From NCBI RefSeq assembly GCF_002073975.1, contig NZ_CP020384.1, positions 3,224,001 through 3,288,000 of the forward strand: DNA of 64,000 nucleotides, in the 5' to 3' direction. The notes under the pieces were generated by a model, which saw only the letters and a program-made list of their open reading frames with translations, had not been told where the DNA came from and did no database searches. Shown here piece by piece: positions 1-64,000 of this stretch; the stretch's first letter is position 1, and the number at the start of each line of letters is the position of its first letter. A program made the translations under genes and the position numbers. This stretch comes from Rhodovulum sp. MB263. GTDB taxonomy: Bacteria > Pseudomonadota > Alphaproteobacteria > Rhodobacterales > Rhodobacteraceae.

Positions 1-807
1 GACAGCTTTGCCCATAACTCGGTCTTCGAGGGGCTGCGCGCCTCTGGCGCCGATCATGTCTCGCTGCCCCATAACGACAGCGCCTGGCTTGAGGACTGGC
101 TGTCGCGCAACCGCGAGCGCTATGACCGCGTGCTGATCGTGATCGAGGGGCTCTACTCGATGGATGGCGACATTCCCGATCTGGCCGCGCTGGTCCGGAT
201 CAAGGACCGCTTCGAAGCCTGGCTGATGGTCGATGAAGCGCATTCGGTGGGCGTGCTGGGCGAGACCGGCCGCGGCCTCTGCGAAGAGGCCGGGATCGCG
301 CCCGGCCGGGTCGACCTGCTGATGGGCACGCTGTCGAAGACCTTCTGTTCCTGCGGCGGCTTCCTTGCCGGATCGGAAGCGGTGATCGAGATCCTGCGCC
401 ATACCGCGCCGGGTTTCGTCTATTCGGTGGGGCTGTCCGTGCCCAACACCGCCGCGGCGCTGAGCGCGCTCGAGATCCTCGAGGCCGAACCCGAACGGGT
501 GGCCCGGCTGAAGGCGCGTTCGGAGAGGTTTCAGGCGGCGGCCGAAGCGGCGGGGCTTGATTGCGGGCTCGGACGGGGCTTTGCCGTGGTGCCGCTGATC
601 GTGGGCGACAGCCTGAAGGCGACGCTGGCCTCGAACAAGGTCTTCGAGGACGGGTTCCAGGCCTTTCCGATCATCGCGCCCGCGGTGCCGAACCAGAAGG
701 CGCGGCTGCGCTTCTTCATCAATGCGGACCATTCCGAAGAGGCAATCGACGCCGCCGTGGCCTCGGCCGCGGCCCGGATCCGGGAGGTCGGCGGTGTCCG
801 GTTCTGA
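1..807 (+). CDS. RkpG/BioF-like alpha-oxoamine synthase family enzyme, 5' truncated
   Basis: PLP-dependent condensing enzyme of the alpha-oxoamine synthase family (BioF, KBL, serine palmitoyltransferase), which joins an acyl thioester to an amino acid with decarboxylation. The reading frame is open from base 1, so the start and N-terminus lie outside the window; 268 residues are visible. The segment VDEAHSVGVLG is the family's Asp/His region and the Lys in GTLSKTF (visible residue 113) is the expected PLP lysine. The SDR and KpsS/RkpJ-like genes next door recall the Sinorhizobium rkpG-rkpH-rkpJ capsule region, so a role in making a lipid for capsule export is more likely than biotin synthesis. 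It ends 7 bp from the convergent SDR gene. Family assignment is firm; the capsule role is inferred from context. Confidence 0.85.
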   Translation, partial: DSFAHNSVFEGLRASGADHVSLPHNDSAWLEDWLSRNRERYDRVLIVIEGLYSMDGDIPDLAALVRIKDRFEAWLMVDEAHSVGVLGETGRGLCEEAGIAPGRVDLLMGTLSKTFCSCGGFLAGSEAVIEILRHTAPGFVYSVGLSVPNTAAALSALEILEAEPERVARLKARSERFQAAAEAAGLDCGLGRGFAVVPLIVGDSLKATLASNKVFEDGFQAFPIIAPAVPNQKARLRFFINADHSEEAIDAAVASAAARIREVGGVRF

Positions 808-814
808 GCCCGCC

Positions 815-1609
815 CTAGCGGTCCGCCGCCTCGTCCGGATCGGGCAGGATCTCGGCCCGGTAACGGGCCATGATCCGGTCGGCCAGCGGTGCGGGCAACC
901 GTTCGCCGAGCCAGGCGCCGATAATCAGCGGCAGCGGAAAGGCGATGGTACTTCGCCCGCGCCCGAGCCCGCGCGCGACGATCCGCGCCGCGCGGTCAGG
1001 CGACATAAGCATAGGCGCGGGGCCCTTCTGGCGATCGGTCATCGGCGTGTCCATGAAGCCCGGAATGACGGTCGTGACCCCGACGCCGCTGCCCGCAAGG
1101 CTGCGCCTCAGGGCGGTGGCATAGGCCTGCAACCCCGCCTTGGTGGCGCTGTAGGACAAGAGATCGCCATGCGGCGCGAGCGCGGCCAGCGAGCCGACGA
1201 TGGCGATCCGGCCCCGGCGCCGCGCGCGCATCGCGGGCAGCAGCGCCTGCACCGCATGGATCGTCGCGGTCAGGTTGACGGCAATCACCCGCTCGGCCTG
1301 GGCCGCGGGCTCGATGCCGCCGCGATTGCCGGTCTTCACCCCGGCATTGGCGATCAGCAGATCGACCGGATGCGCCGCATCGAACTCCTGCAGACAGCGG
1401 GTCAGTGCGGCGGTCCCGGTCAGCGGCACGGCGGCGATCTGAACCTCGGCGCCACGCGCGCGGGCGGCCTCGGCGGCCACCGCCAGCCGCCCCGCGTCGC
1501 GCCCCATCAGCAGCATCCGGCGGCCAGGGGCGGCCAGTTCGGCCGCCAGCGCCCGGCCAAGCCCGCCGCTCGCGCCGGTCAGCACCACGGAACGGATCGG
1601 ATCGGTCAT
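815..1609 (-). CDS. RkpH-like short-chain dehydrogenase/reductase
   Basis: NAD(P)-dependent short-chain dehydrogenase of 264 residues, a normal length for the family. The N-terminus carries the Rossmann motif TGASGGLG, followed by the structural NAG motif (LLIANAGV) and the catalytic YSATK (Tyr-x3-Lys), with the catalytic Ser in IVGSLAAL upstream. A hydrophobic stretch near the C-terminus (TIAFPLPLIIGAWLG) may lean on the membrane. Its ATG overlaps the stop of the upstream KpsS-like gene by 4 bases (ATGA), so the two are probably translationally coupled. Position beside an RkpG-like enzyme and KpsS-like genes suggests it reduces the keto group formed by the condensing enzyme during capsule lipid synthesis; the substrate is inferred, not shown. 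Confidence 0.85.
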   Translation of the reverse strand: MTDPIRSVVLTGASGGLGRALAAELAAPGRRMLLMGRDAGRLAVAAEAARARGAEVQIAAVPLTGTAALTRCLQEFDAAHPVDLLIANAGVKTGNRGGIEPAAQAERVIAVNLTATIHAVQALLPAMRARRRGRIAIVGSLAALAPHGDLLSYSATKAGLQAYATALRRSLAGSGVGVTTVIPGFMDTPMTDRQKGPAPMLMSPDRAARIVARGLGRGRSTIAFPLPLIIGAWLGERLPAPLADRIMARYRAEILPDPDEAADR

Positions 1610-2838
1610 TGCGGTCTCTCCCCGGCGATGAAGCGGGCCAGCGCCTGGGCGCCCCGCTGCGCGTCGGGCCCGTCGAAGGCGCCCGGCACATGGTAGTCGT
1701 AGCGCAGAAAGCGGCGGAACCGCGCGGCCTCGGCCGGATCCGGGCGCAGGGGCGCTGCCCAGAACGCATCGAGCCCGTCCGGATCGGTCAGCCCCGGCAG
1801 GTCATAGATGGCGCGGCCCAGCACCTTGACCGGCACCCCGGCAAGCAGCGCCGACAGCCCCACCGTGCTGTTGATGGTGACGATGCCCGCAAGCTTCGGG
1901 TAAAGCGCCTCGACCCGCCCTCCCGTAAAGACCGCGACGCGGTCGCCGATCCCCGCCACCCGGGCCAGCCGCTCGGCACGACGGTCCCAGCGCCGGAGCC
2001 CGTTATCGAGCGGATGTTCCTTGACCGCCAGCAGCGCCCCGGCCGGGGCATGGGCGGCGAAAGAGGCCATGACCGCCGCCAGCTCCTCCTCCTGGCTGCG
2101 GCCGGTGCCGTGGTCGCGGAGCTGGAAATCGGTATCGAGCTGCAGCGGCACCAGGAAGACCGACCCGGAATGGGCGCCGATCCGCGCCAGCGCCGCTCCG
2201 GTCTGCCGGGCCCGGGACCGCGCCCGCAGCGCCTTGAGGGTCCAACCGCGCCATTCGGCCCAGGGGCTGTCGAGCGCATAATGCCGGTAGCGGGGATAGA
2301 AGACCGGGCAGAGCAGCACATTGGCCAGGTGATAGGCGACGTCATAGGCGGCATAGCGCAGGAACGAGCCCGGCGCGGGGTCGGACGCGGGCAGGTCGCG
2401 TCGCGTGTCTGTGGTAGCGGCAAAGGCGGCCGGGATCGCCGAGCGGCCGCCGGTGCCCCAGGCTTCGACCGAGATCAGTCCGGGGCGCAGATAGCCCTGC
2501 TCGATCACCCATGGCGTGATTCCGCCGACAGCCTTTGCCACCGAAACAGCGTTAACATGATATTTACGTCCGTCCCCAAGCATCACGAGGTCCGTCGGCC
2601 TTTCCTCTGCGACAATGGCGGCGAAGGCCTCGGCGAAGCGGTCTGCCGCCCCGCGGCAGGCAATGTAGCGACCGCATCCGGACGGCCAGTACAGCCGGTC
2701 GCCGGGCGCCACCCCGACACGCAGGACCTCGGCGCCAAGCGCGCGGCAGGCCAGTGCAAGCTTACCGAAAAACGACGACGAGGGTCCCTGAAGGAAGAGG
2801 ATCCTCCGGCCAGTCAGCGGAAAACGGGACCGAGACAT
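1606..2838 (-). CDS. KpsS/RkpJ-type capsule polysaccharide biosynthesis protein (copy 1)
   Basis: Capsule_synth family protein (KpsS, LipB, RkpJ relatives), cytoplasmic glycosyltransferases that build the Kdo linker on the capsule lipid anchor. The start chosen at 2838 gives 410 residues and places the family opening RRILFLQGPSSSFF near the N-terminus; the frame is open farther upstream but that extension looks unrelated and overlaps the divergent gene. Other family-like features are IEQGYLRPGL, the late KEHPLDNGLRRWDR motif and TINSTVGLSALLAGVPV, typical of the nucleotide-sugar-binding half. It is about one third identical by eye to the divergent gene at 2838-4121, so the two are paralogues. 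It forms an operon with the SDR downstream. Confidence 0.85.
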   Translation of the reverse strand: MSRSRFPLTGRRILFLQGPSSSFFGKLALACRALGAEVLRVGVAPGDRLYWPSGCGRYIACRGAADRFAEAFAAIVAEERPTDLVMLGDGRKYHVNAVSVAKAVGGITPWVIEQGYLRPGLISVEAWGTGGRSAIPAAFAATTDTRRDLPASDPAPGSFLRYAAYDVAYHLANVLLCPVFYPRYRHYALDSPWAEWRGWTLKALRARSRARQTGAALARIGAHSGSVFLVPLQLDTDFQLRDHGTGRSQEEELAAVMASFAAHAPAGALLAVKEHPLDNGLRRWDRRAERLARVAGIGDRVAVFTGGRVEALYPKLAGIVTINSTVGLSALLAGVPVKVLGRAIYDLPGLTDPDGLDAFWAAPLRPDPAEAARFRRFLRYDYHVPGAFDGPDAQRGAQALARFIAGERPQ

Positions 2839-4121
2839 TGACGCATTTCCCAAGCCAGTTCGTCGCACCCAGAAGCCTGACGCCGCAAAAGCACGCGCGG
2901 GTTGTGGCATTCGATCCCCCCGCATGCAAGGGTCGCGTGTTCCTGATGCTGCAGGGCCATCCCTCCGGGTTCTGGCGCGATCTCGCCGCCGGGCTCGAGG
3001 CTGACGGCCACCGCGTGATCAAGGTCAATTTCGGTCTTGCCGACCGCATCTTCTGGGGCCTCCGCCCGGCCATCGACTTCCAGGGCGGGCTGAAACGCTG
3101 GCGCCGCTTCGTGTTCCGTCTGATCGAACGCGAGGGCGTCACCGACATCCTCTACTATGCCGACCGCCTGCCCTATCACGCCATCGCGCTGGAGGAAGGC
3201 CGCAGGCTGCGCCGCCGCTGCTGGGCGATCGAATTCGGCTATCTGCGCCCCGACTGGCTGACGCTCGAACCCGAGGGCATGGGCGCGCTGTCGACCTTTC
3301 CCCGGACCAGACCCGAGATCGAGGCCCTGGCCGAGGGCGTCGAGGCCCCCGACATGCGCAACCTCTATCCCTTCGGCTTCGGGGTCGAGGCGTTCAACGA
3401 GGTCAGCTTCGCGCTGTTGCAAAGCTTCGGACGGCCATTCTATCCGCTGCATGTGTCGGATCGCCCCAACTGGCCCGCAATCGAATATCTGAGCTGGCTG
3501 CCCGAGCTGATGCGCCGGCGTCGCCGCGAGCGGGCGGCCCGGACGCTGACAGCGAGGCTCGCCAGAGATGCCACGCCCTTCAACCTGATCGCGATGCAGC
3601 TCGAGGTCGATTACCAGATCCGCGCCTCGTCGCCTTATCCCGACCTGATCTCCTTTCTCGACGAGACGCTGGCCTCCTTCGCCGCCCATGCCCCGGCCGA
3701 CCGGCATCTGGTGGTCAAGATCCATCCGCTCGACAGCGGGCTCGGCCGCTGGTTCTCGCGGATCCCGAAGCTGGCCTGTCGCCATCGCCTTGACGGACGG
3801 GTCCATGTGATCCGCGGCGGCGATCTCGGGGCGTTGCTCAAGGGGTCGAAGGGGGTGGCGCTGGTCAATTCGACGGTCGGCATCCATGCGCTGCGGATGG
3901 GCATTCCGGTCTGCGCCATGGGCCAGGCGGTCTATGGCCTGCCGGGCCTGACCCATCACCAGGGCATCGACCGCTTCTGGACCGCGCCCGAGCCGGTCGA
4001 TGCGGACTATTTCCACAGCTTCGAACGGGCGCTGTCGACGATCCAGATCAAGGGCTCGTTCTACAATGCCGATGGCCGCGCCGCCGCGATCGAGCAAATG
4101 CGCCGCCGCTTCATCCTCTGA
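2838..4121 (+). CDS. KpsS/RkpJ-type capsule polysaccharide biosynthesis protein (copy 2)
   Basis: Second Capsule_synth family protein, about 427 residues. It repeats the landmarks of its divergent neighbour: FLMLQGHPSGFW near the start, IEFGYLRPDWL, VVKIHPLDSGLGRWF, and VNSTVGIHALRMGIPV near residue 350. The start is uncertain. A TTG at 2838 shares its first base with the neighbour's ATG on the other strand; a GTG at 2754 would overlap the neighbour by 85 bp, and a GTG at 2904 would leave a shorter N-terminus. A weak GGGA lies 8 bases before the TTG. As with the neighbour, a role in attaching Kdo or another sugar to the capsule lipid is inferred from the family. No clear terminator follows before the convergent gene 75 bp on. 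Confidence 0.8.
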   Translation: MTHFPSQFVAPRSLTPQKHARVVAFDPPACKGRVFLMLQGHPSGFWRDLAAGLEADGHRVIKVNFGLADRIFWGLRPAIDFQGGLKRWRRFVFRLIEREGVTDILYYADRLPYHAIALEEGRRLRRRCWAIEFGYLRPDWLTLEPEGMGALSTFPRTRPEIEALAEGVEAPDMRNLYPFGFGVEAFNEVSFALLQSFGRPFYPLHVSDRPNWPAIEYLSWLPELMRRRRRERAARTLTARLARDATPFNLIAMQLEVDYQIRASSPYPDLISFLDETLASFAAHAPADRHLVVKIHPLDSGLGRWFSRIPKLACRHRLDGRVHVIRGGDLGALLKGSKGVALVNSTVGIHALRMGIPVCAMGQAVYGLPGLTHHQGIDRFWTAPEPVDADYFHSFERALSTIQIKGSFYNADGRAAAIEQMRRRFIL

Positions 4122-4196
4122 CCCTGCCCAGCCGCCGGGAAGGGAAGTGCCACCGCAGAACGGACCGGCCCCCAGGGCAGGCCTGCGGTCGCCCGC

Positions 4197-7100
4197 TCAG
4201 GCGCGCTTCTTCAGATCGGCCCGCGCAAAAGCGAGGAAGTCATCCTCCGAGAGCGGGTAGGAGAAAAGATATCCCTGAAAGACGTTGCAGCCGATGCTGC
4301 GCAGGATCCTGGCCTGTTCCTCGGTTTCCACCCCCTCGGCCACGGTGGCGATGCCCAGCGTCTCGGCGATCTCGATGATGGCCCGCACCAGATTGCGTGA
4401 GCGCATGTCGCAGGCCACCGGGCGCACGATCCGGCGATCGATCTTCAGCGCCTGGGGCGCGATCTCCATCACTCCGATGATCGAGGCATGACCCGAGCCG
4501 AAATCGTCGATCTCGATGTCGATCCCGGCCTCGCGGATCTGATCGAGATGGAACCGGAAGGCATCGCTTTCCTCCTCGACAAGGATCGATTCCAGCAATT
4601 CGAAGGTGACCCTGGTGCCGCCGCCGCCCATCGAGCGCGCCAGCGAGACCACGTCGGGATCATGCATCCGGCCCGAACTGACATTGAAGCTGATCTTGGG
4701 CAGAACCAGCCCCTGGCTCTGCCAGCGCTCCAGCGCGGAACGCGCCTTGCGCATCATGATCCGGTCGATCTCGGGCACGATCCGAAGCTGCTCGGCGACA
4801 TGCATGAAGTCGTTCGGGCAGAGCAGGCCCTTTTCGGGATGACGCCAGCGCAGAAGCGTCTCGGCCCCGACCAGATGCCCGTCCTCGGCCGCGATCTGGG
4901 GCTGGAAGAAGGGCACGAATTCGTCCCGCTCCAGCGCCTCGTGCAGTTCCACGGCGATGCGGCGGTCGTTGAGGATGTTCCGATGCAGATCGGCGGTAAA
5001 AAACTCCATCCGGTTGCGCCCGCCGGCCTTGGCCCGGTACAGCGCGGCATCGGCGAAAAGCTGCAGCTCGGCCCCCATCTCGCTGACATCCCCGGTATGG
5101 GCGATGCCGAAGCTCGCGCCGAACCGGCAAAGCCGCCCCTCATAGGTCAGCGGCCGGCTCAGCACCTTCTGAACCCGTTCGACCACCTCGCGCGCATTGT
5201 CCTGATCCATCCCCGCACCGAGCAGGATCGAGAACTCGTCGCCCCCGATGCGGGCGACGAAATCGACCGAGCGCAGCACCCGGCGCAGCACCTCGGCCAC
5301 CCGGATCAGCACCCGGTCCCCGGCCTCATGGCCCAGCGTGTCGTTGACATATTTGAAATGGTCGAGGTCGATCCGGATCAGCACGCAGTCGCGCGGCCCC
5401 TGCCCCGCCCGCGCCGCCTCGATCCGGGCGTTCAGCACCCGGTCGTAAAACCGCCGGTTGGGCAATCCGGTCAGACCGTCATGCAGCGCCTGCCGCTCGT
5501 TCTCGGCCCGCATCTCCTCGGCCAGCTGATGGGCCTGACGAAGCTCGGCCTCGCGCTGGACATCGCCGGTGACGTCATGCAGCGCTCCGGCCCAGAGGAT
5601 GGTGCCGTCCTCCTGACGACGCGGCGCCGAGGCCCCCGACAGCCAGATCAGCCCGCGCTCCGGATGGCGGATCCGGAACCGCTGGCTCCAGAGCGTGAGA
5701 TCGCGGGCGCTGTCCTCGATACTGTCGAGCACACCCGGCAGATCCTCGGGATCGACCCGCAGCAGGACATCGCCGCCGCGCCTGTCTAACTCTTCGCGGG
5801 TGAGGCCCATGATGTCCTCGAATTTGGGCGTGGTATAGGGGAAATCGATGCTGCCATCGGGCTGGCGTCGGAATTCGTAAAGCCCGACCGGCGCGATCAT
5901 TGCCACCGAACTCAGCCGCTCATGGGCACGACGCACCTCCTCGGCCGCGTCAGAGGCGCGGCGCTCGGCCTCCAGACGGTCGGTGATGTCGAAGACATTG
6001 CCATACCAGACCACGGCCCCGTCCTCGCGCGAGAAGGGCAGAGACGCGACCAGCAGCCAGCGGAAGCCGCCCTCGGGCCGGCAGACCCGCAGCCGCATCT
6101 CGAAGGGCGTCAGCCCGCGTCGCGAGGTCGAGATCGCCTGACGCAGGGCATGGATGTGCTCGGGATCGACCCGGGTCATGAGCGCGCGGGCATCGGTCTC
6201 GATGTCCGCCCGGCTCAGCCCCATCAGGCCGGGCAGCTTGGCGCTGAAGTAAGGCAGGTCGAACTGGCCGCCCGACGAAATGCGAAAGACGAAAAGGGCG
6301 CCGGGGGCGTTGTCGGCCAGGGTGTTCAGCCGCTCGCTGGCAAGCCGGGCGACCTCGGCCGCCTCGGCCAGGCGGCGTTCGTTCTCCTTGACGTGGTCGA
6401 TGCTGACCAGCGCGCCGGCGATCAGGTCGGGTTGCCCCGCAGCCGACCGGCGGACCCGCCGCGCAACCGCGCGGTACCAGTGATACGAGCCATCCGCATG
6501 CAACAGCCGGTGTTCATGGGCATAGGTCTCGGAGCGCCCGTCCAGCAGGTCGTGCATCAGGGCCACCGCCTCGGCGCAGTCCTCGGCGTGGATGAGGCCG
6601 CGCCAGCAGCCGTTCCGGTGCGGAAAGGCCCCCGGCGCATAGCCCAGAAGGCCATAGGTGCCATCGGGGATCCAGCCCTCGCCGGTGGCCGGACAGACCA
6701 CCCAATGCGCAATCCCGCTGCACAGCGCCGATGTGCGCAGCATCTCCTCGCGGGTCTGGGACTCGATCCGGGCGGTTTCGGCGGCAACCAGCGCCTCGGA
6801 AAGCCGCGTCTCGTTCTGCTTCTGCCGGTCGATGCAGGTATGGGCGCCCGCGACCAGCAGCGGCAATCCCTCGCCGGACCGGTCGATCATCCGGGCGACG
6901 GTGCGATACCAGTGATACGACCCGTCCTTGTGGCGAAGCCGCTGATCGCGGTCATAGACCTCGGCCCGGCCTTCCGTCACCGCCCGCATGGCCGCAGTCG
7001 CCGCCGGAAGGTCGTCGGGATGACAGAGCGCACGCCAGCCGGCATCGTCGGGCACGAATTCGCCCGGCGCATAGCCGAGAAGCTGAAACCCCTCATCCGT

Positions 7101-8945
7101 CATCCAGGCCTCGCCCCGCGCGGCGCAGATCGACCAGGCGCCCATCTCGCCGCAAATCGCGGCCGTGCGCAGCATCTGCTCGCTCGCCCGCGCCTCGTTC
7201 CGCGCCGTTTCGGCGGCGGCCAGAGCCTCGGCCAGCCGCGCCTCGTTCGCCTTGAGCGCGGTAACCTCGGTCAGCGTGCCGCAGATCATGTCGGGCAGCC
7301 CCGAAGCGTCCCGGTCGAGCCAGCGCGCCTTCGAGGAGACCCAGCACCACCCGCCATCGCCGCGCCGAACCCTGAACTCGACCGAGATCGACTCGAGCTG
7401 GTGCCGGTAAAGCGCATCGACCCGGCCCAGCGCCTCGGGGGCGTCCTCGGAATGGATCAGCTCACGGAACTCGGCGGCGGTGAAGCGGCGGCCGGGGGGA
7501 TAGCCCAGCATCGCGGCCAGGTGATCGTCGGCCCGAAACAGCCCGTGCGAGGGAACCGCGTGCCAAGGAACGACATTGCTGTATTCGGTCGACACCCGGA
7601 GGATCGTGGCCTGCAACTGCTGCTTGACCCGCGCCGCCTCGGCCTCGTCGCGGGCCTGGCGCGCGACCTCCAGGGCATGGGCAAGATCCTGTTCATAGGT
7701 CTTGCGGGGGGTGATGTCGCGGCTGATGCCGCAGATCAGCGGCGGCAGGCCGACCTCGGTCATCGATACCATCCGGGCGGTGGTCTCGAACCAGCGCCAG
7801 GTCCCGTCTGCGGCGCGCAGGCGGCAATCGATATGCATCAGCTCGGACGCGCCTGAGACCAGCGCATCCATCGCAAGGCGGGCCGCCTCGGCATCCTCGG
7901 GATGGACCAGATCGCGAAACCCGCTGCGACTGGTATCGAGGGCGCCGTGCGCGTATCCCAGCGTCCTCAGGCAGGCCTCGTCCAGCCAGTAGGTCCCGAC
8001 GACCGGATCGAAAGTCCAGTGCCCGAACCCCGCACCTTCGGCGGCGATCCGTATGATGCCTTCGGTCTTCGCCGCCTCCGTGCGGACAAGCCGCGCCTCG
8101 AAAAGCGCGTGCTGCAGTTGCGCCTCATGGGCCTTGTGATGGGTCACATCCGAGAGCACGCCGCAGAAGACCGGCCGCAGCCCAGGCCCCGGCTCGATCC
8201 GGCTGCTGGTCGCCTCCACCCAGAGATAGCGGCCATCGCGGTGCCGCAGACGGCAGTCGATCCGGATACTCGCTTCCTGGCCCCGGATCAGCTGCGTGAC
8301 CACGGCGCGCATGGCCGGACGGTCCTCGGGATGAACCCGCGCCCGAAGCCAGGCCGAAGAGATCTCGCCCCCATCAGGGGGATGCCCCAGCATCGCCAGC
8401 AGGCCGTCGGCGACCCAGAACCGGCCGCAATCCGGGTCGAAAGACCATTCGGCCAGGCCGGCAGCCTCGGCCGCGCGCTGCAACACCGCCCGGTGGCGCG
8501 ACAGACAGGGCCGCTGCCCTGCGAGGTCAGCCGACCAGGCGGCGCCGGGCTTCGAGGATATAACCGGGTCGACCTGCACCAGCACCGCCTCGCCCTGCTT
8601 TCCTGCCAGCGCGGTGAGACTGCAATCGAGCAGGCGCAGCGCTCCGCCTCCGGTCACGAAACAGCCGCGGAAGCGGAGCCGGGCCGCGCCGTCGCGCCCG
8701 ATCCCGGCGCGGGCGCGACGAAGCCGCCCGACCTGGCGCGCGGCCAGCAAGGCCGTGTCGCCAAGCCCGGCCCAGTCCCCGACCGGGCGCTCGAGCAGCG
8801 CGGCAGCGGCAGCGTTCGCCGCCAGCACGGTGCCGTCGCGCGCGGTTGCCCAGGCGGGGGCTGCCATCAGCGCGACCAGATCGGCCAGATCACCGGAGAA
8901 AGGCGCAGACGCCTCCTTCGGCTTGCCCCGGGCGCGTCGGCTCAT
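4197..8945 (-). CDS. Multi-PAS GGDEF-EAL cyclic-di-GMP enzyme
   Basis: Very large (1582 residues) cytoplasmic c-di-GMP enzyme. It holds an N-terminal degenerate PAS, then seven PAS/PAC units beginning near residues 155, 298, 447, 591, 734, 875 and 1012, a spacing of about 143; the second to sixth are PAS_3-like and clearly repeated. GGDEF domain about 1150-1310: motif IGGDEF intact, and RSVD five residues upstream fits the inhibitory RxxD I-site. EAL domain about 1318-1575: signature reads ETLLRW instead of EALLRW (Glu kept), with FNVS, IDDFGSG, KIDR and AEGVET retained, so both activities look possible. No membrane segment is seen. Its ATG overlaps the stop of the upstream GGDEF-EAL gene by 4 bases, and it is the last gene of the DctP operon. 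Confidence 0.92.
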   Translation of the reverse strand: MSRRARGKPKEASAPFSGDLADLVALMAAPAWATARDGTVLAANAAAAALLERPVGDWAGLGDTALLAARQVGRLRRARAGIGRDGAARLRFRGCFVTGGGALRLLDCSLTALAGKQGEAVLVQVDPVISSKPGAAWSADLAGQRPCLSRHRAVLQRAAEAAGLAEWSFDPDCGRFWVADGLLAMLGHPPDGGEISSAWLRARVHPEDRPAMRAVVTQLIRGQEASIRIDCRLRHRDGRYLWVEATSSRIEPGPGLRPVFCGVLSDVTHHKAHEAQLQHALFEARLVRTEAAKTEGIIRIAAEGAGFGHWTFDPVVGTYWLDEACLRTLGYAHGALDTSRSGFRDLVHPEDAEAARLAMDALVSGASELMHIDCRLRAADGTWRWFETTARMVSMTEVGLPPLICGISRDITPRKTYEQDLAHALEVARQARDEAEAARVKQQLQATILRVSTEYSNVVPWHAVPSHGLFRADDHLAAMLGYPPGRRFTAAEFRELIHSEDAPEALGRVDALYRHQLESISVEFRVRRGDGGWCWVSSKARWLDRDASGLPDMICGTLTEVTALKANEARLAEALAAAETARNEARASEQMLRTAAICGEMGAWSICAARGEAWMTDEGFQLLGYAPGEFVPDDAGWRALCHPDDLPAATAAMRAVTEGRAEVYDRDQRLRHKDGSYHWYRTVARMIDRSGEGLPLLVAGAHTCIDRQKQNETRLSEALVAAETARIESQTREEMLRTSALCSGIAHWVVCPATGEGWIPDGTYGLLGYAPGAFPHRNGCWRGLIHAEDCAEAVALMHDLLDGRSETYAHEHRLLHADGSYHWYRAVARRVRRSAAGQPDLIAGALVSIDHVKENERRLAEAAEVARLASERLNTLADNAPGALFVFRISSGGQFDLPYFSAKLPGLMGLSRADIETDARALMTRVDPEHIHALRQAISTSRRGLTPFEMRLRVCRPEGGFRWLLVASLPFSREDGAVVWYGNVFDITDRLEAERRASDAAEEVRRAHERLSSVAMIAPVGLYEFRRQPDGSIDFPYTTPKFEDIMGLTREELDRRGGDVLLRVDPEDLPGVLDSIEDSARDLTLWSQRFRIRHPERGLIWLSGASAPRRQEDGTILWAGALHDVTGDVQREAELRQAHQLAEEMRAENERQALHDGLTGLPNRRFYDRVLNARIEAARAGQGPRDCVLIRIDLDHFKYVNDTLGHEAGDRVLIRVAEVLRRVLRSVDFVARIGGDEFSILLGAGMDQDNAREVVERVQKVLSRPLTYEGRLCRFGASFGIAHTGDVSEMGAELQLFADAALYRAKAGGRNRMEFFTADLHRNILNDRRIAVELHEALERDEFVPFFQPQIAAEDGHLVGAETLLRWRHPEKGLLCPNDFMHVAEQLRIVPEIDRIMMRKARSALERWQSQGLVLPKISFNVSSGRMHDPDVVSLARSMGGGGTRVTFELLESILVEEESDAFRFHLDQIREAGIDIEIDDFGSGHASIIGVMEIAPQALKIDRRIVRPVACDMRSRNLVRAIIEIAETLGIATVAEGVETEEQARILRSIGCNVFQGYLFSYPLSEDDFLAFARADLKKRA

Positions 8946-11509
8946 GCCACCCCCCGCCCGCGTCGCAGACTGGCTTTCGCCAGCCCGGCGATGACCTCGG
9001 CCTGCCCCGGACGGCCGAGATAGAAGCCCTGCGCCTCAACGCAGCCCTCCGCCGTGACCGAAGCCAGCTGTTCGGCCGTTTCGATCCCCTCGGCCGTGAC
9101 GGCGATATCGAGGCTCGCACAAAGCGAACAGACCGCGCGCACAATGGCCGCGGCGCTTGGATCGTTCTCCAGTTCGCGCACGAAGGAGGCATCGATCTTG
9201 ACCTTGTCCAGCGGCAGCACCCGCAGGTAGCGCAACGAGGAATAGCCGGTCCCGAAATCGTCGAGCGCGATCCGCACCCCCATCTTGTGCAGCGCGTCGA
9301 GGGTCCCGAGCGTCTCTGGCCCCTGATTGAGCAACACGCCCTCGGTGATCTCGACCTCGAGCCTGCGCGGGTCGAGCCCCGACGCCGCCAGCGCGGCACG
9401 CACATCCTCGATCACCCCGACACGATGGACCTGGACCGGCGAAAGGTTGACCGCGACCCTCAGATGGGAAGGCCAGGTCGCGGCATCGGCGCAGGCCATT
9501 TCCAGCGCGCGGGCCCCGAGCGGAACGATCAGGCCCAGTTCTTCGGCCATCGGCACGAATTCGGCGGGCGGCACCCGGCCACGCACCGGATCGATCCAGC
9601 GCATCAGCGCCTCGGCCCCGACCAGCTCGCCCGAGGCGATGTCGAAGAGCGGCTGGTATTCCATCACGAACGCGTCGCTCAGCACGGCCTTTCGCAGGTC
9701 CTGTTCGAGCTTGTGCAAGGCGCGCTGCCGCTCGCTCATGTCGGGATCGAAGAACTGGCACCGGCCCCGGCCCGCCGCCTTCACCGCGTAAAGCGCGAGA
9801 TCGGCACTTTTCAGGACATCGGCAGTGCAGGCGCCATCGCCCGGAGCAAGCGCGATGCCGACGCTGCCACCGATGCGCACGGTGTTTCCCTCGATCTCGA
9901 AGGGCGAGGACAGCAGCGCGATGATCCGCTCGCCAAGCCCGCGCGCGCCCTCCGGCTGCACACAGCCACGCTGGATCACCGCGAATTCGTCGCCGCCGAA
10001 ACGGGCCACGGTATCGGCATCGCGCACGGCCCAGCTGAGCCGCGCCGCCACCTGCCGCAGCAAAGCGTCACCGATGCTGTGGCCCAGCGTGTCGTTGACA
10101 TTCTTGAACCGGTCGAGGTCGATGAACAGGACCGCAGCCGGACACTCGGCCCCGGCCTCGGCGATCGCGCGATCGATCTCTTCGCTGAAGGCGCGCCGGT
10201 TGGGCAAGCCGGTCAACGGGTCATGGCGCGCCAGGTGACGGATATTGGCTTCGTGGCTGACCCGTTCGGTGATGTCCTCGGCGATCATCATCCAGCCATC
10301 GGGCGTGGGCTGGATGATGACCGAGACGCTCCCGCCCGCCCGCAATTGCCAGGTGCCGGTCGTCTGATCGCCCCGGGCCACCTTGGCGGCGATGCCGGCG
10401 GCGAACGCGCCGGCCCCCTGCCGCCCCGTATCGACCCGTGCGGCCAGCCGGTCGAGCAGATCGCGCTGGGCAATGCCGGGGACGCAATCGCCGGGGGAGA
10501 GGTCGAAGATCTCGGCCAGGGCCCGGTTCGAGACGGCGACCCGGCCCAGCTTGTCGATCATGCACAGACCGAGCGGCATGTTGCGCACCGATGCCGCGAG
10601 GATCTCACGCTGCAATTCCAGATCGGCGGCAAGGGCGCGGGTCGCCAGCACACTGTCGTGAAACGCCGCAGCAGCCTCGGCGAGAATGCCGATTTCATCG
10701 GTCCGGCCCGGCAGAACCGGCAGAATGGCGGTGTCTTCTCCCCGGGTCAGCCGCCGCATCGCCGCGCTGATCGCGAGGAGTGGCCGACTGACCCTGCACG
10801 TCACCCAGCGCATCGCCATAAGCGCCGCCCCGAGCCCGGCCAGAAGCGCCCCGAGGGTCAGGGCACGGGCGCGTTGCCAGCCGCGCTCGACCGCGGCCGA
10901 GATCTCGGCCGCTTCCGCCCGGACGACCTCGATCAGGTCGTTCACACTGCGCCGGGCATCGGCCTCGGCCACGCGGACACCGGTCTGCATCGCGGCCTCG
11001 GCCTCGGCCAGGGCGCCGCGTTCGTAAAGCAGACCGACCCCGTCGAGTGCGGCCAGATATTCCAGCCAGGCCGCCTTCAGCGATTGTTCGATCGCCTGGG
11101 CGCGCGGCCCGATCCGGAGCCGGTCGAGCCCTTCGATGCCGGCCAGAAACCGCGCGGCGGCGCGGCGCATTTCACGGTCGATCTCTGCGGCCTGCCTGAA
11201 ATCCGTGACCTGCACCCGACGACGCGCCAGAAGCGCATGGGCGTCGAGCGCGATCTCTATCTCGTTGACCGCCAGCAGTTCTGGAAGGGCCACATCGCGC
11301 ATCTTGAGCGAGACCGCGGTCACCGCCCCGATCTGGCCGAGGCTGAGGGCCCCGAGCGCGAGGATCAGCGTCAGGAAGGCGGCCGCAGCAAGCCCGAGCC
11401 CGTTCAGGATGCTGCTTTCACCGCCGCGCAGGGCCGATGCCGGCCGGCCGCCTCCTGCGTCGCTGTCGCGTGACCGCTGCGTCGCGGACTGTTCCAGGTC
11501 GTTCTCCAT
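8942..11509 (-). CDS. Membrane GGDEF-EAL protein with periplasmic sensor and HAMP
   Basis: Inner-membrane c-di-GMP synthase/phosphodiesterase of 855 residues. Order of parts: a transmembrane helix near residues 37-60 (LGLAAAAFLTLILALGALSL), a helical periplasmic region of about 165 residues, a second membrane helix near 225-245, a HAMP linker, a PAS-like segment (MPLGLCMIDKLGRV), a GGDEF domain with intact FGGDEF preceded by RDAD at the I-site position, and an EAL domain with AEALMRW, IALDDFGTG and KVKIDASF. Key EAL acidic residues appear present. Its ATG directly follows the stop (TAG) of the DctP-like gene, so the periplasmic region may read the state of that binding protein. This link is inferred from operon structure. 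Confidence 0.92.
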   Translation of the reverse strand: MENDLEQSATQRSRDSDAGGGRPASALRGGESSILNGLGLAAAAFLTLILALGALSLGQIGAVTAVSLKMRDVALPELLAVNEIEIALDAHALLARRRVQVTDFRQAAEIDREMRRAAARFLAGIEGLDRLRIGPRAQAIEQSLKAAWLEYLAALDGVGLLYERGALAEAEAAMQTGVRVAEADARRSVNDLIEVVRAEAAEISAAVERGWQRARALTLGALLAGLGAALMAMRWVTCRVSRPLLAISAAMRRLTRGEDTAILPVLPGRTDEIGILAEAAAAFHDSVLATRALAADLELQREILAASVRNMPLGLCMIDKLGRVAVSNRALAEIFDLSPGDCVPGIAQRDLLDRLAARVDTGRQGAGAFAAGIAAKVARGDQTTGTWQLRAGGSVSVIIQPTPDGWMMIAEDITERVSHEANIRHLARHDPLTGLPNRRAFSEEIDRAIAEAGAECPAAVLFIDLDRFKNVNDTLGHSIGDALLRQVAARLSWAVRDADTVARFGGDEFAVIQRGCVQPEGARGLGERIIALLSSPFEIEGNTVRIGGSVGIALAPGDGACTADVLKSADLALYAVKAAGRGRCQFFDPDMSERQRALHKLEQDLRKAVLSDAFVMEYQPLFDIASGELVGAEALMRWIDPVRGRVPPAEFVPMAEELGLIVPLGARALEMACADAATWPSHLRVAVNLSPVQVHRVGVIEDVRAALAASGLDPRRLEVEITEGVLLNQGPETLGTLDALHKMGVRIALDDFGTGYSSLRYLRVLPLDKVKIDASFVRELENDPSAAAIVRAVCSLCASLDIAVTAEGIETAEQLASVTAEGCVEAQGFYLGRPGQAEVIAGLAKASLRRGRGVA

Positions 11510-12634
11510 CTATTGCAGGAAGCTCAGATGGCGCCACGTCCGGCGGTCGGCGCGAAACTTCGCGAGCGACGCGTAGACCCGGGCAAAATTCGGATTGAGC
11601 CGGGATTCCTCGGCCACGACCGCCCACCAGGCGGATTCGAAGGCCACCAGCATCGCGGCCGGCCAGCGACGCAGCTCGACCCCTTCGGCCGCGATTGCCC
11701 GCAATGCCTGCGCCTGCAACGCCTCCCCCTCGGCGAGGCTTTGCATGACCATATCGCCGCAGCCCGCCTCAAGGATTGCCTTGTGATGGTCCGGAAGCTC
11801 GGACCAGACCGATTGCGGGATATAGAGATTGACCGTGGCCAGAGGCTGATGCCAGCCGGGAAAATAATAATATTTCAGAAGTTTATGCAATCCGAGCCGC
11901 GCATCTATCGCCGGAAGCGAGAATTCCGCCGCATCTATCCTGCCGGTTTCGAGCGCCTCGAAAAGCTGCTCGGGTCCGACAGCGACAACCTCGGCGCCGA
12001 AGCGCTGCATCACCTTGGCCCCGAGACCGAAGAACCGCATCCGCATTCCGGCGAGATCGTCCACCGACGTCATCTCGTGCGGGAACCATCCCGATGCTTC
12101 GGACGGAATGACGCCGCAGAGGATATTGTGAACGTCATAGGCACGGTACAATTCGCGCGCGATTTCGCGCCCACCACCGTAGAGATACCAGGCCAGATAC
12201 TCGTCGATCGTGGGACCGAAGGGCATGCTTGCAAGCAGACCGAAGGCACTGTCGCGTTCCGTATACCATTCGGCGGCCGCGAGGGCGCCGTCCAGGGCAC
12301 CACGGTTCATCGCGGCGATGGTATCGAGCGCCGGAGCGGCCGCACTCGGCGAGGTGATCGACAGCAGCAATGTATCCCCCGACATCCTCTCGACATGTTC
12401 GGCCAGATCCAGCGCCGTGCGGCCGAGCACCGGCATGTTGACGGGAAAGAACGAGCCGATCCGGAGATGCACCGGCCCGGGCATGCCGCCTTGCAGGTCG
12501 CCCGACACCGCGCCGGTCGGCTGCGCCCCGGCCGGACCGGGCGCCAGCACCGCCCCGAGCAGCAGACCCAGAGCGCACAGGGCTGACAGCACCGGTCGCA
12601 AGGGCATCGGGACTGGCGGAAGGGGGTTGGGCAT
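11510..12634 (-). CDS. TRAP transporter DctP-type periplasmic solute-binding protein (orphan)
   Basis: Periplasmic solute-binding protein of the TRAP (DctP) family, 374 residues. A signal peptide is visible (hydrophobic SALCALGLLLGAVLA, then AGAQ as a likely cleavage site near residue 38). The body has the DctP pattern: RIGSFFPVNMP, the GGGREIARELY region, GMRMRFFGLG and the ligand-pocket region VVAVGPEQLFEALETGRIDAAE. The start at 12634 is preceded by GGAGAG. No DctQ or DctM membrane subunits occur nearby; instead two GGDEF-EAL genes follow at once. It therefore probably acts as a ligand-sensing subunit rather than for uptake, which is inference. The ligand cannot be told from sequence. Confidence 0.88.
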   Translation of the reverse strand: MPNPLPPVPMPLRPVLSALCALGLLLGAVLAPGPAGAQPTGAVSGDLQGGMPGPVHLRIGSFFPVNMPVLGRTALDLAEHVERMSGDTLLLSITSPSAAAPALDTIAAMNRGALDGALAAAEWYTERDSAFGLLASMPFGPTIDEYLAWYLYGGGREIARELYRAYDVHNILCGVIPSEASGWFPHEMTSVDDLAGMRMRFFGLGAKVMQRFGAEVVAVGPEQLFEALETGRIDAAEFSLPAIDARLGLHKLLKYYYFPGWHQPLATVNLYIPQSVWSELPDHHKAILEAGCGDMVMQSLAEGEALQAQALRAIAAEGVELRRWPAAMLVAFESAWWAVVAEESRLNPNFARVYASLAKFRADRRTWRHLSFLQ

Positions 12635-12955
12635 CGCTCTCTCCAGACATGTCGTCCCTTTCCTGACGCAGGGTCAACAACGGCTCGAATTTGGGCATCA
12701 GGACTGAAAGCGTCCTTAAGGGAAACGGTGTCCTGCCTGTGGCCAAGCCCGGCCAATATTGCGGTTTTCGTTCAAAAGAGAGCTATCGAGTGACCGTGAA
12801 CGAATCGAAAACATCTGTTGCGCCGCGACGGGCAGGCTCACCCCGCTTCGGCGAGCGCGAACGAAACCGCGGCTCGCACGTTGAGGGCGGGGGAAGACCG
12901 GGCGCGCGGCGCGGGCCGGAAACCGCCCCTTCACCGCGGCAGCCAAGAGGACCCC
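12635..12955. other. Intergenic region between DctP-like and ExoD genes
   Basis: A 321-base divergent spacer between the minus-strand DctP operon and plus-strand exoD. No coding sequence is convincing. An imperfect inverted repeat is visible: GTTTTCGTTCA near 12761 and TGAACGAATCGAAAAC near 12796, which could be an operator or leader hairpin. AGAGGA at 12945-12950 is the exoD ribosome binding site. Promoters for both directions must lie here but none matches a consensus well enough to place. Confidence 0.4.
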
Positions 12956-13579
12956 ATGGCCCAACCCGAAGAGTTTTCGCAAGACAGTGCAGGCGCGATG
13001 CAGGAGACGCCGGTTTCGGCGGTTCTCGACGCCGTCGATCAGGCGGCGCAGGGCGACCGGCTGTCCGTCAGGCGCATGTTCGAAGCGCTGGGATCGGTCT
13101 CGTTCCTGCCGCTGCTGCTGGCCCCGGCGCTTGCCGTGGTCTCGCCGCTGAGCGGCATTCCCGGGTTTTCGAGCCTCTGCGGGATCAGCATCGCGCTGAT
13201 CGCCGGACAGATGCTTGTCCGGCGCCGCCATCTCTGGGCGCCCGGCTGGCTGATGCGGCGCGAGATCCGTGCCGACCGCGCCCGTTCGGCCGTCGGCTGG
13301 CTGCGCCGCCCGGTGGGCTGGCTGGAATGGGCGGCGCGGCCGCGGCTGAAATTTCTGGTCACGCCGCCGCTGGTGGTCCTGCTCCAGCTACTTTGCCTCT
13401 TCGCCGGCCTGGCGATGCCGTTTCTGGAACTGGTGCCGTTCAGCTCGTCGCTGCTGGGCATGGCCGTGGTCATCCTGTCGGTGGCGATGCTGGCACGCGA
13501 CGGGCTTCTGGCCCTGATCGGCATGGCGCCGTTCGCAGGCGCGCTCGCCGTGATCGTCGGGGTGCTGGAATGGGGATGA
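12956..13579 (+). CDS. exoD: ExoD-family exopolysaccharide synthesis membrane protein
   Basis: ExoD family integral membrane protein, 207 residues, related to Sinorhizobium ExoD, which affects exopolysaccharide production and alkali tolerance. The start at 12956 is set by AGAGGA six bases upstream; the frame continues upstream without a better start. Visible features are the motif RRMFEALGSVSFLPLLL, a central PLSGIPGFSSLCGI segment and four or so hydrophobic helices, the last two near the C-terminus (SSSLLGMAVVILSVAML and GMAPFAGALAVIVGVL). It stands alone between the DctP operon and the stress-response cluster and is followed by a strong hairpin. Biochemical function is unknown for the family. 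Confidence 0.85.
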   Translation: MAQPEEFSQDSAGAMQETPVSAVLDAVDQAAQGDRLSVRRMFEALGSVSFLPLLLAPALAVVSPLSGIPGFSSLCGISIALIAGQMLVRRRHLWAPGWLMRREIRADRARSAVGWLRRPVGWLEWAARPRLKFLVTPPLVVLLQLLCLFAGLAMPFLELVPFSSSLLGMAVVILSVAMLARDGLLALIGMAPFAGALAVIVGVLEWG

Positions 13580-13626
13580 GGACCGGACGCCCCGAACCGG
13601 GGATGGCTGCCCTGCCCGCAGCAAAA

Positions 13627-13652
13627 AGGCGTCCGGAGCAGACCGGACGCCT
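13627..13652. terminator. Hairpin between exoD and entericidin gene
   Basis: Perfect 10-bp stem AGGCGTCCGG / CCGGACGCCT with a 6-base loop. Read on the minus strand it is followed by TTTTT, so it fits a Rho-independent terminator for that strand; it may also stop exoD transcription on the plus strand. Confidence 0.6.
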
Positions 13653-13664
13653 CTGGCAGAAACG

Positions 13665-13688
13665 AAAGGCGGGCCTGGGCCCGCCTTT
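13665..13688 (-). terminator. Terminator of the entericidin gene
   Basis: Perfect 11-bp stem AAAGGCGGGCC / GGCCCGCCTTT with a 2-base loop, 6 bases past the entericidin stop codon on the minus strand and followed there by the T-rich TTTCGTTTCT. Confidence 0.75.
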
Positions 13689-13694
13689 CGTCGG

Positions 13695-13835
13695 TCAGTT
13701 CTGAGCCTCGCGCGCCTCTTGCGAAATCGCGCCACCGGCCGATTGGATATCCTTGCCTGCGCCCTCGACGGTCTCGCAGGCAGCAACACCGAGAAGGGCG
13801 GCGGCGGACAGGCAGAAAACAACGATACGGGTCAT
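13695..13835 (-). CDS. Entericidin EcnA/B-family small lipoprotein
   Basis: A 46-residue entericidin-type lipoprotein. The sequence begins MTRIVVFCLSAAALLGVAAC: a short signal with a lipobox (GVAAC, Cys20), then the family-typical ETVEGAGKDI and a Gly/Ala-rich tail ending REAQN. After lipidation it would be a membrane-anchored peptide of about 27 residues. A strong ribosome binding site (AGGAGGT) lies 4 bases before the ATG. An EcfG-type promoter sits just upstream, inside the end of the histidine-kinase gene, and two hairpins follow. Members of this family are common targets of the alphaproteobacterial general stress response, which agrees with the promoter seen. Confidence 0.88.
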   Translation of the reverse strand: MTRIVVFCLSAAALLGVAACETVEGAGKDIQSAGGAISQEAREAQN

Positions 13836-13864
13836 GGAACCTCCTGTGTCAATCATGGCAGCTC

Positions 13865-13889
13865 AACGCCCCGGCCGCGTTCAGGTTCC
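13865..13889 (-). promoter_or_regulatory. EcfG-type promoter of the entericidin gene
   Basis: On the minus strand GGAAC (13885-13889), a 16-base spacer and CGTT (13865-13868) match the EcfG consensus GGAAC-N16/17-CGTT exactly. It points at the entericidin gene 30 bases downstream. The -35 element lies in the last codons/stop region of the histidine-kinase gene. Confidence 0.8.
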
Positions 13890-15707
13890 CTCGGAAACGC
13901 CGCCGGATGCGGCTTCTTCCTCCGCCTCGGCGTCGTCCTCCTCGGGCGAGGCCCCCATCGGGGCAAAGGTCACATGAAGCTCGTAGCGATCGGGTTCGGA
14001 ATGCACCTCGAATTCGGCATCGAGCTGAGCCGCGAAGGAGGAGATGAGCTGCCGGCCCATGCCCGAACTGTCCGCGACGCTGCCATTCACCGGGCCCGGA
14101 TCGGGCTCCTCGCTGCGGGAATTGACCACGCTGAGGCAGATCCGCCCGTCCTCGAGCGTCTGCAGCGCCATGGTGATCCATGCCGGCTCGCCGTCGGGCG
14201 GCGTCCCGCAATACTTGACGGCATTGATCGCGGCCTCGGTCGCAAGAAGCGACAGCGGGACCGACTGATCGGGATTGACCTCGACGGGGCTGAACTGGGT
14301 GGCGATCTTGACGCTCTTCTCGGCGCCACCGATATCGCTGACCACGACCAGCTGGCGGATGATGTCGTCGAGCAGCCTGTCGGCGCGAACCATCGACAGC
14401 TTGCGGGCCATGTAGAGATAGCGGTGGATCGCGGCAAGCGCCATCACCCGGTCCTGCACCCGCTTCAGAAGGCGCCGCGCCTCGGCGCTGCGGGCATTGC
14501 GGATCTGCATGTTCATCAGCGAGGTGATGAGCTGGAGGTTGTTCTTGACCCGGTGATGAACCTCTTTCAGCAGGATCGTCTTCTCGGCCAGATCCTCCTC
14601 GAGCGCGCGGTCCTGTTCGGCCAGGCGCCGGGTCATGCTGCGGAAGGCCTCGGCGACGACTTCGAGCTCATGCGGGGCGTGATCGAGCCGGGCCTGGCCG
14701 AAATCGGTATGTCCGCTGGCATAGAGCCGCATCCAGCTCTGCAGCCGCTGGATGTGACGGATCACCAGCCGGTGCACGGCGAAATAGGCAACGACGATAC
14801 CCGCCACCCACATCAGGATCGGAAAATAGAGCGCCAATGCCCGACCTGTCATCGGCATCGAGTTGTTGCGGTCGGGCGCCCAGCTTCCCATCACGAAAAT
14901 GCGGTCGTCGATGACCGGAACCACGGCGAAATCGCGGGTCTCGCCAAGCCGGTTGGTGCCGCGGAAGGACTGCCGTCCCGCCTCGGCGAGCGCCTCGAGG
15001 CTATGCTGGCGCGGCAGCACCTCTTCGAAATTGTCGGGCGGCGCGCCCTCGTCCCGCGTGGCCGCCTCGGCGGTGAGGAATTCGCCATCGCGGTCGAACA
15101 CCAGAAGATCGACCTCGGCCCCGCCGTCATCGAGCGTGTAATAGGCCGCGGCATAGGGCATCGAGATCACCACGAAGCCCTGCAGGACCGTCTCCTCGTA
15201 GACCGGCACGCTCACCCGCACGACCCGGGCGCCCTGCAGCGGGACGCTGAACCGGGTATCGACCCGGGGCTCCGGATCGCGCAGCAGATTGAGGAAATAG
15301 GCCTGATCGACGATGCTGAGACGTTCGCCGCTCGACGAGCAGGTGATGCTGCCATCGGGCTCGACGAAACCGGCGAACAGATAGGTAGGGTTGTCCTTGA
15401 CCAGCCGCGCCATCACCGCGTCGCAGGAAATGCCGCCGCCCTCGAACACCACATTGGCCGCGGCAACCGAGCGGGCCGCGCCGAAGGCCTCCTGGATCAG
15501 CGCCTGGGTCCGCACCGCGGCGCGCTGGGTCCGGTCCATGAGCGCCACGCCCGAAAGCCGTTCTGTCTCGTGCAGGACCTTCGAGGTCTGCGACACCGAG
15601 ATCAGCCCCAGCGGCAGCATGGCGACGGTCAGGGCACCGATCAGCCAGAGCGCCAGGCTCTTGGTCAGACGGCGCGTCGAAATGCGCGCCTTGAGAGTAT
15701 CGGTCAT
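13881..15707 (-). CDS. HisKA_2/HWE-type sensor histidine kinase of the general stress response
   Basis: Membrane sensor kinase of 608 residues. A first membrane helix near residues 18-40, a periplasmic region of about 260 residues (Cache-like by layout), a second helix near 290-312, a HAMP-like linker, and a HisKA_2 dimerisation segment with EVHHRVKNNLQ near residue 380; then an HATPase_c domain (TEAAINAVKY, GMGRQLI). This class of kinase phosphorylates PhyR in alphaproteobacteria. Its ATG overlaps the ecfG stop by 4 bases, so nepR, ecfG and this gene form one operon. It is therefore the likely input (or phosphatase) for the PhyR gene across the divergent promoter. The signal sensed is unknown. 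Confidence 0.88.
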   Translation of the reverse strand: MTDTLKARISTRRLTKSLALWLIGALTVAMLPLGLISVSQTSKVLHETERLSGVALMDRTQRAAVRTQALIQEAFGAARSVAAANVVFEGGGISCDAVMARLVKDNPTYLFAGFVEPDGSITCSSSGERLSIVDQAYFLNLLRDPEPRVDTRFSVPLQGARVVRVSVPVYEETVLQGFVVISMPYAAAYYTLDDGGAEVDLLVFDRDGEFLTAEAATRDEGAPPDNFEEVLPRQHSLEALAEAGRQSFRGTNRLGETRDFAVVPVIDDRIFVMGSWAPDRNNSMPMTGRALALYFPILMWVAGIVVAYFAVHRLVIRHIQRLQSWMRLYASGHTDFGQARLDHAPHELEVVAEAFRSMTRRLAEQDRALEEDLAEKTILLKEVHHRVKNNLQLITSLMNMQIRNARSAEARRLLKRVQDRVMALAAIHRYLYMARKLSMVRADRLLDDIIRQLVVVSDIGGAEKSVKIATQFSPVEVNPDQSVPLSLLATEAAINAVKYCGTPPDGEPAWITMALQTLEDGRICLSVVNSRSEEPDPGPVNGSVADSSGMGRQLISSFAAQLDAEFEVHSEPDRYELHVTFAPMGASPEEDDAEAEEEAASGGVSEGT

Positions 15708-16258
15708 GCAGGTCGCTTGGAGGAAAGACCGGCCAGCGTCACCGCATCGGTCATCGCCAGATCATCGTCATCGTTCAGATGCATCAGCTCGGCCAGCCGC
15801 ACCCGGGCCCTGTTGACCCGGCTCTTGATGGTGCCCACGGCACAGCCACAGGTCGCGGCGGCCTCCTCGTAGGAGAAGCCTTCGGCGCCGACCAGGATCA
15901 GCGCCTCGCGCTGCTCGTCGGGCAGCTTGACGAAGGCGACCTTGAAGTCCTCCAGCGCAAGCCGGCCGTCGTGATGCGGTTTTTCCGACAGATGCGCGGC
16001 AAGCGCGCCATCCGGGTCTTCGACCTCGCGACGCCGCTTGCGATGCATCGAATAATAGGTGTTGCGCAGGATCGTGAACAGCCAGGCCCTCAGGTTCGTA
16101 CCGGGCTCGAACTTGTCGAAATTGCTCCAGGCCTTGACGATCGCATCCTGCACCAGGTCATCGGCCGTCGCCGAATTGCGCGTCAGGCTGAGAGCAAAGG
16201 CCCGCATCGCCGGAAGATGCGTCACCAAGTCTTCCCGGGGGTCCGAAGCCACGCTCAC
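15704..16258 (-). CDS. ecfG: EcfG general stress response sigma factor
   Basis: ECF sigma factor of the EcfG group, 184 residues. Region 2 includes SATADDLVQDAIVKAW and LFTILRN; region 4 includes LPDEQREALILVGAEGFSY with the helix-turn-helix GCAVGTIKSRVNRAR. The start is GTG at 16258, which shares GTGA with the nepR stop codon; such overlap supports translational coupling between anti-sigma factor and sigma factor. EcfG is normally held by NepR and freed when phospho-PhyR binds NepR. The exact EcfG consensus is found at four places around this gene, including its own promoter, which implies autoregulation. Confidence 0.92.
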   Translation of the reverse strand: MSVASDPREDLVTHLPAMRAFALSLTRNSATADDLVQDAIVKAWSNFDKFEPGTNLRAWLFTILRNTYYSMHRKRRREVEDPDGALAAHLSEKPHHDGRLALEDFKVAFVKLPDEQREALILVGAEGFSYEEAAATCGCAVGTIKSRVNRARVRLAELMHLNDDDDLAMTDAVTLAGLSSKRPA

Positions 16259-16407
16259 GTATCGCCACCCTTGCCATTGCTGCCATTGGACGCCTCGCTG
16301 CCAGTGCCCCGCAGCTGCTCGAGCAGCTTGAGGAAGCGGTCCGGGACCTGTTCCTCCACGGCTTGCGCGTAGACGCGCCGCAAATTGTCGTCGATTTGCT
16401 CTTCCAT
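16255..16407 (-). CDS. nepR: NepR anti-sigma factor
   Basis: Small NepR-type anti-sigma factor, 50 residues from the ATG at 16407, which has AGGGG 6 bases upstream; an in-frame ATG at 16434 would add nine residues but lacks a good ribosome binding site. The conserved core is visible: IDDNLRRVYAQAVEEQVPDR, then FLKLLEQLR, followed by a Ser/Asn/Gly-rich tail. This two-helix core is the part known to clamp EcfG or the sigma-like domain of PhyR. It lies first in the nepR-ecfG-kinase operon and is divergent from phyR, the standard order for this locus. Confidence 0.9.
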   Translation of the reverse strand: MEEQIDDNLRRVYAQAVEEQVPDRFLKLLEQLRGTGSEASNGSNGKGGDT

Positions 16408-16465
16408 GCGACCCCTACGGTCCTTGTGTTCCATTCCGGTCGGCCCGCCCTAACTTTCAGACTGC

Positions 16466-16497
16466 GGAACCAAACGCGGGTGATTGCGTTCGGTTCC
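16466..16497. promoter_or_regulatory. Bidirectional EcfG-type promoter between nepR and phyR
   Basis: Plus strand: GGAAC (16466-16470), 16-base spacer, CGTT (16487-16490), pointing to phyR. Minus strand: GGAAC (16493-16497), 16-base spacer, CGTT (16473-16476), pointing to nepR-ecfG. Both match the EcfG consensus exactly and they overlap almost fully, so one near-palindromic 32-bp block carries both promoters. Confidence 0.85.
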
Positions 16498-16526
16498 CAT
16501 GAGACATTGTTTTTTCGAGGTCGCGC

Positions 16527-17345
16527 ATGACGCATGCACCACATTCTGACGATCTTTCCCGGGTGATCGGGTCGGAACTGCCCTATCTCAGACGCTACGC
16601 GCGGGCGCTGACCGGCAGCCAGACCAGCGGCGACGCCTATGCGATCGCAACACTCGAGGCGATCCTTTCAGATCGGGAGGTCTTCGAACAGGGGCTGCCG
16701 CCAAAGGTCGCGCTGTTCAAGGCGTTCAACCGCATCTGGGGGTCCTCGGGCGCGCCCCTGAGCGAGTCGCAGCCCGCTTCGGGCATCGAGGCGCAGGCGC
16801 AGTCCCGGCTTGCAGGCCTGACCCGCAACACCCGCGAGGCCCTGCTCCTGCATTCGATCGAGGCGTTCACGACCGAGGAGGTCGGCGCGATCATGGGCCT
16901 GCCGGGCAGCGAGGCCGAACAGCTGATCCGGATCGCCCGCGACGAAATGGCCCGCAGCATTTCCGGGCGGGTGCTGATCATCGAGGACGAGGCGATCATC
17001 GCCATCGACATCTCGGCCATCGTCCAGGGTCTGGGCCATGAAGTGACCGGGATCGGCCGCACCCGGCGCGGTGCCGTCGATCTGGCGAAGAAGACCCCGC
17101 CGGATCTGATCCTTGCCGACATCCAGCTGGCCGACAAATCCTCCGGGATCGACGCGGTCAACGACATTCTGGCCGAACTCGGCGACCGGCCGGTGGTCTT
17201 CATCACCGCCTTCCCCGAACGCCTGCTGACCGGCGAACGGCCGGAACCCGCCTTCCTGATCTCGAAACCCTATACAGAGGACCAGGTGCGCTCGGCGGTG
17301 AGCCAGGCGATGTTCTTCTCGAGTACCGAGACGCTCGGCGCCTGA
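16527..17345 (+). CDS. phyR: PhyR response regulator / anti-anti-sigma factor
   Basis: PhyR, 272 residues. The N-terminal half (about 1-140) is sigma-factor-like (YLRRYARALTG, LLHSIEAFTTEEVGAIMGLPG) and mimics EcfG. The C-terminal half is a receiver domain: acidic pocket IIEDEA, phospho-acceptor Asp198 in LILADIQL, Thr in VFITAF and Lys in LISKPY. When phosphorylated the sigma-like half binds NepR and releases EcfG. It is divergent from nepR-ecfG and shares the bidirectional EcfG promoter; a strong terminator follows. Length and domain order are normal for the family. Confidence 0.93.
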   Translation: MTHAPHSDDLSRVIGSELPYLRRYARALTGSQTSGDAYAIATLEAILSDREVFEQGLPPKVALFKAFNRIWGSSGAPLSESQPASGIEAQAQSRLAGLTRNTREALLLHSIEAFTTEEVGAIMGLPGSEAEQLIRIARDEMARSISGRVLIIEDEAIIAIDISAIVQGLGHEVTGIGRTRRGAVDLAKKTPPDLILADIQLADKSSGIDAVNDILAELGDRPVVFITAFPERLLTGERPEPAFLISKPYTEDQVRSAVSQAMFFSSTETLGA

Positions 17346-17391
17346 ACGCCGTCCCCTGGGGCGGGCGTCAGCGGACAGCTCTGAAACAGTC

Positions 17392-17421
17392 GACCCCGCC
17401 GGGTTCCCCGGCGGGGTCTTT
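17392..17421 (+). terminator. Terminator of phyR
   Basis: GC-rich hairpin GACCCCGCCGGG / CCCGGCGGGGTC with a 2-4-base loop followed by TTT, about 50 bases after the phyR stop. It also lies 3' of the convergent DUF1328 gene. Confidence 0.75.
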
Positions 17422-17473
17422 GGTGCCGTCCGCGCGAGCCTGCGGACGGCGTGCAGCCTTCGTCCTTCTCATG

Positions 17474-17644
17474 TTACGGCGTACGGCCCCTGAGTGCCCG
17501 CGCGACCAGCGCGACGACGAAGAGGACGAGGAAGACGAAGAACAGGATCTGCGCGATGCCGGCCGAGGCCGAGGCGATGCCCCCGAACCCGAAGGCGGCG
17601 GCGATCAGCGCGACGACGAGAAATACCAGTGCCCAGTAAAGCAT
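17474..17644 (-). CDS. DUF1328 (YtjA-like) small membrane protein
   Basis: A 56-residue, two-helix membrane protein of the DUF1328/YtjA family. Helix one is [17 protein letters not shown], followed by the family signature [14 protein letters not shown] and helix two [17 protein letters not shown], ending GRTP. The ATG at 17644 follows AAGAG. An exact EcfG-type promoter lies 36-60 bases upstream, so it probably belongs to the general stress regulon. Function is unknown; relatives are stress-induced in several proteobacteria. Confidence 0.85.
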
Positions 17645-17679
17645 CTCTTGGTTCCTTTCATGTCCGGTTGTGTTGACCC

Positions 17680-17704
17680 AACGTCGAACGGGCAGAGTGG
17701 TTCC
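17680..17704 (-). promoter_or_regulatory. EcfG-type promoter of the DUF1328 gene
   Basis: Minus strand GGAAC (17700-17704), 16-base spacer, CGTT (17680-17683): exact match to the EcfG consensus, pointing to the DUF1328 start 36 bases on. Confidence 0.78.
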
Positions 17705-17772
17705 CGACCGATGCAGGGGGCCTCTCGCAACCGTGATCGTTCCGAGAGCGGCACGATCGCTCCGGTGCGGAG

Positions 17773-17798
17773 GGAACCCCGCCCCGCAGCCGGACGTT
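17773..17798 (+). promoter_or_regulatory. EcfG-type promoter of the DUF883 operon
   Basis: Plus strand GGAAC (17773-17777), 17-base spacer, CGTT (17795-17798): exact match to the EcfG consensus, 47 bases before the DUF883 start. Confidence 0.78.
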
Positions 17799-17845
17799 TC
17801 CTGCGCTGAGATGCAGCAGACGCATCAGCAATAAGGAGGCCAGTG

Positions 17846-18175
17846 ATGGCACAATCAGCGGAGAAACGGAACGACAGCAACGCCAGCGTTCAGGATCTCG
17901 AGGTCCAGATCGAGGCCCTGAAGGATGACATCGCCCAGATCGCCCGTACCCTGGGCGATCTGAGCGAGGCCAAGAAGAACGACATGCGCGATACGGTGCA
18001 GCGCCGGGCCGCCGAGCTGCGCGAACGCGGGGAAGCGACGGTCGCCGGGGTCCAGGACCGCGGCGCCGAGCTGGGTGAACAGGCGGCCGATGCGGTGCGC
18101 CGTCAGCCCGCCGCCGCGATGGGCATCGCCGTCGGGCTGGGCTTTCTGGTCGGGCTGATGACGGGCCGCCGCTGA
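17846..18175 (+). CDS. DUF883 (ElaB/YqjD-like) membrane-anchored protein
   Basis: A 109-residue DUF883 protein like ElaB/YgaM/YqjD, which are stationary-phase inner-membrane proteins, some ribosome-associated. A long amphipathic, probably coiled-coil region (QDLEVQIEALKDDIAQIA onward) precedes a C-terminal membrane helix (AAAMGIAVGLGFLVGLM) ending in GRR. The ATG at 17846 is chosen over a GTG three bases before it because AAGGAGG (17833-17839) is then 6 bases away. It lies under an EcfG-type promoter and its stop overlaps the next ATG by one base, so the two are co-transcribed. Confidence 0.85.
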   Translation: MAQSAEKRNDSNASVQDLEVQIEALKDDIAQIARTLGDLSEAKKNDMRDTVQRRAAELRERGEATVAGVQDRGAELGEQAADAVRRQPAAAMGIAVGLGFLVGLMTGRR

Positions 18176-18537
18176 TGTTCTCGCTGCCGCTCGACGAGGC
18201 CGAACGCCGGGCGCGGGCCTTCTCGCACCGGCTGGCGCTCGGCACCGCAGGCAGCTTGTGCGCGGGCGTCGGATGCGCCTTCCTCACGGTGGCGGCCTGG
18301 CTCGTGCTCAGCGCCGGTCACGGGGCGGTCTTTGCCGCCACCGTGATCGGCGCGGTCTATCTCGGGGCGGGACTGATCCTCTGGGGCCTGAGCCTGCGCC
18401 CCCGCCAGCCCAGACGGGTCGAGGCGCCGGCCGATCCCTATGGTCCCTTCATCCACATGGCCGAGGGCTTCGCCGCGGGGCTCGAGGCCGGGCGCGCCGC
18501 CCGCAGCCCCGGCAGAAAGGACCGGGCGCGCGACTGA
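18175..18537 (+). CDS. YqjE/holin-3_6-like membrane protein
   Basis: A 120-residue membrane protein with two hydrophobic helices (GTAGSLCAGVGCAFLTVAAW and AVFAATVIGAVYLGAGLILW) and a charged C-terminal tail ending GRKDRARD. Layout and position directly after a DUF883 gene match YqjE (Phage_holin_3_6/DUF1469), which follows yqjD in enterobacteria. The start overlaps the previous stop by one base. It should share the EcfG promoter at 17773. The family name is a moderately confident call; function is unknown and no phage genes are near. Confidence 0.65.
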   Translation: MFSLPLDEAERRARAFSHRLALGTAGSLCAGVGCAFLTVAAWLVLSAGHGAVFAATVIGAVYLGAGLILWGLSLRPRQPRRVEAPADPYGPFIHMAEGFAAGLEAGRAARSPGRKDRARD

Positions 18538-18571
18538 CCTCCTGCCCCCGGCCCCGAACCCGGTCAGGCGG

Positions 18572-19666
18572 TCACGCGCCGGCCGGGCCGGTCCGGCGGT
18601 TCGCATGGCCCATCTTGCGGCCCGCGCGCGTCTCGGACTTGCCGTAGAGATGCAGCGCCACCTTCGGATCGGCAGCCAGATCGGGCACACGGTCCATGTC
18701 CTCGCCGATCAGGTTCTCCATCACGATATCGGAATGGCGCGCCCCGTCGCCAAGGGGCCAACCCGCCACGGCACGGATATGCTGCTCGAACTGGTCGATG
18801 ACACAGCCGTTCTGGGTCCAGTGACCGGAATTATGCACCCGGGGCGCGATCTCGTTGACGATCAGACCGGCCTTCGTCACGAAAAGCTCGACCCCCATCA
18901 CCCCGACATAATCGAGCGCGTTCAGGATCCGCCCTGCCAGCAACACCGCATCGGTGCGTTGTGCCACGCTCAGCGGCGCGGGCACGGTCGTCGTCCGCAG
19001 GATGCCATCGCTATGGATATTGGCCCCCGGGTCGAAACAGGCGACCTCGCCCGAGACGCCGCGCGCCGCAATCACCGAAATCTCGGACGAAAACTCCACG
19101 AACCCCTCGAGGATCGCGGGGGCGCCGGTCATCCCGACCAGCGCCTCGGGGCCGTCCTCGGGCGCCATGATGCGGGCCTGGCCCTTGCCGTCATAGCCGA
19201 AGCGCCGGGTCTTGAGGATCGCGGGCGCCCCGATCTCGGCCAGCGCCTCGGCCAGATCAACCTCGTCATCGACCGCGGCGAAGGGCGCAGTCGCGAGCCC
19301 CAGACCGTTCAGGAAGGATTTCTCGACCAGCCTGTCCTGGCTGACGGCCAGCGCCTTCCGGCCCGGACGGATCGGCACCACGGCCTCGATCGCATCGAGC
19401 GCGGCGGTGGGGATGTTCTCGAATTCATAGGTGACGACATCGACCGAGGCGGCGAAACGCGCCAGCGCCCCGGTATCCTCGTAGGGCGCGGTCGTCACGA
19501 GCGCGGCGACCTGACCGGCGGGCGGTGCGGGCGCGGGGTCGAAGACGTGACAGCGAAACCCCAGCCGCGAGGCCGCGACCGACAGCATCCGGCCAAGCTG
19601 GCCGCCGCCGAGAATGCCGATGGTGGCGCCAGGGGCGAGGCGGGCGGAAACGCGCGGCTCACTCAT
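18572..19666 (-). CDS. purK: N5-carboxyaminoimidazole ribonucleotide synthase PurK
   Basis: PurK, ATP-grasp enzyme of purine synthesis that carboxylates AIR to N5-CAIR using ATP and bicarbonate. Length 364 residues is normal. Visible: N-terminal [12 protein letters not shown], the YEFENIP motif, ATP-grasp segment [28 protein letters not shown] and the late metal/active-site stretch [14 protein letters not shown]. Its start lies 8 bases inside the end of purE, so purE-purK form an operon in the usual order. No odd features. Confidence 0.95.
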
Positions 19667-20147
19667 CGGCGGGCACCTCGGGGATCGAGGCCGAGAGATC
19701 GGCGCGCCAGCGCTCGAGCCGCTCGGCCAGCGCCGGATCGTTCAGCGCGAGGATGCCCGCTGCCATCAGCCCGGCATTGGCAGCCCCCGCCGCCCCGATC
19801 GCCATGGTCGCGACCGGAAAGCCCTTGGGCATCTGCAGGATCGAATACAGGCTGTCGACGCCCGAAAGCGCCCGGGTCTGGACCGGCACGCCGATCACCG
19901 GCACCCGGGTCTTCGAGGCCATCATGCCGGGCAGATGCGCGGCCCCGCCCGCGCCCGCAATGATCACCTGAAGGCCGCGCCCGACCGCGGACTTGCCATA
20001 GTCCCACAGCCGGTCCGGGGTACGGTGGGCCGAGACGATCCGCGCCTCGTAGGGGACCTCCAGTGCGTCCAGGATGTCGGCTGCCTGCCTCATCGTGGAC
20101 CAGTCCGACTGGCTGCCCATGATGATGCCCACTTTCACGTCGCCCAT
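19659..20147 (-). CDS. purE: N5-carboxyaminoimidazole ribonucleotide mutase PurE
   Basis: PurE, the mutase that turns N5-CAIR into CAIR, 162 residues. Class I signatures are present: GSQSDW near residue 11, the SAHRTP motif, and [10 protein letters not shown] of the active-site loop. The next gene is purK, overlapping by 8 bases, so this organism uses the two-enzyme bacterial route from AIR to CAIR. Confidence 0.95.
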
Positions 20148-20199
20148 GCGGTTCGACCCCCTCGTTTTTGCGAGCGGGCACTATAGACGTGTGCGGCCG

Positions 20200-20418
20200 C
20201 TACGCAATGATGTCGGGGGTCAGCTGATCCTCGATCAGCGCGATCCGGTCCTTCAGCGACAATTTCTGCTTCTTCAGGCGCTTGATCGTGAAGCTGTCGC
20301 CGGTTCCCTTTTCCTGCAGGGCATGGATAGCGTCGTCGAGATCGCGGTGCTCGCGCCGCAGAACCTCCAGTTTGACGCGCAGGACCTCTTCGGATTTCAT
20401 CTCGCTGGCGATGTTCAT
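20200..20418 (-). CDS. DUF465 (YdcH-like) protein
   Basis: A 72-residue DUF465/YdcH protein, almost all helical and rich in charged residues. The second half carries the family-typical LKKQKLSLKDRIALIED followed by a short tail. The first half (VLRREHRDLDDAI) also fits. It is divergent from the Hsp20 gene at 20575 and lies upstream of purE on the same strand. Function of the family is unknown. Confidence 0.8.
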   Translation of the reverse strand: MNIASEMKSEEVLRVKLEVLRREHRDLDDAIHALQEKGTGDSFTIKRLKKQKLSLKDRIALIEDQLTPDIIA

Positions 20419-20479
20419 CTGGTTCCCGGGGACTGAGTCGCTGCAGTTGCTTCAAGTGTTAACATAGCGGGCGAATGGC

Positions 20480-20508
20480 CTTGCGGGAAGCCGCTCCGGC
20501 TCCCATAT
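20480..20508 (+). promoter_or_regulatory. Candidate RpoH (heat-shock) promoter for the Hsp20-DUF1150 pair
   Basis: CTTGCGG at 20480-20486 and CCCATAT at 20502-20508, with 18 bases between CTTG and CCCAT, close to the heat-shock sigma consensus (CTTGAAA, CCCCATnT). It lies 67 bases before the Hsp20 start. Confidence 0.6.
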
Positions 20509-20574
20509 CCTGGGTCGGACCGCCGCGGATGCGGGGTCCCGGAAATTCCAGGTCGCTTGTTCAAGGACTTGCCC

Positions 20575-20988
20575 ATGACGAAACTCACCCTTGGCTCCCA
20601 CCCGTTCCTTCTGGGCTTCGAACAGCTCGAACGCCTTGTCGAGCGAACCGCCAAAACCGGAAACGAAGGCTATCCGCCCTTCAATATCGAACAGACATCC
20701 GAAACGGGCTACCGGATCACCCTGGCCGTGGCGGGCTTTCGCGAAGGCGATCTTGCGATCACGGTCGAGGACCGGCAGTTGGTGATCCGCGGCCGTCAGG
20801 CCGAGGAGGGCGCCGAGCGGATCTTCCTGCATCGCGGGATCGCGGCACGGCAGTTCCAGCGCAGCTTCGTGCTGGCCGACGGTGTCGAAGTCAGCGGCGC
20901 AACCATGGAAAACGGCCTGCTGCATGTCGATCTGAACCGGGCGGTGCCCGAAAGCGTCGTACAGACGATCCGGATTTCCAGAGCGTGA
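20575..20988 (+). CDS. Hsp20 small heat-shock protein (IbpA-like)
   Basis: Small heat-shock protein of 137 residues with an alpha-crystallin domain. Signs are PPFNIEQTSETGYRITLAVA at the domain start, the AGFREGDLAI turn, GRQ and the C-terminal ENGLLHVDLNR; a short IRI motif (IRISRA) closes the chain, matching the IxI tail that fits into neighbouring subunits. The ATG at 20575 has AAGGA upstream. A heat-shock-type promoter precedes it and a DUF1150 gene follows, a pairing common in alphaproteobacteria. It holds unfolded proteins for refolding, without ATP. Confidence 0.9.
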   Translation: MTKLTLGSHPFLLGFEQLERLVERTAKTGNEGYPPFNIEQTSETGYRITLAVAGFREGDLAITVEDRQLVIRGRQAEEGAERIFLHRGIAARQFQRSFVLADGVEVSGATMENGLLHVDLNRAVPESVVQTIRISRA

Positions 20989-20999
20989 GGTAAACGGTC

Positions 21000-21227
21000 A
21001 TGAATGTGAACCACGACCCCCTGCCCGATACGGACGAGCGCATCGTCTATGTCCGGGCTGTCAAGGTGGCCGAGCTGCCCGAGGAACTGCAGCGCCAGGC
21101 CCCCGATCTGGACAAGCTTTACGCCGTCCACGACGCGAACGGCGACCGGCTGGCGCTGGTGCGCGACCGCAAGCTGGCCTTCATCCTGGCGCGCCAGAAC
21201 GACATGGCCCCGGTCAATGTGCACTGA
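21000..21227 (+). CDS. DUF1150 protein
   Basis: A 75-residue DUF1150 family protein, recognised by YVRAVKVAELPEEL and the C-terminal RLALVRDRKLAFILARQND. The family is restricted mostly to alphaproteobacteria and usually sits just after an IbpA-like Hsp20 gene, as here (11 bases after its stop). It probably shares the heat-shock promoter. Function is unknown. Confidence 0.85.
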   Translation: MNVNHDPLPDTDERIVYVRAVKVAELPEELQRQAPDLDKLYAVHDANGDRLALVRDRKLAFILARQNDMAPVNVH

Positions 21228-21290
21228 CAAGGCACACTGACGACCTTCCCGGATCCGGCAGGGCGCGCCCGCCGCCGACCGCGCAGCGCC

Positions 21291-22217
21291 TCAGCCACCA
21301 TGGGCGCGGAAATGCGCCGCGGCGGCATCCCAGGCGCGCGTGCGGATCTCCGGCCGGTCCATCAGGATCTCGTGGCGCCCGTCCTCGACAATCTCGAGCC
21401 GGCCGCCCGGCCAGTTCGCCATACGCCGCCGGATCGCGGCGGCGCTGACGACCCGCTCGCGCCCGCCGAGGAAGGTCAGCGCCGGAACCGCCGGCGCGGG
21501 CAGCCGCGCCAGTCGCCTTGCCTCGGACAGCGCCTCGCGCAGCCAGGTCACGGTCGGTCCGGCGATGCCGAGATCGGGATGTACCGTCACCTGACGGCAC
21601 AGCCTCTCGTACATCTCGCGGTCTCCGGTCAGGTCGTTGCCTTCGAAGGCCGTGGTCAGCACATAGGCCCGGGCACCGGTCACGGGCACCCGCGCCGCGC
21701 CGCGGCCGATGCCGCTCAGCGCCCGGACCACGGGCGCCGCGACGGGGCCGAGCCGGATCCCCCACATCGGCGCCGAGAACACCGCACTCGCCACGTCGAG
21801 CCCCTCGCTCAGCGCGCGCAGCGCGATCGCGCCGCCCATCGAATGGGCCAGAAGGTGATAGGGCCGCGGCAGGTCCAGCGCCCCGGCCGCGCGCCGCACC
21901 GCCCGGACATCGGCCTGGAAATCGGCAAAGCGCGCGACATGACCAAGCGAAGCATCCTCCAGCGCCCGGTCGGCCAGCCCCTGCCCGCGCCAGTCGACGA
22001 CCAGCGTCGCAAAGCCCCGCGCGCGGAGCGCGGCCGCAGCATTGCCGTATTTCTCGACATATTCGGTTCGGCCACAGAACAGGAGCACAGTGCCCCCGGT
22101 CGCCTCGCGGCCCCAGAGGCCGACCCTGATCCGCACACCGTCCTCCGTGCGCAGCCACCAGGCGCTGCCATCCGCGGGGCCGTCGGCGACATCTGCGTAA
22201 AGCGGCGCCCAGTCCAT
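21291..22217 (-). CDS. Alpha/beta hydrolase, lysophospholipase-like (serine aminopeptidase S33 fold)
   Basis: Alpha/beta hydrolase of 308 residues resembling PldB/monoglyceride lipases. The nucleophile elbow is AHSMGG near residue 126; the oxyanion region LLFCGRTEYVEKYG and VVDWRGQGL precede it; a late Asp (SAAAIRRR... region) and His (DGRHEILMDRPE) complete the expected triad. No signal peptide is visible, so it is cytosolic. It stands upstream of the SCP-2 gene's end on the same strand (6 bases apart) and may be co-transcribed with it. Substrate is not clear from sequence. Confidence 0.85.
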   Translation of the reverse strand: MDWAPLYADVADGPADGSAWWLRTEDGVRIRVGLWGREATGGTVLLFCGRTEYVEKYGNAAAALRARGFATLVVDWRGQGLADRALEDASLGHVARFADFQADVRAVRRAAGALDLPRPYHLLAHSMGGAIALRALSEGLDVASAVFSAPMWGIRLGPVAAPVVRALSGIGRGAARVPVTGARAYVLTTAFEGNDLTGDREMYERLCRQVTVHPDLGIAGPTVTWLREALSEARRLARLPAPAVPALTFLGGRERVVSAAAIRRRMANWPGGRLEIVEDGRHEILMDRPEIRTRAWDAAAAHFRAHGG

Positions 22218-22222
22218 CCGGA

Positions 22223-22510
22223 TCAGGTGAAGATCTGGGCCAGCTGCATCGCCTTGCCCATGTCGCCCTCGATCTTGAGCTTGCCGGTCATGAAGGCCGT
22301 GGTCGGATTGAGCTCGCCCTCCATCATCGCCCGGAACGTCTCGAGGCTGGCCGAAAGCGTCACATCCGCCTCGGCATCGCCTGCATGGGCGCCCTCGGAA
22401 TCGACGATGATGTCGCCCGTATCCTCGATGGCAAATTTGGCAACGCCGTTGAAACCGCCCGACAGTTTGGCATTGAGGGCCTCGACGGCCTTGTCCAGCG
22501 TATCGCTCAT
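22223..22510 (-). CDS. SCP-2 sterol/lipid-transfer domain protein
   Basis: Single-domain SCP-2 protein, 95 residues. The fold's landmarks are present: FNGVAKFAIEDTGDIIVDS, then DVTLSASLETFRAMMEGEL and the C-terminal GKLKIEGDMGKAMQLAQIF. Such proteins bind fatty acids or acyl-CoA. It precedes a lipase-like hydrolase by 6 bases in the same operon, which agrees with a lipid role, though none is proven. The start at 22510 gives the usual family length. Confidence 0.88.
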   Translation of the reverse strand: MSDTLDKAVEALNAKLSGGFNGVAKFAIEDTGDIIVDSEGAHAGDAEADVTLSASLETFRAMMEGELNPTTAFMTGKLKIEGDMGKAMQLAQIFT

Positions 22511-22582
22511 TCGAGTACCTCCGATTTGTGAATGCGGGGCATGTCGCCTTTCTCCGCCTGTTACGCTATCTTGTGCCCCGTT

Positions 22583-23161
22583 ATGGCCAATACCTCGCGC
22601 ATTCTCAATCTTGCCTTCGCGGTATTTCTTGCCTCGGCGGTTTTTTCCGGCTCCGCGCTGATCGCAGAGCGGGGCATCGCCGGCTCCATGCGTGCCGAGG
22701 AGCTGCTCGAGGAGTTGCAGCGCCCCGAGCTGCCGAACTGGCAGCGGGTCGAGGATGCGCTCTGGAGCGAATGGTCGAAATCGGGCTCTGCGGCGATGGA
22801 CCTGCTGCTCAGGCGCGGGCGGGACGCCATCGAGGCCGAGGAGTACGACGCCGCCATCGGGCATCTGACCGCGCTGGTCGACCATGCCCCCGATTTCGCC
22901 GAAGCCTACAATTCGCGGGCCCTGGCCTATTACCGCTCGGGGCTTTACGGCCCGGCCCTGGGCGATCTGGCCCATACGCTCGCACTGAACCCGAGGCATT
23001 TCGGCGCCCTGACCGGGCTTGGCACCATCCTCGAGGAAATCGGACAGGAAGATCGCGCGCTCGGCGCCTATCGTGCGGCCCGCGCTATACATCCCCACGA
23101 TCCTGACCTAGAAGACGCCGTGCACCGGCTCGAGATCGTCACCTCAGGCCGGACCCTCTGA
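22583..23161 (+). CDS. Tetratricopeptide-repeat protein with N-terminal membrane/signal segment
   Basis: A 192-residue exported or membrane-anchored TPR protein. The chosen ATG at 22583 places a hydrophobic segment (ILNLAFAVFLASAVFSGSAL) right at the N-terminus; an upstream in-frame ATG at 22532 is less likely. Two to three TPR units follow from about residue 90 (AIEAEEYDAAIGHLTALVDH, then AEAYNSRALAYYRSG and the AYRAARAIHPHDPDLE unit). It is divergent from the SCP-2 gene and 23 bases before the helicase. Its partner is unknown. Confidence 0.82.
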   Translation: MANTSRILNLAFAVFLASAVFSGSALIAERGIAGSMRAEELLEELQRPELPNWQRVEDALWSEWSKSGSAAMDLLLRRGRDAIEAEEYDAAIGHLTALVDHAPDFAEAYNSRALAYYRSGLYGPALGDLAHTLALNPRHFGALTGLGTILEEIGQEDRALGAYRAARAIHPHDPDLEDAVHRLEIVTSGRTL

Positions 23162-23184
23162 AAGACGGGCGAAGGGGCTGAAGG

Positions 23185-26172
23185 ATGACAGCGCAATCGA
23201 GGATCACCGCGGTCCTCGGGCCCACCAATACCGGCAAGACCCATTACGCGATCGAGCGGATGCTGGCCCACCGTACCGGTGTCATCGGCCTGCCGCTGCG
23301 CCTGCTCGCGCGCGAGGTCTATGACCGGATCGTCGCGCTTCGCGGGCCCTCGGTGGTGGCACTCGTGACCGGCGAGGAACGGATCGTGCCCGAGCGTGCG
23401 CAATACTGGGTGGCCACGGTCGAGGCGATGCCCGAGGGTACCGGCGCCGATTTTCTGGCCATCGACGAGATCCAGCTTTGCGCCGATCCCGAGCGCGGCC
23501 ATGTCTTCACCGATCGCCTGCTGCATGCCCGCGGCCAGCACGAGACCCTGTTTCTGGGGGCCGACACGATGCGCAATGCGATCGCTGCGCTGGTGCCGAA
23601 GGCCCAGTTCCTGCGCCGCGAGCGATTCTCCGAGCTGATCCATGTCGGCTCGAAGAAGATCAGCCGGATCCCGCCCCGCTCGGCCATCGTCGGCTTCTCG
23701 GTCGAGAACGTCTATGCCATCGCCGAGCTGATCCGGCGCCAGAAGGGCGGCTGTGCGGTGGTGATGGGCGCGCTCTCGCCCCGGACCCGCAACGCCCAGG
23801 TCGCGCTCTACCAGAATGGCGATGTCGATTATCTGGTCGCGACCGACGCCATCGGCATGGGGCTCAATCTCGACATCAAGCATGTGGCCTTCTCGGCACT
23901 GTCGAAATTCGATGGGCGCCGGATGCGCCCGCTCTGGCCGAACGAGCTGGCCCAGATCGCGGGCCGCGCCGGGCGCCATACCCAGAATGGCAGCTTCGGC
24001 GTCACCGGCGAGGCCCGCCCGCTGCCCGACGAGGTGGCCGAGGCCATCGTCGAGAACCGTTTTGACCCGGTCGCGCGCCTGCAGTGGCGCAATTCCAGGC
24101 TCGACTTCGGAACGCCGGAGCGGCTGATTGCCGCGCTTGAGACACACGCAGAGGGCGAATGGCTGACCCGCGTGCGCGAATCCGACGACCTGCACGCGCT
24201 CAAGTCGCTGTCGGGCCTGCCGGACCTGCGCGCCCGGATCCGCGACTCGCGCGATGTCAAACTTCTCTGGGATGTCTGCCGAATACCCGATTTTCGCGGG
24301 ATTTCCGCGGCCGAGCATGCTGGATTGCTGGAACGCATCTTCGGCTTCCTGCACAATGCCGGGCGGGTGCCCGACGACTGGATGGCCCGCCAGGTCCGGC
24401 GGATAGACCGGACAGACGGCGACATTGACACGCTGTCGAAACGTCTGGCCTATATCCGCACCTGGACGTATGTCGCCCAGCGCACGGGGTGGGTCGCGGA
24501 CGAACCGCATTGGCGCGCCCAGACCCGTGCGGTAGAGGACCGCCTGTCGGACGCGCTGCATGGCGCATTGACGCAAAGATTCGTAGACCGGCGGACCTCC
24601 GTTCTGCTCCGCCGGTTGAAACAGAAGGAGAGCCTTGTGGCCGAGGTGAACGACAAGGGTGAGGTGACGGTCGAGGGACAGTTCGTCGGCCGCCTGGAGG
24701 GCTTCCGCTTCCGGCAGGACGCGTCTGCCAGCCCCGATGAAGCCAAGACCCTGCGCCAGGCGGCGCTGGTGGCGCTAGCCCCCGAATTCCATCTGCGCGC
24801 CGACCGCTTCTACAACGCGCCCGATACCGAGCTCGATTTCACCGAGCAGGGCGGGCTGATGTGGGGCGAGCACGCGGTGGGCAAGCTGGTGGCGGGCGCC
24901 GACCCGCTGAAACCCGGCATCGACGCCTTCGTCGACGACGAGGCCGGCCCCGACGTGATCGAGAAGGTCCGCCGGCGGTTGCAGCATTTCATCGACCGCC
25001 GGGTGGCGACGCTGTTCGAGCCGCTGCTGAACCTGCAGCGCGACGAGACCCTGACCGGACTGACCCGGGGCTTTGCCTTCCGCATGGTCGAGGCGATGGG
25101 CGTGCTGTCGCGCGACGGCGTCGCACAGGAGGTCAAGGAACTCGACCAGGAGGCCCGCTCGGCGCTGCGCAAGCATGGCATCCGCTTCGGGCAGTTCACG
25201 ATCTTCATGCCGCTCCTGCTGAAGCCCGCGCCGACCCGTCTGCGGCTGGTGCTGTGGTCGCTGGCGCACAATCTGGACGAATTCCCCGAAAGCCCGCCGC
25301 CCGGGCTGGTGACGATCCCGGTGATGCCGGGCGTCTCCGAAGATGTCCACCGGCTGGCCGGATACCGCCCCGCGGGAACCCGCGCGATCCGGATCGACAT
25401 GCTGGAACGGCTGGCCGACCAGATCCGCTCGGAAGACACCCGGGCAGGCTTCGAGGCCAAGGCCGACATGCTGTCGATCACCGGCACCACGCTCGAGCAG
25501 TTCGCCGACCTGATGCAGGGACTGGGCTATCGCGCCGAGAAAGGCGAGCGGCCCAAGGTCAAGGCGGCGCCCGCCCCTGCGGCGCAGCCCGACGAAACCG
25601 CAGCGGACATCGCCGCTGGAGCGGAGACCCCGAGCGCCGGGGAAAGCGCGCCCGACACGGCAAGCGACAGCACCACGGCCGAAACGCCGGTCGAGCATCC
25701 TGCAGAAGTCGCGGACCCGGCACCCGAAGCCGCAGATGCCCAATCCGCAGACACGCCCGCGGATACGGGAACAGATGCGGAGACCGCCCCCCCGGCAGAG
25801 ACCGGGACAGAGACGCCTTCAGAGGCGGCGGCTGAACAGGAGGCGGACAAGGACGCCTCCGGCAGCACCGCACCGGCCGAGGTCGAGGTCTTTTACACCT
25901 TCACCTGGGCGCCCCGGCGGCGGCCCGCCGGCCGCCCGCGCGGCGACCGCCCGCAACAGCAGGCAGGCGACGGCGCGCGCGGTCGCGGCGGCAAGCCCGG
26001 CGGCGGGGGCAAGGGCAAGCATGGCGGGAAGCCCGGCGGCAAGGGCGGCAAGGGCGGACCGCGCCATGACGGGCCCAAGACCTTCGAGGCCCGTCCGCCC
26101 CGCAAGGAAAAGCCCATCGACCCCGACAACCCCTTCGCCGCCGCGCTGATGGGGCTGAAGACCAAGAAGTAG
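23185..26172 (+). CDS. Suv3-like ATP-dependent RNA helicase with a long low-complexity tail
   Basis: DExH-type RNA helicase of 995 residues related to mitochondrial Suv3. The Walker A is GPTNTGKTHYAIE near residue 12, the Walker B box DEIQ near 93, and the second RecA domain has ATDAIGMGLNLDI and QIAGRAGRH. After about residue 770 the sequence turns acidic and Ala/Pro/Thr-rich, then basic and Gly-rich (repeated GGK units, residues about 930-965), ending in KTKK. Such a tail is typical of nucleic-acid binding and is probably disordered. Alphaproteobacterial homologues are presumed to act in RNA turnover. It is followed by hslR after 7 bases. Confidence 0.9.
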   Translation: MTAQSRITAVLGPTNTGKTHYAIERMLAHRTGVIGLPLRLLAREVYDRIVALRGPSVVALVTGEERIVPERAQYWVATVEAMPEGTGADFLAIDEIQLCADPERGHVFTDRLLHARGQHETLFLGADTMRNAIAALVPKAQFLRRERFSELIHVGSKKISRIPPRSAIVGFSVENVYAIAELIRRQKGGCAVVMGALSPRTRNAQVALYQNGDVDYLVATDAIGMGLNLDIKHVAFSALSKFDGRRMRPLWPNELAQIAGRAGRHTQNGSFGVTGEARPLPDEVAEAIVENRFDPVARLQWRNSRLDFGTPERLIAALETHAEGEWLTRVRESDDLHALKSLSGLPDLRARIRDSRDVKLLWDVCRIPDFRGISAAEHAGLLERIFGFLHNAGRVPDDWMARQVRRIDRTDGDIDTLSKRLAYIRTWTYVAQRTGWVADEPHWRAQTRAVEDRLSDALHGALTQRFVDRRTSVLLRRLKQKESLVAEVNDKGEVTVEGQFVGRLEGFRFRQDASASPDEAKTLRQAALVALAPEFHLRADRFYNAPDTELDFTEQGGLMWGEHAVGKLVAGADPLKPGIDAFVDDEAGPDVIEKVRRRLQHFIDRRVATLFEPLLNLQRDETLTGLTRGFAFRMVEAMGVLSRDGVAQEVKELDQEARSALRKHGIRFGQFTIFMPLLLKPAPTRLRLVLWSLAHNLDEFPESPPPGLVTIPVMPGVSEDVHRLAGYRPAGTRAIRIDMLERLADQIRSEDTRAGFEAKADMLSITGTTLEQFADLMQGLGYRAEKGERPKVKAAPAPAAQPDETAADIAAGAETPSAGESAPDTASDSTTAETPVEHPAEVADPAPEAADAQSADTPADTGTDAETAPPAETGTETPSEAAAEQEADKDASGSTAPAEVEVFYTFTWAPRRRPAGRPRGDRPQQQAGDGARGRGGKPGGGGKGKHGGKPGGKGGKGGPRHDGPKTFEARPPRKEKPIDPDNPFAAALMGLKTKK

Positions 26173-26179
26173 CTCGCGG

Positions 26180-26560
26180 GTGAGCGACGCGGCCCCGCGC
26201 CGGACTGCCAGGCTGGACAAGTGGCTCTGGCAGGCCCGCTTCTTCAAGACGCGCACGCTGGCCACCAAACTGGTGGCCGGCGCGCATGTGCGCGTGAACG
26301 GCACCAAGACCGACAAGCCCGCCCAACGGATCGGCCCGGGCGACACCCTGACCTTTCCGCAGGGCCAGGACATCCGCGTGGTGCGCGTTCTCGCCCTGAC
26401 AGAACGCCGCGGCCCCGCGACCGAGGCGCGCACCCTTTACGAGGACTTGACCCCGATCAAGGCGCCCGCGCCCGCAAGCCCTAGATACGATGGCGGAGGT
26501 CGCCCGACAAAAAAGGAGCGCCGCGACCTTGACCGAAGCCGCAAACCGCCGCTTGAATGA
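26180..26560 (+). CDS. hslR: S4-domain RNA-binding protein, Hsp15-like
   Basis: Hsp15/HslR-type protein, 126 residues, starting with GTG. The S4 domain spans about residues 9-70 (RLDKWLWQARFFKTR, then LVAGAHVRVNGTKTDK). A basic C-terminal tail (RPTKKERRDLDRSRK) is typical. HslR rescues 50S subunits carrying a stalled nascent chain after heat stress. It begins 7 bases after the helicase stop, so both probably share a transcript devoted to RNA. Confidence 0.88.
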   Translation: MSDAAPRRTARLDKWLWQARFFKTRTLATKLVAGAHVRVNGTKTDKPAQRIGPGDTLTFPQGQDIRVVRVLALTERRGPATEARTLYEDLTPIKAPAPASPRYDGGGRPTKKERRDLDRSRKPPLE

Positions 26561-26611
26561 TCGGCGGTCGTGGTTTAGGTCCAGCCAGATCGGAAAATCG
26601 AGAGTTCGCCC

Positions 26612-26950
26612 ATGACTTACGTCGTCACCGACAACTGCATTGCCTGCAAATATACCGACTGTGTCGAGGTCTGCCCCGTGGATTGTTTCTACGAGGGCGA
26701 GAACATGCTGGTGATCCATCCCGACGAGTGCATCGACTGCGGCGTCTGCGAACCCGAATGCCCGGCCGACGCGATCCGGCCCGACACCGAGCCGGACATG
26801 GACGAGTGGGTCGAATTCAACCGGAAATATGCCGAAACCTGGCCCTGCATCATCACCCGCAAGGATCCGCTGCCCGAAGCGGAGGAACGGGACGGCGAAG
26901 AAGGGAAACGCGCCAAGTATTTCTCGGAAACCCCCGGCGCCGGCGGCTGA
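26612..26950 (+). CDS. fdxA: 7Fe-8S ferredoxin FdxA
   Basis: Soluble FdxA ferredoxin, 112 residues, the usual length. First cluster motif: [19 protein letters not shown] near residues 9-25, with the atypical spacing of a 3Fe-4S site; second: [16 protein letters not shown] near 40-55. A C-terminal extension with [14 protein letters not shown] is characteristic of alphaproteobacterial FdxA. It is followed by a clear terminator and two more hairpins before carD. Confidence 0.93.
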
Positions 26951-27036
26951 GCCCCGGCAGTCGACGCCCGGCAGTCAACGATTGCCGCTTGCGGCCCTGA
27001 GCGGGGAATAGCGCGCACATTCATGTGCTTGCCCCT

Positions 27037-27073
27037 ACGGAAAGAGCGTAACGCTTTCCGTAAGGCGTTTTTT
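27037..27073 (+). terminator. Terminator of fdxA
   Basis: Stem ACGGAAA / TTTCCGT enclosing an inner GCG/CGC stem, followed within six bases by TTTTTT (27068-27073). A small GCACAT-TC-ATGTGC hairpin (27015-27028) precedes it. Confidence 0.75.
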
Positions 27074-27112
27074 GTGTTATGGTTCCTTTACAAAGTGGCA
27101 GACCGAACCCTT

Positions 27113-27151
27113 AAACCACACGCAGAATCAACCTTCTGCGGTGTGGTTTTT
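27113..27151 (+). terminator. Second terminator-like hairpin in the fdxA-carD spacer
   Basis: Long stem AAACCACACGCAGAA / TTCTGCGGTGTGGTTT with one bulge, loop of six bases, followed by T's (27149-27151). It stands about 40 bases after the fdxA terminator and 90 before carD: either the end of a short RNA or an attenuator in the carD leader. Confidence 0.6.
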
Positions 27152-27240
27152 CAGCGCCGAAAGACTGGATGAGCCGGATGCCGACCGGCACGGGCCTTTC
27201 TCTTGTCGCTGCCCCTGCGGTCTATGCGAGGAAGTGCTGA

Positions 27241-27750
27241 ATGACAAAGACCAAGAAATCCGAGTTCCGCCCCAACGATTACGTGGTCTATCCCGCCCAT
27301 GGCGTGGGTCAGATCGTGTCGATCGAGGAGCAGGAAATCGCAGGCATCCCGCTCGAGCTCTTCGTCATCTCCTTCGAGAAGGACAAGATGACCCTGCGGG
27401 TGCCGACCAACAAGGCGACCGAGGTGGGCATGCGCTCGCTCTCGACCCCCGATGTGGTGTCGAAGGCGATGGCGACGCTGAAGGGCAAGGCCAAGGTCAA
27501 GCGCGCGATGTGGTCGCGTCGCGCCCAGGAATACGAACAGAAGATCAATTCGGGCGACCTGATCTCGATCGCCGAAGTGGTGCGCGATCTTCACCGCGCC
27601 GACGACCAGCGCGAGCAGAGCTATTCCGAACGGCAGCTCTACGAGGCGGCGCTCGAACGGCTGACCCGCGAAGTGGCCGCGGTTGCGGGCATGGACGAGG
27701 CCGGCGCGCAAAAGCAAGTCGACGAGGTTCTGGTCTCGCGGGCCGCCTGA
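27241..27750 (+). CDS. carD: CarD-family transcription regulator
   Basis: CarD/CdnL-type RNA polymerase-binding regulator, 169 residues. The N-terminal RNA-polymerase interaction domain is visible (FRPNDYVVYPAHGVGQI, then LFVISFEKDKMTLRVPTNK). A helical C-terminal domain with MWSRRAQEYEQKINSG and LYEAALERLTREVA follows, including the conserved Trp that stabilises open complexes. CarD raises expression from weak -10 promoters in Rhodobacter-type alphaproteobacteria. It has its own long leader with a hairpin and its own terminator downstream. Confidence 0.92.
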   Translation: MTKTKKSEFRPNDYVVYPAHGVGQIVSIEEQEIAGIPLELFVISFEKDKMTLRVPTNKATEVGMRSLSTPDVVSKAMATLKGKAKVKRAMWSRRAQEYEQKINSGDLISIAEVVRDLHRADDQREQSYSERQLYEAALERLTREVAAVAGMDEAGAQKQVDEVLVSRAA

Positions 27751-27790
27751 TCCCGGCGACGGATCCTCGTCCGCCCCATCCGATCTCAGC

Positions 27791-27829
27791 AGGACACCGA
27801 CCGCTCTGCGGCAGGTGTCCTTGCTTTTT
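27791..27829 (+). terminator. Terminator of carD
   Basis: Stem AGGACACC / GGTGTCCT with a 15-base loop, followed by TTGCTTTTT; 41 bases after the carD stop. Confidence 0.75.
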
Positions 27830-28096
27830 CAGATGTCCTCTGTCCTGCCCCGGCCCCGCTTCGCAGCCATGCCAGAGGACATCGCTGCCGCACCGGAAAA
27901 CCGGGCCCGCGACGGCATGACAGGCATGACCTGTGCCCCCGCAGCAACCATGCCGCGATGCAAAAAAGCTTGTTCCTGAAAGCAGTTGATCAACCCCCGG
28001 TCGTATGCGAGAACGGTCGCGAGGATCGAGCGCGAGGCTTGATTGACGTGATCGGCCGCAGGCGCGGGCTTGAAGAAAGCGGGGCACGCGTTCCTG

Positions 28097-31000
28097 ATGG
28101 ACATCGAAGCCGATCCTCGTCCGCGCCTCTCCGGTTTCCCTCCAGAAGATGTCGCAGCGGTGATCGGGATCGGAGCTCCGGCAGACGGATCCTCGGCGCT
28201 CGAGAGCTTCTTCGCGACTTGTCCGGCCGGGTCCGGGGCCGCCTTCGTGGTGATCCAGGACCTCGCACCGGGGCAGGAAAGTCGGCTGGCCGAGCGTCTG
28301 GCGCGGTACAGCCCGATGCCGGTCGAGATGATGAAGACCGACACCCGGATCGCCCCCGACCATGTCTACCTGCTCCCGCCCGGCAAGCTGGTACGGATCG
28401 AGAAGGGCCTGCTGCGGCTTGCCCCGCGCGGTGACGGTCCGGCCCTCCCCATCGACATCTTCTTCACGTCCCTGGCCGGGGAATGCGGCGCCCGGGCCTG
28501 CGGCATCGTTCTGTCGGGCACCGGCCCGGACGGCAGCCGCGGCGCCATCGCGATCAACGCCGCCGGCGGGCTGGTCCTGAGCCAGGACAGCGGGGAAGCG
28601 GGAGGCAACGCCATGCCGGCCGGCCTGCGCCGCGCCGGGATCGTCGATGCCGGATTGCCGGCGACCGAGCTCGCCCGGCGCGCGCTCGACCGTCGGCAAT
28701 GGCCGCCGCAGATCCCCCTCGGGCCAGAGCCCGCGGCCCGCGAACAACCGTTCCCGGAAGAGAGCGAGGCGATCTTGCAGGCGCTCGAGGACGCCACGGG
28801 CACCGATTTCAGGCTTTACAAGAGCTCGACGGTCCTGCGCCGGATCGGCCGGCGGATGCAGGTCCTCGGCCAGCCGGATCTTAAAAGCTATGCCGCGCTG
28901 CTGCAGAGCCTGCCCGGCGAGGTCACGGCGCTGAACCGCGAGTTGCTGATTTCGGTCACCCGCTTCTTCCGCGACGAAGAGGCGTTCCGGGTGATCGGGG
29001 ACCGCGTGATCCCCGGGATCGTCGAGACGCTTCCGCCCGGCCAGACCGCGCGGGTCTGGGTGGCGGGATGCGCGACCGGTGAGGAAGCCTATTCCCTCGC
29101 GATGCTGCTGCATGAGGCGTTTGACAAGGCCGGGCGACAGCCGAGGATCAAGGTCTTTGCCACCGACATCAACCCGGACAGCCTGCAAGTCGCCTCGGCG
29201 GGCAGCTACCCGGCCTCGGCCGGCGCAGAAATCAGCCCCGAGCGGATGGAGCGCTATTTCCGGACCGATGGCGACAGGCTGCAGGTGAGACACGCGCTGC
29301 GCCGGTCGCTGGTCTTCGCCCGTCACGACCTGCTCTCGGACCCGCCGTTCAGCCGGATGGATCTGGTCAGTTGTCGCAATACGCTGATCTATTTCCGTCC
29401 GGCCGCACAGAAGGACGCGCTGCTGCGGCTGCAATATGCGATCCGCAAATCCGGTCACCTGTTCCTCGGCAGCAGCGAGACCCTGTCCAGCCTTCAGAAC
29501 GGGTTTCAGCCGGTCGATGCCCGGCACAAGGTCTTTGTCCGGGTCTCGTCACGGCCATCGGGCCAATTCGCCCTGTCCTCGCTGAAAACCTCGTCCCGCC
29601 ATGATCGGAGACCGACCCCGCTTCAGGCCGGCGACGACGATGATCCGGAGATCCGCCCCGCAATGAGCGCAGAGCCACCCTCCCCCCGCAGCCGCGCCCC
29701 GCTCTCCGACAGGCCAGCCACAGCCTCGCCCGGCTACTGCGCCCTGCCCTGCATCATGGTCAATGACAGGCACGAGGCGATCCATCTCTTCGGCGACCTG
29801 CGGCCGTTCCTCCCGTCCCGCCCCGGCGTGGCCGGTCCAGAACTGGCCCGGATCCTGCCCGAAGCGCTGGTCGCCACGGCACGCCGCCTGCTCGATCTGG
29901 CGATGGCCAGCAACACGGCCCGGAGCTCGGATCCGGTCGAGATGCCGCTTGCCGGGACGGACGGCCTGTTGCGGCTGCATGCGGTGCCCTTGCCAGCCGC
30001 AGCGCTCGGCTCTGGCGCATTGCTGAGCTTCGAGAGGCTCGGTCAGGCATCGCAGAACAGCCCGGAAGGCGGCAAGCCAGTCGAGCTGCCGGCCGAGGCC
30101 CAGGCCCGGATCGACGGTCTCGGACGCAAACTCGACAGGACCCGGGCCGATCTCGAGGCCACGATCCAGGAACTCGAAACCTCGAATGAGGAACTGCTAT
30201 CGGTCAATGAGGAGCTGCTCGCCTCGAACGACGACTTGCAGGGCGCCAACGCAGAGCTGCAATGGGTCAACGAAGAGATCAACGCGCTCAATGCCGATTA
30301 TCAGGAAAAGATGGCCCTGATGAACCGGCTGAATGCCGATCTGGGCAGTATGGTCCAGTCGGCGGGCGTGGCGACGGTGTTCCTCGACGAGGCGCTGCTC
30401 ATCACCCGCTTCTCGCCGGAGGCCTGTTCGGTCTTCAAGCTGCGCGACAGCGATATCGGGCAACCGCTCTGCGACATCGCCCACAAGCTGCACTATCCCG
30501 ACCTGCTGGAAGACATCCGCGACACGATCCGCAGCGAAGCCGGTTTCGAGCGCGAGACCACGGCCGAGGATGGCGCGCTGTATCGGGTGCGGATCACGCC
30601 CTATGCGATACAGGCCTCGGGTCATCGCGGCGCCCTGGTGACGCTCAGGGATGTCACCGCCCATCGCGATCTCGCGCGGTTACGGGGCGTGATCGACGCA
30701 ATGCCCGAACCTGTCGCGGCCCTGGATGCCGACGGCACCATCACGCTGGTCAACAAGGCCTGGAAGCGCTGCGCCCATTCAGGCGGCGATGCCGCGCCGG
30801 ATCATTGCAGCCCCGGCGGGAATTACCTCGCGGCCTGCCTGATGCCGCCACAAGGTCTGCCGGTACCGTTCGACCCCGAGGATCCGGGCCTCGCCCTGCG
30901 GGCGCGTGAGGGGCTGAAATCGGTTCTCGAGGGCCGCCAGCCCAAGTTCTCGGTGGAATATCCCTGTCACGGACCGACCGAAGGGCGCCGGGTCTGCATG

Positions 31001-31129
31001 ACGGCTACCCCGGTCCCCGGAAGCGCGGTCGGGGCGGTGATCCGGCACGTCGAAATCGACCCATGGCTCCGGAAGGGAACGGGCGCCAGCCCCGACCAGC
31101 GTGAAAAGACGCAACGTCACGGCGGCTAA
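28097..31129 (+). CDS. CheB-CheR-PAS fusion protein with a degenerate CheB domain
   Basis: Large signalling protein, about 1010 residues from the ATG at 28097 (a TTG at 28070 is an alternative; neither has a strong ribosome binding site). Residues about 15-200 are a CheB methylesterase fold, but where active CheB-CheR fusions read GASAGG this reads GAPADG (catalytic Ser to Pro), and where they read VIQHL it reads VIQDL (catalytic His to Asp); the Asp region SGTGPDGSRG is kept. The CheR methyltransferase at about 235-490 looks intact (AGCATGEEAYSLAM, CRNTLIYF). A coiled coil (about 670-750) and PAS-like domains follow. No chemotaxis genes are near, so it probably serves a non-chemotaxis pathway. 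Confidence 0.88.
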   Translation: MDIEADPRPRLSGFPPEDVAAVIGIGAPADGSSALESFFATCPAGSGAAFVVIQDLAPGQESRLAERLARYSPMPVEMMKTDTRIAPDHVYLLPPGKLVRIEKGLLRLAPRGDGPALPIDIFFTSLAGECGARACGIVLSGTGPDGSRGAIAINAAGGLVLSQDSGEAGGNAMPAGLRRAGIVDAGLPATELARRALDRRQWPPQIPLGPEPAAREQPFPEESEAILQALEDATGTDFRLYKSSTVLRRIGRRMQVLGQPDLKSYAALLQSLPGEVTALNRELLISVTRFFRDEEAFRVIGDRVIPGIVETLPPGQTARVWVAGCATGEEAYSLAMLLHEAFDKAGRQPRIKVFATDINPDSLQVASAGSYPASAGAEISPERMERYFRTDGDRLQVRHALRRSLVFARHDLLSDPPFSRMDLVSCRNTLIYFRPAAQKDALLRLQYAIRKSGHLFLGSSETLSSLQNGFQPVDARHKVFVRVSSRPSGQFALSSLKTSSRHDRRPTPLQAGDDDDPEIRPAMSAEPPSPRSRAPLSDRPATASPGYCALPCIMVNDRHEAIHLFGDLRPFLPSRPGVAGPELARILPEALVATARRLLDLAMASNTARSSDPVEMPLAGTDGLLRLHAVPLPAAALGSGALLSFERLGQASQNSPEGGKPVELPAEAQARIDGLGRKLDRTRADLEATIQELETSNEELLSVNEELLASNDDLQGANAELQWVNEEINALNADYQEKMALMNRLNADLGSMVQSAGVATVFLDEALLITRFSPEACSVFKLRDSDIGQPLCDIAHKLHYPDLLEDIRDTIRSEAGFERETTAEDGALYRVRITPYAIQASGHRGALVTLRDVTAHRDLARLRGVIDAMPEPVAALDADGTITLVNKAWKRCAHSGGDAAPDHCSPGGNYLAACLMPPQGLPVPFDPEDPGLALRAREGLKSVLEGRQPKFSVEYPCHGPTEGRRVCMTATPVPGSAVGAVIRHVEIDPWLRKGTGASPDQREKTQRHGG

Positions 31130-31218
31130 GTCTTAAAAAAACCAGTCTGAATCAGCAGTCTCGCTAAAGTTGTTCAATAGATCGTTAGCTTTGTCGGAGG
31201 ACAGTCCGGACGGTTAGC

Positions 31219-33540
31219 GTGACTTCGCCGAGGACTGTGCCGGAAATGGGACGATACAATGCGCCGGCTCCCCTGCCGGCCGCAGAAGACGACAGGACGA
31301 GTGACATCGGGAAAGCTTCCCGCCGGCCTTCCGGGCAATCGTTCGAGTTCGAGCTCCAGGCCTTCCCCCGTCAGGCGTCGGCCTGCGGCCCCGAGACCCC
31401 TGCAAACCATTCCGACCGGCTCGAGCTGATCCAGCTCGAGCTGGAAATGCAGAACCGGGAACTGGTCGAGGCGCAGGCCGTCTCGGAAAGGGAGCGGCGC
31501 AAATACCTGACCCTCTTCGAACGCCTTCCGCTGCCTGCGGTTGTTCTTGACCGGAGCGGGGTGGTGCGCGAGGCCAATGAGGCCGCGGCCGCCGTGTTCG
31601 GCTGTTCCGCGACCGAGCAGCTCTGCAACCGCTCCGTCTACCGCATGCTCGACGCGGAAGCCCGAAGCCGCGTGCATGCCTATCTGGCCGCACCGCCCTC
31701 CGTCACCGAAGAGGGCTCCGCCACCGAGATCCCGCTCCATGTCGGCAGGCCCCATGACGGGGCATATCTGTCCTATAGCGCCCACCTGGCCCGGCTTCCG
31801 GCCTGTTCCGAAGAGGACGGCCGGGTGCATATGCTTCTGGTCGACCGCCATTCCGACGACCGGCAGGAACGCGAAGGCCGCTGTCGGCAGATGCTGAGCG
31901 ACTCGACCTCGACCCTGATCCATGCCTTCGACCTGACCGGCAACCTGATCTTCGCCAACCGGGCCGCCAGCGCCTATCTGGAGGGCGCCGAGACACTGAG
32001 CGTCGAGCAGCGCCGCGCCTTCGACGGGCTGCTGGGCTCGCGCGCGCTCGATATCGAGGTGCTGATCGCGGGAAAGCCGATCAGCAATCAGGGCAGCTAT
32101 GCCGCCGCCCCCGAGGACCGGCGCAGCTTCCTGATCCAGAAATTCCCGCTTCGCGACGATAGCGGCAAGATCTTCGCCGTCGGCGGGACCTCGACCGATG
32201 TCAGCACGCTGATGGCCGGCCAGTCCGATCTCTATGCTGCCTTCAGCCTCGCCAAGGACCTCGCCAATCGCGACTCCCTGACCGGACTCGCCAACCGTCC
32301 GGGCTTCGTGGAAAGGCTGCGCGGCGCGCTGGCGGGGCTCGACCCGGCGGGCAAGGGGCTGGCGCTGGGATTTCTCGACATCGACGCCTTCAAGGACATC
32401 AATGACGGCATGGGCCACGAGATCGGCGACGCGATCCTGTCGGCCTTCGCCCGGCGGCTGGAAGACACCATGGGCGAGCGGGCCTGCCTCGGCCGGTTCG
32501 GCGGCGACGAATTCCTGTTCTTCATCGCCGACAGCACCCCCGAAGAGGCCGAACGTCTGCTGCAAAGGACGCTCGGCGATATCCGCTCGCCCTATGAGGT
32601 GGCGGGAACCAAGGTGCTGCTGACCTGCAGCGCCGGGCTCAGCCACGCCCCGCGCGATGCCACCCGCGCCGAGGACCTGCTGCGCGCCGCCGACATGGCG
32701 CTTTATTCCGCCAAGTCGAACGGCCGCGACCGGATCTCGCATTTCAGGGAAAGCCTGCGCTTCACCAGCGAGCGGCGGTTGCAGGTGTTCAGCGCCTTGC
32801 GCAAGGCGCTTTGCGAGGACAGCTTCCGGCTGGTCTTCCAGCCCAAATTCGACATTTCCGACCGGCGCAGGATCGTCGGCGCCGAGGCGCTGCTGCGCTG
32901 GCGCGACCCGCAGCTTGGCGAGGTCTCTCCGGCCGAATTCGTCCCTCTGGCCGAGGCCAACGGCCTTCACAACGCACTCGACCTGCGGGTGCTCAAGCTG
33001 TTCGCCCGGCAGCAGGGCGAATGGGTACGGCGCGGGCTGCGGCTGCCGGTCTCGGTGAACCTCTCGGCCCGTTCGCTGCAAAGCACCGAGCTGGTGCCCT
33101 CGGTCCTGGCACTGCTCGACTATCACGACATTCCGCCCGAATTGCTGCTGCTCGAGATCACCGAGACCGGCCTGATGACCTGTGCCAGCGAGGCGCCCCG
33201 GAACCTGGCCAGGCTGGCCGATGCCGGGGTGCGGATCTCGATCGACGATTTCGGGACCGGCTATTCCTCGCTTGCCTATCTGCAAAAGCTGCGCCCGAGC
33301 GAACTGAAGATCGACCGCAGCTTCATCGCTCAGCTCGATGCCCGGGACGAGGCCTCCGAGCGTATCGTCCGGGCGATGCTGGCGCTCGCCGAGAGCCTGC
33401 AGCTCTCGACCGTGGCGGAAGGGATCGAGACCGAGGACCAACTGGCCTGGCTGGTCGAAAACGGCTGCGAATTCGGTCAGGGCTTTCTGGTCAGCCCGGG
33501 GCTTGAGATCCCGGCCTTCGAAGCCCTTCTGTCCGAATAG
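31219..33540 (+). CDS. PAS-GGDEF-EAL cyclic-di-GMP enzyme
   Basis: Cytoplasmic c-di-GMP protein of 773 residues (GTG at 31219; an in-frame ATG at 31246 is possible). A short coiled segment (LIQLELEMQNRELVEAQ) leads into one PAS (about 95-215), then a second PAS-like part, GGDEF at about 350-510 (RFGGDEF intact, but no RxxD I-site upstream) and EAL at about 525-770 (AEALLRW, NLSAR, EITETGL, IDDFGTGYSS, KIDRSF and AEGIET kept). Both catalytic sites look usable. It follows the CheB-CheR fusion by 89 bases on the same strand and may be fed by it. Confidence 0.9.
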   Translation: MTSPRTVPEMGRYNAPAPLPAAEDDRTSDIGKASRRPSGQSFEFELQAFPRQASACGPETPANHSDRLELIQLELEMQNRELVEAQAVSERERRKYLTLFERLPLPAVVLDRSGVVREANEAAAAVFGCSATEQLCNRSVYRMLDAEARSRVHAYLAAPPSVTEEGSATEIPLHVGRPHDGAYLSYSAHLARLPACSEEDGRVHMLLVDRHSDDRQEREGRCRQMLSDSTSTLIHAFDLTGNLIFANRAASAYLEGAETLSVEQRRAFDGLLGSRALDIEVLIAGKPISNQGSYAAAPEDRRSFLIQKFPLRDDSGKIFAVGGTSTDVSTLMAGQSDLYAAFSLAKDLANRDSLTGLANRPGFVERLRGALAGLDPAGKGLALGFLDIDAFKDINDGMGHEIGDAILSAFARRLEDTMGERACLGRFGGDEFLFFIADSTPEEAERLLQRTLGDIRSPYEVAGTKVLLTCSAGLSHAPRDATRAEDLLRAADMALYSAKSNGRDRISHFRESLRFTSERRLQVFSALRKALCEDSFRLVFQPKFDISDRRRIVGAEALLRWRDPQLGEVSPAEFVPLAEANGLHNALDLRVLKLFARQQGEWVRRGLRLPVSVNLSARSLQSTELVPSVLALLDYHDIPPELLLLEITETGLMTCASEAPRNLARLADAGVRISIDDFGTGYSSLAYLQKLRPSELKIDRSFIAQLDARDEASERIVRAMLALAESLQLSTVAEGIETEDQLAWLVENGCEFGQGFLVSPGLEIPAFEALLSE

Positions 33541-33587
33541 GACCGCCCTGCCCGGGCGATCGTTCGGGGCAGAGCCGGAAAAGCCAG

Positions 33588-33610
33588 GGGGCGGCGCATC
33601 GCACCGCCCC
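33588..33610. terminator. Hairpin between convergent genes
   Basis: Stem GGGGCGG / CCGCCCC with a nine-base loop between the GGDEF-EAL gene and the convergent four-cysteine gene; no T-run on either side. Confidence 0.4.
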
Positions 33611-33706
33611 GCATCGCAAGATCTGTCACGTCATGGCTGGCTGGGGGTCCGCGTCGCTGGCTCGGCATGTGGCTGGCGGCGAACGGACCTGGCTGGCGCG
33701 GACCGA

Positions 33707-33898
33707 TCAGGCGTTTTCTTGTTCGAAGTGACCGCACCAGTCGTCGGTTTTCACCACCGGCCACAGGCCGCGGGCATCGGCTTCGGGCTGCGTGATCGGC
33801 GGATTGTACCGGCACAGACCGGCGGCCTCGGCGGTCTTGCCGCTGTTGAGGGCATGATCCTGGAAGAAGGTGCAGCTGCTGCAAGCTTGGGCGGACAT
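33707..33898 (-). CDS. Small four-cysteine (HiPIP-like) protein
   Basis: A 63-residue protein with a strong AAGGAG ribosome binding site 7 bases before its ATG. Cysteines fall at 6, 9, 29 and 55 in the order CSSC, LCRY, DWCGHF, giving C-x2-C-x19-C-x25-C. The opening CxxC with FFQ and the final WC recall the cluster pattern of high-potential iron-sulfur proteins and small [4Fe-4S] subunits, although it is shorter. No signal peptide is visible. I do not recognise a named family; the cluster assignment is inference. It stands alone, divergent from hutW. Confidence 0.7.
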   Translation of the reverse strand: MSAQACSSCTFFQDHALNSGKTAEAAGLCRYNPPITQPEADARGLWPVVKTDDWCGHFEQENA

Positions 33899-34278
33899 CC
33901 AATGTCTCCTTTTGGTTCAGAGGCGTCGCCCAGCCGCGGCGCCCTGAATGCCATATAAGCATCCGACCCGGAGATTGCAAGATTTTATCTTTATAAATCA
34001 AATGGTTGATAGATATTGTCAGGCATCGATCCATGACTTTTTCAGTCGGAATTCGATCTGCCGCAGCCTCTGTCCCTTTGTCATCGACCGGCCAGGGCCT
34101 GCGGCAGGCCGCCCATCCCCGCGCGGGGCGGAGGCAAGCCCCTTCCCCTCGCAGCTATAACCTGATAAAAAGAGTCGGGTACATGGGAGCCATCCCGGCC
34201 CCAGCGCAGATATCGCCACGCGTCAAGACAGGCCCCAGCTCTTTGCCCGGCCCCCTGTCCGCTCTCCGGAGGACATGG
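33899..34278. other. Divergent AT-rich spacer before hutW
   Basis: A 380-base spacer between the four-cysteine gene and hutW. Its first part is clearly AT-rich (around 33981-34020). It contains a TGA-N9-TCA palindrome (34007-34021). GGAGGA at 34268-34273 is the hutW ribosome binding site. No gene seen. Confidence 0.5.
34007..34021. promoter_or_regulatory. Candidate iron-responsive operator (IRO-like, TGA-N9-TCA)
   Basis: TGA (34007-34009), nine bases, TCA (34019-34021), the half-site pattern described for iron-responsive RirA/IscR-type boxes in alphaproteobacteria. It stands 258 bases before the haem gene hutW, in AT-rich sequence. A single short match; low certainty. Confidence 0.3.
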
Positions 34279-35688
34279 ATGACAGTGCAAAGCGTGACAG
34301 CCTCCGGGCAAAGGGCCCCCGACCCGTTCTTCGCCCGCATCTCGGACGACCCGCTCGCGGGCGCCTTCCCGGGCGGGATGCGGGCGCATGCCCATGGCCA
34401 GGCCAGCGCGGTGCCGGCCGAGGACATGCACGCGCTCTGGGACCGGCTTTGCGCCACACCGCGCCATGGCCCCACGGTGGCTTATGTGCATGTGCCCTTC
34501 TGCGAGAACCACTGCCTGTTCTGCGGCTTCTACCAGAATCCGTGGCGGCGCGAGGCAGGCGCCCCCTATGTCGAGGCGGTGCTGGCGCAAATGCGCGCCG
34601 GGGCGGCAACGGCGGCGCAGCAGGGTCACCCGATCCGCGCCCTCTATCTCGGCGGCGGTACCCCCTCTGCCCTGTCCGCCCGCGATCTCGCCCGGCTGGT
34701 CGGCAGTCTTCGCGAGACCCTGCCGCTGAGCCCGGATTGCGAGATCACGCTGGAGGGACGGATCGTCAGTTTCGGGCTCGAGAAGGCACGGGCGGCCTTC
34801 GACGCCGGCGTCAACCGCATCTCGCTCGGCGTGCAGAGCTTTGACGACCGCGTGCGCCGCCGTCTCGGCCGCAAATCCACCCGAAGCGAGACGCTGCGCT
34901 TTCTCGAAGGCCTCGTCGCGGCCGATTGCGGAGCAGTGGTGATCGACCTGATCTACGGCCTGCCGGGCCAGGACCGCGCCACCTTCCGCGACGATCTGCG
35001 GATGGCCACCGCGCTGGGGATCGACGGGCTCGATCTCTATGCGCTGAAGACGATCCCCGGCACGCCGCTCCTGCTGGCTCAGGAGAAGGGCAAGCTGCTT
35101 CCGGCCGCGCCCCACAGCCTTGGCCATTATTACGCCGATGGTTGCGAGGAGATGGAGCGGGCCGGATGGGACGCGATCTCGACCACCCATTGGCGGCGCG
35201 GCCTGCGCGAACGCAACCTCTACAATGCCGATATCAAGTCCGGCGCCGCCTGCCTTGCCTTCGGCGCGGGCGCGGGCGGCAATATGCACGGCCATGGCTA
35301 CCGGCTGCAGCCCGATCTCGACGCCTATGCCGAGGCCACCCGGCAGGGCGGCCGGGCGCCGCTGGCGGGGCTGATGCGCCCCTCGGCCCTGGCACCGGTG
35401 CATAACGCGATAAAGGCGGGGATGGAGCGCGGGCGGCTCGACCCCGCCCCCGTCGAGCGGGCGCTTGCGGAATGCGGCCTCGCGCTCCGCTTCGAGGATC
35501 TGGCCGCGCCGCTTCTGACGCAGTGGCAGGAAGCGGGGTTGATGACGGCCGGGACCGGAGCCCTGCCTCTGACGCTTGCCGGGCGGTTCTGGCAGGTGGC
35601 GATGACCGCGAGGCTCATCGCCTGGACCGATCGCTCCGTCCGTGAGGCCACCCGTGAGGCATGCAGCCCAGAGGAGACGACAGCATGA
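34279..35688 (+). CDS. hutW: HutW-like radical SAM haem-utilisation protein
   Basis: HemN-like radical SAM protein of the HutW group, 469 residues, associated with haem uptake and anaerobic-type haem breakdown. The cluster motif is C75-x3-C79-x2-C82 (VPFCENHCLFCGFY) with GGGTPSAL next. HemN-like landmarks are DLIYGLPGQ and GVQSFDD. The ATG at 34279 has GGAGGA 5 bases upstream; the frame is open earlier but without a good start. It overlaps the epimerase gene by ATGA, and hemP follows, supporting a haem role rather than coproporphyrinogen oxidation. Confidence 0.85.
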   Translation: MTVQSVTASGQRAPDPFFARISDDPLAGAFPGGMRAHAHGQASAVPAEDMHALWDRLCATPRHGPTVAYVHVPFCENHCLFCGFYQNPWRREAGAPYVEAVLAQMRAGAATAAQQGHPIRALYLGGGTPSALSARDLARLVGSLRETLPLSPDCEITLEGRIVSFGLEKARAAFDAGVNRISLGVQSFDDRVRRRLGRKSTRSETLRFLEGLVAADCGAVVIDLIYGLPGQDRATFRDDLRMATALGIDGLDLYALKTIPGTPLLLAQEKGKLLPAAPHSLGHYYADGCEEMERAGWDAISTTHWRRGLRERNLYNADIKSGAACLAFGAGAGGNMHGHGYRLQPDLDAYAEATRQGGRAPLAGLMRPSALAPVHNAIKAGMERGRLDPAPVERALAECGLALRFEDLAAPLLTQWQEAGLMTAGTGALPLTLAGRFWQVAMTARLIAWTDRSVREATREACSPEETTA

Positions 35689-36656
35689 CCCCGCGCGCAT
35701 CCGTCCGTCTTTCCCGCAACAGGACGATCCGAACCGCAGGACCGCTTTCGGGACGCCATCTCTTCGTGTTCGGCGCGGGCTTCTGCGCAGGCCTCGCGGC
35801 GCTTCGCGCCCGCGACGCGGGCGCCCGGGTCTCGGCCACTACCCGCGACCCGCTGCGCGCGGCCGAACTGGCCGAGCAAGGCATCGGGATGCATCTTTTC
35901 GACACCGCCGCCAGCGAGCGTCGGGCCGGTCTGGCCGACATGCTGGAGGGCGTCACCGATCTGCTGATCTCGGTCCCGCCCGGCGCCGGGGGCTGTCCGG
36001 TCCGCGCCGCGCTCGTCTCCGCCGGGGCGCTGCGTTCCGGACCGGGATGGATCGGCTATCTGTCCTCGACCGGGGTTTACGGCGATTGCGGCGGCGCCTG
36101 GATCGACGAGACCCGCGCCCCGGCGCCGCGAACCGCCGATGCCCGCGCCCGGCTGATCGCCGAAGGCGACTGGGCCGCACTGGCTGCCGATGGCGGCGCC
36201 GCGCTCGACATCCTGCGCCTGTCCGGCCTTTACGGTCCCGGGCGCCGCAACGCACTGGACCGGATGCGAAGCCCCGGCATCCGGGCCGTGCTGCGCCACG
36301 GGCAGGTGTTCAACCGCATCCATGTCGAAGATGCGGCAGGCGCGATCCTGGCCGCCATGTCCGCCCCCGCGGGCCAGCGTCTCGTGAACGTCGCCGACGA
36401 CCTGCCCGCCCCCGCTCATGCGCTTCTGGATCATGCCGCGCGGCTTCTGGGCCGCCCGCCCGCGCCGCGCGTGCCGCTCGGGGAGGCCGGGCTGCCGCCC
36501 GTCGCGGCGGCGTTCTGGGCCGAGAACCGGCGCATCCGCAACGACCGGCTGAAGGCCCTGCCCGGGTTCGCGCTGCGCTATCCCACCTATCGCGAGGGAC
36601 TTGCCGCAATTCTCGCCGAAGAGCGCGCAGGTATCGCCACAACCGCCGCAGAATAG
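35685..36656 (+). CDS. NAD-dependent epimerase/dehydratase-like protein
   Basis: Extended SDR fold protein of 323 residues, similar in layout to YeeZ-type NAD(P)-binding proteins. The nucleotide site is FVFGAGFCAGL near residue 28; other landmarks are LISVPP, YLSSTGVYGD (in place of the Tyr-Lys pair), RLSGLYGPGR and FNRIHVEDAA. Active-site Tyr/Lys are not clear. It overlaps the hutW stop (ATGA) and is followed by hemP, so it belongs to the haem operon; what it does there is unknown. Confidence 0.78.
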   Translation: MTPRASVRLSRNRTIRTAGPLSGRHLFVFGAGFCAGLAALRARDAGARVSATTRDPLRAAELAEQGIGMHLFDTAASERRAGLADMLEGVTDLLISVPPGAGGCPVRAALVSAGALRSGPGWIGYLSSTGVYGDCGGAWIDETRAPAPRTADARARLIAEGDWAALAADGGAALDILRLSGLYGPGRRNALDRMRSPGIRAVLRHGQVFNRIHVEDAAGAILAAMSAPAGQRLVNVADDLPAPAHALLDHAARLLGRPPAPRVPLGEAGLPPVAAAFWAENRRIRNDRLKALPGFALRYPTYREGLAAILAEERAGIATTAAE

Positions 36657-36718
36657 CCGCAGCACCTCTCACCCCCCAGGCTCTGCCCGCCGGAGCACCC
36701 GCAAGAAGGAGACATGAC

Positions 36719-36763
36719 ATGATGCCCCCCGCAATGCCGAAAACCCCGCGAGGCCGCCCATGA
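36719..36763 (+). CDS. Putative 14-residue leader peptide upstream of hemP
   Basis: A 14-codon reading frame (MMPPAMPKTPRGRP) begins 6-7 bases after a strong AAGAAGGAG and ends with a TGA that overlaps the hemP ATG (ATGA at 36760). The strong ribosome binding site stands in front of this frame, not hemP, whose own ATG lacks one, so hemP may rely on translational coupling. Direct from sequence; function is inferred. Confidence 0.45.
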   Translation: MMPPAMPKTPRGRP

Positions 36764-36915
36764 GCCGCGCCGAACACAGCTTCCGCACCGGCGCCACCCC
36801 GGTGCATGACGCCCGGGTCCTGACCGATGGTGAGATCACCACCCGGATCCTGCTGGACGGCGTCGCCTACACCCTGCGCATCACCCGCGCGGGCAAGCTG
36901 ATCCTGACGAAATGA
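36760..36915 (+). CDS. hemP: Hemin uptake protein HemP/HmuP
   Basis: A 51-residue HemP/HmuP-type protein. The conserved C-terminal part is visible: a Gly-Glu-Ile strand followed by LDGVAYTLRITRAGKLILTK, typical of the family. HmuP relatives act as regulators of haem-uptake gene expression, not transporters. The gene shares ATGA overlaps with a putative leader peptide upstream and with the unknown gene downstream. No TonB receptor or haem ABC transporter is in the window. Confidence 0.85.
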   Translation: MSRAEHSFRTGATPVHDARVLTDGEITTRILLDGVAYTLRITRAGKLILTK

Positions 36916-37385
36916 CCCCGGATCGCGGTTCACGGGGGGCCGCCCCCGTCGCCACGCTCGACGAGCTGCCGCCGCTCGAGCGGGCCGCGATCCGTTGCCT
37001 GCGCGGCTGGTCCGACGGCCCCGCGACCCGGGCTCGCATGCGTCGCAATTTCGGACAGATCCTCGGCCCGCGCGCCGAAGCGCAGGAAGAGCTGCTCGAC
37101 GCCGTGACAGAGCTTGTCCGGGGTGCCGGGCGGCGCCCGATGGCCGGCCACCGCCCCGCCCATCGCGAGGTCGGCGGCGATGAGAACGCCTTCGCCCAGA
37201 TGGTGGCGGCCGCCCTTGTCGGCGAGCGCGAGGATGCCTTCCTCTTCGCGCTGGCCCTGATGGAGCCGCAGGCCGCCGCGCAGGCGGTCGCGGTCGCGCA
37301 AGAGCTTGGAATGGCGCTGCTGGGGTTGGTGCGGGCGCATCCGGCCAATGATGGCCCCGCCAGTCACGGCCAGCTGCTGCACTGA
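36912..37385 (+). CDS. Unknown protein of the haem-uptake operon
   Basis: A 157-residue protein whose ATG overlaps the hemP stop (ATGA). It is helical by composition, with a basic middle (RMRRNFGQILGPRAEAQ) and an Ala-rich C-terminal half (EDAFLFALALMEPQAAAQAV). No membrane helix, signal peptide or metal motif is evident, though several His residues (GHRPAHREVG) occur. I do not recognise the family. Context suggests a haem-related accessory role. A GC-rich hairpin follows. Confidence 0.7.
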   Translation: MTPDRGSRGAAPVATLDELPPLERAAIRCLRGWSDGPATRARMRRNFGQILGPRAEAQEELLDAVTELVRGAGRRPMAGHRPAHREVGGDENAFAQMVAAALVGEREDAFLFALALMEPQAAAQAVAVAQELGMALLGLVRAHPANDGPASHGQLLH

Positions 37386-37391
37386 TACGGG

Positions 37392-37417
37392 GGCCGGGCC
37401 CTTGCCGGGGCCCGGCC
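37392..37417 (+). terminator. Hairpin after the haem operon
   Basis: Perfect 10-bp GC-only stem GGCCGGGCCC / GGGCCCGGCC, six-base loop, 7 bases after the stop; no T-run. Confidence 0.5.
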
Positions 37418-37519
37418 GTCCTGACCGTCTCGGAGGAAATTGCCCCCCTGCCGACCCCGATGTGCCGCAGGGCGCGCGCGATGGCCTGCCCGCCGCGGCA
37501 CGTCGACAGGGGGGATGCG

Positions 37520-38047
37520 TCAGGAAACCGCCGGTCCCCGATCGCATTGCGCCCTGGCCGGTTGTCCCTGCCCCGAAGGCAGGGCACCGGTCAGGGCCGC
37601 CAGGTCGGACATCGCCACGAGAAAGGTCTCGGAGGCATTGCCCTCGCAGATCAGCATCGCCGCGGTATGGGCCCGGCTGCGTCGGCCGCGGCGCAAGGCC
37701 ACCAGCACCTCCATGAACTGGCGCTCATGCGGGCTGAGGATCCGGGCACAGCCCGGGCAGTCCGGGTTCGAGAAACGGAACCCCGAGCCCCGCGCGGCAC
37801 GCATCTGCTGCACCGCCGCCAGCACCGCCACCGCGATCTCGGAGGCCCGCGCCCGGGCCATCCCCGGCGGGAACATCGCCTCGGCCTTGGCGAAGGCGTT
37901 GATCCAGGCCTGGCTGTTCGGAAAGGCGAAACTCTGGAAATAGTGACGCGCAACGGTCAGAACGCCCTGCTCGGACGGATCGTAGCCCGCCTCGGCCAGC
38001 GGCCGGTCCTGTGGCCCGAGACGGCGCTCGCAGCCGGAGCCCCTCAT
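37520..38047 (-). CDS. Unknown conserved-looking protein with CPGC motif
   Basis: A 175-residue protein of unknown function, started at 38047 because a GGAG precedes it and the sequence farther upstream is Arg/Cys-rich junk. The middle is helical (SQAWINAFAKAEAMF, SEIAVAVLAAVQQMR). A NPDCPGCARIL motif with two cysteines lies near residue 110, followed by SPHERQFMEVLVALRRGR, which may be a metal or nucleic-acid site. No membrane helix. It is convergent with the haem operon. I do not recognise the family. Confidence 0.65.
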   Translation of the reverse strand: MRGSGCERRLGPQDRPLAEAGYDPSEQGVLTVARHYFQSFAFPNSQAWINAFAKAEAMFPPGMARARASEIAVAVLAAVQQMRAARGSGFRFSNPDCPGCARILSPHERQFMEVLVALRRGRRSRAHTAAMLICEGNASETFLVAMSDLAALTGALPSGQGQPARAQCDRGPAVS

Positions 38048-38694
38048 GCAATGCGCTCCAGCCGGCCGGCAGCCTTGCCGGAAGGTCCCGGATGGCGCGG
38101 CCCCCATGCCCCGGCAAAGGCCGGTTTCCATGCATGGCGACGGCCGGCGCGGAAACCGGCAGAGCCTTCGGACGACATCATGGGCAGATCCTCCAGTTTC
38201 GTTTCCGGGGAGGCGGCAGGCAGGCCGACCGCAACGGCCAGCAGCCCGCAGGCCTCCCCGAAAGCCTGATGTTCCGGTCTCGGCTGGGCGCAAACCGCCG
38301 CTGGCGTGAGCTTGTGCCTAATCTGACAAAATCAGTCGGATAAGGCAAGCCCCCTTCCCCGCCCTGCTGAGAACGACCGGCAGGCCCTTGCCTTCCACCC
38401 GTCTCTGCCCCTTCGAGATAGGGATGATTTTCCGTTTTCGAAGATCTTGACGGCGCGGCCGGGTCTTCCTTTATGAGCATCGGAAACGCCCGTTCGGGGT
38501 TTTCGGGAACACGCGACAGGTCCGGCTCGACGAGCGGACCGCCGGGGTTTGTCCGCAAGGAAAGCCGCCGGGGTCGTCAGGACATCAACCGCCGCCGCAC
38601 GGCGGGACCTGAAGCATGTTCGCCCCCAGGGGCGTCTCCGCCGGTGCGCATCAGCGCCCCGGTATTGCGATCGACGCAAGCAAGGAGACGTGTC
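38048..38694. other. Intergenic region upstream of the triple Hsp20 operon
   Basis: A 647-base divergent spacer. I see no convincing gene. An imperfect palindrome lies at about 38311-38348 (CTTGTGCCTAATCTGAC / GTCGGATAAGGCAAG), and a candidate heat-shock promoter at 38446-38474. AAGGAG at 38682-38687 serves the first Hsp20 gene. Confidence 0.45.
38446..38474 (+). promoter_or_regulatory. Weak candidate RpoH promoter for the triple Hsp20 operon
   Basis: CTTGACG (38446-38452) and CCTTTAT (38468-38474), with the same 18-base gap as the candidate at 20480. The -10 half is poor. The same bases could serve as a sigma-70 promoter (TTGACG, 17 bases, TTTATG). Confidence 0.35.
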
Positions 38695-39126
38695 ATGCTC
38701 TATCCGTCCACATTCGCTGCGGACCCGTTCGCGCTGATGCGCCAGATGGGCCGCGACCTCGACCGGACCCTCGGCGCAAGGCTCGGCGCTCGGACAGCCG
38801 CCTTTCCGGCGGTCAATGTCTGGCAGAATGACGAGGCCGTGGCGATCACCGCCGAGCTGCCGGGCATCGCCCCGTCGGATATCGACATCACGATCAAGGA
38901 CAATGTCCTGACGCTGTCGGGCGAGCGCCGCGCGCCGGAGTTCGGCGACAGCGCCATCTGGCACCGGCGCGACCGCACCTATGGGCGTTTCAGCCGCGCG
39001 ATCCGCCTGCCCTTCCCCGCCCGCGACGACCAGGTCGAGGCGCGCTTCGTCAATGGCGTGCTGCGCGTGGTCGTGGCGCGTCCCGAGGAAGACAAGCCGC
39101 GCCGGATCGAGATCAAGGCCTTGTGA
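38695..39126 (+). CDS. Hsp20 small heat-shock protein, operon gene 1
   Basis: Alpha-crystallin protein of 143 residues. Signs are FPAVNVWQNDEAVAITAELP opening the domain, LPGIAPSDIDITIKDNVLTL, GERR, YGRFSRAIRLPF and the closing VNGVLRVVVARPEE. AAGGAG stands 7 bases before the ATG. It starts an operon of three diverged Hsp20 genes with spacings of 14 and 30 bases. The chain lacks a clear C-terminal IxI apart from RIEIKAL. Confidence 0.9.
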   Translation: MLYPSTFAADPFALMRQMGRDLDRTLGARLGARTAAFPAVNVWQNDEAVAITAELPGIAPSDIDITIKDNVLTLSGERRAPEFGDSAIWHRRDRTYGRFSRAIRLPFPARDDQVEARFVNGVLRVVVARPEEDKPRRIEIKAL

Positions 39127-39140
39127 GAGGAGGACGCCAG

Positions 39141-39536
39141 ATGACCACCGACATGACTGCACCCGACAAAAGCCCCGCCGACGCGCCGGAAACCGCCCGT
39201 GGCGGCCGCATCTACCGCCCGCTGGCCGATATCGTCGAATGCGACGACACCGTGACGCTGCTGCTGGAGATGCCCGGCGTCGCCGCGTCCGATGTCGAGA
39301 TCGCGCTGGAAAACCGGGTGTTGACGATCAGCGGCCGCGCCGAAACCGCCCGGCCCGAACGGCTGCAACTGGTTCATGCCGAATATGGCGAGGGCGATTA
39401 CGAACGCGCCTTCACCCTGTCGCAGGATGTCGACCCCGACCGGATCGCGGCCGAGATGAAGGACGGGCTGCTGCGCGTGACCCTGCCACGCGCCGAAGCC
39501 GCGCAACCGAAGAAGATCGCCGTCAGGTCCGCCTGA
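39141..39536 (+). CDS. Hsp20 small heat-shock protein, operon gene 2
   Basis: Alpha-crystallin protein of 131 residues. After a Pro/Ala-rich start come RPLADIVECDDTVTLLLEMP, GVAASDVEIALENRVLTI, then YERAFTLSQDVD and KDGLLRVTLPRAE, ending KKIAVRSA (IxV-type tail). The ATG at 39141 follows GAGGAGG. It is clearly diverged from its two neighbours, so the set is not a recent duplication; mixed oligomers are possible but unproven. Confidence 0.9.
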   Translation: MTTDMTAPDKSPADAPETARGGRIYRPLADIVECDDTVTLLLEMPGVAASDVEIALENRVLTISGRAETARPERLQLVHAEYGEGDYERAFTLSQDVDPDRIAAEMKDGLLRVTLPRAEAAQPKKIAVRSA

Positions 39537-39566
39537 GCGGATCGCGCATGGAAAGGAGGACGTATC

Positions 39567-40073
39567 ATGCAGATCAGGGATCTCATCCCCTGGGCGCGGA
39601 AGGAGCACAACCCCGAGCCCAAAACCGTAAACGGAAACGGAACTGGCGAGGACAACCCGATCGCGGCATTGCAACGCGACATGAACCGCGTCTTCGAGGG
39701 GTTCTGGAACCGCCTCGGCGCGCGCGACTGGCCGCTGGGAGGCGATGCGAAATCAGATGTCGTCGAGACCGCCGATGCCATCGAGGTGTCGATCGAGCTG
39801 CCCGGCATGGAGATGAAGGACATAGAGGTCTCCGTCACCGACGACACCCTGACCGTCAAGGGCGAGAAGAGGGTCGAGCGCCAGGAAGAGAAGACCGGCT
39901 ATTACCTGTCCGAACGCAGCTATGGCGCGATCTATCGCAGCCTGCCGCTGCCGCCCGGCGTCGATGGCAGCAAGGCCGAGGCCTCGTTCCGGAACGGGGT
40001 GCTGACGATCCGCCTGCCGCAGACGGCCCAGGCGCAGTCGCGAGTCAGGAAGATCGAGGTGCAGGGCGCCTGA
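39567..40073 (+). CDS. Hsp20 small heat-shock protein, operon gene 3
   Basis: Alpha-crystallin protein of 168 residues, the longest of the three. A 35-residue polar N-terminus leads to ALQRDMNRVFEGFWNRLG, then VVETADAIEVSIELPGMEMK, GEKR, SERSYGAIYRSLPLP and the closing FRNGVLTIRLPQ with RKIEVQG. AAAGGAGG precedes the ATG. A perfect hairpin (40093-40115) follows and probably ends the operon. Confidence 0.9.
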   Translation: MQIRDLIPWARKEHNPEPKTVNGNGTGEDNPIAALQRDMNRVFEGFWNRLGARDWPLGGDAKSDVVETADAIEVSIELPGMEMKDIEVSVTDDTLTVKGEKRVERQEEKTGYYLSERSYGAIYRSLPLPPGVDGSKAEASFRNGVLTIRLPQTAQAQSRVRKIEVQGA

Positions 40074-40092
40074 GCCCTGCCCGAAAGACGAA

Positions 40093-40115
40093 CCGGCCGC
40101 CATCCCGGCGGCCGG
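40093..40115 (+). terminator. Hairpin after the Hsp20 operon
   Basis: Perfect 9-bp stem CCGGCCGCC / GGCGGCCGG with a 5-base loop, 20 bases after the last Hsp20 stop; only a weak T-rich stretch follows. Confidence 0.55.
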
Positions 40116-40559
40116 ACCCTGTCGCCTTCTCCACCGGCGGCACCGCGCGGTTCACCCCGTCGTCACGCAAAGGTTCCGTGCGGCCGCCGCCCGATCCGAA
40201 CCGGGATCGAAGCGGCCTTCCTCCTTGTCATGTCCTGGGGGCTGCTGCGAGGCGCGCGACCGGGGCGCTTTCCAGCTAAGTTCGGAGAGGAGGGTCTCCA
40301 CCGGCACGATCGCACCGGAATGCGGGCGCGCGCCGTCAGGCGGTGTGACGCGGCCTGCCAGGGCTGCACCCGGTGCCGTTTTTCGCTGCAGTCGGGGCGG
40401 CCGGCATCCTCTGTACCCGAGGTTCCATCCTCTGCCCCAGAAACAGCAGAAAGGCGGCCGAAGGCGCGGCCGCAGAGAGCCGCCGACGACCTGCCGGGCC
40501 CGCGGAAGACGCATCCCCCGCTGCTCCCCGACAGGCCGCCGGACGACGGCAGGGACGGC
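40116..40559. other. Intergenic region between Hsp20 operon and ackA
   Basis: About 440 bases between the Hsp20 operon and the convergent kinase gene. No gene, promoter or repeat is convincing. A 17-base stretch near 40301 (CGGCACGATCGCACCGG) is nearly repeated near 17746 in the stress-gene cluster; this may be chance. Confidence 0.4.
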
Positions 40560-41813
40560 CTAGAGCGGCCGCGCCTGTTCATAGCCGCGCGCAGAGACGC
40601 CGCGCGGCGTTGTCAGCAGGTGATCGGGCGTCAGGCGCAGCGTGTCCATCGCGATCATCCGTTCCTCGTCGGTGGGCACGACCAGCGTCGCCACCGACGC
40701 GTCGGGGGCGCTGATATTCGGATACCCGTCGCGCGCCACCTCATTCGAGGCCTCGTCGATCCGAACCCCGAGGAAGCCGAGACCGGAACAGATCCGCGAC
40801 CGGATCTCGGCACTGTTCTCGCCAATGCCCGCGGTGAAGACCAGGGCGTCGAGCCCGTCCATCGCGGCGGCATAGGCGCCGATGGTCTTCTTGATCTGAT
40901 AGACGAAGATATCGACCGCCAGCGCGCAGCGCTCGTCGCCCTCGGCGGCGCGGCGGCTGACCTCGCGCATGTCGTTGCTGACACCCGAGACGCCGAGCAG
41001 GCCGCTCTTGTGATAGCAGAGCTTCTCGACCTCATCGATCGACATGCCGAGCTGCTTGACCAGGTGGAAGACCACGGCCGGGTCGAAATCGCCCGCGCGG
41101 GTCCCCATCGGTACACCGCAAAAGGTGCCGAAACCGATCGAGGTATCGACCGACTTGCCGCCCTTGACCGCGTTCAGCGTGACGCCGTTGCCGAGATGGC
41201 AGACCACCATCTTCATGTCCTTGATCGGCCAGTTCAGCAGGTCGGCCGCGGCCTGGCTGACATAGCGGCAGGACGTGCCGTGAAAACCGTACCGGCGGAC
41301 ACCGTGCTTGGCGTAAAGATCGTAGGGCAGCGCGAAGACATGGGCCTCGGGAGGCACGGTCTGGTGGAAGGCGGTGTCGAAGACGACGATATTGGGAACG
41401 CCCGGGAACAGACGCCGGGCCTCTTCGATCCCGGCGATGTTGCAGGGGTTGTGCAGCGGCGCGAAGCCGATGCAGGCGCGCAGTTGCGCCATCACGTTGT
41501 CATCGACCACGACCGAGTCGACGAAGACGTCGCCGCCATGCACCGCGCGGTGGCCGATGGCCGTGATCGCGGCAGGGCTGTCGATGACGCCGAATTCGGG
41601 GTTCATCAGGTTCTCGACCATGAGCCGGAAGCCTGCCTGGTGGTCGGGAATCGGCTGCACGACAGACTCCCGTCGGCCGCGGGCGTGGTGGTCGGATGTG
41701 GAGCAGTCCTCGCCGATCCGGGCAATCAGACCCTTCGCGACGACTTCGGACAGATCTGTCGAGTAAAGCTGATACTTCAGGCTGGAGCTGCCGCAGTTGA
41801 TGGTCAGGATCAT
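40560..41813 (-). CDS. ackA: Acetate/propionate kinase of the microcompartment locus
   Basis: Acetokinase family enzyme, 417 residues, the usual length. Visible: N-terminal TINCGSSSLKYQLY, the conserved IGHRAVHGG and VVFDTAFHQ, GFHGTSCRY, the ATP-site HLGNGVTLNA, and TAGIGENSAEIR. It makes ATP from acyl phosphate. Next to a diol-degrading microcompartment with PduL, its natural substrate is likely propionyl-phosphate, so it may serve as propionate kinase; sequence alone does not decide. It follows the membrane protein on the minus strand with a strong hairpin between them. Confidence 0.93.
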   Translation of the reverse strand: MILTINCGSSSLKYQLYSTDLSEVVAKGLIARIGEDCSTSDHHARGRRESVVQPIPDHQAGFRLMVENLMNPEFGVIDSPAAITAIGHRAVHGGDVFVDSVVVDDNVMAQLRACIGFAPLHNPCNIAGIEEARRLFPGVPNIVVFDTAFHQTVPPEAHVFALPYDLYAKHGVRRYGFHGTSCRYVSQAAADLLNWPIKDMKMVVCHLGNGVTLNAVKGGKSVDTSIGFGTFCGVPMGTRAGDFDPAVVFHLVKQLGMSIDEVEKLCYHKSGLLGVSGVSNDMREVSRRAAEGDERCALAVDIFVYQIKKTIGAYAAAMDGLDALVFTAGIGENSAEIRSRICSGLGFLGVRIDEASNEVARDGYPNISAPDASVATLVVPTDEERMIAMDTLRLTPDHLLTTPRGVSARGYEQARPL

Positions 41814-41843
41814 CTGGCCGTCCTTTCTTTTAAAACAGCGAGG

Positions 41844-41896
41844 ACGGGCGGCGCGACGAGGGGGGAGTTTGGGAGGAGGGATGTCGCGCCGCCCGT
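41844..41896 (-). promoter_or_regulatory. Intercistronic stem-loop before ackA
   Basis: Perfect 13-bp stem ACGGGCGGCGCGA (41844-41856) / TCGCGCCGCCCGT (41884-41896) with a 27-base loop, in the 114-base space between the membrane gene and ackA. It could process or stabilise the mRNA, or partly terminate it; on the minus strand a short TTTT follows farther on. Confidence 0.65.
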
Positions 41897-41927
41897 TCGG
41901 GGTGCAGGGTGTCGGCCTGCCCCCGGA

Positions 41928-42839
41928 TCACACCGGCATTGGGAGGAGAGCCCAGAAACCGATGGATGTCAGTACGTTGAAGACAAGCGTCATGGCTGCG
42001 ATCGTGCAGGCCGGCGGGTCGATATGGGTATCGCCGCGATCGAGGAAGATCCGGGCGAAGAACTCGCCGACGAAGGCGCAGACCAGACCCGCGATACCGG
42101 CCCAGATGATGCTGCCCGACGCGACACCGACGATGGCGGCCGGCAGCGCGATGTGGTGGGTGACGGGGGTCAGCACGCCCACGGTCAGGAACAGCAGGCT
42201 CGCCGCCGCGATACCGAAGGCCAGAAGCGCACCCGCCATGCCGTAGGTGATGCCCAGCCAGCCGCCCAGAAGCCCGACGCCGACGCCGATCATGGCGATC
42301 TGGCCGAAGGAGCTCTGGAACACCAGCCATTTGGTGGCATCGGTCGGATGGAAGAAGCGCTCGCCTTCCGGCGTCTTGCCGCACAGCCCGCAGGTGCCCC
42401 AGATGAAGCGCACGATGAAGGCCGAGATCACGACGCTCATGCCGGGATAGTCGGTCCAGGGCAGGCCCGGGCCCACATCGGGCACCATCGCGACGCCCCA
42501 GCAGATCACGTAGCCGACGATCCCGAAGATGCCGCCGACCAGCAGCACGTCGGGACTGTTCAGCCCCATGCCCGCCGTCACGATGTTGCGGCCGCTGTCA
42601 AGCTTGCCCTTCGAGGCCGCATAGGCCGCGGCGGCGACGCCCGAGGCGAAGCCGCCCACATGCGGACCGAAGACGCCGAACGGGATCCCGAAGAAGTCGG
42701 TGGCCGCAGGCGCGACGGCCAACTGGATCGCAACGCCCGCGATCGTCAGGATGCCCACGAAGGCGAAGGCCGGCAATGCGCCGATCGCCGCCCCGAAAAT
42801 GCCGCCCCCGAAGGCGACCAGTAAACCGAGTGCAGTCAT
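41928..42839 (-). CDS. Integral membrane protein of the microcompartment locus, unknown family
   Basis: A 303-residue protein with about eight hydrophobic helices (for example GLLVAFGGGIFGAAIGALPA, VLLVGGIFGIVGYVICWGVA, MAGALLAFGIAAASLLFLTV). Between helices lies a polar loop with WGTCGLCGKTPEGERFF (CxxC) and later HHIALPAAIVGVASGSI. Start 42839 has AGGAGG upstream. It is divergent from the BMC operon and paired with acetate/propionate kinase, so it may carry diol, aldehyde, propanol or propionate across the membrane. I cannot name the family with confidence. Confidence 0.78.
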   Translation of the reverse strand: MTALGLLVAFGGGIFGAAIGALPAFAFVGILTIAGVAIQLAVAPAATDFFGIPFGVFGPHVGGFASGVAAAAYAASKGKLDSGRNIVTAGMGLNSPDVLLVGGIFGIVGYVICWGVAMVPDVGPGLPWTDYPGMSVVISAFIVRFIWGTCGLCGKTPEGERFFHPTDATKWLVFQSSFGQIAMIGVGVGLLGGWLGITYGMAGALLAFGIAAASLLFLTVGVLTPVTHHIALPAAIVGVASGSIIWAGIAGLVCAFVGEFFARIFLDRGDTHIDPPACTIAAMTLVFNVLTSIGFWALLPMPV

Positions 42840-43040
42840 TTGTTCCTCCTTGCAACGCAACCGACATCGCTCACCCGAAATCCAGGACGTGGATTTGCGC
42901 GCTCACTTCGATTCCGCTTTCAAGATCTCATGTCGATTCTTTCGGTTTCCATTCGCTCCGCAACCGCTGCCGGATTTCAAAAACAAAAATAACCATATCC
43001 GGAAAAAGATTAGCTTCCCGGGTCGGAAATTTTCATCCCT

Positions 43041-43056
43041 CGATATCGGAATATCG
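43041..43056. repeat. Inverted repeat CGATAT / ATATCG
   Basis: Perfect 6-bp arms around a 4-base centre in the GRM control region; operator-like. Confidence 0.5.
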
Positions 43057-43355
43057 AAACGAAACCCGAATTTGGGCGCGTCGTCGTAAATAATGGTGAG
43101 CGAATTTACCCAAACGGTCAACGCGGGGAACTTGGCCTCCGCAGGTGATTTCTTGCCAGAGTCGGGAAAGGCCGGAAAACCTGCCCCTCGAAGGAGCCAA
43201 AATCGTCCGGAACCGCCCCACAAATCCTTATTTTGTATATTTTTTTCAGATACTTGAAAGGAGAGATCGATTCGCTTCCGAAACCGCAGGAGCCCCACGC
43301 CACACGGCCCTTGAGGGCTTTACCGGGGTTATCTTGACCTCCCCATGACAAGATT

Positions 43356-43371
43356 TTACCCGCCCGGGTAA
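43356..43371. repeat. Inverted repeat TTACCCG / CGGGTAA
   Basis: Perfect 7-bp arms around CC, with further half-sites nearby; a candidate operator for the locus's AraC-type regulator or another factor. Confidence 0.5.
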
Positions 43372-43565
43372 TTTCCTGTCATCGCTCCGATTTGCGCCGC
43401 GCACCGCCCTCCTGCGCCAAACCCCTTGTTTTCATGGCCGATACGCCGGATTTTTCACTCTCCGGCAAGTTATTACCCGTCATTGTCAAACCCTTCGCGT
43501 TGTCCCGGACCCCGACCAACACCTATTCTCCATTCAACGACGCGGCTCATCGCGAAGGAAATGGA

Positions 43566-44156
43566 ATGTTCGGTTCCTCGAAATACAAAGTCCTCATGAT
43601 CGTCGGCGATTATTCCGAAGATTATGAAGTGATGGTTCCCTTCCAGGCGCTGGAGATGGCCGGCATCGCGGTCGACGCGGTCTGCCCCAGCAAATGCAAG
43701 GGCGACACCATCCGGACCGCGATCCACGATTTCGAGGGTGACCAGACCTATAGCGAGAAGCCCGGTCACCTGTTTCGTCTGACCGCCGCCTTCGGACTGA
43801 TCGACCCGGATAGCTATCACGGGCTCTATCTCCCCGGCGGCCGCGCCTGCGAATATCTGCGGCTCGACGACGAAGTGCTGACCTTGGTCCGCAGCTTCAT
43901 GAAGAACGACCGGCCCGTCGCCGCGATCTGCCACGGGCCACAGATCCTTGCAGCCGCGGGCGTGCTCGCCGGCCGCACCCTGACGGCCTACCCGGCCGTC
44001 GCCCCCGAGATCCGCGCTGTCGGTGGCACTTATGTCGCCGTTGCGCCGGAAGACACCGTAACCGACGGAAATCTCGCGACATCTCCGGCCTGGCCCGGTC
44101 ACCCGGGGCTCATGCGCGCCTTCCTGCGTCGCATCGCACCCGATGTCGTGAACTGA
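43566..44156 (+). CDS. DJ-1/PfpI-family protein, first gene of the GRM operon
   Basis: DJ-1/PfpI superfamily protein, 196 residues. The nucleophile elbow [14 protein letters not shown] carries the Cys, and the partner Glu/Arg area is [15 protein letters not shown]. The start at 43566 is set by GAAGGAA 5 bases upstream; upstream codons in frame look non-coding. Relatives include glyoxalase III-like enzymes and deglycases, so a likely job is to clear reactive aldehyde adducts leaking from the compartment. That role is inferred from its place in front of the diol dehydratase. Confidence 0.85.
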
Positions 44157-44219
44157 ACGAACCTATCGGCGCCGGCGGGCCGCAATGGCTCGGCGGGGCA
44201 TAACAGCCTGGAGGATACC

Positions 44220-46757
44220 ATGATTGAGAAGGGCTTTACGAAACCGACGGACCGCGTATTGCGGCTGAAGAAGCAGATCATCAACGCGAAGCCTTACGTC
44301 GAGTCCGAGCGTGCTGTTCTTGCGACCGAAGCCTACAAGGCAACCGAAGGGCTGCCGGCGATCCTGCGGCGCGCCAAGGTTGCCGAGAAGATCTTCAACG
44401 AGCTTCCGGTCACCATCCGCGAAGACGAACTGATCGTCGGCGCGATCACCAAGAACCCGCGTTCGACCGAAATCTGCCCCGAATTCTCGTTCGAATGGGT
44501 GGAAGCCGAGTTCGACACAATGGCCACCCGGATGGCCGACCCCTTCGAGATCCCGAAGGAAACCGCAGCCGAGCTGCATGAGGCCTTCAAGTACTGGCCG
44601 GGCAAGACCACCCAGGCGCTTGCGGCCTCGTACATGTCGAAGAAGACCCATGACTGCATGAACAATGGGGTCTTCACCGTCGGCAACTACTACTTCGGCG
44701 GCGTCGGCCACGTCTGCGTGGACTATGGCAAGATCCTCAAGATCGGCTTCCGCGGTGTCATCGAGCAGGCGATCAAGTCGATCGAGGCGCTCGACGAGAA
44801 AGATCCGGAATTCATCAAGAAGAAACAGTTCTACAACGCGACCGTGATCGCCTACAACGCCGCGATCAACTTCGCCCATCGCTATGCCGCGAAGGCCGAG
44901 GAACTGGCGGCGAAGGAATCGAACCCGGCCCGCAAGGCGGAACTGGAACAGATCGCCAAGAACTGCCGTCGCGTGCCTGAAAACCCGGCCTCGACCTTCT
45001 GGGAAGCCTGCCAGACGATGTGGTTCATCCAGTGCATGCTGCAGATCGAATCCTCGGGCCACTCGATTTCGCCCGGCCGGTTCGACCAGTACATGAACCC
45101 CTACTTCCTGGCCGACAAGTCGATCAGCAAGGAGTTCGCCCAGGAACTGGTCGACTGCATCTGGATCAAGCTGAACGACGTCAACAAGACCCGCGACGAA
45201 GTATCGGCCCAGGCCTTTGCCGGTTACGCCGTGTTCCAGAACCTCTGCGTCGGTGGTCAGACCGAAGACGGTCTCGATGCCACCAACGAGATGTCCTACA
45301 TGTGCATGGAAGCCACCGCGCATGTGAAGCTGCCGCAGCCGTCCTTCTCGATCCGCGTCTGGCAGGGTACTCCTGACGAGTTCCTGTTCCGTGCGGCAGA
45401 GGTCGTGCGTCTCGGGCTCGGGGTTCCGGCCGTCTACAACGACGAGGTGATCATCCCCGCGCTGCAGAACCGCGGTGTCTCGCTGGCCCATGCCCGCGAC
45501 TACGGCATCGTCGGCTGCGTCGAACCGCAGGCGATCCACCGCACCGAAGGCTGGCACGACGCGGCGTTCTTCAACGTGGCCAAGGTTCTGGAAATCACCA
45601 TGAACAACGGCCGCGCGGGCGACACGCAGCTGGGTCCGAAAACCGGCGAGATGACCGAGTGGAAATCGCTCGACGACTTCTACGTCGCGTTCAAGACGCA
45701 GATGGCCTTCTTCGTCAAACACCTTGCCGAAGCCGACAACTGCGTCGACATCGCCCATGCCGAACGGGCTCCGCTGCCCTTCCTCTCGGCCATGGTCGAT
45801 GACTGCCTCGGCCGCGGCAAGTCGGTCCAGGAAGGTGGCGCGATCTACAACTTCACCGGCCCGCAGGCCTTCGGCGTCGCGGATAGCGGCGACTCGGTCT
45901 ACGCGATGAAGAAGTTCGTCTTCGACGAGAAGAAAGTGTCGATGGCCGACCTCAAGCAAGCCATGGATGCGAACTTCGGTGTCGCGCTCGGCTCGACCGC
46001 TCCGTCGGCCACCGGCAAGGGTCCGTCCGAGGAAGAAGTCTACGCCGCGGTGCGCAAGGTCCTCTCGACCAACAGCTCGGTCGATGTGGCCACGCTGAAG
46101 GACGAGGTCTACCGGACCCTCGCCACCAACAGCGCTCCGACGTCGGACTCGTCGAAGTATGAAAGCATCCGGCGCCTGATGGACTCGGCCGAGTGCTTCG
46201 GCAACGACATCGACGATGTCGACCTGATCGCCCGGAAATGCGCCCGGATCTACTGCCTCGAGGTGGAGAAATACACCAACCCGCGTGGCGGCCAGTTCCA
46301 GGCCGGGATCTACCCGGTGTCCGCGAACGTGCTCTTCGGCAAGGACGTGGGCGCCCTGCCCGACGGCCGTCTCGCCAAGCAGCCGCTTTCGGACGGTGTG
46401 TCGCCGCGGCAGGGCAAGGACTCGAAGGGCCCGACCGCCGCTGCCAACTCGGTGGCCAAGCTGGACCACTTCATCGCGTCGAACGGCACCCTCTACAACC
46501 AGAAGTTCCTGCCTTCGGCGCTGGCCGGTGACCAGGGTCTGCAGAACTTCGCTTCGCTGGTGCGGTCGTACTTCGATCACAAGGGCATGCATGTGCAGTT
46601 CAACGTGATCGACCGTGCAACCCTGCTGGACGCGCAGAAACATCCGGAAGCCCACAACGACCTCGTGGTCCGCGTGGCCGGGTACAGCGCCCAGTTCGTC
46701 GTCCTCGCGAAAGAGGTGCAGGACGACATCATCAGCCGGACGGAACAAACGTTCTGA
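44220..46757 (+). CDS. Glycyl radical diol (1,2-propanediol) dehydratase
   Basis: Glycyl radical enzyme of 845 residues. Active-site Cys433 and Glu435 lie in GIVGCVEPQ; the radical Gly821 in RVAGYSAQF. The segment after the Cys (RTEGWHDAAFFN) matches the glycerol/1,2-propanediol dehydratase (B12-independent) subgroup rather than choline lyase CutC, so the substrate is probably 1,2-propanediol, giving propionaldehyde. Near residues 590-645 an extra helical segment is inserted (SEEEVYAAVRKVLST, then VDVATLKDEVYRTLATNS), which may dock it in the shell. It is the core enzyme; activase, PduP, PduQ and shell genes follow. Two hairpins follow the stop. Confidence 0.92.
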   Translation: MIEKGFTKPTDRVLRLKKQIINAKPYVESERAVLATEAYKATEGLPAILRRAKVAEKIFNELPVTIREDELIVGAITKNPRSTEICPEFSFEWVEAEFDTMATRMADPFEIPKETAAELHEAFKYWPGKTTQALAASYMSKKTHDCMNNGVFTVGNYYFGGVGHVCVDYGKILKIGFRGVIEQAIKSIEALDEKDPEFIKKKQFYNATVIAYNAAINFAHRYAAKAEELAAKESNPARKAELEQIAKNCRRVPENPASTFWEACQTMWFIQCMLQIESSGHSISPGRFDQYMNPYFLADKSISKEFAQELVDCIWIKLNDVNKTRDEVSAQAFAGYAVFQNLCVGGQTEDGLDATNEMSYMCMEATAHVKLPQPSFSIRVWQGTPDEFLFRAAEVVRLGLGVPAVYNDEVIIPALQNRGVSLAHARDYGIVGCVEPQAIHRTEGWHDAAFFNVAKVLEITMNNGRAGDTQLGPKTGEMTEWKSLDDFYVAFKTQMAFFVKHLAEADNCVDIAHAERAPLPFLSAMVDDCLGRGKSVQEGGAIYNFTGPQAFGVADSGDSVYAMKKFVFDEKKVSMADLKQAMDANFGVALGSTAPSATGKGPSEEEVYAAVRKVLSTNSSVDVATLKDEVYRTLATNSAPTSDSSKYESIRRLMDSAECFGNDIDDVDLIARKCARIYCLEVEKYTNPRGGQFQAGIYPVSANVLFGKDVGALPDGRLAKQPLSDGVSPRQGKDSKGPTAAANSVAKLDHFIASNGTLYNQKFLPSALAGDQGLQNFASLVRSYFDHKGMHVQFNVIDRATLLDAQKHPEAHNDLVVRVAGYSAQFVVLAKEVQDDIISRTEQTF

Positions 46758-46774
46758 TCCAGAGACAGGTCGGT

Positions 46775-46849
46775 CCCCGCAGCGCAGCACGCGGGGGCCG
46801 GCCGGGCAGAGACACGGGCGGGCTCCCCTGACATCCAACCGCCCGTGTC
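46775..46849 (+). promoter_or_regulatory. Two intercistronic hairpins after the glycyl radical enzyme
   Basis: CCCCGC (46775-46780) / GCGGGG (46791-46796) and GACACGGGCGG (46811-46821) / CCGCCCGTGTC (46839-46849). They may protect the abundant upstream message or lower expression of the genes after it; no T-run follows. Confidence 0.6.
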
Positions 46850-46902
46850 CGCCGCCCCCACGATCTGACGACCCGACGACCCGCGAAGAACAGGTGACCC
46901 GA

Positions 46903-48021
46903 ATGACCCGCTACACGAGTTTCCAAACCAGGACCGAGATCGTCTTCGGCCCCGGACTGCTGGACCGCCTGCACGCCTATCGCGGCCGGAAGGTCGGCAT
47001 CGTGACCGACGCTTTCCTGGCGCAGTCCGGCGCCCTCGACCGGGTCCGCAAGGCGCTGCCCGACTGCCAGATCAGGGTCTTTGACGAGGTTGTCCCCGAC
47101 ACCCCCATCGACGCTGTTTCCGCCGGAGCCCGCCATCTGGGCAATTTCGGCCCCGAAGTCATCATCGCGCTCGGCGGCGGCTCGCCGATCGACGGCGCGA
47201 AAGCCATCCTCGCCATCGTCCGCGAGATGCATCCCGACCGCTACATCCCCTTCGTCGCAATCCCGACGACCAGCGGCACCGGGTCCGAAGTGACGACCTT
47301 CGCCGTGATCTCGGATCCGGCCAACGGACGCAAATTCCCGCTGATCTCGGAAGAACTGGTGCCCGACGTGGCGCTGCTCGACCCCGAATTCGTGCGCACC
47401 GCGCCGCCCAAGGTGACCGCCGATACCGGCATGGACGTCATCACCCACGCGCTCGAGGCCGTGGTCGCCCGAGGCGCCAACTACTTTACCGACGCCTTCG
47501 CCGACAAGGCGCTGAGCCTCGCCTTCGCCTACCTGCCCCGCGCCTATGCCGATGGCAATGACATGGAAGCGCGCGACGCGATGCACCAGGCGTCCTGCCT
47601 GGCGGGCTTCGCCTTCGCCGCGGCGGGACTTGGCGTCAACCACAGCCTCGCCCATGCGCTGGGCGGCAAGCTGCACGTGGTCCATGGCCGCACCAACTCG
47701 GTGCTCCTGCCGGTGGTCATCCCGTGGAACGCGGCAGAGCCGAAGGCCGCCGCCGCCTATGCCCGGATCGCCCGGCTGATCGGCCTCGATGCCCCCGACA
47801 CCCCTGCCGGAGTGGCCGCGCTGATCGCCAGGATCCGTGAGTTCAACACCCTGTTCGGCATCCCCGCAACGATCCCCGAGATCGGTGCCGACAAGGAGGA
47901 ATACCGTCGCGTCAGCTCTGACGTCGCGGCGGCTGCGCTGGCCGATGCCTGCACGACCAGCAACCCACGCAAACCGTCCCAGGCAGATCTGGAAGATCTG
48001 CTGGCGCAGGTCGGCGGTTAG
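46903..48021 (+). CDS. pduQ: Iron-type alcohol dehydrogenase, PduQ-like
   Basis: Iron-dependent (group III) alcohol dehydrogenase of 372 residues, PduQ-like, reducing propionaldehyde to 1-propanol with NADH so that NAD+ is recycled inside the shell. Visible: IIALGGGSPIDGAKA (nucleotide site), PTTSGTGSEVT, and the metal-binding TGMDVITHALEA and GVNHSLAHALGG with HGRTNS. The ATG at 46903 is preceded by AACAGG. It follows the dehydratase after two hairpins and precedes shell genes. Confidence 0.9.
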   Translation: MTRYTSFQTRTEIVFGPGLLDRLHAYRGRKVGIVTDAFLAQSGALDRVRKALPDCQIRVFDEVVPDTPIDAVSAGARHLGNFGPEVIIALGGGSPIDGAKAILAIVREMHPDRYIPFVAIPTTSGTGSEVTTFAVISDPANGRKFPLISEELVPDVALLDPEFVRTAPPKVTADTGMDVITHALEAVVARGANYFTDAFADKALSLAFAYLPRAYADGNDMEARDAMHQASCLAGFAFAAAGLGVNHSLAHALGGKLHVVHGRTNSVLLPVVIPWNAAEPKAAAAYARIARLIGLDAPDTPAGVAALIARIREFNTLFGIPATIPEIGADKEEYRRVSSDVAAAALADACTTSNPRKPSQADLEDLLAQVGG

Positions 48022-48108
48022 AGGACGAGGGAGGATGCAGCAGAGCAAGAAGCGCGAAGACCCCAAGTCTAACTTCATCAACGCAAGATCGTGAGCAAGG
48101 AGAGAGCG

Positions 48109-48399
48109 ATGCAACAGGAAGCACTGGGAATGGTCGAAACCAAAGGTCTGGTCGGCGCCATCGAGGCGGCGGATGCCATGGTCAAATCGGCCAACGTGAC
48201 GATGATCGGCTACGAGAAAATCGGCTCGGGCCTCGTCACCGTGATGGTGCGTGGCGATGTCGGCGCGGTCAAGGCCGCTACCGATGCGGGCGCCGTGGCG
48301 GCTGGCAAGGTCGGCACCGTGGCCTCTGTCCACGTCATCCCGCGGCCGCATACCGAGGTGGAACGCATTCTGCCCCATCCCGCCCCGGTCGCCGAGTAA
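48109..48399 (+). CDS. BMC-H shell protein
   Basis: Single BMC-domain shell protein (PduA/CsoS1-like), 96 residues. Typical opening [21 protein letters not shown], the pore-loop area [15 protein letters not shown] and the AVKAATDAG helix are visible. Hexamers of such proteins tile the facets. The ATG at 48109 has AAGGAGAG upstream (48099-48106). It is the first of the shell genes in the operon. Confidence 0.93.
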
Positions 48400-48428
48400 C
48401 CCCTGACTGAAGACTAGGAGGATCGGTC

Positions 48429-49247
48429 ATGAAAGACGATCTCGTCGAACAACTCATGGGGGAAGTGATCCGGAAAATGGGGGGGAGCGACAGCTCCTCC
48501 TCCTCCGCCCCCCAACCCGAAGCGAAGGCAGCCCCGGCAAAGGCGCCCAAGGCCTGCCAGCTGACCGAATTCGTCGGCACCGCGATCGGCGACACCATCG
48601 GCGTGGTCATCGCCAATGTCGATCCGGCCCTGCACGAAGCGATGAAGATCGACAAGAAATACCGCTCGATCGGCATCGTTGGCGCACGGACCGGAGCCGG
48701 TCCCCATATCTTCGCGGCCGATGAGGCGGTGAAGGCGACCAACAGCGAAGTGCTGGTGATCGAACTGCCGCGCGACACCAAGGGCGGCGGCGGCCACGGC
48801 TCGCTGGTCATCTTCGGCGCCGCGGATGTCTCGGACGCCCGTCGGGCGGTCGAGGTCATGCTGGGCGAACTGGACCGGACCTTCGGCGATGTCTACGGCA
48901 ACGACGCGGGCCACCTGGAGTTCCAGTACACCGCCCGTGCCAGCTACGCCCTGAACAAGGCCTTCGGCGCGCCGGTCGGCCAGGCTTTCGGCATCACCGT
49001 GGGGGCGCCTGCCGCCATCGGCGTGCTGATGGCCGATACCGCCGCCAAGGCGGCCACGGTCGAGACCGTCGGCTATGCCTCGCCCGGCAATGGCGGGACC
49101 AGCTACTCGAACGAGGCCATCTACATGTTCAGCGGCGATTCCGGTGCGGTGCGCCAGGCGATCCATGCTGCCCGCGATGTCGGCAAGCAGCTTCTGGGCG
49201 CCATGGACCCGGCTCCGCTCGAGTCGACCACCACGCCGTACATCTGA
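48429..49247 (+). CDS. pduB: PduB-like BMC-T (tandem-domain) shell protein
   Basis: Trimeric tandem BMC protein, 272 residues, very similar along its length to Salmonella PduB. Landmarks are LTEFVGTAIGDTIGVVIANV, RSIGIVGARTGAGPHI, ELPRDTKGG, and in the second domain YTARASYALNKAFGAP with SGDSGAVRQAIHAARD. The N-terminal helix (residues about 3-17, DLVEQLMGEVIRKM) resembles the part of PduB that ties shell to core. AGGAGG lies 6 bases before the ATG. Confidence 0.93.
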   Translation: MKDDLVEQLMGEVIRKMGGSDSSSSSAPQPEAKAAPAKAPKACQLTEFVGTAIGDTIGVVIANVDPALHEAMKIDKKYRSIGIVGARTGAGPHIFAADEAVKATNSEVLVIELPRDTKGGGGHGSLVIFGAADVSDARRAVEVMLGELDRTFGDVYGNDAGHLEFQYTARASYALNKAFGAPVGQAFGITVGAPAAIGVLMADTAAKAATVETVGYASPGNGGTSYSNEAIYMFSGDSGAVRQAIHAARDVGKQLLGAMDPAPLESTTTPYI

Positions 49248-49268
49248 GCCTGAAAGAGGATGACCGTC

Positions 49269-50024
49269 ATGACCGAGAAAAGCCTTGGATTGATCGAAAC
49301 CATCGGCCTGGCTGCTGCCGTGGAAGCCGCCGACGCTGCGGTGAAATCGGCAAATGTCCAGCTGGTGGGCTACGAGCTGACCAATGGCGATGGCATGACG
49401 GTCGTCAAACTTCGCGGAGAAGTGGGCGCCATCAAGGCCGCGGTTGCGGCCGGCGCCGTGGCGGCCGAGCGGGTCAACCGCGTCGTGTCGACCCAGGTTA
49501 TCGCGCGCCCGGCGCGGGACGTGTCCTTGCTGGTGGACAGTCCTGCAACGGTGGGTGCGCTGCCGCCGACGGATCCGGACCCGGATCCGAAAGGCGGCCT
49601 GGCTGCAGCTTCCGAGCCCGCGACCGAAGCCGGACCGTCCCCTGCCGAAGCGGCTCCGCCCGCTCCGGCGGAGGTCGACACGGCCGAGGCCGAACAAGAC
49701 GCGGAAACGGATGCGGCGGCCGCGTCGGACGCCACTGGGACTCTGGCGTCCGACGACACCCCCACCCCCGACACCCCCCCGGCGGAGACCCCGGCCGAGG
49801 CAGCACCCGCTGCCGAGGACCAGGCGGCTCCGGAGGCCGGGACGGACACACCGACCGAGACAAGCTCCGAGCCCGCTCCCGAAGCCGGGCCCGAAGCCAC
49901 GCCCTCGGAGACAGCCGCTGACACCTCCGACGAGGCGGCGGCGGCCGGCGGGACGGCGAATGCCGGGCGGCGAAACCGCCGGCGTTCCAGCCCGGCCAGG
50001 AAACCCGGACGCTCCGGGAAGTGA
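49269..50024 (+). CDS. BMC-H shell protein with a long C-terminal disordered extension (PduK-like layout)
   Basis: A 251-residue protein: one BMC domain (residues about 1-88, EKSLGLIETIGLAAAVEAAD, LRGEVGAIKAAVAAG), then about 160 residues rich in Ala, Pro, Glu, Thr and Asp with no fold in sight, ending in the strongly basic RRNRRRSSPARK. The start at 49269 is chosen over an ATG at 49260 because AAAGAGG is then 9 bases off. PduK and related shell proteins also carry C-terminal additions, some with metal clusters, but no cysteines are seen here. The tail could face cargo or cytosol. Confidence 0.88.
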   Translation: MTEKSLGLIETIGLAAAVEAADAAVKSANVQLVGYELTNGDGMTVVKLRGEVGAIKAAVAAGAVAAERVNRVVSTQVIARPARDVSLLVDSPATVGALPPTDPDPDPKGGLAAASEPATEAGPSPAEAAPPAPAEVDTAEAEQDAETDAAAASDATGTLASDDTPTPDTPPAETPAEAAPAAEDQAAPEAGTDTPTETSSEPAPEAGPEATPSETAADTSDEAAAAGGTANAGRRNRRRSSPARKPGRSGK

Positions 50025-50033
50025 TGTGAACCG

Positions 50034-50055
50034 CCCCGGCGCAGCGCGCGGGGCA
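50034..50055 (+). promoter_or_regulatory. Short hairpin between shell gene and pduL
   Basis: GCCCCG / CGGGGC-type stem around GCGCAGCGC in the 143-base spacer. No T-run; probably an mRNA structure. Confidence 0.35.
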
Positions 50056-50167
50056 AGAACCGGAAGCGACCAGGAGCCGGACGCCCGATGCGGCCGGGAC
50101 CGAAGCCCCCGAGGCCACCGCGGAGAGACGCGGCAAGGGGGCGGGTCGAGAGGAACAGGACAGGACG

Positions 50168-50842
50168 ATGCTGGAAACTGGTAACATGATTGATCGGATC
50201 GTCTCCGAGGTGCTGGCGCAAGGGCGTGCGGCAGCGCGGGGCACGACCGGAACCGACGCGGGATCCGACCCCGCGCTGGTTCCGGTCGGCGTCTCGAACC
50301 GGCATATCCACCTGTCGCGCCAGGACATGGATGCGCTGTTCGGCCCCGGCGTCATGCTGACCCGCAAGAAGGCGATGAAGCAGCCCGGCCAGTATGCCGC
50401 CGAGGAAACCGTGATCCTGCGCGGGCCCAAGGGCGAGATCGGCAAGGTCCGGGTTCTCGGGCCGCTGCGCAAGGACACCCAGGTCGAGGTCTCGACCGCC
50501 GACGGCTTCGCGCTGGGCGTCCGCCCGCCGCTCCGGATGTCGGGCAAGCTCAACGACACCCCCGGCCTCGAGATCGTCGGCCCGCATGGCTCGGTGCGCA
50601 AGAGCGCGGGCGTGATCGTCGCGATGCGCCACATCCACATGCTGCCCGAAACTGCCGCCCGGCTGGGCCTCGCCAATGGCGACGAGGTCAGCGTGCTGGT
50701 CGAGGGACCGCGCGGCGGGATCATGCATCACGTCGCGATCCGCGCGGCCGAGGCCTCGGCGACCGAGATGCATATCGACGTCGAGGAAGCGAACGCCTTC
50801 GGGCTGAAGAACGACGATATCGTGCGGATCCTCCGGGACTGA
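50168..50842 (+). CDS. pduL: PduL-type phosphotransacylase
   Basis: PduL phosphate acyltransferase, 224 residues: propionyl-CoA to propionyl-phosphate with release of CoA, so CoA stays in the shell. His/metal-binding motifs are NRHIHLS near 38, RHIHML near 154 and EMHIDVEEAN near 200. The first 18 residues (MIDRIVSEVLAQ) are a short amphipathic helix typical of encapsulation peptides. Start at 50168 is preceded by AGGACAGGACG; an ATG at 50186 would leave the helix just intact. Confidence 0.93.
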   Translation: MLETGNMIDRIVSEVLAQGRAAARGTTGTDAGSDPALVPVGVSNRHIHLSRQDMDALFGPGVMLTRKKAMKQPGQYAAEETVILRGPKGEIGKVRVLGPLRKDTQVEVSTADGFALGVRPPLRMSGKLNDTPGLEIVGPHGSVRKSAGVIVAMRHIHMLPETAARLGLANGDEVSVLVEGPRGGIMHHVAIRAAEASATEMHIDVEEANAFGLKNDDIVRILRD

Positions 50843-50891
50843 CCGCAGGCACACCGCAGGGACGACGACGCGAGGAAACGGGATCAGAACG

Positions 50892-51731
50892 ATGAGCACC
50901 GACAGGACATTGCGCGATTTTGCCGAGCTGATCCGCTCGGGCGACGTGCTGCCCGCGGATCGCCGCGCACCGGGCCCGCTGAAGATCGGCGTCGATCTCG
51001 GCACCGCCAATCTGGTGCTGGCCGTGCTCGACGCGGCCAACCGCCCCGTCGCCGGGACCACCTTCCGCTCGACGGTGGTTCGCGACGGAATCGTCGTCGA
51101 CTATATCGGCGCGGTCCGTGCCGTCCGCCAGATGAAGGCCGAGCTTGAAGCGCGCCTTGGCGAGCCCCTGATCCGGGCCGCCGCCGCGATCCCGCCCGGC
51201 ATCCATCCGGGCAGCACCAAGGCCATCGGCAATGTCGTCGAGGCGGCCGATTTCGAGCTGGCCGAGATCGTCGACGAACCCGCCGCCGCGGCCCGGTTCC
51301 TCGGCATCGCCGACGGCGCCGTTGTCGATGTCGGCGGCGGCACCACCGGCATCAGCGTGCTGAAGGATGGCGAGGTCCTGGCCTCCTTCGACGAGGCGAC
51401 CGGCGGCACCCATATGACGCTGGTCCTGGCCGGGGCGCGCGGCGTCAGTTTCGAGGAGGCCGAGGCCGAGAAACTGGACCCCGCCGCCGAACGCGATGTC
51501 TTCGCCGTCATCCGCCCCGTGGCCGACAAGATGGCCAGCATCGTCGCCCGCTTCCTCGAGGCCTATCCCGATCTGGACGCCGTCCATGTCGTCGGCGGCG
51601 CCTGCACCTTCAGCGAGTTCGAGCAGGTCTTCGCCAAGGAGACCGGCCGCCGGATCGTCAAGCCGGCTGAGCCGCTCCTGGTGACCCCGCTGGGGATCGC
51701 GATGTTCCCGCAAGCGACAGGAGAGAAATGA
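50892..51731 (+). CDS. eutJ: EutJ-like ASKHA chaperone
   Basis: EutJ family actin/Hsp70-fold protein, 279 residues, the same as known EutJ. The phosphate motifs are KIGVDLGTANLVL near residue 31 and DVGGGTTGIS near 150, with HVVGGACTF and TPLGIAMFPQ near the end. In ethanolamine and glycyl radical compartments EutJ is thought to help assemble or reactivate the core enzyme. Its stop overlaps the next start (ATGA). Confidence 0.9.
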   Translation: MSTDRTLRDFAELIRSGDVLPADRRAPGPLKIGVDLGTANLVLAVLDAANRPVAGTTFRSTVVRDGIVVDYIGAVRAVRQMKAELEARLGEPLIRAAAAIPPGIHPGSTKAIGNVVEAADFELAEIVDEPAAAARFLGIADGAVVDVGGGTTGISVLKDGEVLASFDEATGGTHMTLVLAGARGVSFEEAEAEKLDPAAERDVFAVIRPVADKMASIVARFLEAYPDLDAVHVVGGACTFSEFEQVFAKETGRRIVKPAEPLLVTPLGIAMFPQATGEK

Positions 51732-52522
51732 TGGACCGCGCCGCGCTCGATACCCTGCTCGACCGGGCCCTGCTGGACCTGCTGTCGGACCGCATCGTGG
51801 CCCGTCTGAAGGCCCGCGAGCGCTCGGCGCTGCTGCTGGTCTCGGGCACCGATCTGGGCCTCGACGCGGCGATCCGGTCGCTGTCGCCGCTGAATGCCGC
51901 GGGCTGGTCCTTCGAGATCCGCCGCAGCCCCGACGCCGCCGGGCTTCTGACCCCGGAACGGCTGCGCCTGCTGGGCGGCGCGCAGGCGATCCCGCCGATG
52001 GCGGCGCCCGGCGAAACCGATATCGACGGCGTCCTGGGACGCCATGGCCTCGTGGTGGTGCCCGCGCTCAGCGTGGCGCTGGCCGCGCGGGCCTCGCTCG
52101 GCATGGCCGAGGACGAGGTCTCGGCGCTTCTGACCGGCGCGCTCGAACGCGGCCGCCGCGTGGTGGCGGCCCGTGACGGCGTCTGCCCCGCCAGCCGCGA
52201 CCGCAAGGCGCGCGGTCTGACCGGAAATGCCGCCTATCGCGAAATGCTGGCCGGACATCTGGTCCGCCTGCAGAGCTATGGGGTCGAGTTTGCCTGGGCC
52301 GCGAAGCTGGGCGATGCCATCGCGTCCCCGCGGCCGGGCGACCGGGGGCCGGGCCCGGGCCGGAGGACCGCGACACCCTCCGTGCCCGGGTCGCGGGTCT
52401 TCGGCTGGAGCGAGGCCAAGACGTTCGACAGCGCCGAACTGACGCTCGACGCCGATGTCCTGATCACGCCGCTGGCGGCGGAAGAGTTGCGGGCCCGGCA
52501 GGTCCGCGTCGTGAGAGTGTAG
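51728..52522 (+). CDS. Flavoprotein-like microcompartment protein
   Basis: A 264-residue protein starting at an ATGATG that overlaps the EutJ stop. The layout resembles the flavoprotein (phosphopantothenoylcysteine decarboxylase-type) fold: SALLLVSGTDLGLDAAI, then HGLVVVPALSVALAARASLG and the ALERGRRVVAARDGVCP stretch, with a short low-complexity GDRGPGPGRR break before the C-terminal ADVLITPLAAEELRARQ. Flavin binding is a family-level guess. Similar proteins occur in other BMC loci; function is unknown. Confidence 0.65.
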   Translation: MMDRAALDTLLDRALLDLLSDRIVARLKARERSALLLVSGTDLGLDAAIRSLSPLNAAGWSFEIRRSPDAAGLLTPERLRLLGGAQAIPPMAAPGETDIDGVLGRHGLVVVPALSVALAARASLGMAEDEVSALLTGALERGRRVVAARDGVCPASRDRKARGLTGNAAYREMLAGHLVRLQSYGVEFAWAAKLGDAIASPRPGDRGPGPGRRTATPSVPGSRVFGWSEAKTFDSAELTLDADVLITPLAAEELRARQVRVVRV

Positions 52523-52532
52523 GAGAAGGCCG

Positions 52533-52799
52533 ATGCATCTGGGACGCGTTATCGGGACCGTGGTCTCGACCAGCAAGGATCCGAGCCTCACCGGCTCCAA
52601 GCTTCTGATCGTGGCGCGGCTGACCCCGCAACTGGAACCGACCGGTTTCACCGAGATCGCCGTCGACACGGTCGGCGCGGGCTGGGGCGAGACGGTGATC
52701 GTCGCCAAGGGCAGCGGCGCGCGGATGGCGGGTTCGCTGGGCAAGTCGGTCTCGGATGCCTCGATCGTCGGCATTGTCGACACCGTCGAGACCCATTGA
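52533..52799 (+). CDS. eutN: EutN/CcmL-type BMC-P vertex protein
   Basis: Pentameric vertex protein, 88 residues. Typical marks are HLGRVIGTVVSTSKDPSLTG at the N-terminus, LLIVARL, VAVDTVGAG-type AVDTVGAGWGETVIV and SGARMAG, then DASIVGIVDTVE. It caps the twelve vertices of the shell. It is preceded by TAGGAGAAGG and followed by the PduO-C-like gene after 13 bases. Confidence 0.93.
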   Translation: MHLGRVIGTVVSTSKDPSLTGSKLLIVARLTPQLEPTGFTEIAVDTVGAGWGETVIVAKGSGARMAGSLGKSVSDASIVGIVDTVETH

Positions 52800-52812
52800 G
52801 GAGGCGCATGCG

Positions 52813-53337
52813 ATGATGAGCCCGAACGAAACCCAACTGATCGAGCGGCTGGTGACGGCTGCGCTGGAACGGCGCGGGGTCTCCCCTGCCCCGGCGGCGG
52901 ATCTGACCCTGGCCGAAGCCGAGGCCATTGCGGCCCGGGCCCGGGCCGCGTCGGTGGCGATGGGCGTGCCGGTGGTGATCTCGGTGGCCGATGCAAGCGG
53001 GGCCCAGATCCTGTTTCACCGGATGGAGGGCAGCCTGCCCGCCAGCGCCGCGCTGGCCCCCGGCAAGGCCTGGACGGCCGCGGCCTTCCGCATGGGCACC
53101 GACGAGCTTGGCCGGATGGCGCAACCGGGCGGCATGCTGTTCGGCGTCGAAAGCACCCATGACGGCCGCGTCGTGACCTTCGGCGGCGGGATGCCGGTCC
53201 GGCGCGGCGACAGGGTCGTCGGCGCGGTCGGCATCAGCGGCGGCACCGTCGACGAGGACATGGCCATCGCACGCCAGTCCCTGACCGGAATTTCGGACGA
53301 ATTGGGGCAGAGCCCCGAAGAAGGAGCGGAAAGATGA
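52813..53337 (+). CDS. PduO C-terminal / HbpS-like (GlcG) protein
   Basis: A 174-residue protein of the GlcG/HbpS/PduO-C family. It opens with a helix (ETQLIERLVTAALERRG), then the family's MGVPVVISVADASGAQ, KAWTAAAFRMGTDEL and VGAVGISGGTVDEDMAIA. The cobalamin adenosyltransferase part of PduO is absent, as expected for a B12-free pathway. HbpS relatives bind haem or cobalamin; here the role is unclear. The N-terminal helix may act as an encapsulation tag. Its stop overlaps pduP's ATG. Confidence 0.85.
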   Translation: MMSPNETQLIERLVTAALERRGVSPAPAADLTLAEAEAIAARARAASVAMGVPVVISVADASGAQILFHRMEGSLPASAALAPGKAWTAAAFRMGTDELGRMAQPGGMLFGVESTHDGRVVTFGGGMPVRRGDRVVGAVGISGGTVDEDMAIARQSLTGISDELGQSPEEGAER

Positions 53338-55019
53338 ACGACAAGGATATCAGCAACGCCGTGGCCCAGGTCCTGAGCGGCTATGGCAGCACGGCGGCCG
53401 ACAGCGCTGCGGACGCTCCGCCGCCGGCCAAGCCGAAAAGCGGTCAGCCCATGTCCGACCTCGTGGCTCAGATCCTGACCGATCTGGGATCGTCTCCGGC
53501 AGCCGCGACGACCGATGGCGCCGGTTACGTGCCGGGCTCGAAACGCTGCTGCTGGTCGAAGTCGCCCGTCGACGACCCCATCGACGACATCGTCAACGAT
53601 CTCGTCGTTAAGGCGCTCGGCGACAAGCAACCCTGCGGTGTCTGCCCGCATTCGGGCAGCTCGGCCGATGTCGCGGTCTCGGATGAAGAGGCGACCACGC
53701 TGGGCGACGGCGTCTTCGCGACCATGGACGAGGCGATCGAGGCCGCCGAGCTGGCGCAGCGCCAGTTCCTGTTCTGCTCGATGGCCGCCCGCAAGCGCTT
53801 CACCGACGGCATCCGCGAGGTGATCCTGTCGAACGGCACGCTCGAGCGGATCTCGCATATGGCCGCCGAGGAAACCGGGATGGGCAATGCCGCCCACAAG
53901 ATCATCAAGAACCGGCTGGCCTGCGAGAAGACCCCGGGCATCGAGGATCTGACCACCGATGCGGTCAGCGGCGATGACGGCCTGACGCTGGTCGAATACT
54001 CGCCCTATGGCGTGGTCGGTGCGATCACCCCCACCACCAACCCGACCGAGACCATCATCTGCAACTCGATCGGCATGCTGGCGGCCGGCAACTCGGCGGT
54101 GTTCAGCGTCCACCCGCGCGCGACCAAGGTCTCGCTGCTGACGATCAAGCTGATCAACCGCAAGCTCGCGACGCTGGGCGCGCCCGCGAACCTGGTGGTG
54201 ACGGTGCAGACGCCCTCGATCGACAACACCAACGCGATGATGGCCCATCCCAAGGTGCGGATGCTGGTCGCGACCGGCGGCCCGGGCATCGTCAAGACCG
54301 TGATGTCGACCGGCAAGAAGGCGATCGGCGCGGGCGCGGGCAACCCGCCGGTGGTGGTCGACGAGACCGCCGATATCGAGAAGGCCGCCCGCGACATCGT
54401 CAACGGCTGCAGCTTCGACAACAACCTGCCCTGCATCGCCGAGAAGGAAGTGATCGCGGTCAACCAGATCGCCGATTTCCTGATCTCGGAAATGCAGAAA
54501 TGCGGTGCCTACCTGATCAAGGACCCGGCGGTCGTCAAGCAGCTTGAGGGCGTTGTCATCAACGAAAAGGGCGGGCCGAAAACCTCCTGCGTCGGCAAGA
54601 GCGCGGCGCACCTGCTGGGCCTGATCGGCATCACCGTGGGCGACGACGTCAAGATCATCCTGACCGAAGCCGACAAGGATCATGTCTTCGTCCAGGAAGA
54701 GCTGATGATGCCGATCCTGCCGCTGGTGCGTGCACCCAGCGTCGACGATGCTATCGATCTGGCGGTCGAGCTGGAACACGGAAACCGGCACACGGCGATG
54801 ATGCACTCGACCAACGTGCGCAAGCTGACCAAGATGGCCAAGCTCATCCAGACCACGATCTTCGTCAAGAACGGCCCGTCCTATGCGGGGCTGGCCGTCG
54901 GCGGCGAAGGCTACACGACCTTCACCATCGCAGGCCCGACCGGCGAAGGGCTGACCTCGCCCAAGTCGTTCGCACGCAAGCGCAAATGCGTGATGGTCGA
55001 GGCGCTGAACGTCCGCTGA
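53334..55019 (+). CDS. pduP: CoA-acylating propionaldehyde dehydrogenase, PduP-like, with a tripartite N-terminal extension
   Basis: CoA-acylating aldehyde dehydrogenase, 561 residues, about 95 more than PduP. Oxidises propionaldehyde to propionyl-CoA with NAD+. Catalytic Cys367 is in FDNNLPCIAEKE, the nucleotide area in PTTNPTET and TGGPGIV. The first 105 residues hold three short amphipathic helices (about 4-15, 40-52, 82-96; for instance SDLVAQILTDLG) separated by Ala/Pro linkers, each like an encapsulation peptide, and four cysteines, C72-C73 and C101-x2-C104. This is longer than a single tag. It may bridge several shell or cargo contacts. Confidence 0.92.
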   Translation: MNDKDISNAVAQVLSGYGSTAADSAADAPPPAKPKSGQPMSDLVAQILTDLGSSPAAATTDGAGYVPGSKRCCWSKSPVDDPIDDIVNDLVVKALGDKQPCGVCPHSGSSADVAVSDEEATTLGDGVFATMDEAIEAAELAQRQFLFCSMAARKRFTDGIREVILSNGTLERISHMAAEETGMGNAAHKIIKNRLACEKTPGIEDLTTDAVSGDDGLTLVEYSPYGVVGAITPTTNPTETIICNSIGMLAAGNSAVFSVHPRATKVSLLTIKLINRKLATLGAPANLVVTVQTPSIDNTNAMMAHPKVRMLVATGGPGIVKTVMSTGKKAIGAGAGNPPVVVDETADIEKAARDIVNGCSFDNNLPCIAEKEVIAVNQIADFLISEMQKCGAYLIKDPAVVKQLEGVVINEKGGPKTSCVGKSAAHLLGLIGITVGDDVKIILTEADKDHVFVQEELMMPILPLVRAPSVDDAIDLAVELEHGNRHTAMMHSTNVRKLTKMAKLIQTTIFVKNGPSYAGLAVGGEGYTTFTIAGPTGEGLTSPKSFARKRKCVMVEALNVR

Positions 55020-55069
55020 GCGCGGAGTTCGGCACCAGGTGAAAAGAAGAGATCAGGGGAAACGGGACC

Positions 55070-55375
55070 ATGCACATGATGAGGATCATCAACGCGCCGC
55101 AAGAGAATATCATGGATATGCTCACGAGGCGCATTGCTCCGCATACCCGCAAGTGGATCGAGGCCAATCCGATCTCGGCGATCGGCTTTGTCCAGACCTC
55201 CGTCCCTGATCTCTTCTACTACGCCGACCTGGCCGGAAAGACGGCCAATGTCTACACGGTCGAGCTGTTCGGCTCCTGCCCGCAGACCACCACCACTCTG
55301 GCGGTGCTGGGCGAGACCTCGGCCGTGCGGATGGCGATGGCGGCAATCGAGGCGGCACAAAGCCCCGCCTTCTGA
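55070..55375 (+). CDS. Permuted BMC-H shell protein, PduU/EutS-like
   Basis: A 101-residue shell protein with the circular permutation of PduU/EutS: an N-terminal strand and helix (MRIINAPQENIMDMLTRR) before the AIGFVQTSVPDLFYYADLAG core and the closing LAVLGETSAVRMAMAAIEAA. The family's N-terminal beta barrel caps the pore on one face. It stands between pduP and the activating enzyme. Start at 55070 is chosen because ACGGGACC precedes it. Confidence 0.82.
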   Translation: MHMMRIINAPQENIMDMLTRRIAPHTRKWIEANPISAIGFVQTSVPDLFYYADLAGKTANVYTVELFGSCPQTTTTLAVLGETSAVRMAMAAIEAAQSPAF

Positions 55376-55421
55376 CCTGCACCGATGAACAGGTCTCAAG
55401 ATACACGGAAGGAACCACCAG

Positions 55422-56339
55422 ATGACCGACATCGACTATTCCTGCGAAGGCACGGTCTTCGACATTCAACGCTATTCGATCCATGACGGCCCGGGGCTCC
55501 GCACCATCGTCTTTCTGAAAGGGTGCCCGCTGCGCTGCCGCTGGTGCTCGAACCCCGAAAGCCAGAATCCCGAACCCGAACTCTTCTTCCGTGCCTCGAG
55601 CTGCATCAAATGCGGCCAATGCGTGCCGGTCTGCCCGACCCAGGCGCTGGCGCCGACCAATCCGGGCTTTGTCGACCGCTCGAAATGCATCGAATGCGGC
55701 ACCTGCACGACCGTCTGCCCGACCCAGGCCCTCAGCATGTCCGGCAAGAAGATGAGCGTGACCCAGGTGATGCAGGAACTGCGCAAGGACGCGATCCATT
55801 ACCGGCGCTCGGGCGGCGGCGTGACGCTGTCCGGCGGCGAGCCGCTGTTCCAGCATGAATTCGCCAAGCAACTGCTGATGGCCTGCCATGAACAGGGCTG
55901 GAACACCGCGATGGAGACGACGGGCTACACCACGCGCGAGATCGTGCGCGACGTGATCCCCCATGTCGACCATGTGCTGCTCGACATGAAGTCGATCGAC
56001 CCCGACACGCATGTCGCCAATACCGGTGTCGACAACCGCATCATCCTGGAAAACGCGCTCTGCATCTCGTCGCTGACCCATACCGTGGTGCGGATCCCGG
56101 TGGTGCCCGGCGTCAATGACAGCATCGAGGCCGCCGAGGCGGTCGCCCGCTTCGCCAAGCTGATGCCGGGCGTCGATACCGTCCACCTGCTGCCCTACCA
56201 CACCTATGGCGAGAACAAGTATTCGCTGCTCGGCCGCTCCTATCCGATGGGCGACACCCCGAACATGAAACCCGAAACGGTCACGCCGCTGGTCGAGGCA
56301 ATCCAATCCTTCGGACTGACCTGCGTGGTCGGGGGCTGA
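55422..56339 (+). CDS. Glycyl radical enzyme activating enzyme (radical SAM)
   Basis: Activating enzyme of 305 residues that abstracts hydrogen from Gly821 of the dehydratase using SAM. The SAM cluster motif C-x3-C-x2-C is in GCPLRCRWCSNPE near residue 36. An inserted two-cluster ferredoxin-like part follows (CIKCGQCVPVCPTQAL and CIECGTCTTVCPTQAL), as usual for activases of this class. GGVTLSGGEPLFQ is the SAM-binding stretch. Preceded by GGAAGGAA. The next gene is a SAM synthetase. Confidence 0.95.
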   Translation: MTDIDYSCEGTVFDIQRYSIHDGPGLRTIVFLKGCPLRCRWCSNPESQNPEPELFFRASSCIKCGQCVPVCPTQALAPTNPGFVDRSKCIECGTCTTVCPTQALSMSGKKMSVTQVMQELRKDAIHYRRSGGGVTLSGGEPLFQHEFAKQLLMACHEQGWNTAMETTGYTTREIVRDVIPHVDHVLLDMKSIDPDTHVANTGVDNRIILENALCISSLTHTVVRIPVVPGVNDSIEAAEAVARFAKLMPGVDTVHLLPYHTYGENKYSLLGRSYPMGDTPNMKPETVTPLVEAIQSFGLTCVVGG

Positions 56340-56383
56340 CCCCGACCGCACCGGACACCCCGCATTGGAAGGAGGCGAAGGCC

Positions 56384-57529
56384 ATGACAACCTGCACAAG
56401 CTCTGAATCGGTCACCGAAGGCCATCCGGACAAGGTCTGCGACCAGATCTCGGACGCCATCCTCGATGCCTATGTCGCGAAGGACCCGATGGCGCGTGTC
56501 GCCGCCGAGGTCCTGGCCTCGGGCAACACGCTGCATATCGCGGGCGAGATCACCTCGACCGCGCATGTCGACGTGCCCGCCCTGGCCCGCGGCGTGCTGC
56601 GCCGGATCGGCTATACCGATCCCGCGCTGGGTTTCGATGCCGAGGGCTGCTTCATCCTGACCGACCTGCATGAACAATCGCCCGACATCGCCATGGGCGT
56701 GTCGCGCGATGCCGAGATCGGCGCTGGCGATCAGGGCATCTTCTACGGCTTTGCCTGCAACGAGACGCCGACGCTGATGCCCGCCACGATCCATTACGCC
56801 CACCGGCTGACCGAAAGGCTGGCAGCGGTGCGCCATTCCGGAAGGCTGCCCTGGCTGCGCCCCGACGGCAAGGCGCAGGTCACCTTCGAGACCGGCGCCG
56901 ACGGCCGGCCCGCCGTGCTGCGCAGTCTCGTCCTTTCGGCCCAGCACGACCCCGAGATCGACCGCGAGGAGATGCTGCGCGGCCTGATCGGAGAGGTGAT
57001 CGCACCGGTGATGGGTCATTGGCTGCGCGCCGATACACGGGTGCTGATCAACCCGACCGGGCGCTTCGTGCTGGGCGGCCCCGCCGCCGATACCGGGCTG
57101 ACCGGCCGCAAGCTGATGGTCGACACCTATGGCGGCATCGGCCGCCATGGCGGCGGCGCCTTCTCGGGCAAGGATTCGACAAAGGTCGACCGCACGGCTG
57201 CCTATATGTGCCGCTACATCGCGAAAAATATCGTTGCTGCAGAAATCGCACAAAGTTGTGAAGTCTCGCTCGCATTTGCGATAGGTCAGTTACTTCCCGA
57301 GATGGTCGGGATTACCTTACCTTCTGGGTGCGAGGTGGATACCGGAAAGCTTGAAGAAGCGGTCCGGTCGGTCTTTCCGCTTTCCGTGGCGGGCATGATC
57401 GACATCTTGCAGCTTCGTCGGCCGATCTTCGAGAAGACGGCGGCATACGGGCATTTCGGGCGGGACACAGAGGGGTTCCCATGGGAGCAGACGGATCGTG
57501 CGGACGCCTTGCAGAAGGCTTTCAACTGA
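56384..57529 (+). CDS. metK: S-adenosylmethionine synthetase within the GRM operon
   Basis: MetK, 381 residues: ATP plus methionine to SAM. Signatures: SVTEGHPDKVCDQISDAI, GAGDQGIFYGFA, GRFVLGGPAADTGLTGRK, and the P-loop-like GGGAFSGKDSTKVDRT. All catalytic motifs are intact. Its place after the activase gene suggests it supplies SAM for radical generation in the compartment or nearby. From about 57220 the codons become less GC-rich than in the rest of the operon. Its end overlaps the kinase gene by 49 bases. Confidence 0.93.
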   Translation: MTTCTSSESVTEGHPDKVCDQISDAILDAYVAKDPMARVAAEVLASGNTLHIAGEITSTAHVDVPALARGVLRRIGYTDPALGFDAEGCFILTDLHEQSPDIAMGVSRDAEIGAGDQGIFYGFACNETPTLMPATIHYAHRLTERLAAVRHSGRLPWLRPDGKAQVTFETGADGRPAVLRSLVLSAQHDPEIDREEMLRGLIGEVIAPVMGHWLRADTRVLINPTGRFVLGGPAADTGLTGRKLMVDTYGGIGRHGGGAFSGKDSTKVDRTAAYMCRYIAKNIVAAEIAQSCEVSLAFAIGQLLPEMVGITLPSGCEVDTGKLEEAVRSVFPLSVAGMIDILQLRRPIFEKTAAYGHFGRDTEGFPWEQTDRADALQKAFN

Positions 57530-58878
57530 CGTCCGAAGTCGATCAGAAATCATACATTAAAAATGCCTCTTTCCCTCTCGGCGGTTCCAGGACCGCCGAG
57601 GAGAAAGCCGCCCGCCACCAGCGCCTTGTCGATCTGATGAACATCGACACTCTGCAAAAGGTGCAGGACAATTTCAGCGCGGCGGTGGGCGTCGCCATGG
57701 TGATCGTCGATCCCGATGGCGAGCCGGTCACGAAGCCAAGCGGCTTCAGTTCCTTCTGCGACACAATCCGGCACCATCCGAAATGGCGCGAGCGCTGCTA
57801 TCACTGCGACGCGGTGGGTGGCCGCACCGCGCTCTCGACCGGCGATCCCTCGATCTACAAATGCCATGCGGGCCTTGTCGACTTCGCTGCGCCGATCATC
57901 ATGCGGGGCGAGTATCTGGGCGCAGTCATCTGCGGACAGGTCAAGATGCGGCCCGGCGAGATGGCGCCCGATCTCATCGATCTCTCGGGGCTGTTCCCGG
58001 TCGAGGCGTCCTGGCGCGAGGATCCGCGCCTGATGGCGCTGTATCATGACATCGGCGAGATTTCCTACGGGCGGCTGCGCTCGGCGGCCTATTCGCTGTT
58101 CTACATCGCCTCGCATATCGTCGAGCAAAGCTATTCCAACAGCGTCACCCAGGAGCTTTACGCCAAGAACCTGCGGCTGATGGAGGAATCCAAGCGCGGC
58201 GCCGAACTGGAACGCCTGCTCCGCGAGGCGGAACTGCAGGCCCTGTCCTATCAGGTGAACCCGCATTTCCTGTTCAACGTCCTCAATACCATCGGCCGGC
58301 TCGCGCTGATCGAGGATGCCGAGCAGACCGAAAGCACGGTGCATGCCTTCGCCGACATGATGCGCTACATTCTTAAGAAAAGCGGGACCCAGTTCCTGCC
58401 GCTCGCCTCCGAGATGGACCATGTTAGGAACTATCTGTTCCTGCTGCGCCTGCGCCTGGGCGACCGCTTCAGCTTCACGATCGACCTCCCCGAGCAGCTG
58501 GCCGAAGTGTCCTGCCCGTTCATGGTGCTGCAACCCATCGTCGAGAATTGCATCAACTATGCCATCGAACCGCGCGAAAGCGGCGGTCTGGTGGAAATCA
58601 GCGCCTATCGCGACGGTCAGGACGTGATCGTCGACATCATCGACAATGGCGAGGGCATCACGGCCGAACGCCGGATCGCGGTGCTGGCCGGGACAGCCGA
58701 CAGGGGCGGCCGCAAGAGCATCGGCCTGCACAATGTCGACAGCCGCCTCCGGCATTATTTCGGCGATGGCCACGGCCTGGAAATCGTCAGCCCGTTCCGC
58801 GACGGGCGCGGCACCCTGGTGCGGCTGCGGCTGCCGACCGGCTTCGACGAGGCTACGGCCCGGGCGCGGCAGGAGTAA
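57481..58878 (+). CDS. PocR-domain sensor histidine kinase (LytS/YesM type)
   Basis: Cytosolic sensor kinase of 465 residues. Residues about 55-215 are a PocR domain, typical of 1,2-propanediol sensing regulators, with cysteines C93, C106, C109, C128 and C151 (ERCYHCD, YKCHAG). A short coiled coil leads into a His_kinase (YesM-type) domain with His262 in NPHFLFNVLN, then HATPase_c (VENCINYA, DNGEGI, GLHNVDSRL). The ATG at 57481 overlaps metK by 49 bases; no in-frame start closer to its end was clearly better. It should phosphorylate the AraC-type regulator 12 bases downstream in response to diol. Confidence 0.88.
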   Translation: MGADGSCGRLAEGFQLTSEVDQKSYIKNASFPLGGSRTAEEKAARHQRLVDLMNIDTLQKVQDNFSAAVGVAMVIVDPDGEPVTKPSGFSSFCDTIRHHPKWRERCYHCDAVGGRTALSTGDPSIYKCHAGLVDFAAPIIMRGEYLGAVICGQVKMRPGEMAPDLIDLSGLFPVEASWREDPRLMALYHDIGEISYGRLRSAAYSLFYIASHIVEQSYSNSVTQELYAKNLRLMEESKRGAELERLLREAELQALSYQVNPHFLFNVLNTIGRLALIEDAEQTESTVHAFADMMRYILKKSGTQFLPLASEMDHVRNYLFLLRLRLGDRFSFTIDLPEQLAEVSCPFMVLQPIVENCINYAIEPRESGGLVEISAYRDGQDVIVDIIDNGEGITAERRIAVLAGTADRGGRKSIGLHNVDSRLRHYFGDGHGLEIVSPFRDGRGTLVRLRLPTGFDEATARARQE

Positions 58879-58890
58879 GGAACCGATCCC

Positions 58891-59976
58891 ATGTTCGATA
58901 TCGCGATCATCGAAGACGAGGAGCTGGAGCGCCGCGCGCTGCGCAGCATCCTCGAGAAGAACCTCGAGAATGGCCGGATCGTGGGCGAGGCTCGCAACGG
59001 CACCGAGGCGATGGCCCTGATCGAGGCCCAGCATATCGACCTGGTTCTGGTCGACATCAAGATCCCGCGTCCGGACGGGCTCGAGATCATCCAGACCCTG
59101 CGCGATCGCGGCCTGCAGACCAAGGTCATCATTCTGACGGCCTATGACTATTTCGAGCTCATGCAGAGCGCGATCCACCTCAAGGCCGACAATTTCCTGC
59201 TCAAGCCGGTCCGTACCGCAGATCTCATCAAGGCCGTGCGCGAATGCCTCACCGAGCATGAACCGGTGGCCGCGCGCGCCGCCGACGCCTGGACCGTGAC
59301 GGCCCCCGCGCCCGCGCCCGACTCGATCCGTGCCCCCGAGCCGCCTGTCGCCGACCGCATCGCCGCCCTCGTCGACCAGAGCGCCTATCGCGAATGCCTG
59401 GCGCTGGTGCGCCGCCATCTCGAAGCGATATACGCCCAGCGCGAGGCCTCGCCGCGCCGCGCCGTGCTGGAATTCCTGCGCATCATGCTGCAGATGGTCG
59501 AGCGGCGCGGGCTTGATCTGCCCGCCCCCCTCGCCCGTCAAGTCGACACGCTCGAAACACAGCGGCTCGACATGCACAGCCATTTCCAGGTGCAGGAGAT
59601 CCTCTGCCAGATCACCGATGTGCTGTTCGAGGCCAACGAATCCGGCGGCGCCCATGCCTCGGGCCGGATCCAGGATGTGCTGAACTACATCGAACGAAAT
59701 CTGCACAAGGGCGTGACGCTGGAGGATGCGGCTGATTTCGCGCAGATCAGCCCCTGCTATCTCAGCCGTCTGTTCCGCAAGGAGATGGACGTGACCTTCA
59801 TCTCCTACCTCAAGACCCAGCGCATCGAGCGCGCCAAGCAGTTGCTCCAGGACAGCGACCTGCCGATCACGAACGTCTCTCTCGACCTGTCCTTCCAGGA
59901 TGCCAACTATTTCGGCAAGGCGTTCAAGAAAGAAGTCGGCCTGTCCCCCTCCGAATATCGGCGCCGTTTCCGCTAG
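58891..59976 (+). CDS. AraC-family response regulator of the GRM locus
   Basis: Response regulator of 361 residues: receiver domain 1-120 (IIEDEE, phospho-Asp55 in LVLVDIKIP, Lys in LLKPVR), a middle helical part of about 100 residues, and an AraC HTH pair from about 255 (GVTLEDAADFAQISPCYLSR, ITNVSLDLSFQDANYFGKAF). It resembles YesN/CutR-type partners of YesM kinases. It follows the PocR kinase gene directly, so both form the switch for the operon; the inverted repeats at 43041 and 43356 are candidate targets. Confidence 0.9.
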   Translation: MFDIAIIEDEELERRALRSILEKNLENGRIVGEARNGTEAMALIEAQHIDLVLVDIKIPRPDGLEIIQTLRDRGLQTKVIILTAYDYFELMQSAIHLKADNFLLKPVRTADLIKAVRECLTEHEPVAARAADAWTVTAPAPAPDSIRAPEPPVADRIAALVDQSAYRECLALVRRHLEAIYAQREASPRRAVLEFLRIMLQMVERRGLDLPAPLARQVDTLETQRLDMHSHFQVQEILCQITDVLFEANESGGAHASGRIQDVLNYIERNLHKGVTLEDAADFAQISPCYLSRLFRKEMDVTFISYLKTQRIERAKQLLQDSDLPITNVSLDLSFQDANYFGKAFKKEVGLSPSEYRRRFR

Positions 59977-60625
59977 GATGCAGGCTGTGCAGGCCGGCCC
60001 GCGCCTCGGCACCGTCCTGCACCGTCCGGCCAGGGACAGCAGCCGAGCCCCATGCACGGATCAGAGCTGTCAGGCCTGCAATCCGCGCGGTTCAACCGCA
60101 ACCGCCCCCGGGTGCCTGAAAATGCTTCCTGTCTCTCCTCCCGATGTCGGAACGAAGCTCTGACGACGCGCTGACAGCCAGGCTTCGCGATAGCACCACC
60201 GATACGCTCACCGGAAGCCCAAGCCGCCTTGCGGGGCCGCGAAGCTCGCGGTCGGGATCGGGGCTCGGTGCCACGCGGAAAGCATGACCCCTGACAGGTC
60301 GCATGGCAGCCGGGGACACGTCCTGCAGCATGCTGGCCGGAACGGATAAAGAAACGAGATCGGGACTTTTGTCGAAAGCGGGTATGGCGCCGCGCCCGGA
60401 ACGGCAACCGCGGCATCGCGTCGAAAGACACGCGCTTCCATTGGACAGGAGGGTGTTGAAACCCGGGGCCGGGCCGAGACAGCGTCGGTGCTTCCCCACA
60501 GGGAACCTCGCCCCGGCAAAGATGCCGGATGCGGCGCGGGCGAGGCCGGGCCGGACAGGCCGGCCGCGGCAAGGTGCCGGGCCCCGGAGCGCGCGATGAA
60601 GGGCCGCGCTCCGGGATGTCAGGGG
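59977..60625. other. Intergenic region downstream of the GRM operon
   Basis: 649 bases between the regulator gene and the convergent amidase gene. No credible gene. A near-perfect hairpin (CCCGGAGCGCG / CGCGCTCCGGG, about 60582-60617) lies just past the amidase stop and probably ends that transcript. An almost-EcfG element near 60394 (GGAAC-N16-CGTC) has no gene after it. Confidence 0.5.
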
Positions 60626-61945
60626 TCAGATCCCGTACTGCTCGCGCGCATAGCCGCCAAGCCCGACCGCATCGAGCCGATCGAGCGGCGCGAGGAAGGT
60701 GACCTGGATCACCCCCGGCGCCCGTCCGATCTCGATGGCACCGTTGATCGTGGCACGGTTGCGGATCTCGGCCACGGAGAGGTCGAGAAGTTTCGCCGCG
60801 CGCTCCAGCCCGTTCTCGATGGCGATGTTCAGGTTGGCACCGGTGCCGATCACCGAAACCGGCGCGACCTCTTCCAGAGCATTGACATGCCAGCGCCGCG
60901 CCAGCCGCGCGCCCCGGGCCTTCTCGATATCGCTGAACGGACGCGCCATCGGCGGCAGGTCCTCGGCCAGCGGGAACAGCACCGGGCCATCGATGGGATA
61001 GTCCTTGACCACCTCGACCTGCAGCGTGACGCTGCCCGCCACATCCATGGTATGGCCCGCGATCTCGCCATCGCCCTGACCGGCATGCATGTCGCCCATG
61101 TAAAGCCCGCCGCCCTTGACCTTGACCGGGCAGACCAGGATCGCGCCGGGACGAACCGCGTCGATATCCATATGGCCGTCGGTCTTGTGCTGGGCGAGTT
61201 CCTCGGGGGTCAGCGCATAGGGATGCGGCGCGCCGACCAGGAAGGCGCCGAAATCGCCCGCGTTGTGGCTGTCGGGCATCGCCTTCGAGGGGCAGGTGCC
61301 AAGCTGGCCGAGGAAAGGCCGCATCCGGACCAGCGCGCCCGGCATGTCCGAGGGCGCATAGACCAGGATCGAATGCTGACGGCTGGCATCGGGCAGCGCC
61401 GCGTAATGGGGCGCGTCATGGGCGATGGTCTCGGCCGCGTCGCTCGGCAGGGTGACGCCGACACTGCGGGTGTCGTCGAAAGCGACGGTATAGCCATGCA
61501 CGATCGAGAACGGGGTCACCGGATTGCCGCAGACATTGCAGCGCACCGCTTCCCCGCCGATGCCCTCGAGATGGGTCTCGGGCCAGAGCGCATCGCAAGT
61601 CGGGCAGCGCGCGGCAACATAGGGATCGCCGAGGCAGAACCCCTCGGGCGAGCTGTCATGGCCCGAGGCGGTCGCCAGCGAGGTCACGGTGACGTCGCGG
61701 ATGCGGACCGCGAGGGCATCGCCCGGCTCGGCGCCCTCGACCGCGACCGGACGGGTGACCTCATGGCCGCCGCGCAGGCTGGGCGTGATCATCGGCCCCC
61801 AGCACCCGGGCGCGGTGTTGGCGATGATCGTCCCGCCATTCTCGACCGGCCCCAGCATCGGCGCATCGGGGTCGAGCACACTGTTCGTGAACCCGTTGAT
61901 GACCACACTGCGGCACGCGCCGCCCGTTCTGCTTCCATCGGCCAT
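60626..61945 (-). CDS. Acetamidase/formamidase family protein with inserted zinc-ribbon-like segment
   Basis: FmdA/AmdA family amide hydrolase, 439 residues. Visible: PGCWGPMITPSLRGG, a VEGAEPGDALAVRI motif, DSHNAGDFGAFLVG, and LYMGDMHAGQGDGEIAG, the conserved metal/active-site stretch. Between residues about 115 and 145 lies CPTC and, 17 residues on, CNVC, a zinc-ribbon-like pair that short homologues do not all have. Substrate is unknown (formamide, acetamide or other). The next gene upstream on the same strand, 182 bases away, is a formate/nitrite-type channel, which could carry the product. Confidence 0.87.
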   Translation of the reverse strand: MADGSRTGGACRSVVINGFTNSVLDPDAPMLGPVENGGTIIANTAPGCWGPMITPSLRGGHEVTRPVAVEGAEPGDALAVRIRDVTVTSLATASGHDSSPEGFCLGDPYVAARCPTCDALWPETHLEGIGGEAVRCNVCGNPVTPFSIVHGYTVAFDDTRSVGVTLPSDAAETIAHDAPHYAALPDASRQHSILVYAPSDMPGALVRMRPFLGQLGTCPSKAMPDSHNAGDFGAFLVGAPHPYALTPEELAQHKTDGHMDIDAVRPGAILVCPVKVKGGGLYMGDMHAGQGDGEIAGHTMDVAGSVTLQVEVVKDYPIDGPVLFPLAEDLPPMARPFSDIEKARGARLARRWHVNALEEVAPVSVIGTGANLNIAIENGLERAAKLLDLSVAEIRNRATINGAIEIGRAPGVIQVTFLAPLDRLDAVGLGGYAREQYGI

Positions 61946-62127
61946 TTCGGCGTCTCCTTACTGTTCGTCTGCCGATAGTTAGCAGCCGTGGCGAGGGTGT
62001 CTAGCCCGCCCTGGACACGCCGCCCGAAAGGGCCGGGATCGGAACCGGCCCCACCCCCAGCCCCGGCCATCCGCCGCGCGGGACACGCCCGAAGACCGGC
62101 CCGAAGACAGCTCCGAATTCATGGGCG

Positions 62128-62991
62128 TCAGTATCGCGTTCTCCCGGCATCCGGATCGCCCACAAGTTCGCTGCGGATCTGGGCATAGGTCAGCAAGGTG
62201 AAGAATACCGTTCCGCCGAGAATGTTCCCCACAAGCGCGGGCAGAACGAAGCCACCCAGGGCCTCGAACGCGCCCATGCCGCCGGAATAGACCATCACCG
62301 CCGCCTCGGTCGTGCCCGCGATCACATGCGAGAAATCTGCCAGCGCGATCAGATAGGTCACCAGCACGATCAGGAGCAGTTCGGAGTTGCGCGCATTCGG
62401 CTTGACCCAGACCAGCGCCGCGATCAGCCAGCCCGCACCGATGCCCCGGACCGCGGTCTCCCACCAGCCATAGCCGGTGGCGTGATCGGACAGCGCAACC
62501 ACGGCGGCCCGCAATTCGGGCTCGTAGACCGTGCCGGCATGCAGCACCCAGCCGAAGGCCGCAGCCCCGATCAGGTTGGTGACCAGCACCAGCGACCAGA
62601 GCCGGGCGAGGCTGGCGAAAACCCGGGGCCGCGGATCGTCCAGAACCGGACAGACCGCCGTGATGGTATTCTCGGTGAACAGCTGAAGCTGACCGAGGAT
62701 GACCAGCACGAAGCCGACGGAATAGCCGAGATTCTCGATCAGCGGCCGCCAGGGGGCGTCGGGCAGATGGGTCCGCAGCAGCGCCTCGGACAAGACCGAG
62801 AACCCGATCGCAAGCCCCGCCGTAAGTCCCGACAGCGCCAGGGCCGAGGCCGGGCGGTTAAGCTCATGCGCGCCCTCCCGGCGGATCGACTCGAACAGCG
62901 CCAGCGCCCGGATCGGCGCCTTGGCATCGATCGCCTCGAGCTCGTGCTCGGCGATGCGGTCCTCGTATTTCTTTTGCGTGCTGGCGGCCAT
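62128..62991 (-). CDS. Formate/nitrite transporter family channel
   Basis: FNT-family membrane protein, 287 residues, with six hydrophobic helices (SALALSGLTAGLAIGFSVLS, LGYSVGFVLVILGQLQLFTE, ALVGNILGGTVFFTLLTYAQ). ENTITAVCPVL and the helix-breaking GILLVLVTYLIA-like region LLLIVLVTYLIALADFSH correspond to the FNT pore loops. Charge and helix order resemble YfdC rather than FocA. Start at 62991 follows GGGAGGG. It may pass formate made by the amidase encoded downstream. That link rests on position only. Confidence 0.88.
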   Translation of the reverse strand: MAASTQKKYEDRIAEHELEAIDAKAPIRALALFESIRREGAHELNRPASALALSGLTAGLAIGFSVLSEALLRTHLPDAPWRPLIENLGYSVGFVLVILGQLQLFTENTITAVCPVLDDPRPRVFASLARLWSLVLVTNLIGAAAFGWVLHAGTVYEPELRAAVVALSDHATGYGWWETAVRGIGAGWLIAALVWVKPNARNSELLLIVLVTYLIALADFSHVIAGTTEAAVMVYSGGMGAFEALGGFVLPALVGNILGGTVFFTLLTYAQIRSELVGDPDAGRTRY

Positions 62992-63175
62992 CGGCCCTCC
63001 CCTCGCGTTCACGGCGCCCGAACCGGACCCTTCCGTCAGCAATTAGCGGAAAGCGCGCCCGGGCCAAGGGGGCCGCGCGGCCGGGACGCGCAGAAGGGCC
63101 CCCCCGACCGGGCGGATTCGCCCCCTGTTCGGCCTCACGCACCGGGTCTAGGCTCGACACCGAGGAGACTGCCCC

Positions 63176-64000
63176 ATGATCCTGGACGACCAGACCGAGG
63201 TCACGGCCTTCCTGCGCGCACAGACGCGCGGACCGGAACCGCCGCGCGAGATCGAAACCCATATCTCGCGCATCTTCCTGACCGGAGACCGCGCCTGGAA
63301 GCTGAAGCGCGCGGTACGCCTGCCCTATGCCGATTTCTCGACGCCCGGGATACGGCTTCGGACCTGCGAGAAGGAATTCGCCCTGAACCGGCCGACCGCG
63401 CCCGGCATCTATCTGGGGGTGCGGCGGATCACCCGACAGGCGGACGGGCTTGCCTTCGATGGCGACGGGCCGCTGGTCGATGCCGTGGTCGAGATGGTGC
63501 GCTTCTCGCAGGACGACATTCTCGACCGGGTGGCCGAGGCCGGCGACCTGACCGGGGCCGATGCCGAACATCTGGCCCGGACGGTGGCCGCGATGCATGC
63601 CCGGGCCCCGATCCGCCGCCATCCCGGCGGCGCCGCGCGGATGGCGGCCGTGCTCGACATCAACCGGGCGGGCTTTGCCACAAGCCGGGTCTTCGCCCCC
63701 GCCGAGGTCGCGGCGCTGGATGAGAGCTTCCGCCGTACCTTCCGCCGCCATCGCGGGCAGCTTGACCGGCGCGGCGCGCGCGGGCTGGTCCGGCTGTGCC
63801 ATGGCGATCTGCATCTGGCCAATATCGTGCGCCATGACGGCCACCCCGAGCTGTTCGACGCGATCGATTTCAACGACGCGCTGGCCACCGTCGATGTCGC
63901 CTATGACCTTGCCTTCCTGCTGATGGATCTGTGGCATCGCGGCCTGCCCGAGATCGCCAATCGCGTGGCCAACCGCTATTTCGACGCCGCGGGCGCCGAG
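63176..64000 (+). CDS. Aminoglycoside-phosphotransferase-fold protein, 3' truncated
   Basis: Open frame from ATG 63176 (GAGGAGA 8 bases upstream) to the window edge, 275 residues visible. The kinase-like core is plain: VRLCHGDLHLANI (catalytic loop) and DAIDFNDALATVDVAYDLAF (metal-binding Asp and following). The N-terminus includes THISRIFLTGDRAWKLKRAV. Relatives often continue into a C-terminal AAA-type kinase domain, which would be outside the window. Despite the fold name, resistance to aminoglycosides is unlikely. It is divergent from the FNT gene. Confidence 0.85.
   Translation, partial: MILDDQTEVTAFLRAQTRGPEPPREIETHISRIFLTGDRAWKLKRAVRLPYADFSTPGIRLRTCEKEFALNRPTAPGIYLGVRRITRQADGLAFDGDGPLVDAVVEMVRFSQDDILDRVAEAGDLTGADAEHLARTVAAMHARAPIRRHPGGAARMAAVLDINRAGFATSRVFAPAEVAALDESFRRTFRRHRGQLDRRGARGLVRLCHGDLHLANIVRHDGHPELFDAIDFNDALATVDVAYDLAFLLMDLWHRGLPEIANRVANRYFDAAGAE

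Follow-up and report, generated by a model that had tools for sequence, protein, structure and literature searches.

Interlocked, opposed EcfG-type promoter motifs between phyR and nepR-ecfG-kinase in Rhodovulum sp. MB263 and across its order

A near-palindromic block of 32 bp in Rhodovulum sp. MB263, located between phyR on the plus strand and nepR-ecfG-kinase on the minus strand, carried an EcfG-type promoter sequence on each strand, the two being opposed and interlocked. The same interlocked arrangement was found in 100 of the 117 sampled loci of the order Rhodobacterales in which phyR is divergent from nepR or ecfG. We consider it likely that the block represents two functional EcfG (ECF15-type) promoters that cross each other and are mutually exclusive, with phyR read rightward and nepR-ecfG-kinase leftward. 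The features below were identified in the window, the whole stretch of 64,000 nucleotides that was analysed.

16466..16497, no strand: near-palindrome GGAACCAAACGC-N8-GCGTTCGGTTCC with two opposed EcfG-type promoter sequences inside (from the sequence)
16466..16490, plus strand: putative phyR-ward promoter, -35 GGAAC at 16466-16470, N16, -10 CGTT at 16487-16490 (motif match)
16473..16497, minus strand: putative nepR-ecfG-kinase-ward promoter, -35 GGAAC at 16497-16493, N16, -10 CGTT at 16476-16473 (motif match)
16527..17345, plus strand: phyR, PhyR-family anti-anti-sigma response regulator (PF22029, 1.7e-25; NF006623, 346 bits, cut-off 240)
16255..16434, minus strand: nepR, anti-sigma factor (PF18557, 3.2e-15, 55.9 bits, cut-off 25.7)
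15704..16258, minus strand: ecfG, ECF sigma factor, overlapping the end of nepR (NF009198, 314.9 bits, cut-off 270)
13881..15707, minus strand: PhyK-like HisKA_2/HWE sensor histidine kinase, overlapping the end of ecfG (profile match)
13865..13889, minus strand: additional EcfG-type motif upstream of an entericidin-like gene (motif match)
17680..17704, minus strand: additional EcfG-type motif upstream of a DUF1328 gene (motif match)
17773..17798, plus strand: EcfG-type motif with an N17 spacer upstream of a DUF883-like gene (motif match)

The earlier note had claimed that both strands of the block read GGAAC-N16-CGTT and that each -35 lies beside the other promoter's -10. Exact matches were present on the plus strand as GGAACCAAACGCGGGTGATTGCGTT (16466-16490) and on the minus strand as GGAACCGAACGCAATCACCCGCGTT (16473-16497), and two bases separated each -35, the outer element, from the opposite -10, so both observations were confirmed. 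Each motif agreed with the EcfG consensus as given in the literature excerpts consulted (-35 GGAAC, spacer 16-17, -10 C/GGTT). Counting onward from the -10 elements, the start site on the phyR side is predicted at about 16497-16500 and that on the nepR side at about 16463-16466, which would place the two roughly 31-37 bp apart.

The surrounding genes were those of a general stress response (GSR) locus. PhyR had both the sigma-like and the receiver domain by profile match, the divergent NepR was recognised by PF18557, and an ECF-type sigma factor lay directly downstream of nepR. Its position beside nepR and phyR suggests a sigma factor of class ECF15 (EcfG). The NCBIfam equivalog model for NepR scored 20 bits for the nepR of the window, under its cut-off of 100. 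The kinase is named PhyK-like here because it reached only 197 bits (E 4.2e-58) with the PhyK equivalog NF051872, which has a cut-off of 750. A possible alternative start for nepR, preceded by GTAGGGG, is the ATG at 16408 rather than that at 16434; its use would give a 50-aa NepR with a longer leader. Since three more motifs adjoin the GSR locus, it forms a small island of EcfG sites. The DUF1328 and DUF883 genes were likewise a divergent pair, with one EcfG-type motif each.

The interlocked pair is not due to chance. Exact single motifs numbered five in the 64,000-nt window (0.34 expected), and genome-wide GGAAC-N16-CGTT was hardly enriched, with 39 matches compared with 33 for the reversed control. 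The single motif was rejected as evidence for this reason, and it is the opposed pair that counts. An exact-pattern scan of the genome for the palindrome, with its 18 specified bases, recovered the block and no second occurrence. A look-alike at 1957467 (GGAACCGAACGC...GCGTT, locus L330) was discarded; it had no closing GTTCC and the open frames inspected around it were not those of a GSR locus. Among 390 genomes of the order the exact palindrome was found in 42, representing 29 of 139 genera, and the reversed pattern in none. A scan of public genomes, permitting a centre of 10 or 11 bases, returned at least 117 stretches. Among the 80 loci listed, 75 adjoined phyR and one more adjoined nepR-ecfG at a contig end. 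The remaining four (L048, L064, L079 and L098; three from Methylobacterium and one from Marinobacter) had no GSR genes in the sequence retrieved around them, and they were left in the denominator and counted as misses.

We also took a motif-independent sample, by searching 158 genomes of the order for the sigma-like domain of PhyR. At the threshold used, 110 genomes were positive, yielding 144 PhyR-domain rows, of which 118 loci were used and 26 were left out. One of the latter (L015, genome G021) stands outside the counts though it carries an exact interlocked pair. Most of the other 25 were frames 171-237 aa long, which we took for EcfG paralogues, and three of the 25 had frames of at least 266 aa. 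Divergent nepR or ecfG stood beside phyR in all but one of the 118 loci. A pair was recorded where the -35 contained AAC, each strand had at least 8 of 9 matches and the spacer was 16 or 17. Under this rule, 51 of the 100 interlocked pairs matched at 9/9 on both strands and the rest had one or two mismatches. Their outer span was 31-33 bp (87 loci) or 27-28 bp (13 loci), and no other value occurred. A count of 19 for the shorter class, from the first tie-breaking, was an over-call that was corrected to 13 by preferring full -35 matches. Interlocked loci came from 47 of the 52 genera represented by the 118 loci. Dinucleotide shuffles of the 118 phyR regions (100 rounds) produced a mean of 0.72 interlocked pairs and a maximum of 4 in 118, and the reversed sequences of the same regions produced none; these controls followed nearly, not exactly, the rule behind the count of 100. 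A set of 30 loci, scored with the exact rule only, had the exact opposed pair in 14, the 16 others including loci from other orders, EcfG paralogues and same-family loci such as L006, L016, L017 and L020. The statement of the earlier note that the two EcfG-type promoter sequences are opposed is upheld by the motifs on both strands. Conservation of the palindrome, which the note had proposed to check in related Rhodobacterales, is supported within the order by the exact form in the 42 genomes and by the interlock in the sampled loci.

The 17 loci without the pair comprised 13 with the nepR-side motif only (L159, L162, L175, L177, L216, L218, L228, L253, L278, L287, L292, L296 and L297), one with the phyR-side motif only and three with neither. 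In these 13, phyR may be out of EcfG control. Motif loss was therefore nearly always on the phyR side, as expected if only the nepR-ecfG motif is a working promoter and its phyR-side partner a relic or weak. The published work on Rhodobacter sphaeroides is consistent with that idea, as the section consulted gives a start site upstream of nepR-ecfG, supported by dRNA-seq, and reports none for phyR (PMC5830050); the dRNA-seq support for a nepR-ecfG promoter also agrees with the reading of two working promoters. However, the phyR-side motif was retained (at least 8/9) in 102 of the 118 loci, compared with a shuffle mean of 4.49, and the spacers of both strands remained at 16-17 through at least 16 in-step changes. 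A single working promoter is therefore improbable in our judgement.

These in-step changes were seen in the 87 loci of the 31-33-bp class. Spacers on the phyR and nepR sides were 16/16 in 41 loci, 17/17 in 26, 16/17 in 13 and 17/16 in seven, and were thus equal on both strands in 67 of the 87. On the EcfG tree, the 67 equal-spacer loci required at least 16 interchanges between 16/16 and 17/17. When one base of the centre is gained or lost, both spacers change together and both stay within the 16-17 reported for EcfG; the rule admitted only spacers of 16 and 17, and a third value would appear merely as a lost pair. Column information was high in the arms but amounted to 0.01-0.2 bits at the majority of inner positions. 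The motif columns had themselves entered into the selection of pairs, unlike the conserved C that follows GGAAC and the positions beside the -10s. In GGAAC-N17-GTTCC, the form of 27 bp, each -10 has its GTT inside the reverse complement of the other promoter's -35.

As the block is an inverted repeat, it could be considered to be the binding site of a dimeric regulator and not a promoter pair. We rejected this reading, which has hardly any likelihood left. The arms match the -35 and -10 of EcfG with correct spacers on both strands, and the centre, instead of being rigid as in a dimer site, differs by one base between loci. Moreover, other orders keep the same pair of motifs at the same gene pair but in back-to-back order, which is how promoters behave, rather than a single fixed site for a dimer.

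For other alphaproteobacterial orders, 59 loci were tested, drawn from part of the matches found; 51 had PhyR and 44 had divergent nepR or ecfG. The motifs were back to back in 37 of these 44, interlocked in one (L201, 27 bp) and without a pair in six. A single family (f5) supplied 30 of the 44 loci, with 26 in the back-to-back form; among the 14 loci from elsewhere, 11 were back to back, representing seven families, and eight of the 11 were tight. Altogether 32 of the 37 were tight, with motif starts 30 to 36 apart and the facing -35s 5-10 bp apart. The commonest distance, in 14 loci, was 33 between motif starts with 8 bp between the facing -35s. Back-to-back phyR-side promoters frequently had a T-run right after GGAAC (for example L189, L203 and L298-L300), which was absent from the interlocked form.

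Eight of the 37 back-to-back loci, all from f5, carried a palindrome of 27-28 bp, GGAAC-N17/18-GTTCC, at the phyR promoter, in addition to a separate promoter on the nepR side (L192, L307, L310, L314, L319, L321, L322 and L326). Three EcfG-like readings thus fell within one intergenic region in those eight. The sequence GTTCC contains the GTT of the -10, so two extra bases after the -10 can make an EcfG promoter bidirectional. This offers a route for a switch of layout, and the palindromic phyR promoter of f5 is a possible intermediate between the two layouts.

Exchange between interlocked and back-to-back layouts required two changes on the EcfG tree (161 rows) and three on the PhyR tree, these counts being approximate since both gene trees were built quickly under LG+G4. 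On the EcfG tree, the branches closest to the order from outside (L186; L189, L298 and L299) were back to back. In the simplest history the layout probably switched once near the base of the order, with L201 standing apart. The small number of changes would also be expected if a chance event at the base of the order had produced the interlock a single time and it had persisted because moving either promoter breaks both. However, geometry inside the order was not frozen. For the 87 loci the tree called for at least nine changes of promoter offset and at least 29 of spacer pair, the 27-bp form exists as well, and despite such changes none of the 117 loci was back to back. We regard persistence by descent alone as possible but on the doubtful side.

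Another explanation is that the interlock was selected or kept for the short intergenic room, promoter competition being a tolerated by-product without regulatory use. Interlocking reduces the outer span from 58 bp to 32 bp and so spares about 26 bp. Median intergenic room was 89.5 (62 loci) in the 31-33-bp class and 88.5 (12 loci) in the 27-28-bp class, compared with 159 in 15 back-to-back loci; these values, available for part of the loci, are crude lower bounds measured between the upstream-most ATGs, and some are negative since the frames run on upstream. However, eight of the 62 loci had room of at least 110 bp (160 and 183 in two of them) with the geometry unchanged. Cause and effect are also inseparable here, as a shorter promoter block itself allows a shorter gap. 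Compaction is accordingly a serious candidate, if somewhat short of probable.

Returning to the two crossing promoters, it is plausible from the geometry that only one EcfG-RNA polymerase could occupy the block at a time, because each promoter, once open, would have its bubble over the other's -35, making simultaneous binding of two polymerases impossible. EcfG freed from NepR would bring RNA polymerase to the block, and each initiation would then serve either the activator arm (PhyR) or the inhibitor and sigma arm (NepR-EcfG-kinase), both arms being feedback outputs of EcfG. The occupancies of exclusive promoters would be Kf·x/(1+Kf·x+Kr·x) and Kr·x/(1+Kf·x+Kr·x). Dividing one by the other eliminates x, which is not the case for independent promoters; competition should therefore hold the ratio constant and place a ceiling on the sum. 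Under strict exclusion, the relative strength of the two promoters would dictate the ratio of initiation rates whatever the amount of EcfG, and together the two rates could not exceed that of one site; this would be relevant only at high occupancy. The tight back-to-back layout, with its -35s 5-10 bp apart, is probably exclusive as well through the size of the enzyme. The switch would thus alter the way in which exclusion is achieved, and may not be the source of exclusion itself.

Selection might then have favoured the interlock as a device. Following a single ancestral change from the back-to-back layout to crossed promoters, one EcfG-polymerase site would split initiations between PhyR and NepR-EcfG-kinase, fixing their ratio and capping the feedback gain. 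We put this forward tentatively and think it rather unlikely.

Expression data from R. sphaeroides, the only ones found for a species with this block, bear on such a ratio and on the coupling of PhyR and NepR output that the earlier note had proposed. Genome G154, whose locus L226 has the exact palindrome, is probably that of R. sphaeroides 2.4.1, as its NepR is 68 aa from an internal ATG and fits the 68-aa protein given for RSP_1273 in the relevant part of PMC5830050. According to the same source, phyR mRNA increased 2-3 fold in response to singlet oxygen, superoxide and diamide; for ecfG mRNA a rise was seen with membrane stress only, and it depended on PhyR. As the two mRNAs follow different stresses, the arms are not simply locked together in R. 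sphaeroides, which speaks against a plain ratio lock; the unlike responses may be due to additional promoters or to mRNA decay. In Caulobacter, by contrast, a correlation of sigT with phyR transcripts through the cell cycle is reported (r = 0.92; PMC5869019, in the part consulted).

The block resembles the autoregulated divergent phyR/nepR-ecfG loci of Alphaproteobacteria in genes, orientation and EcfG-type promoters; nepR-ecfG and phyR are described there as divergent and both under EcfG-type promoters (PMC4814048, PMC8103513). Promoter overlap is not described in the parts of those accounts consulted, and the other orders sampled here were mostly back to back. The R. sphaeroides GSR locus (RSP_1271-1274) has the same gene order, and the corresponding locus, if L226 is correctly identified, has the exact interlocked palindrome; the parts of PMC5830050 consulted do not mention a palindrome. 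In the excerpts of open-access literature covered, we found no account of overlapping or interlocked EcfG promoters. The closest parallel outside the GSR is with the bidirectional sigma70 promoters of the Grainger laboratory, in which near-symmetric DNA is likewise read both ways by one holoenzyme. As described in the part of PMC10268837 consulted, those promoters share a -10, with start sites usually 18 bp apart (7-25 by definition). The block instead had separate -10s at 16473-16476 and 16487-16490. The -35 and -10 elements of its two promoters interlock, the sigma factor is of ECF type and the predicted starts are farther apart.

What appears to be new, judging from the open-access literature covered, is a conserved, clade-specific promoter geometry at an already known feedback locus. 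It suggests a bidirectional promoter geometry for an ECF sigma factor unlike the shared -10 type of sigma70. The two arms, phyR and nepR-ecfG, exert feedback of opposite sign on one and the same sigma factor. Should there be physical exclusion between their promoters, DNA geometry rather than separate regulation would determine the ratio of activator to inhibitor. The back-to-back layout of most other orders sampled and the interlocked layout of this order would provide a natural comparison for promoter exclusion in a feedback circuit.
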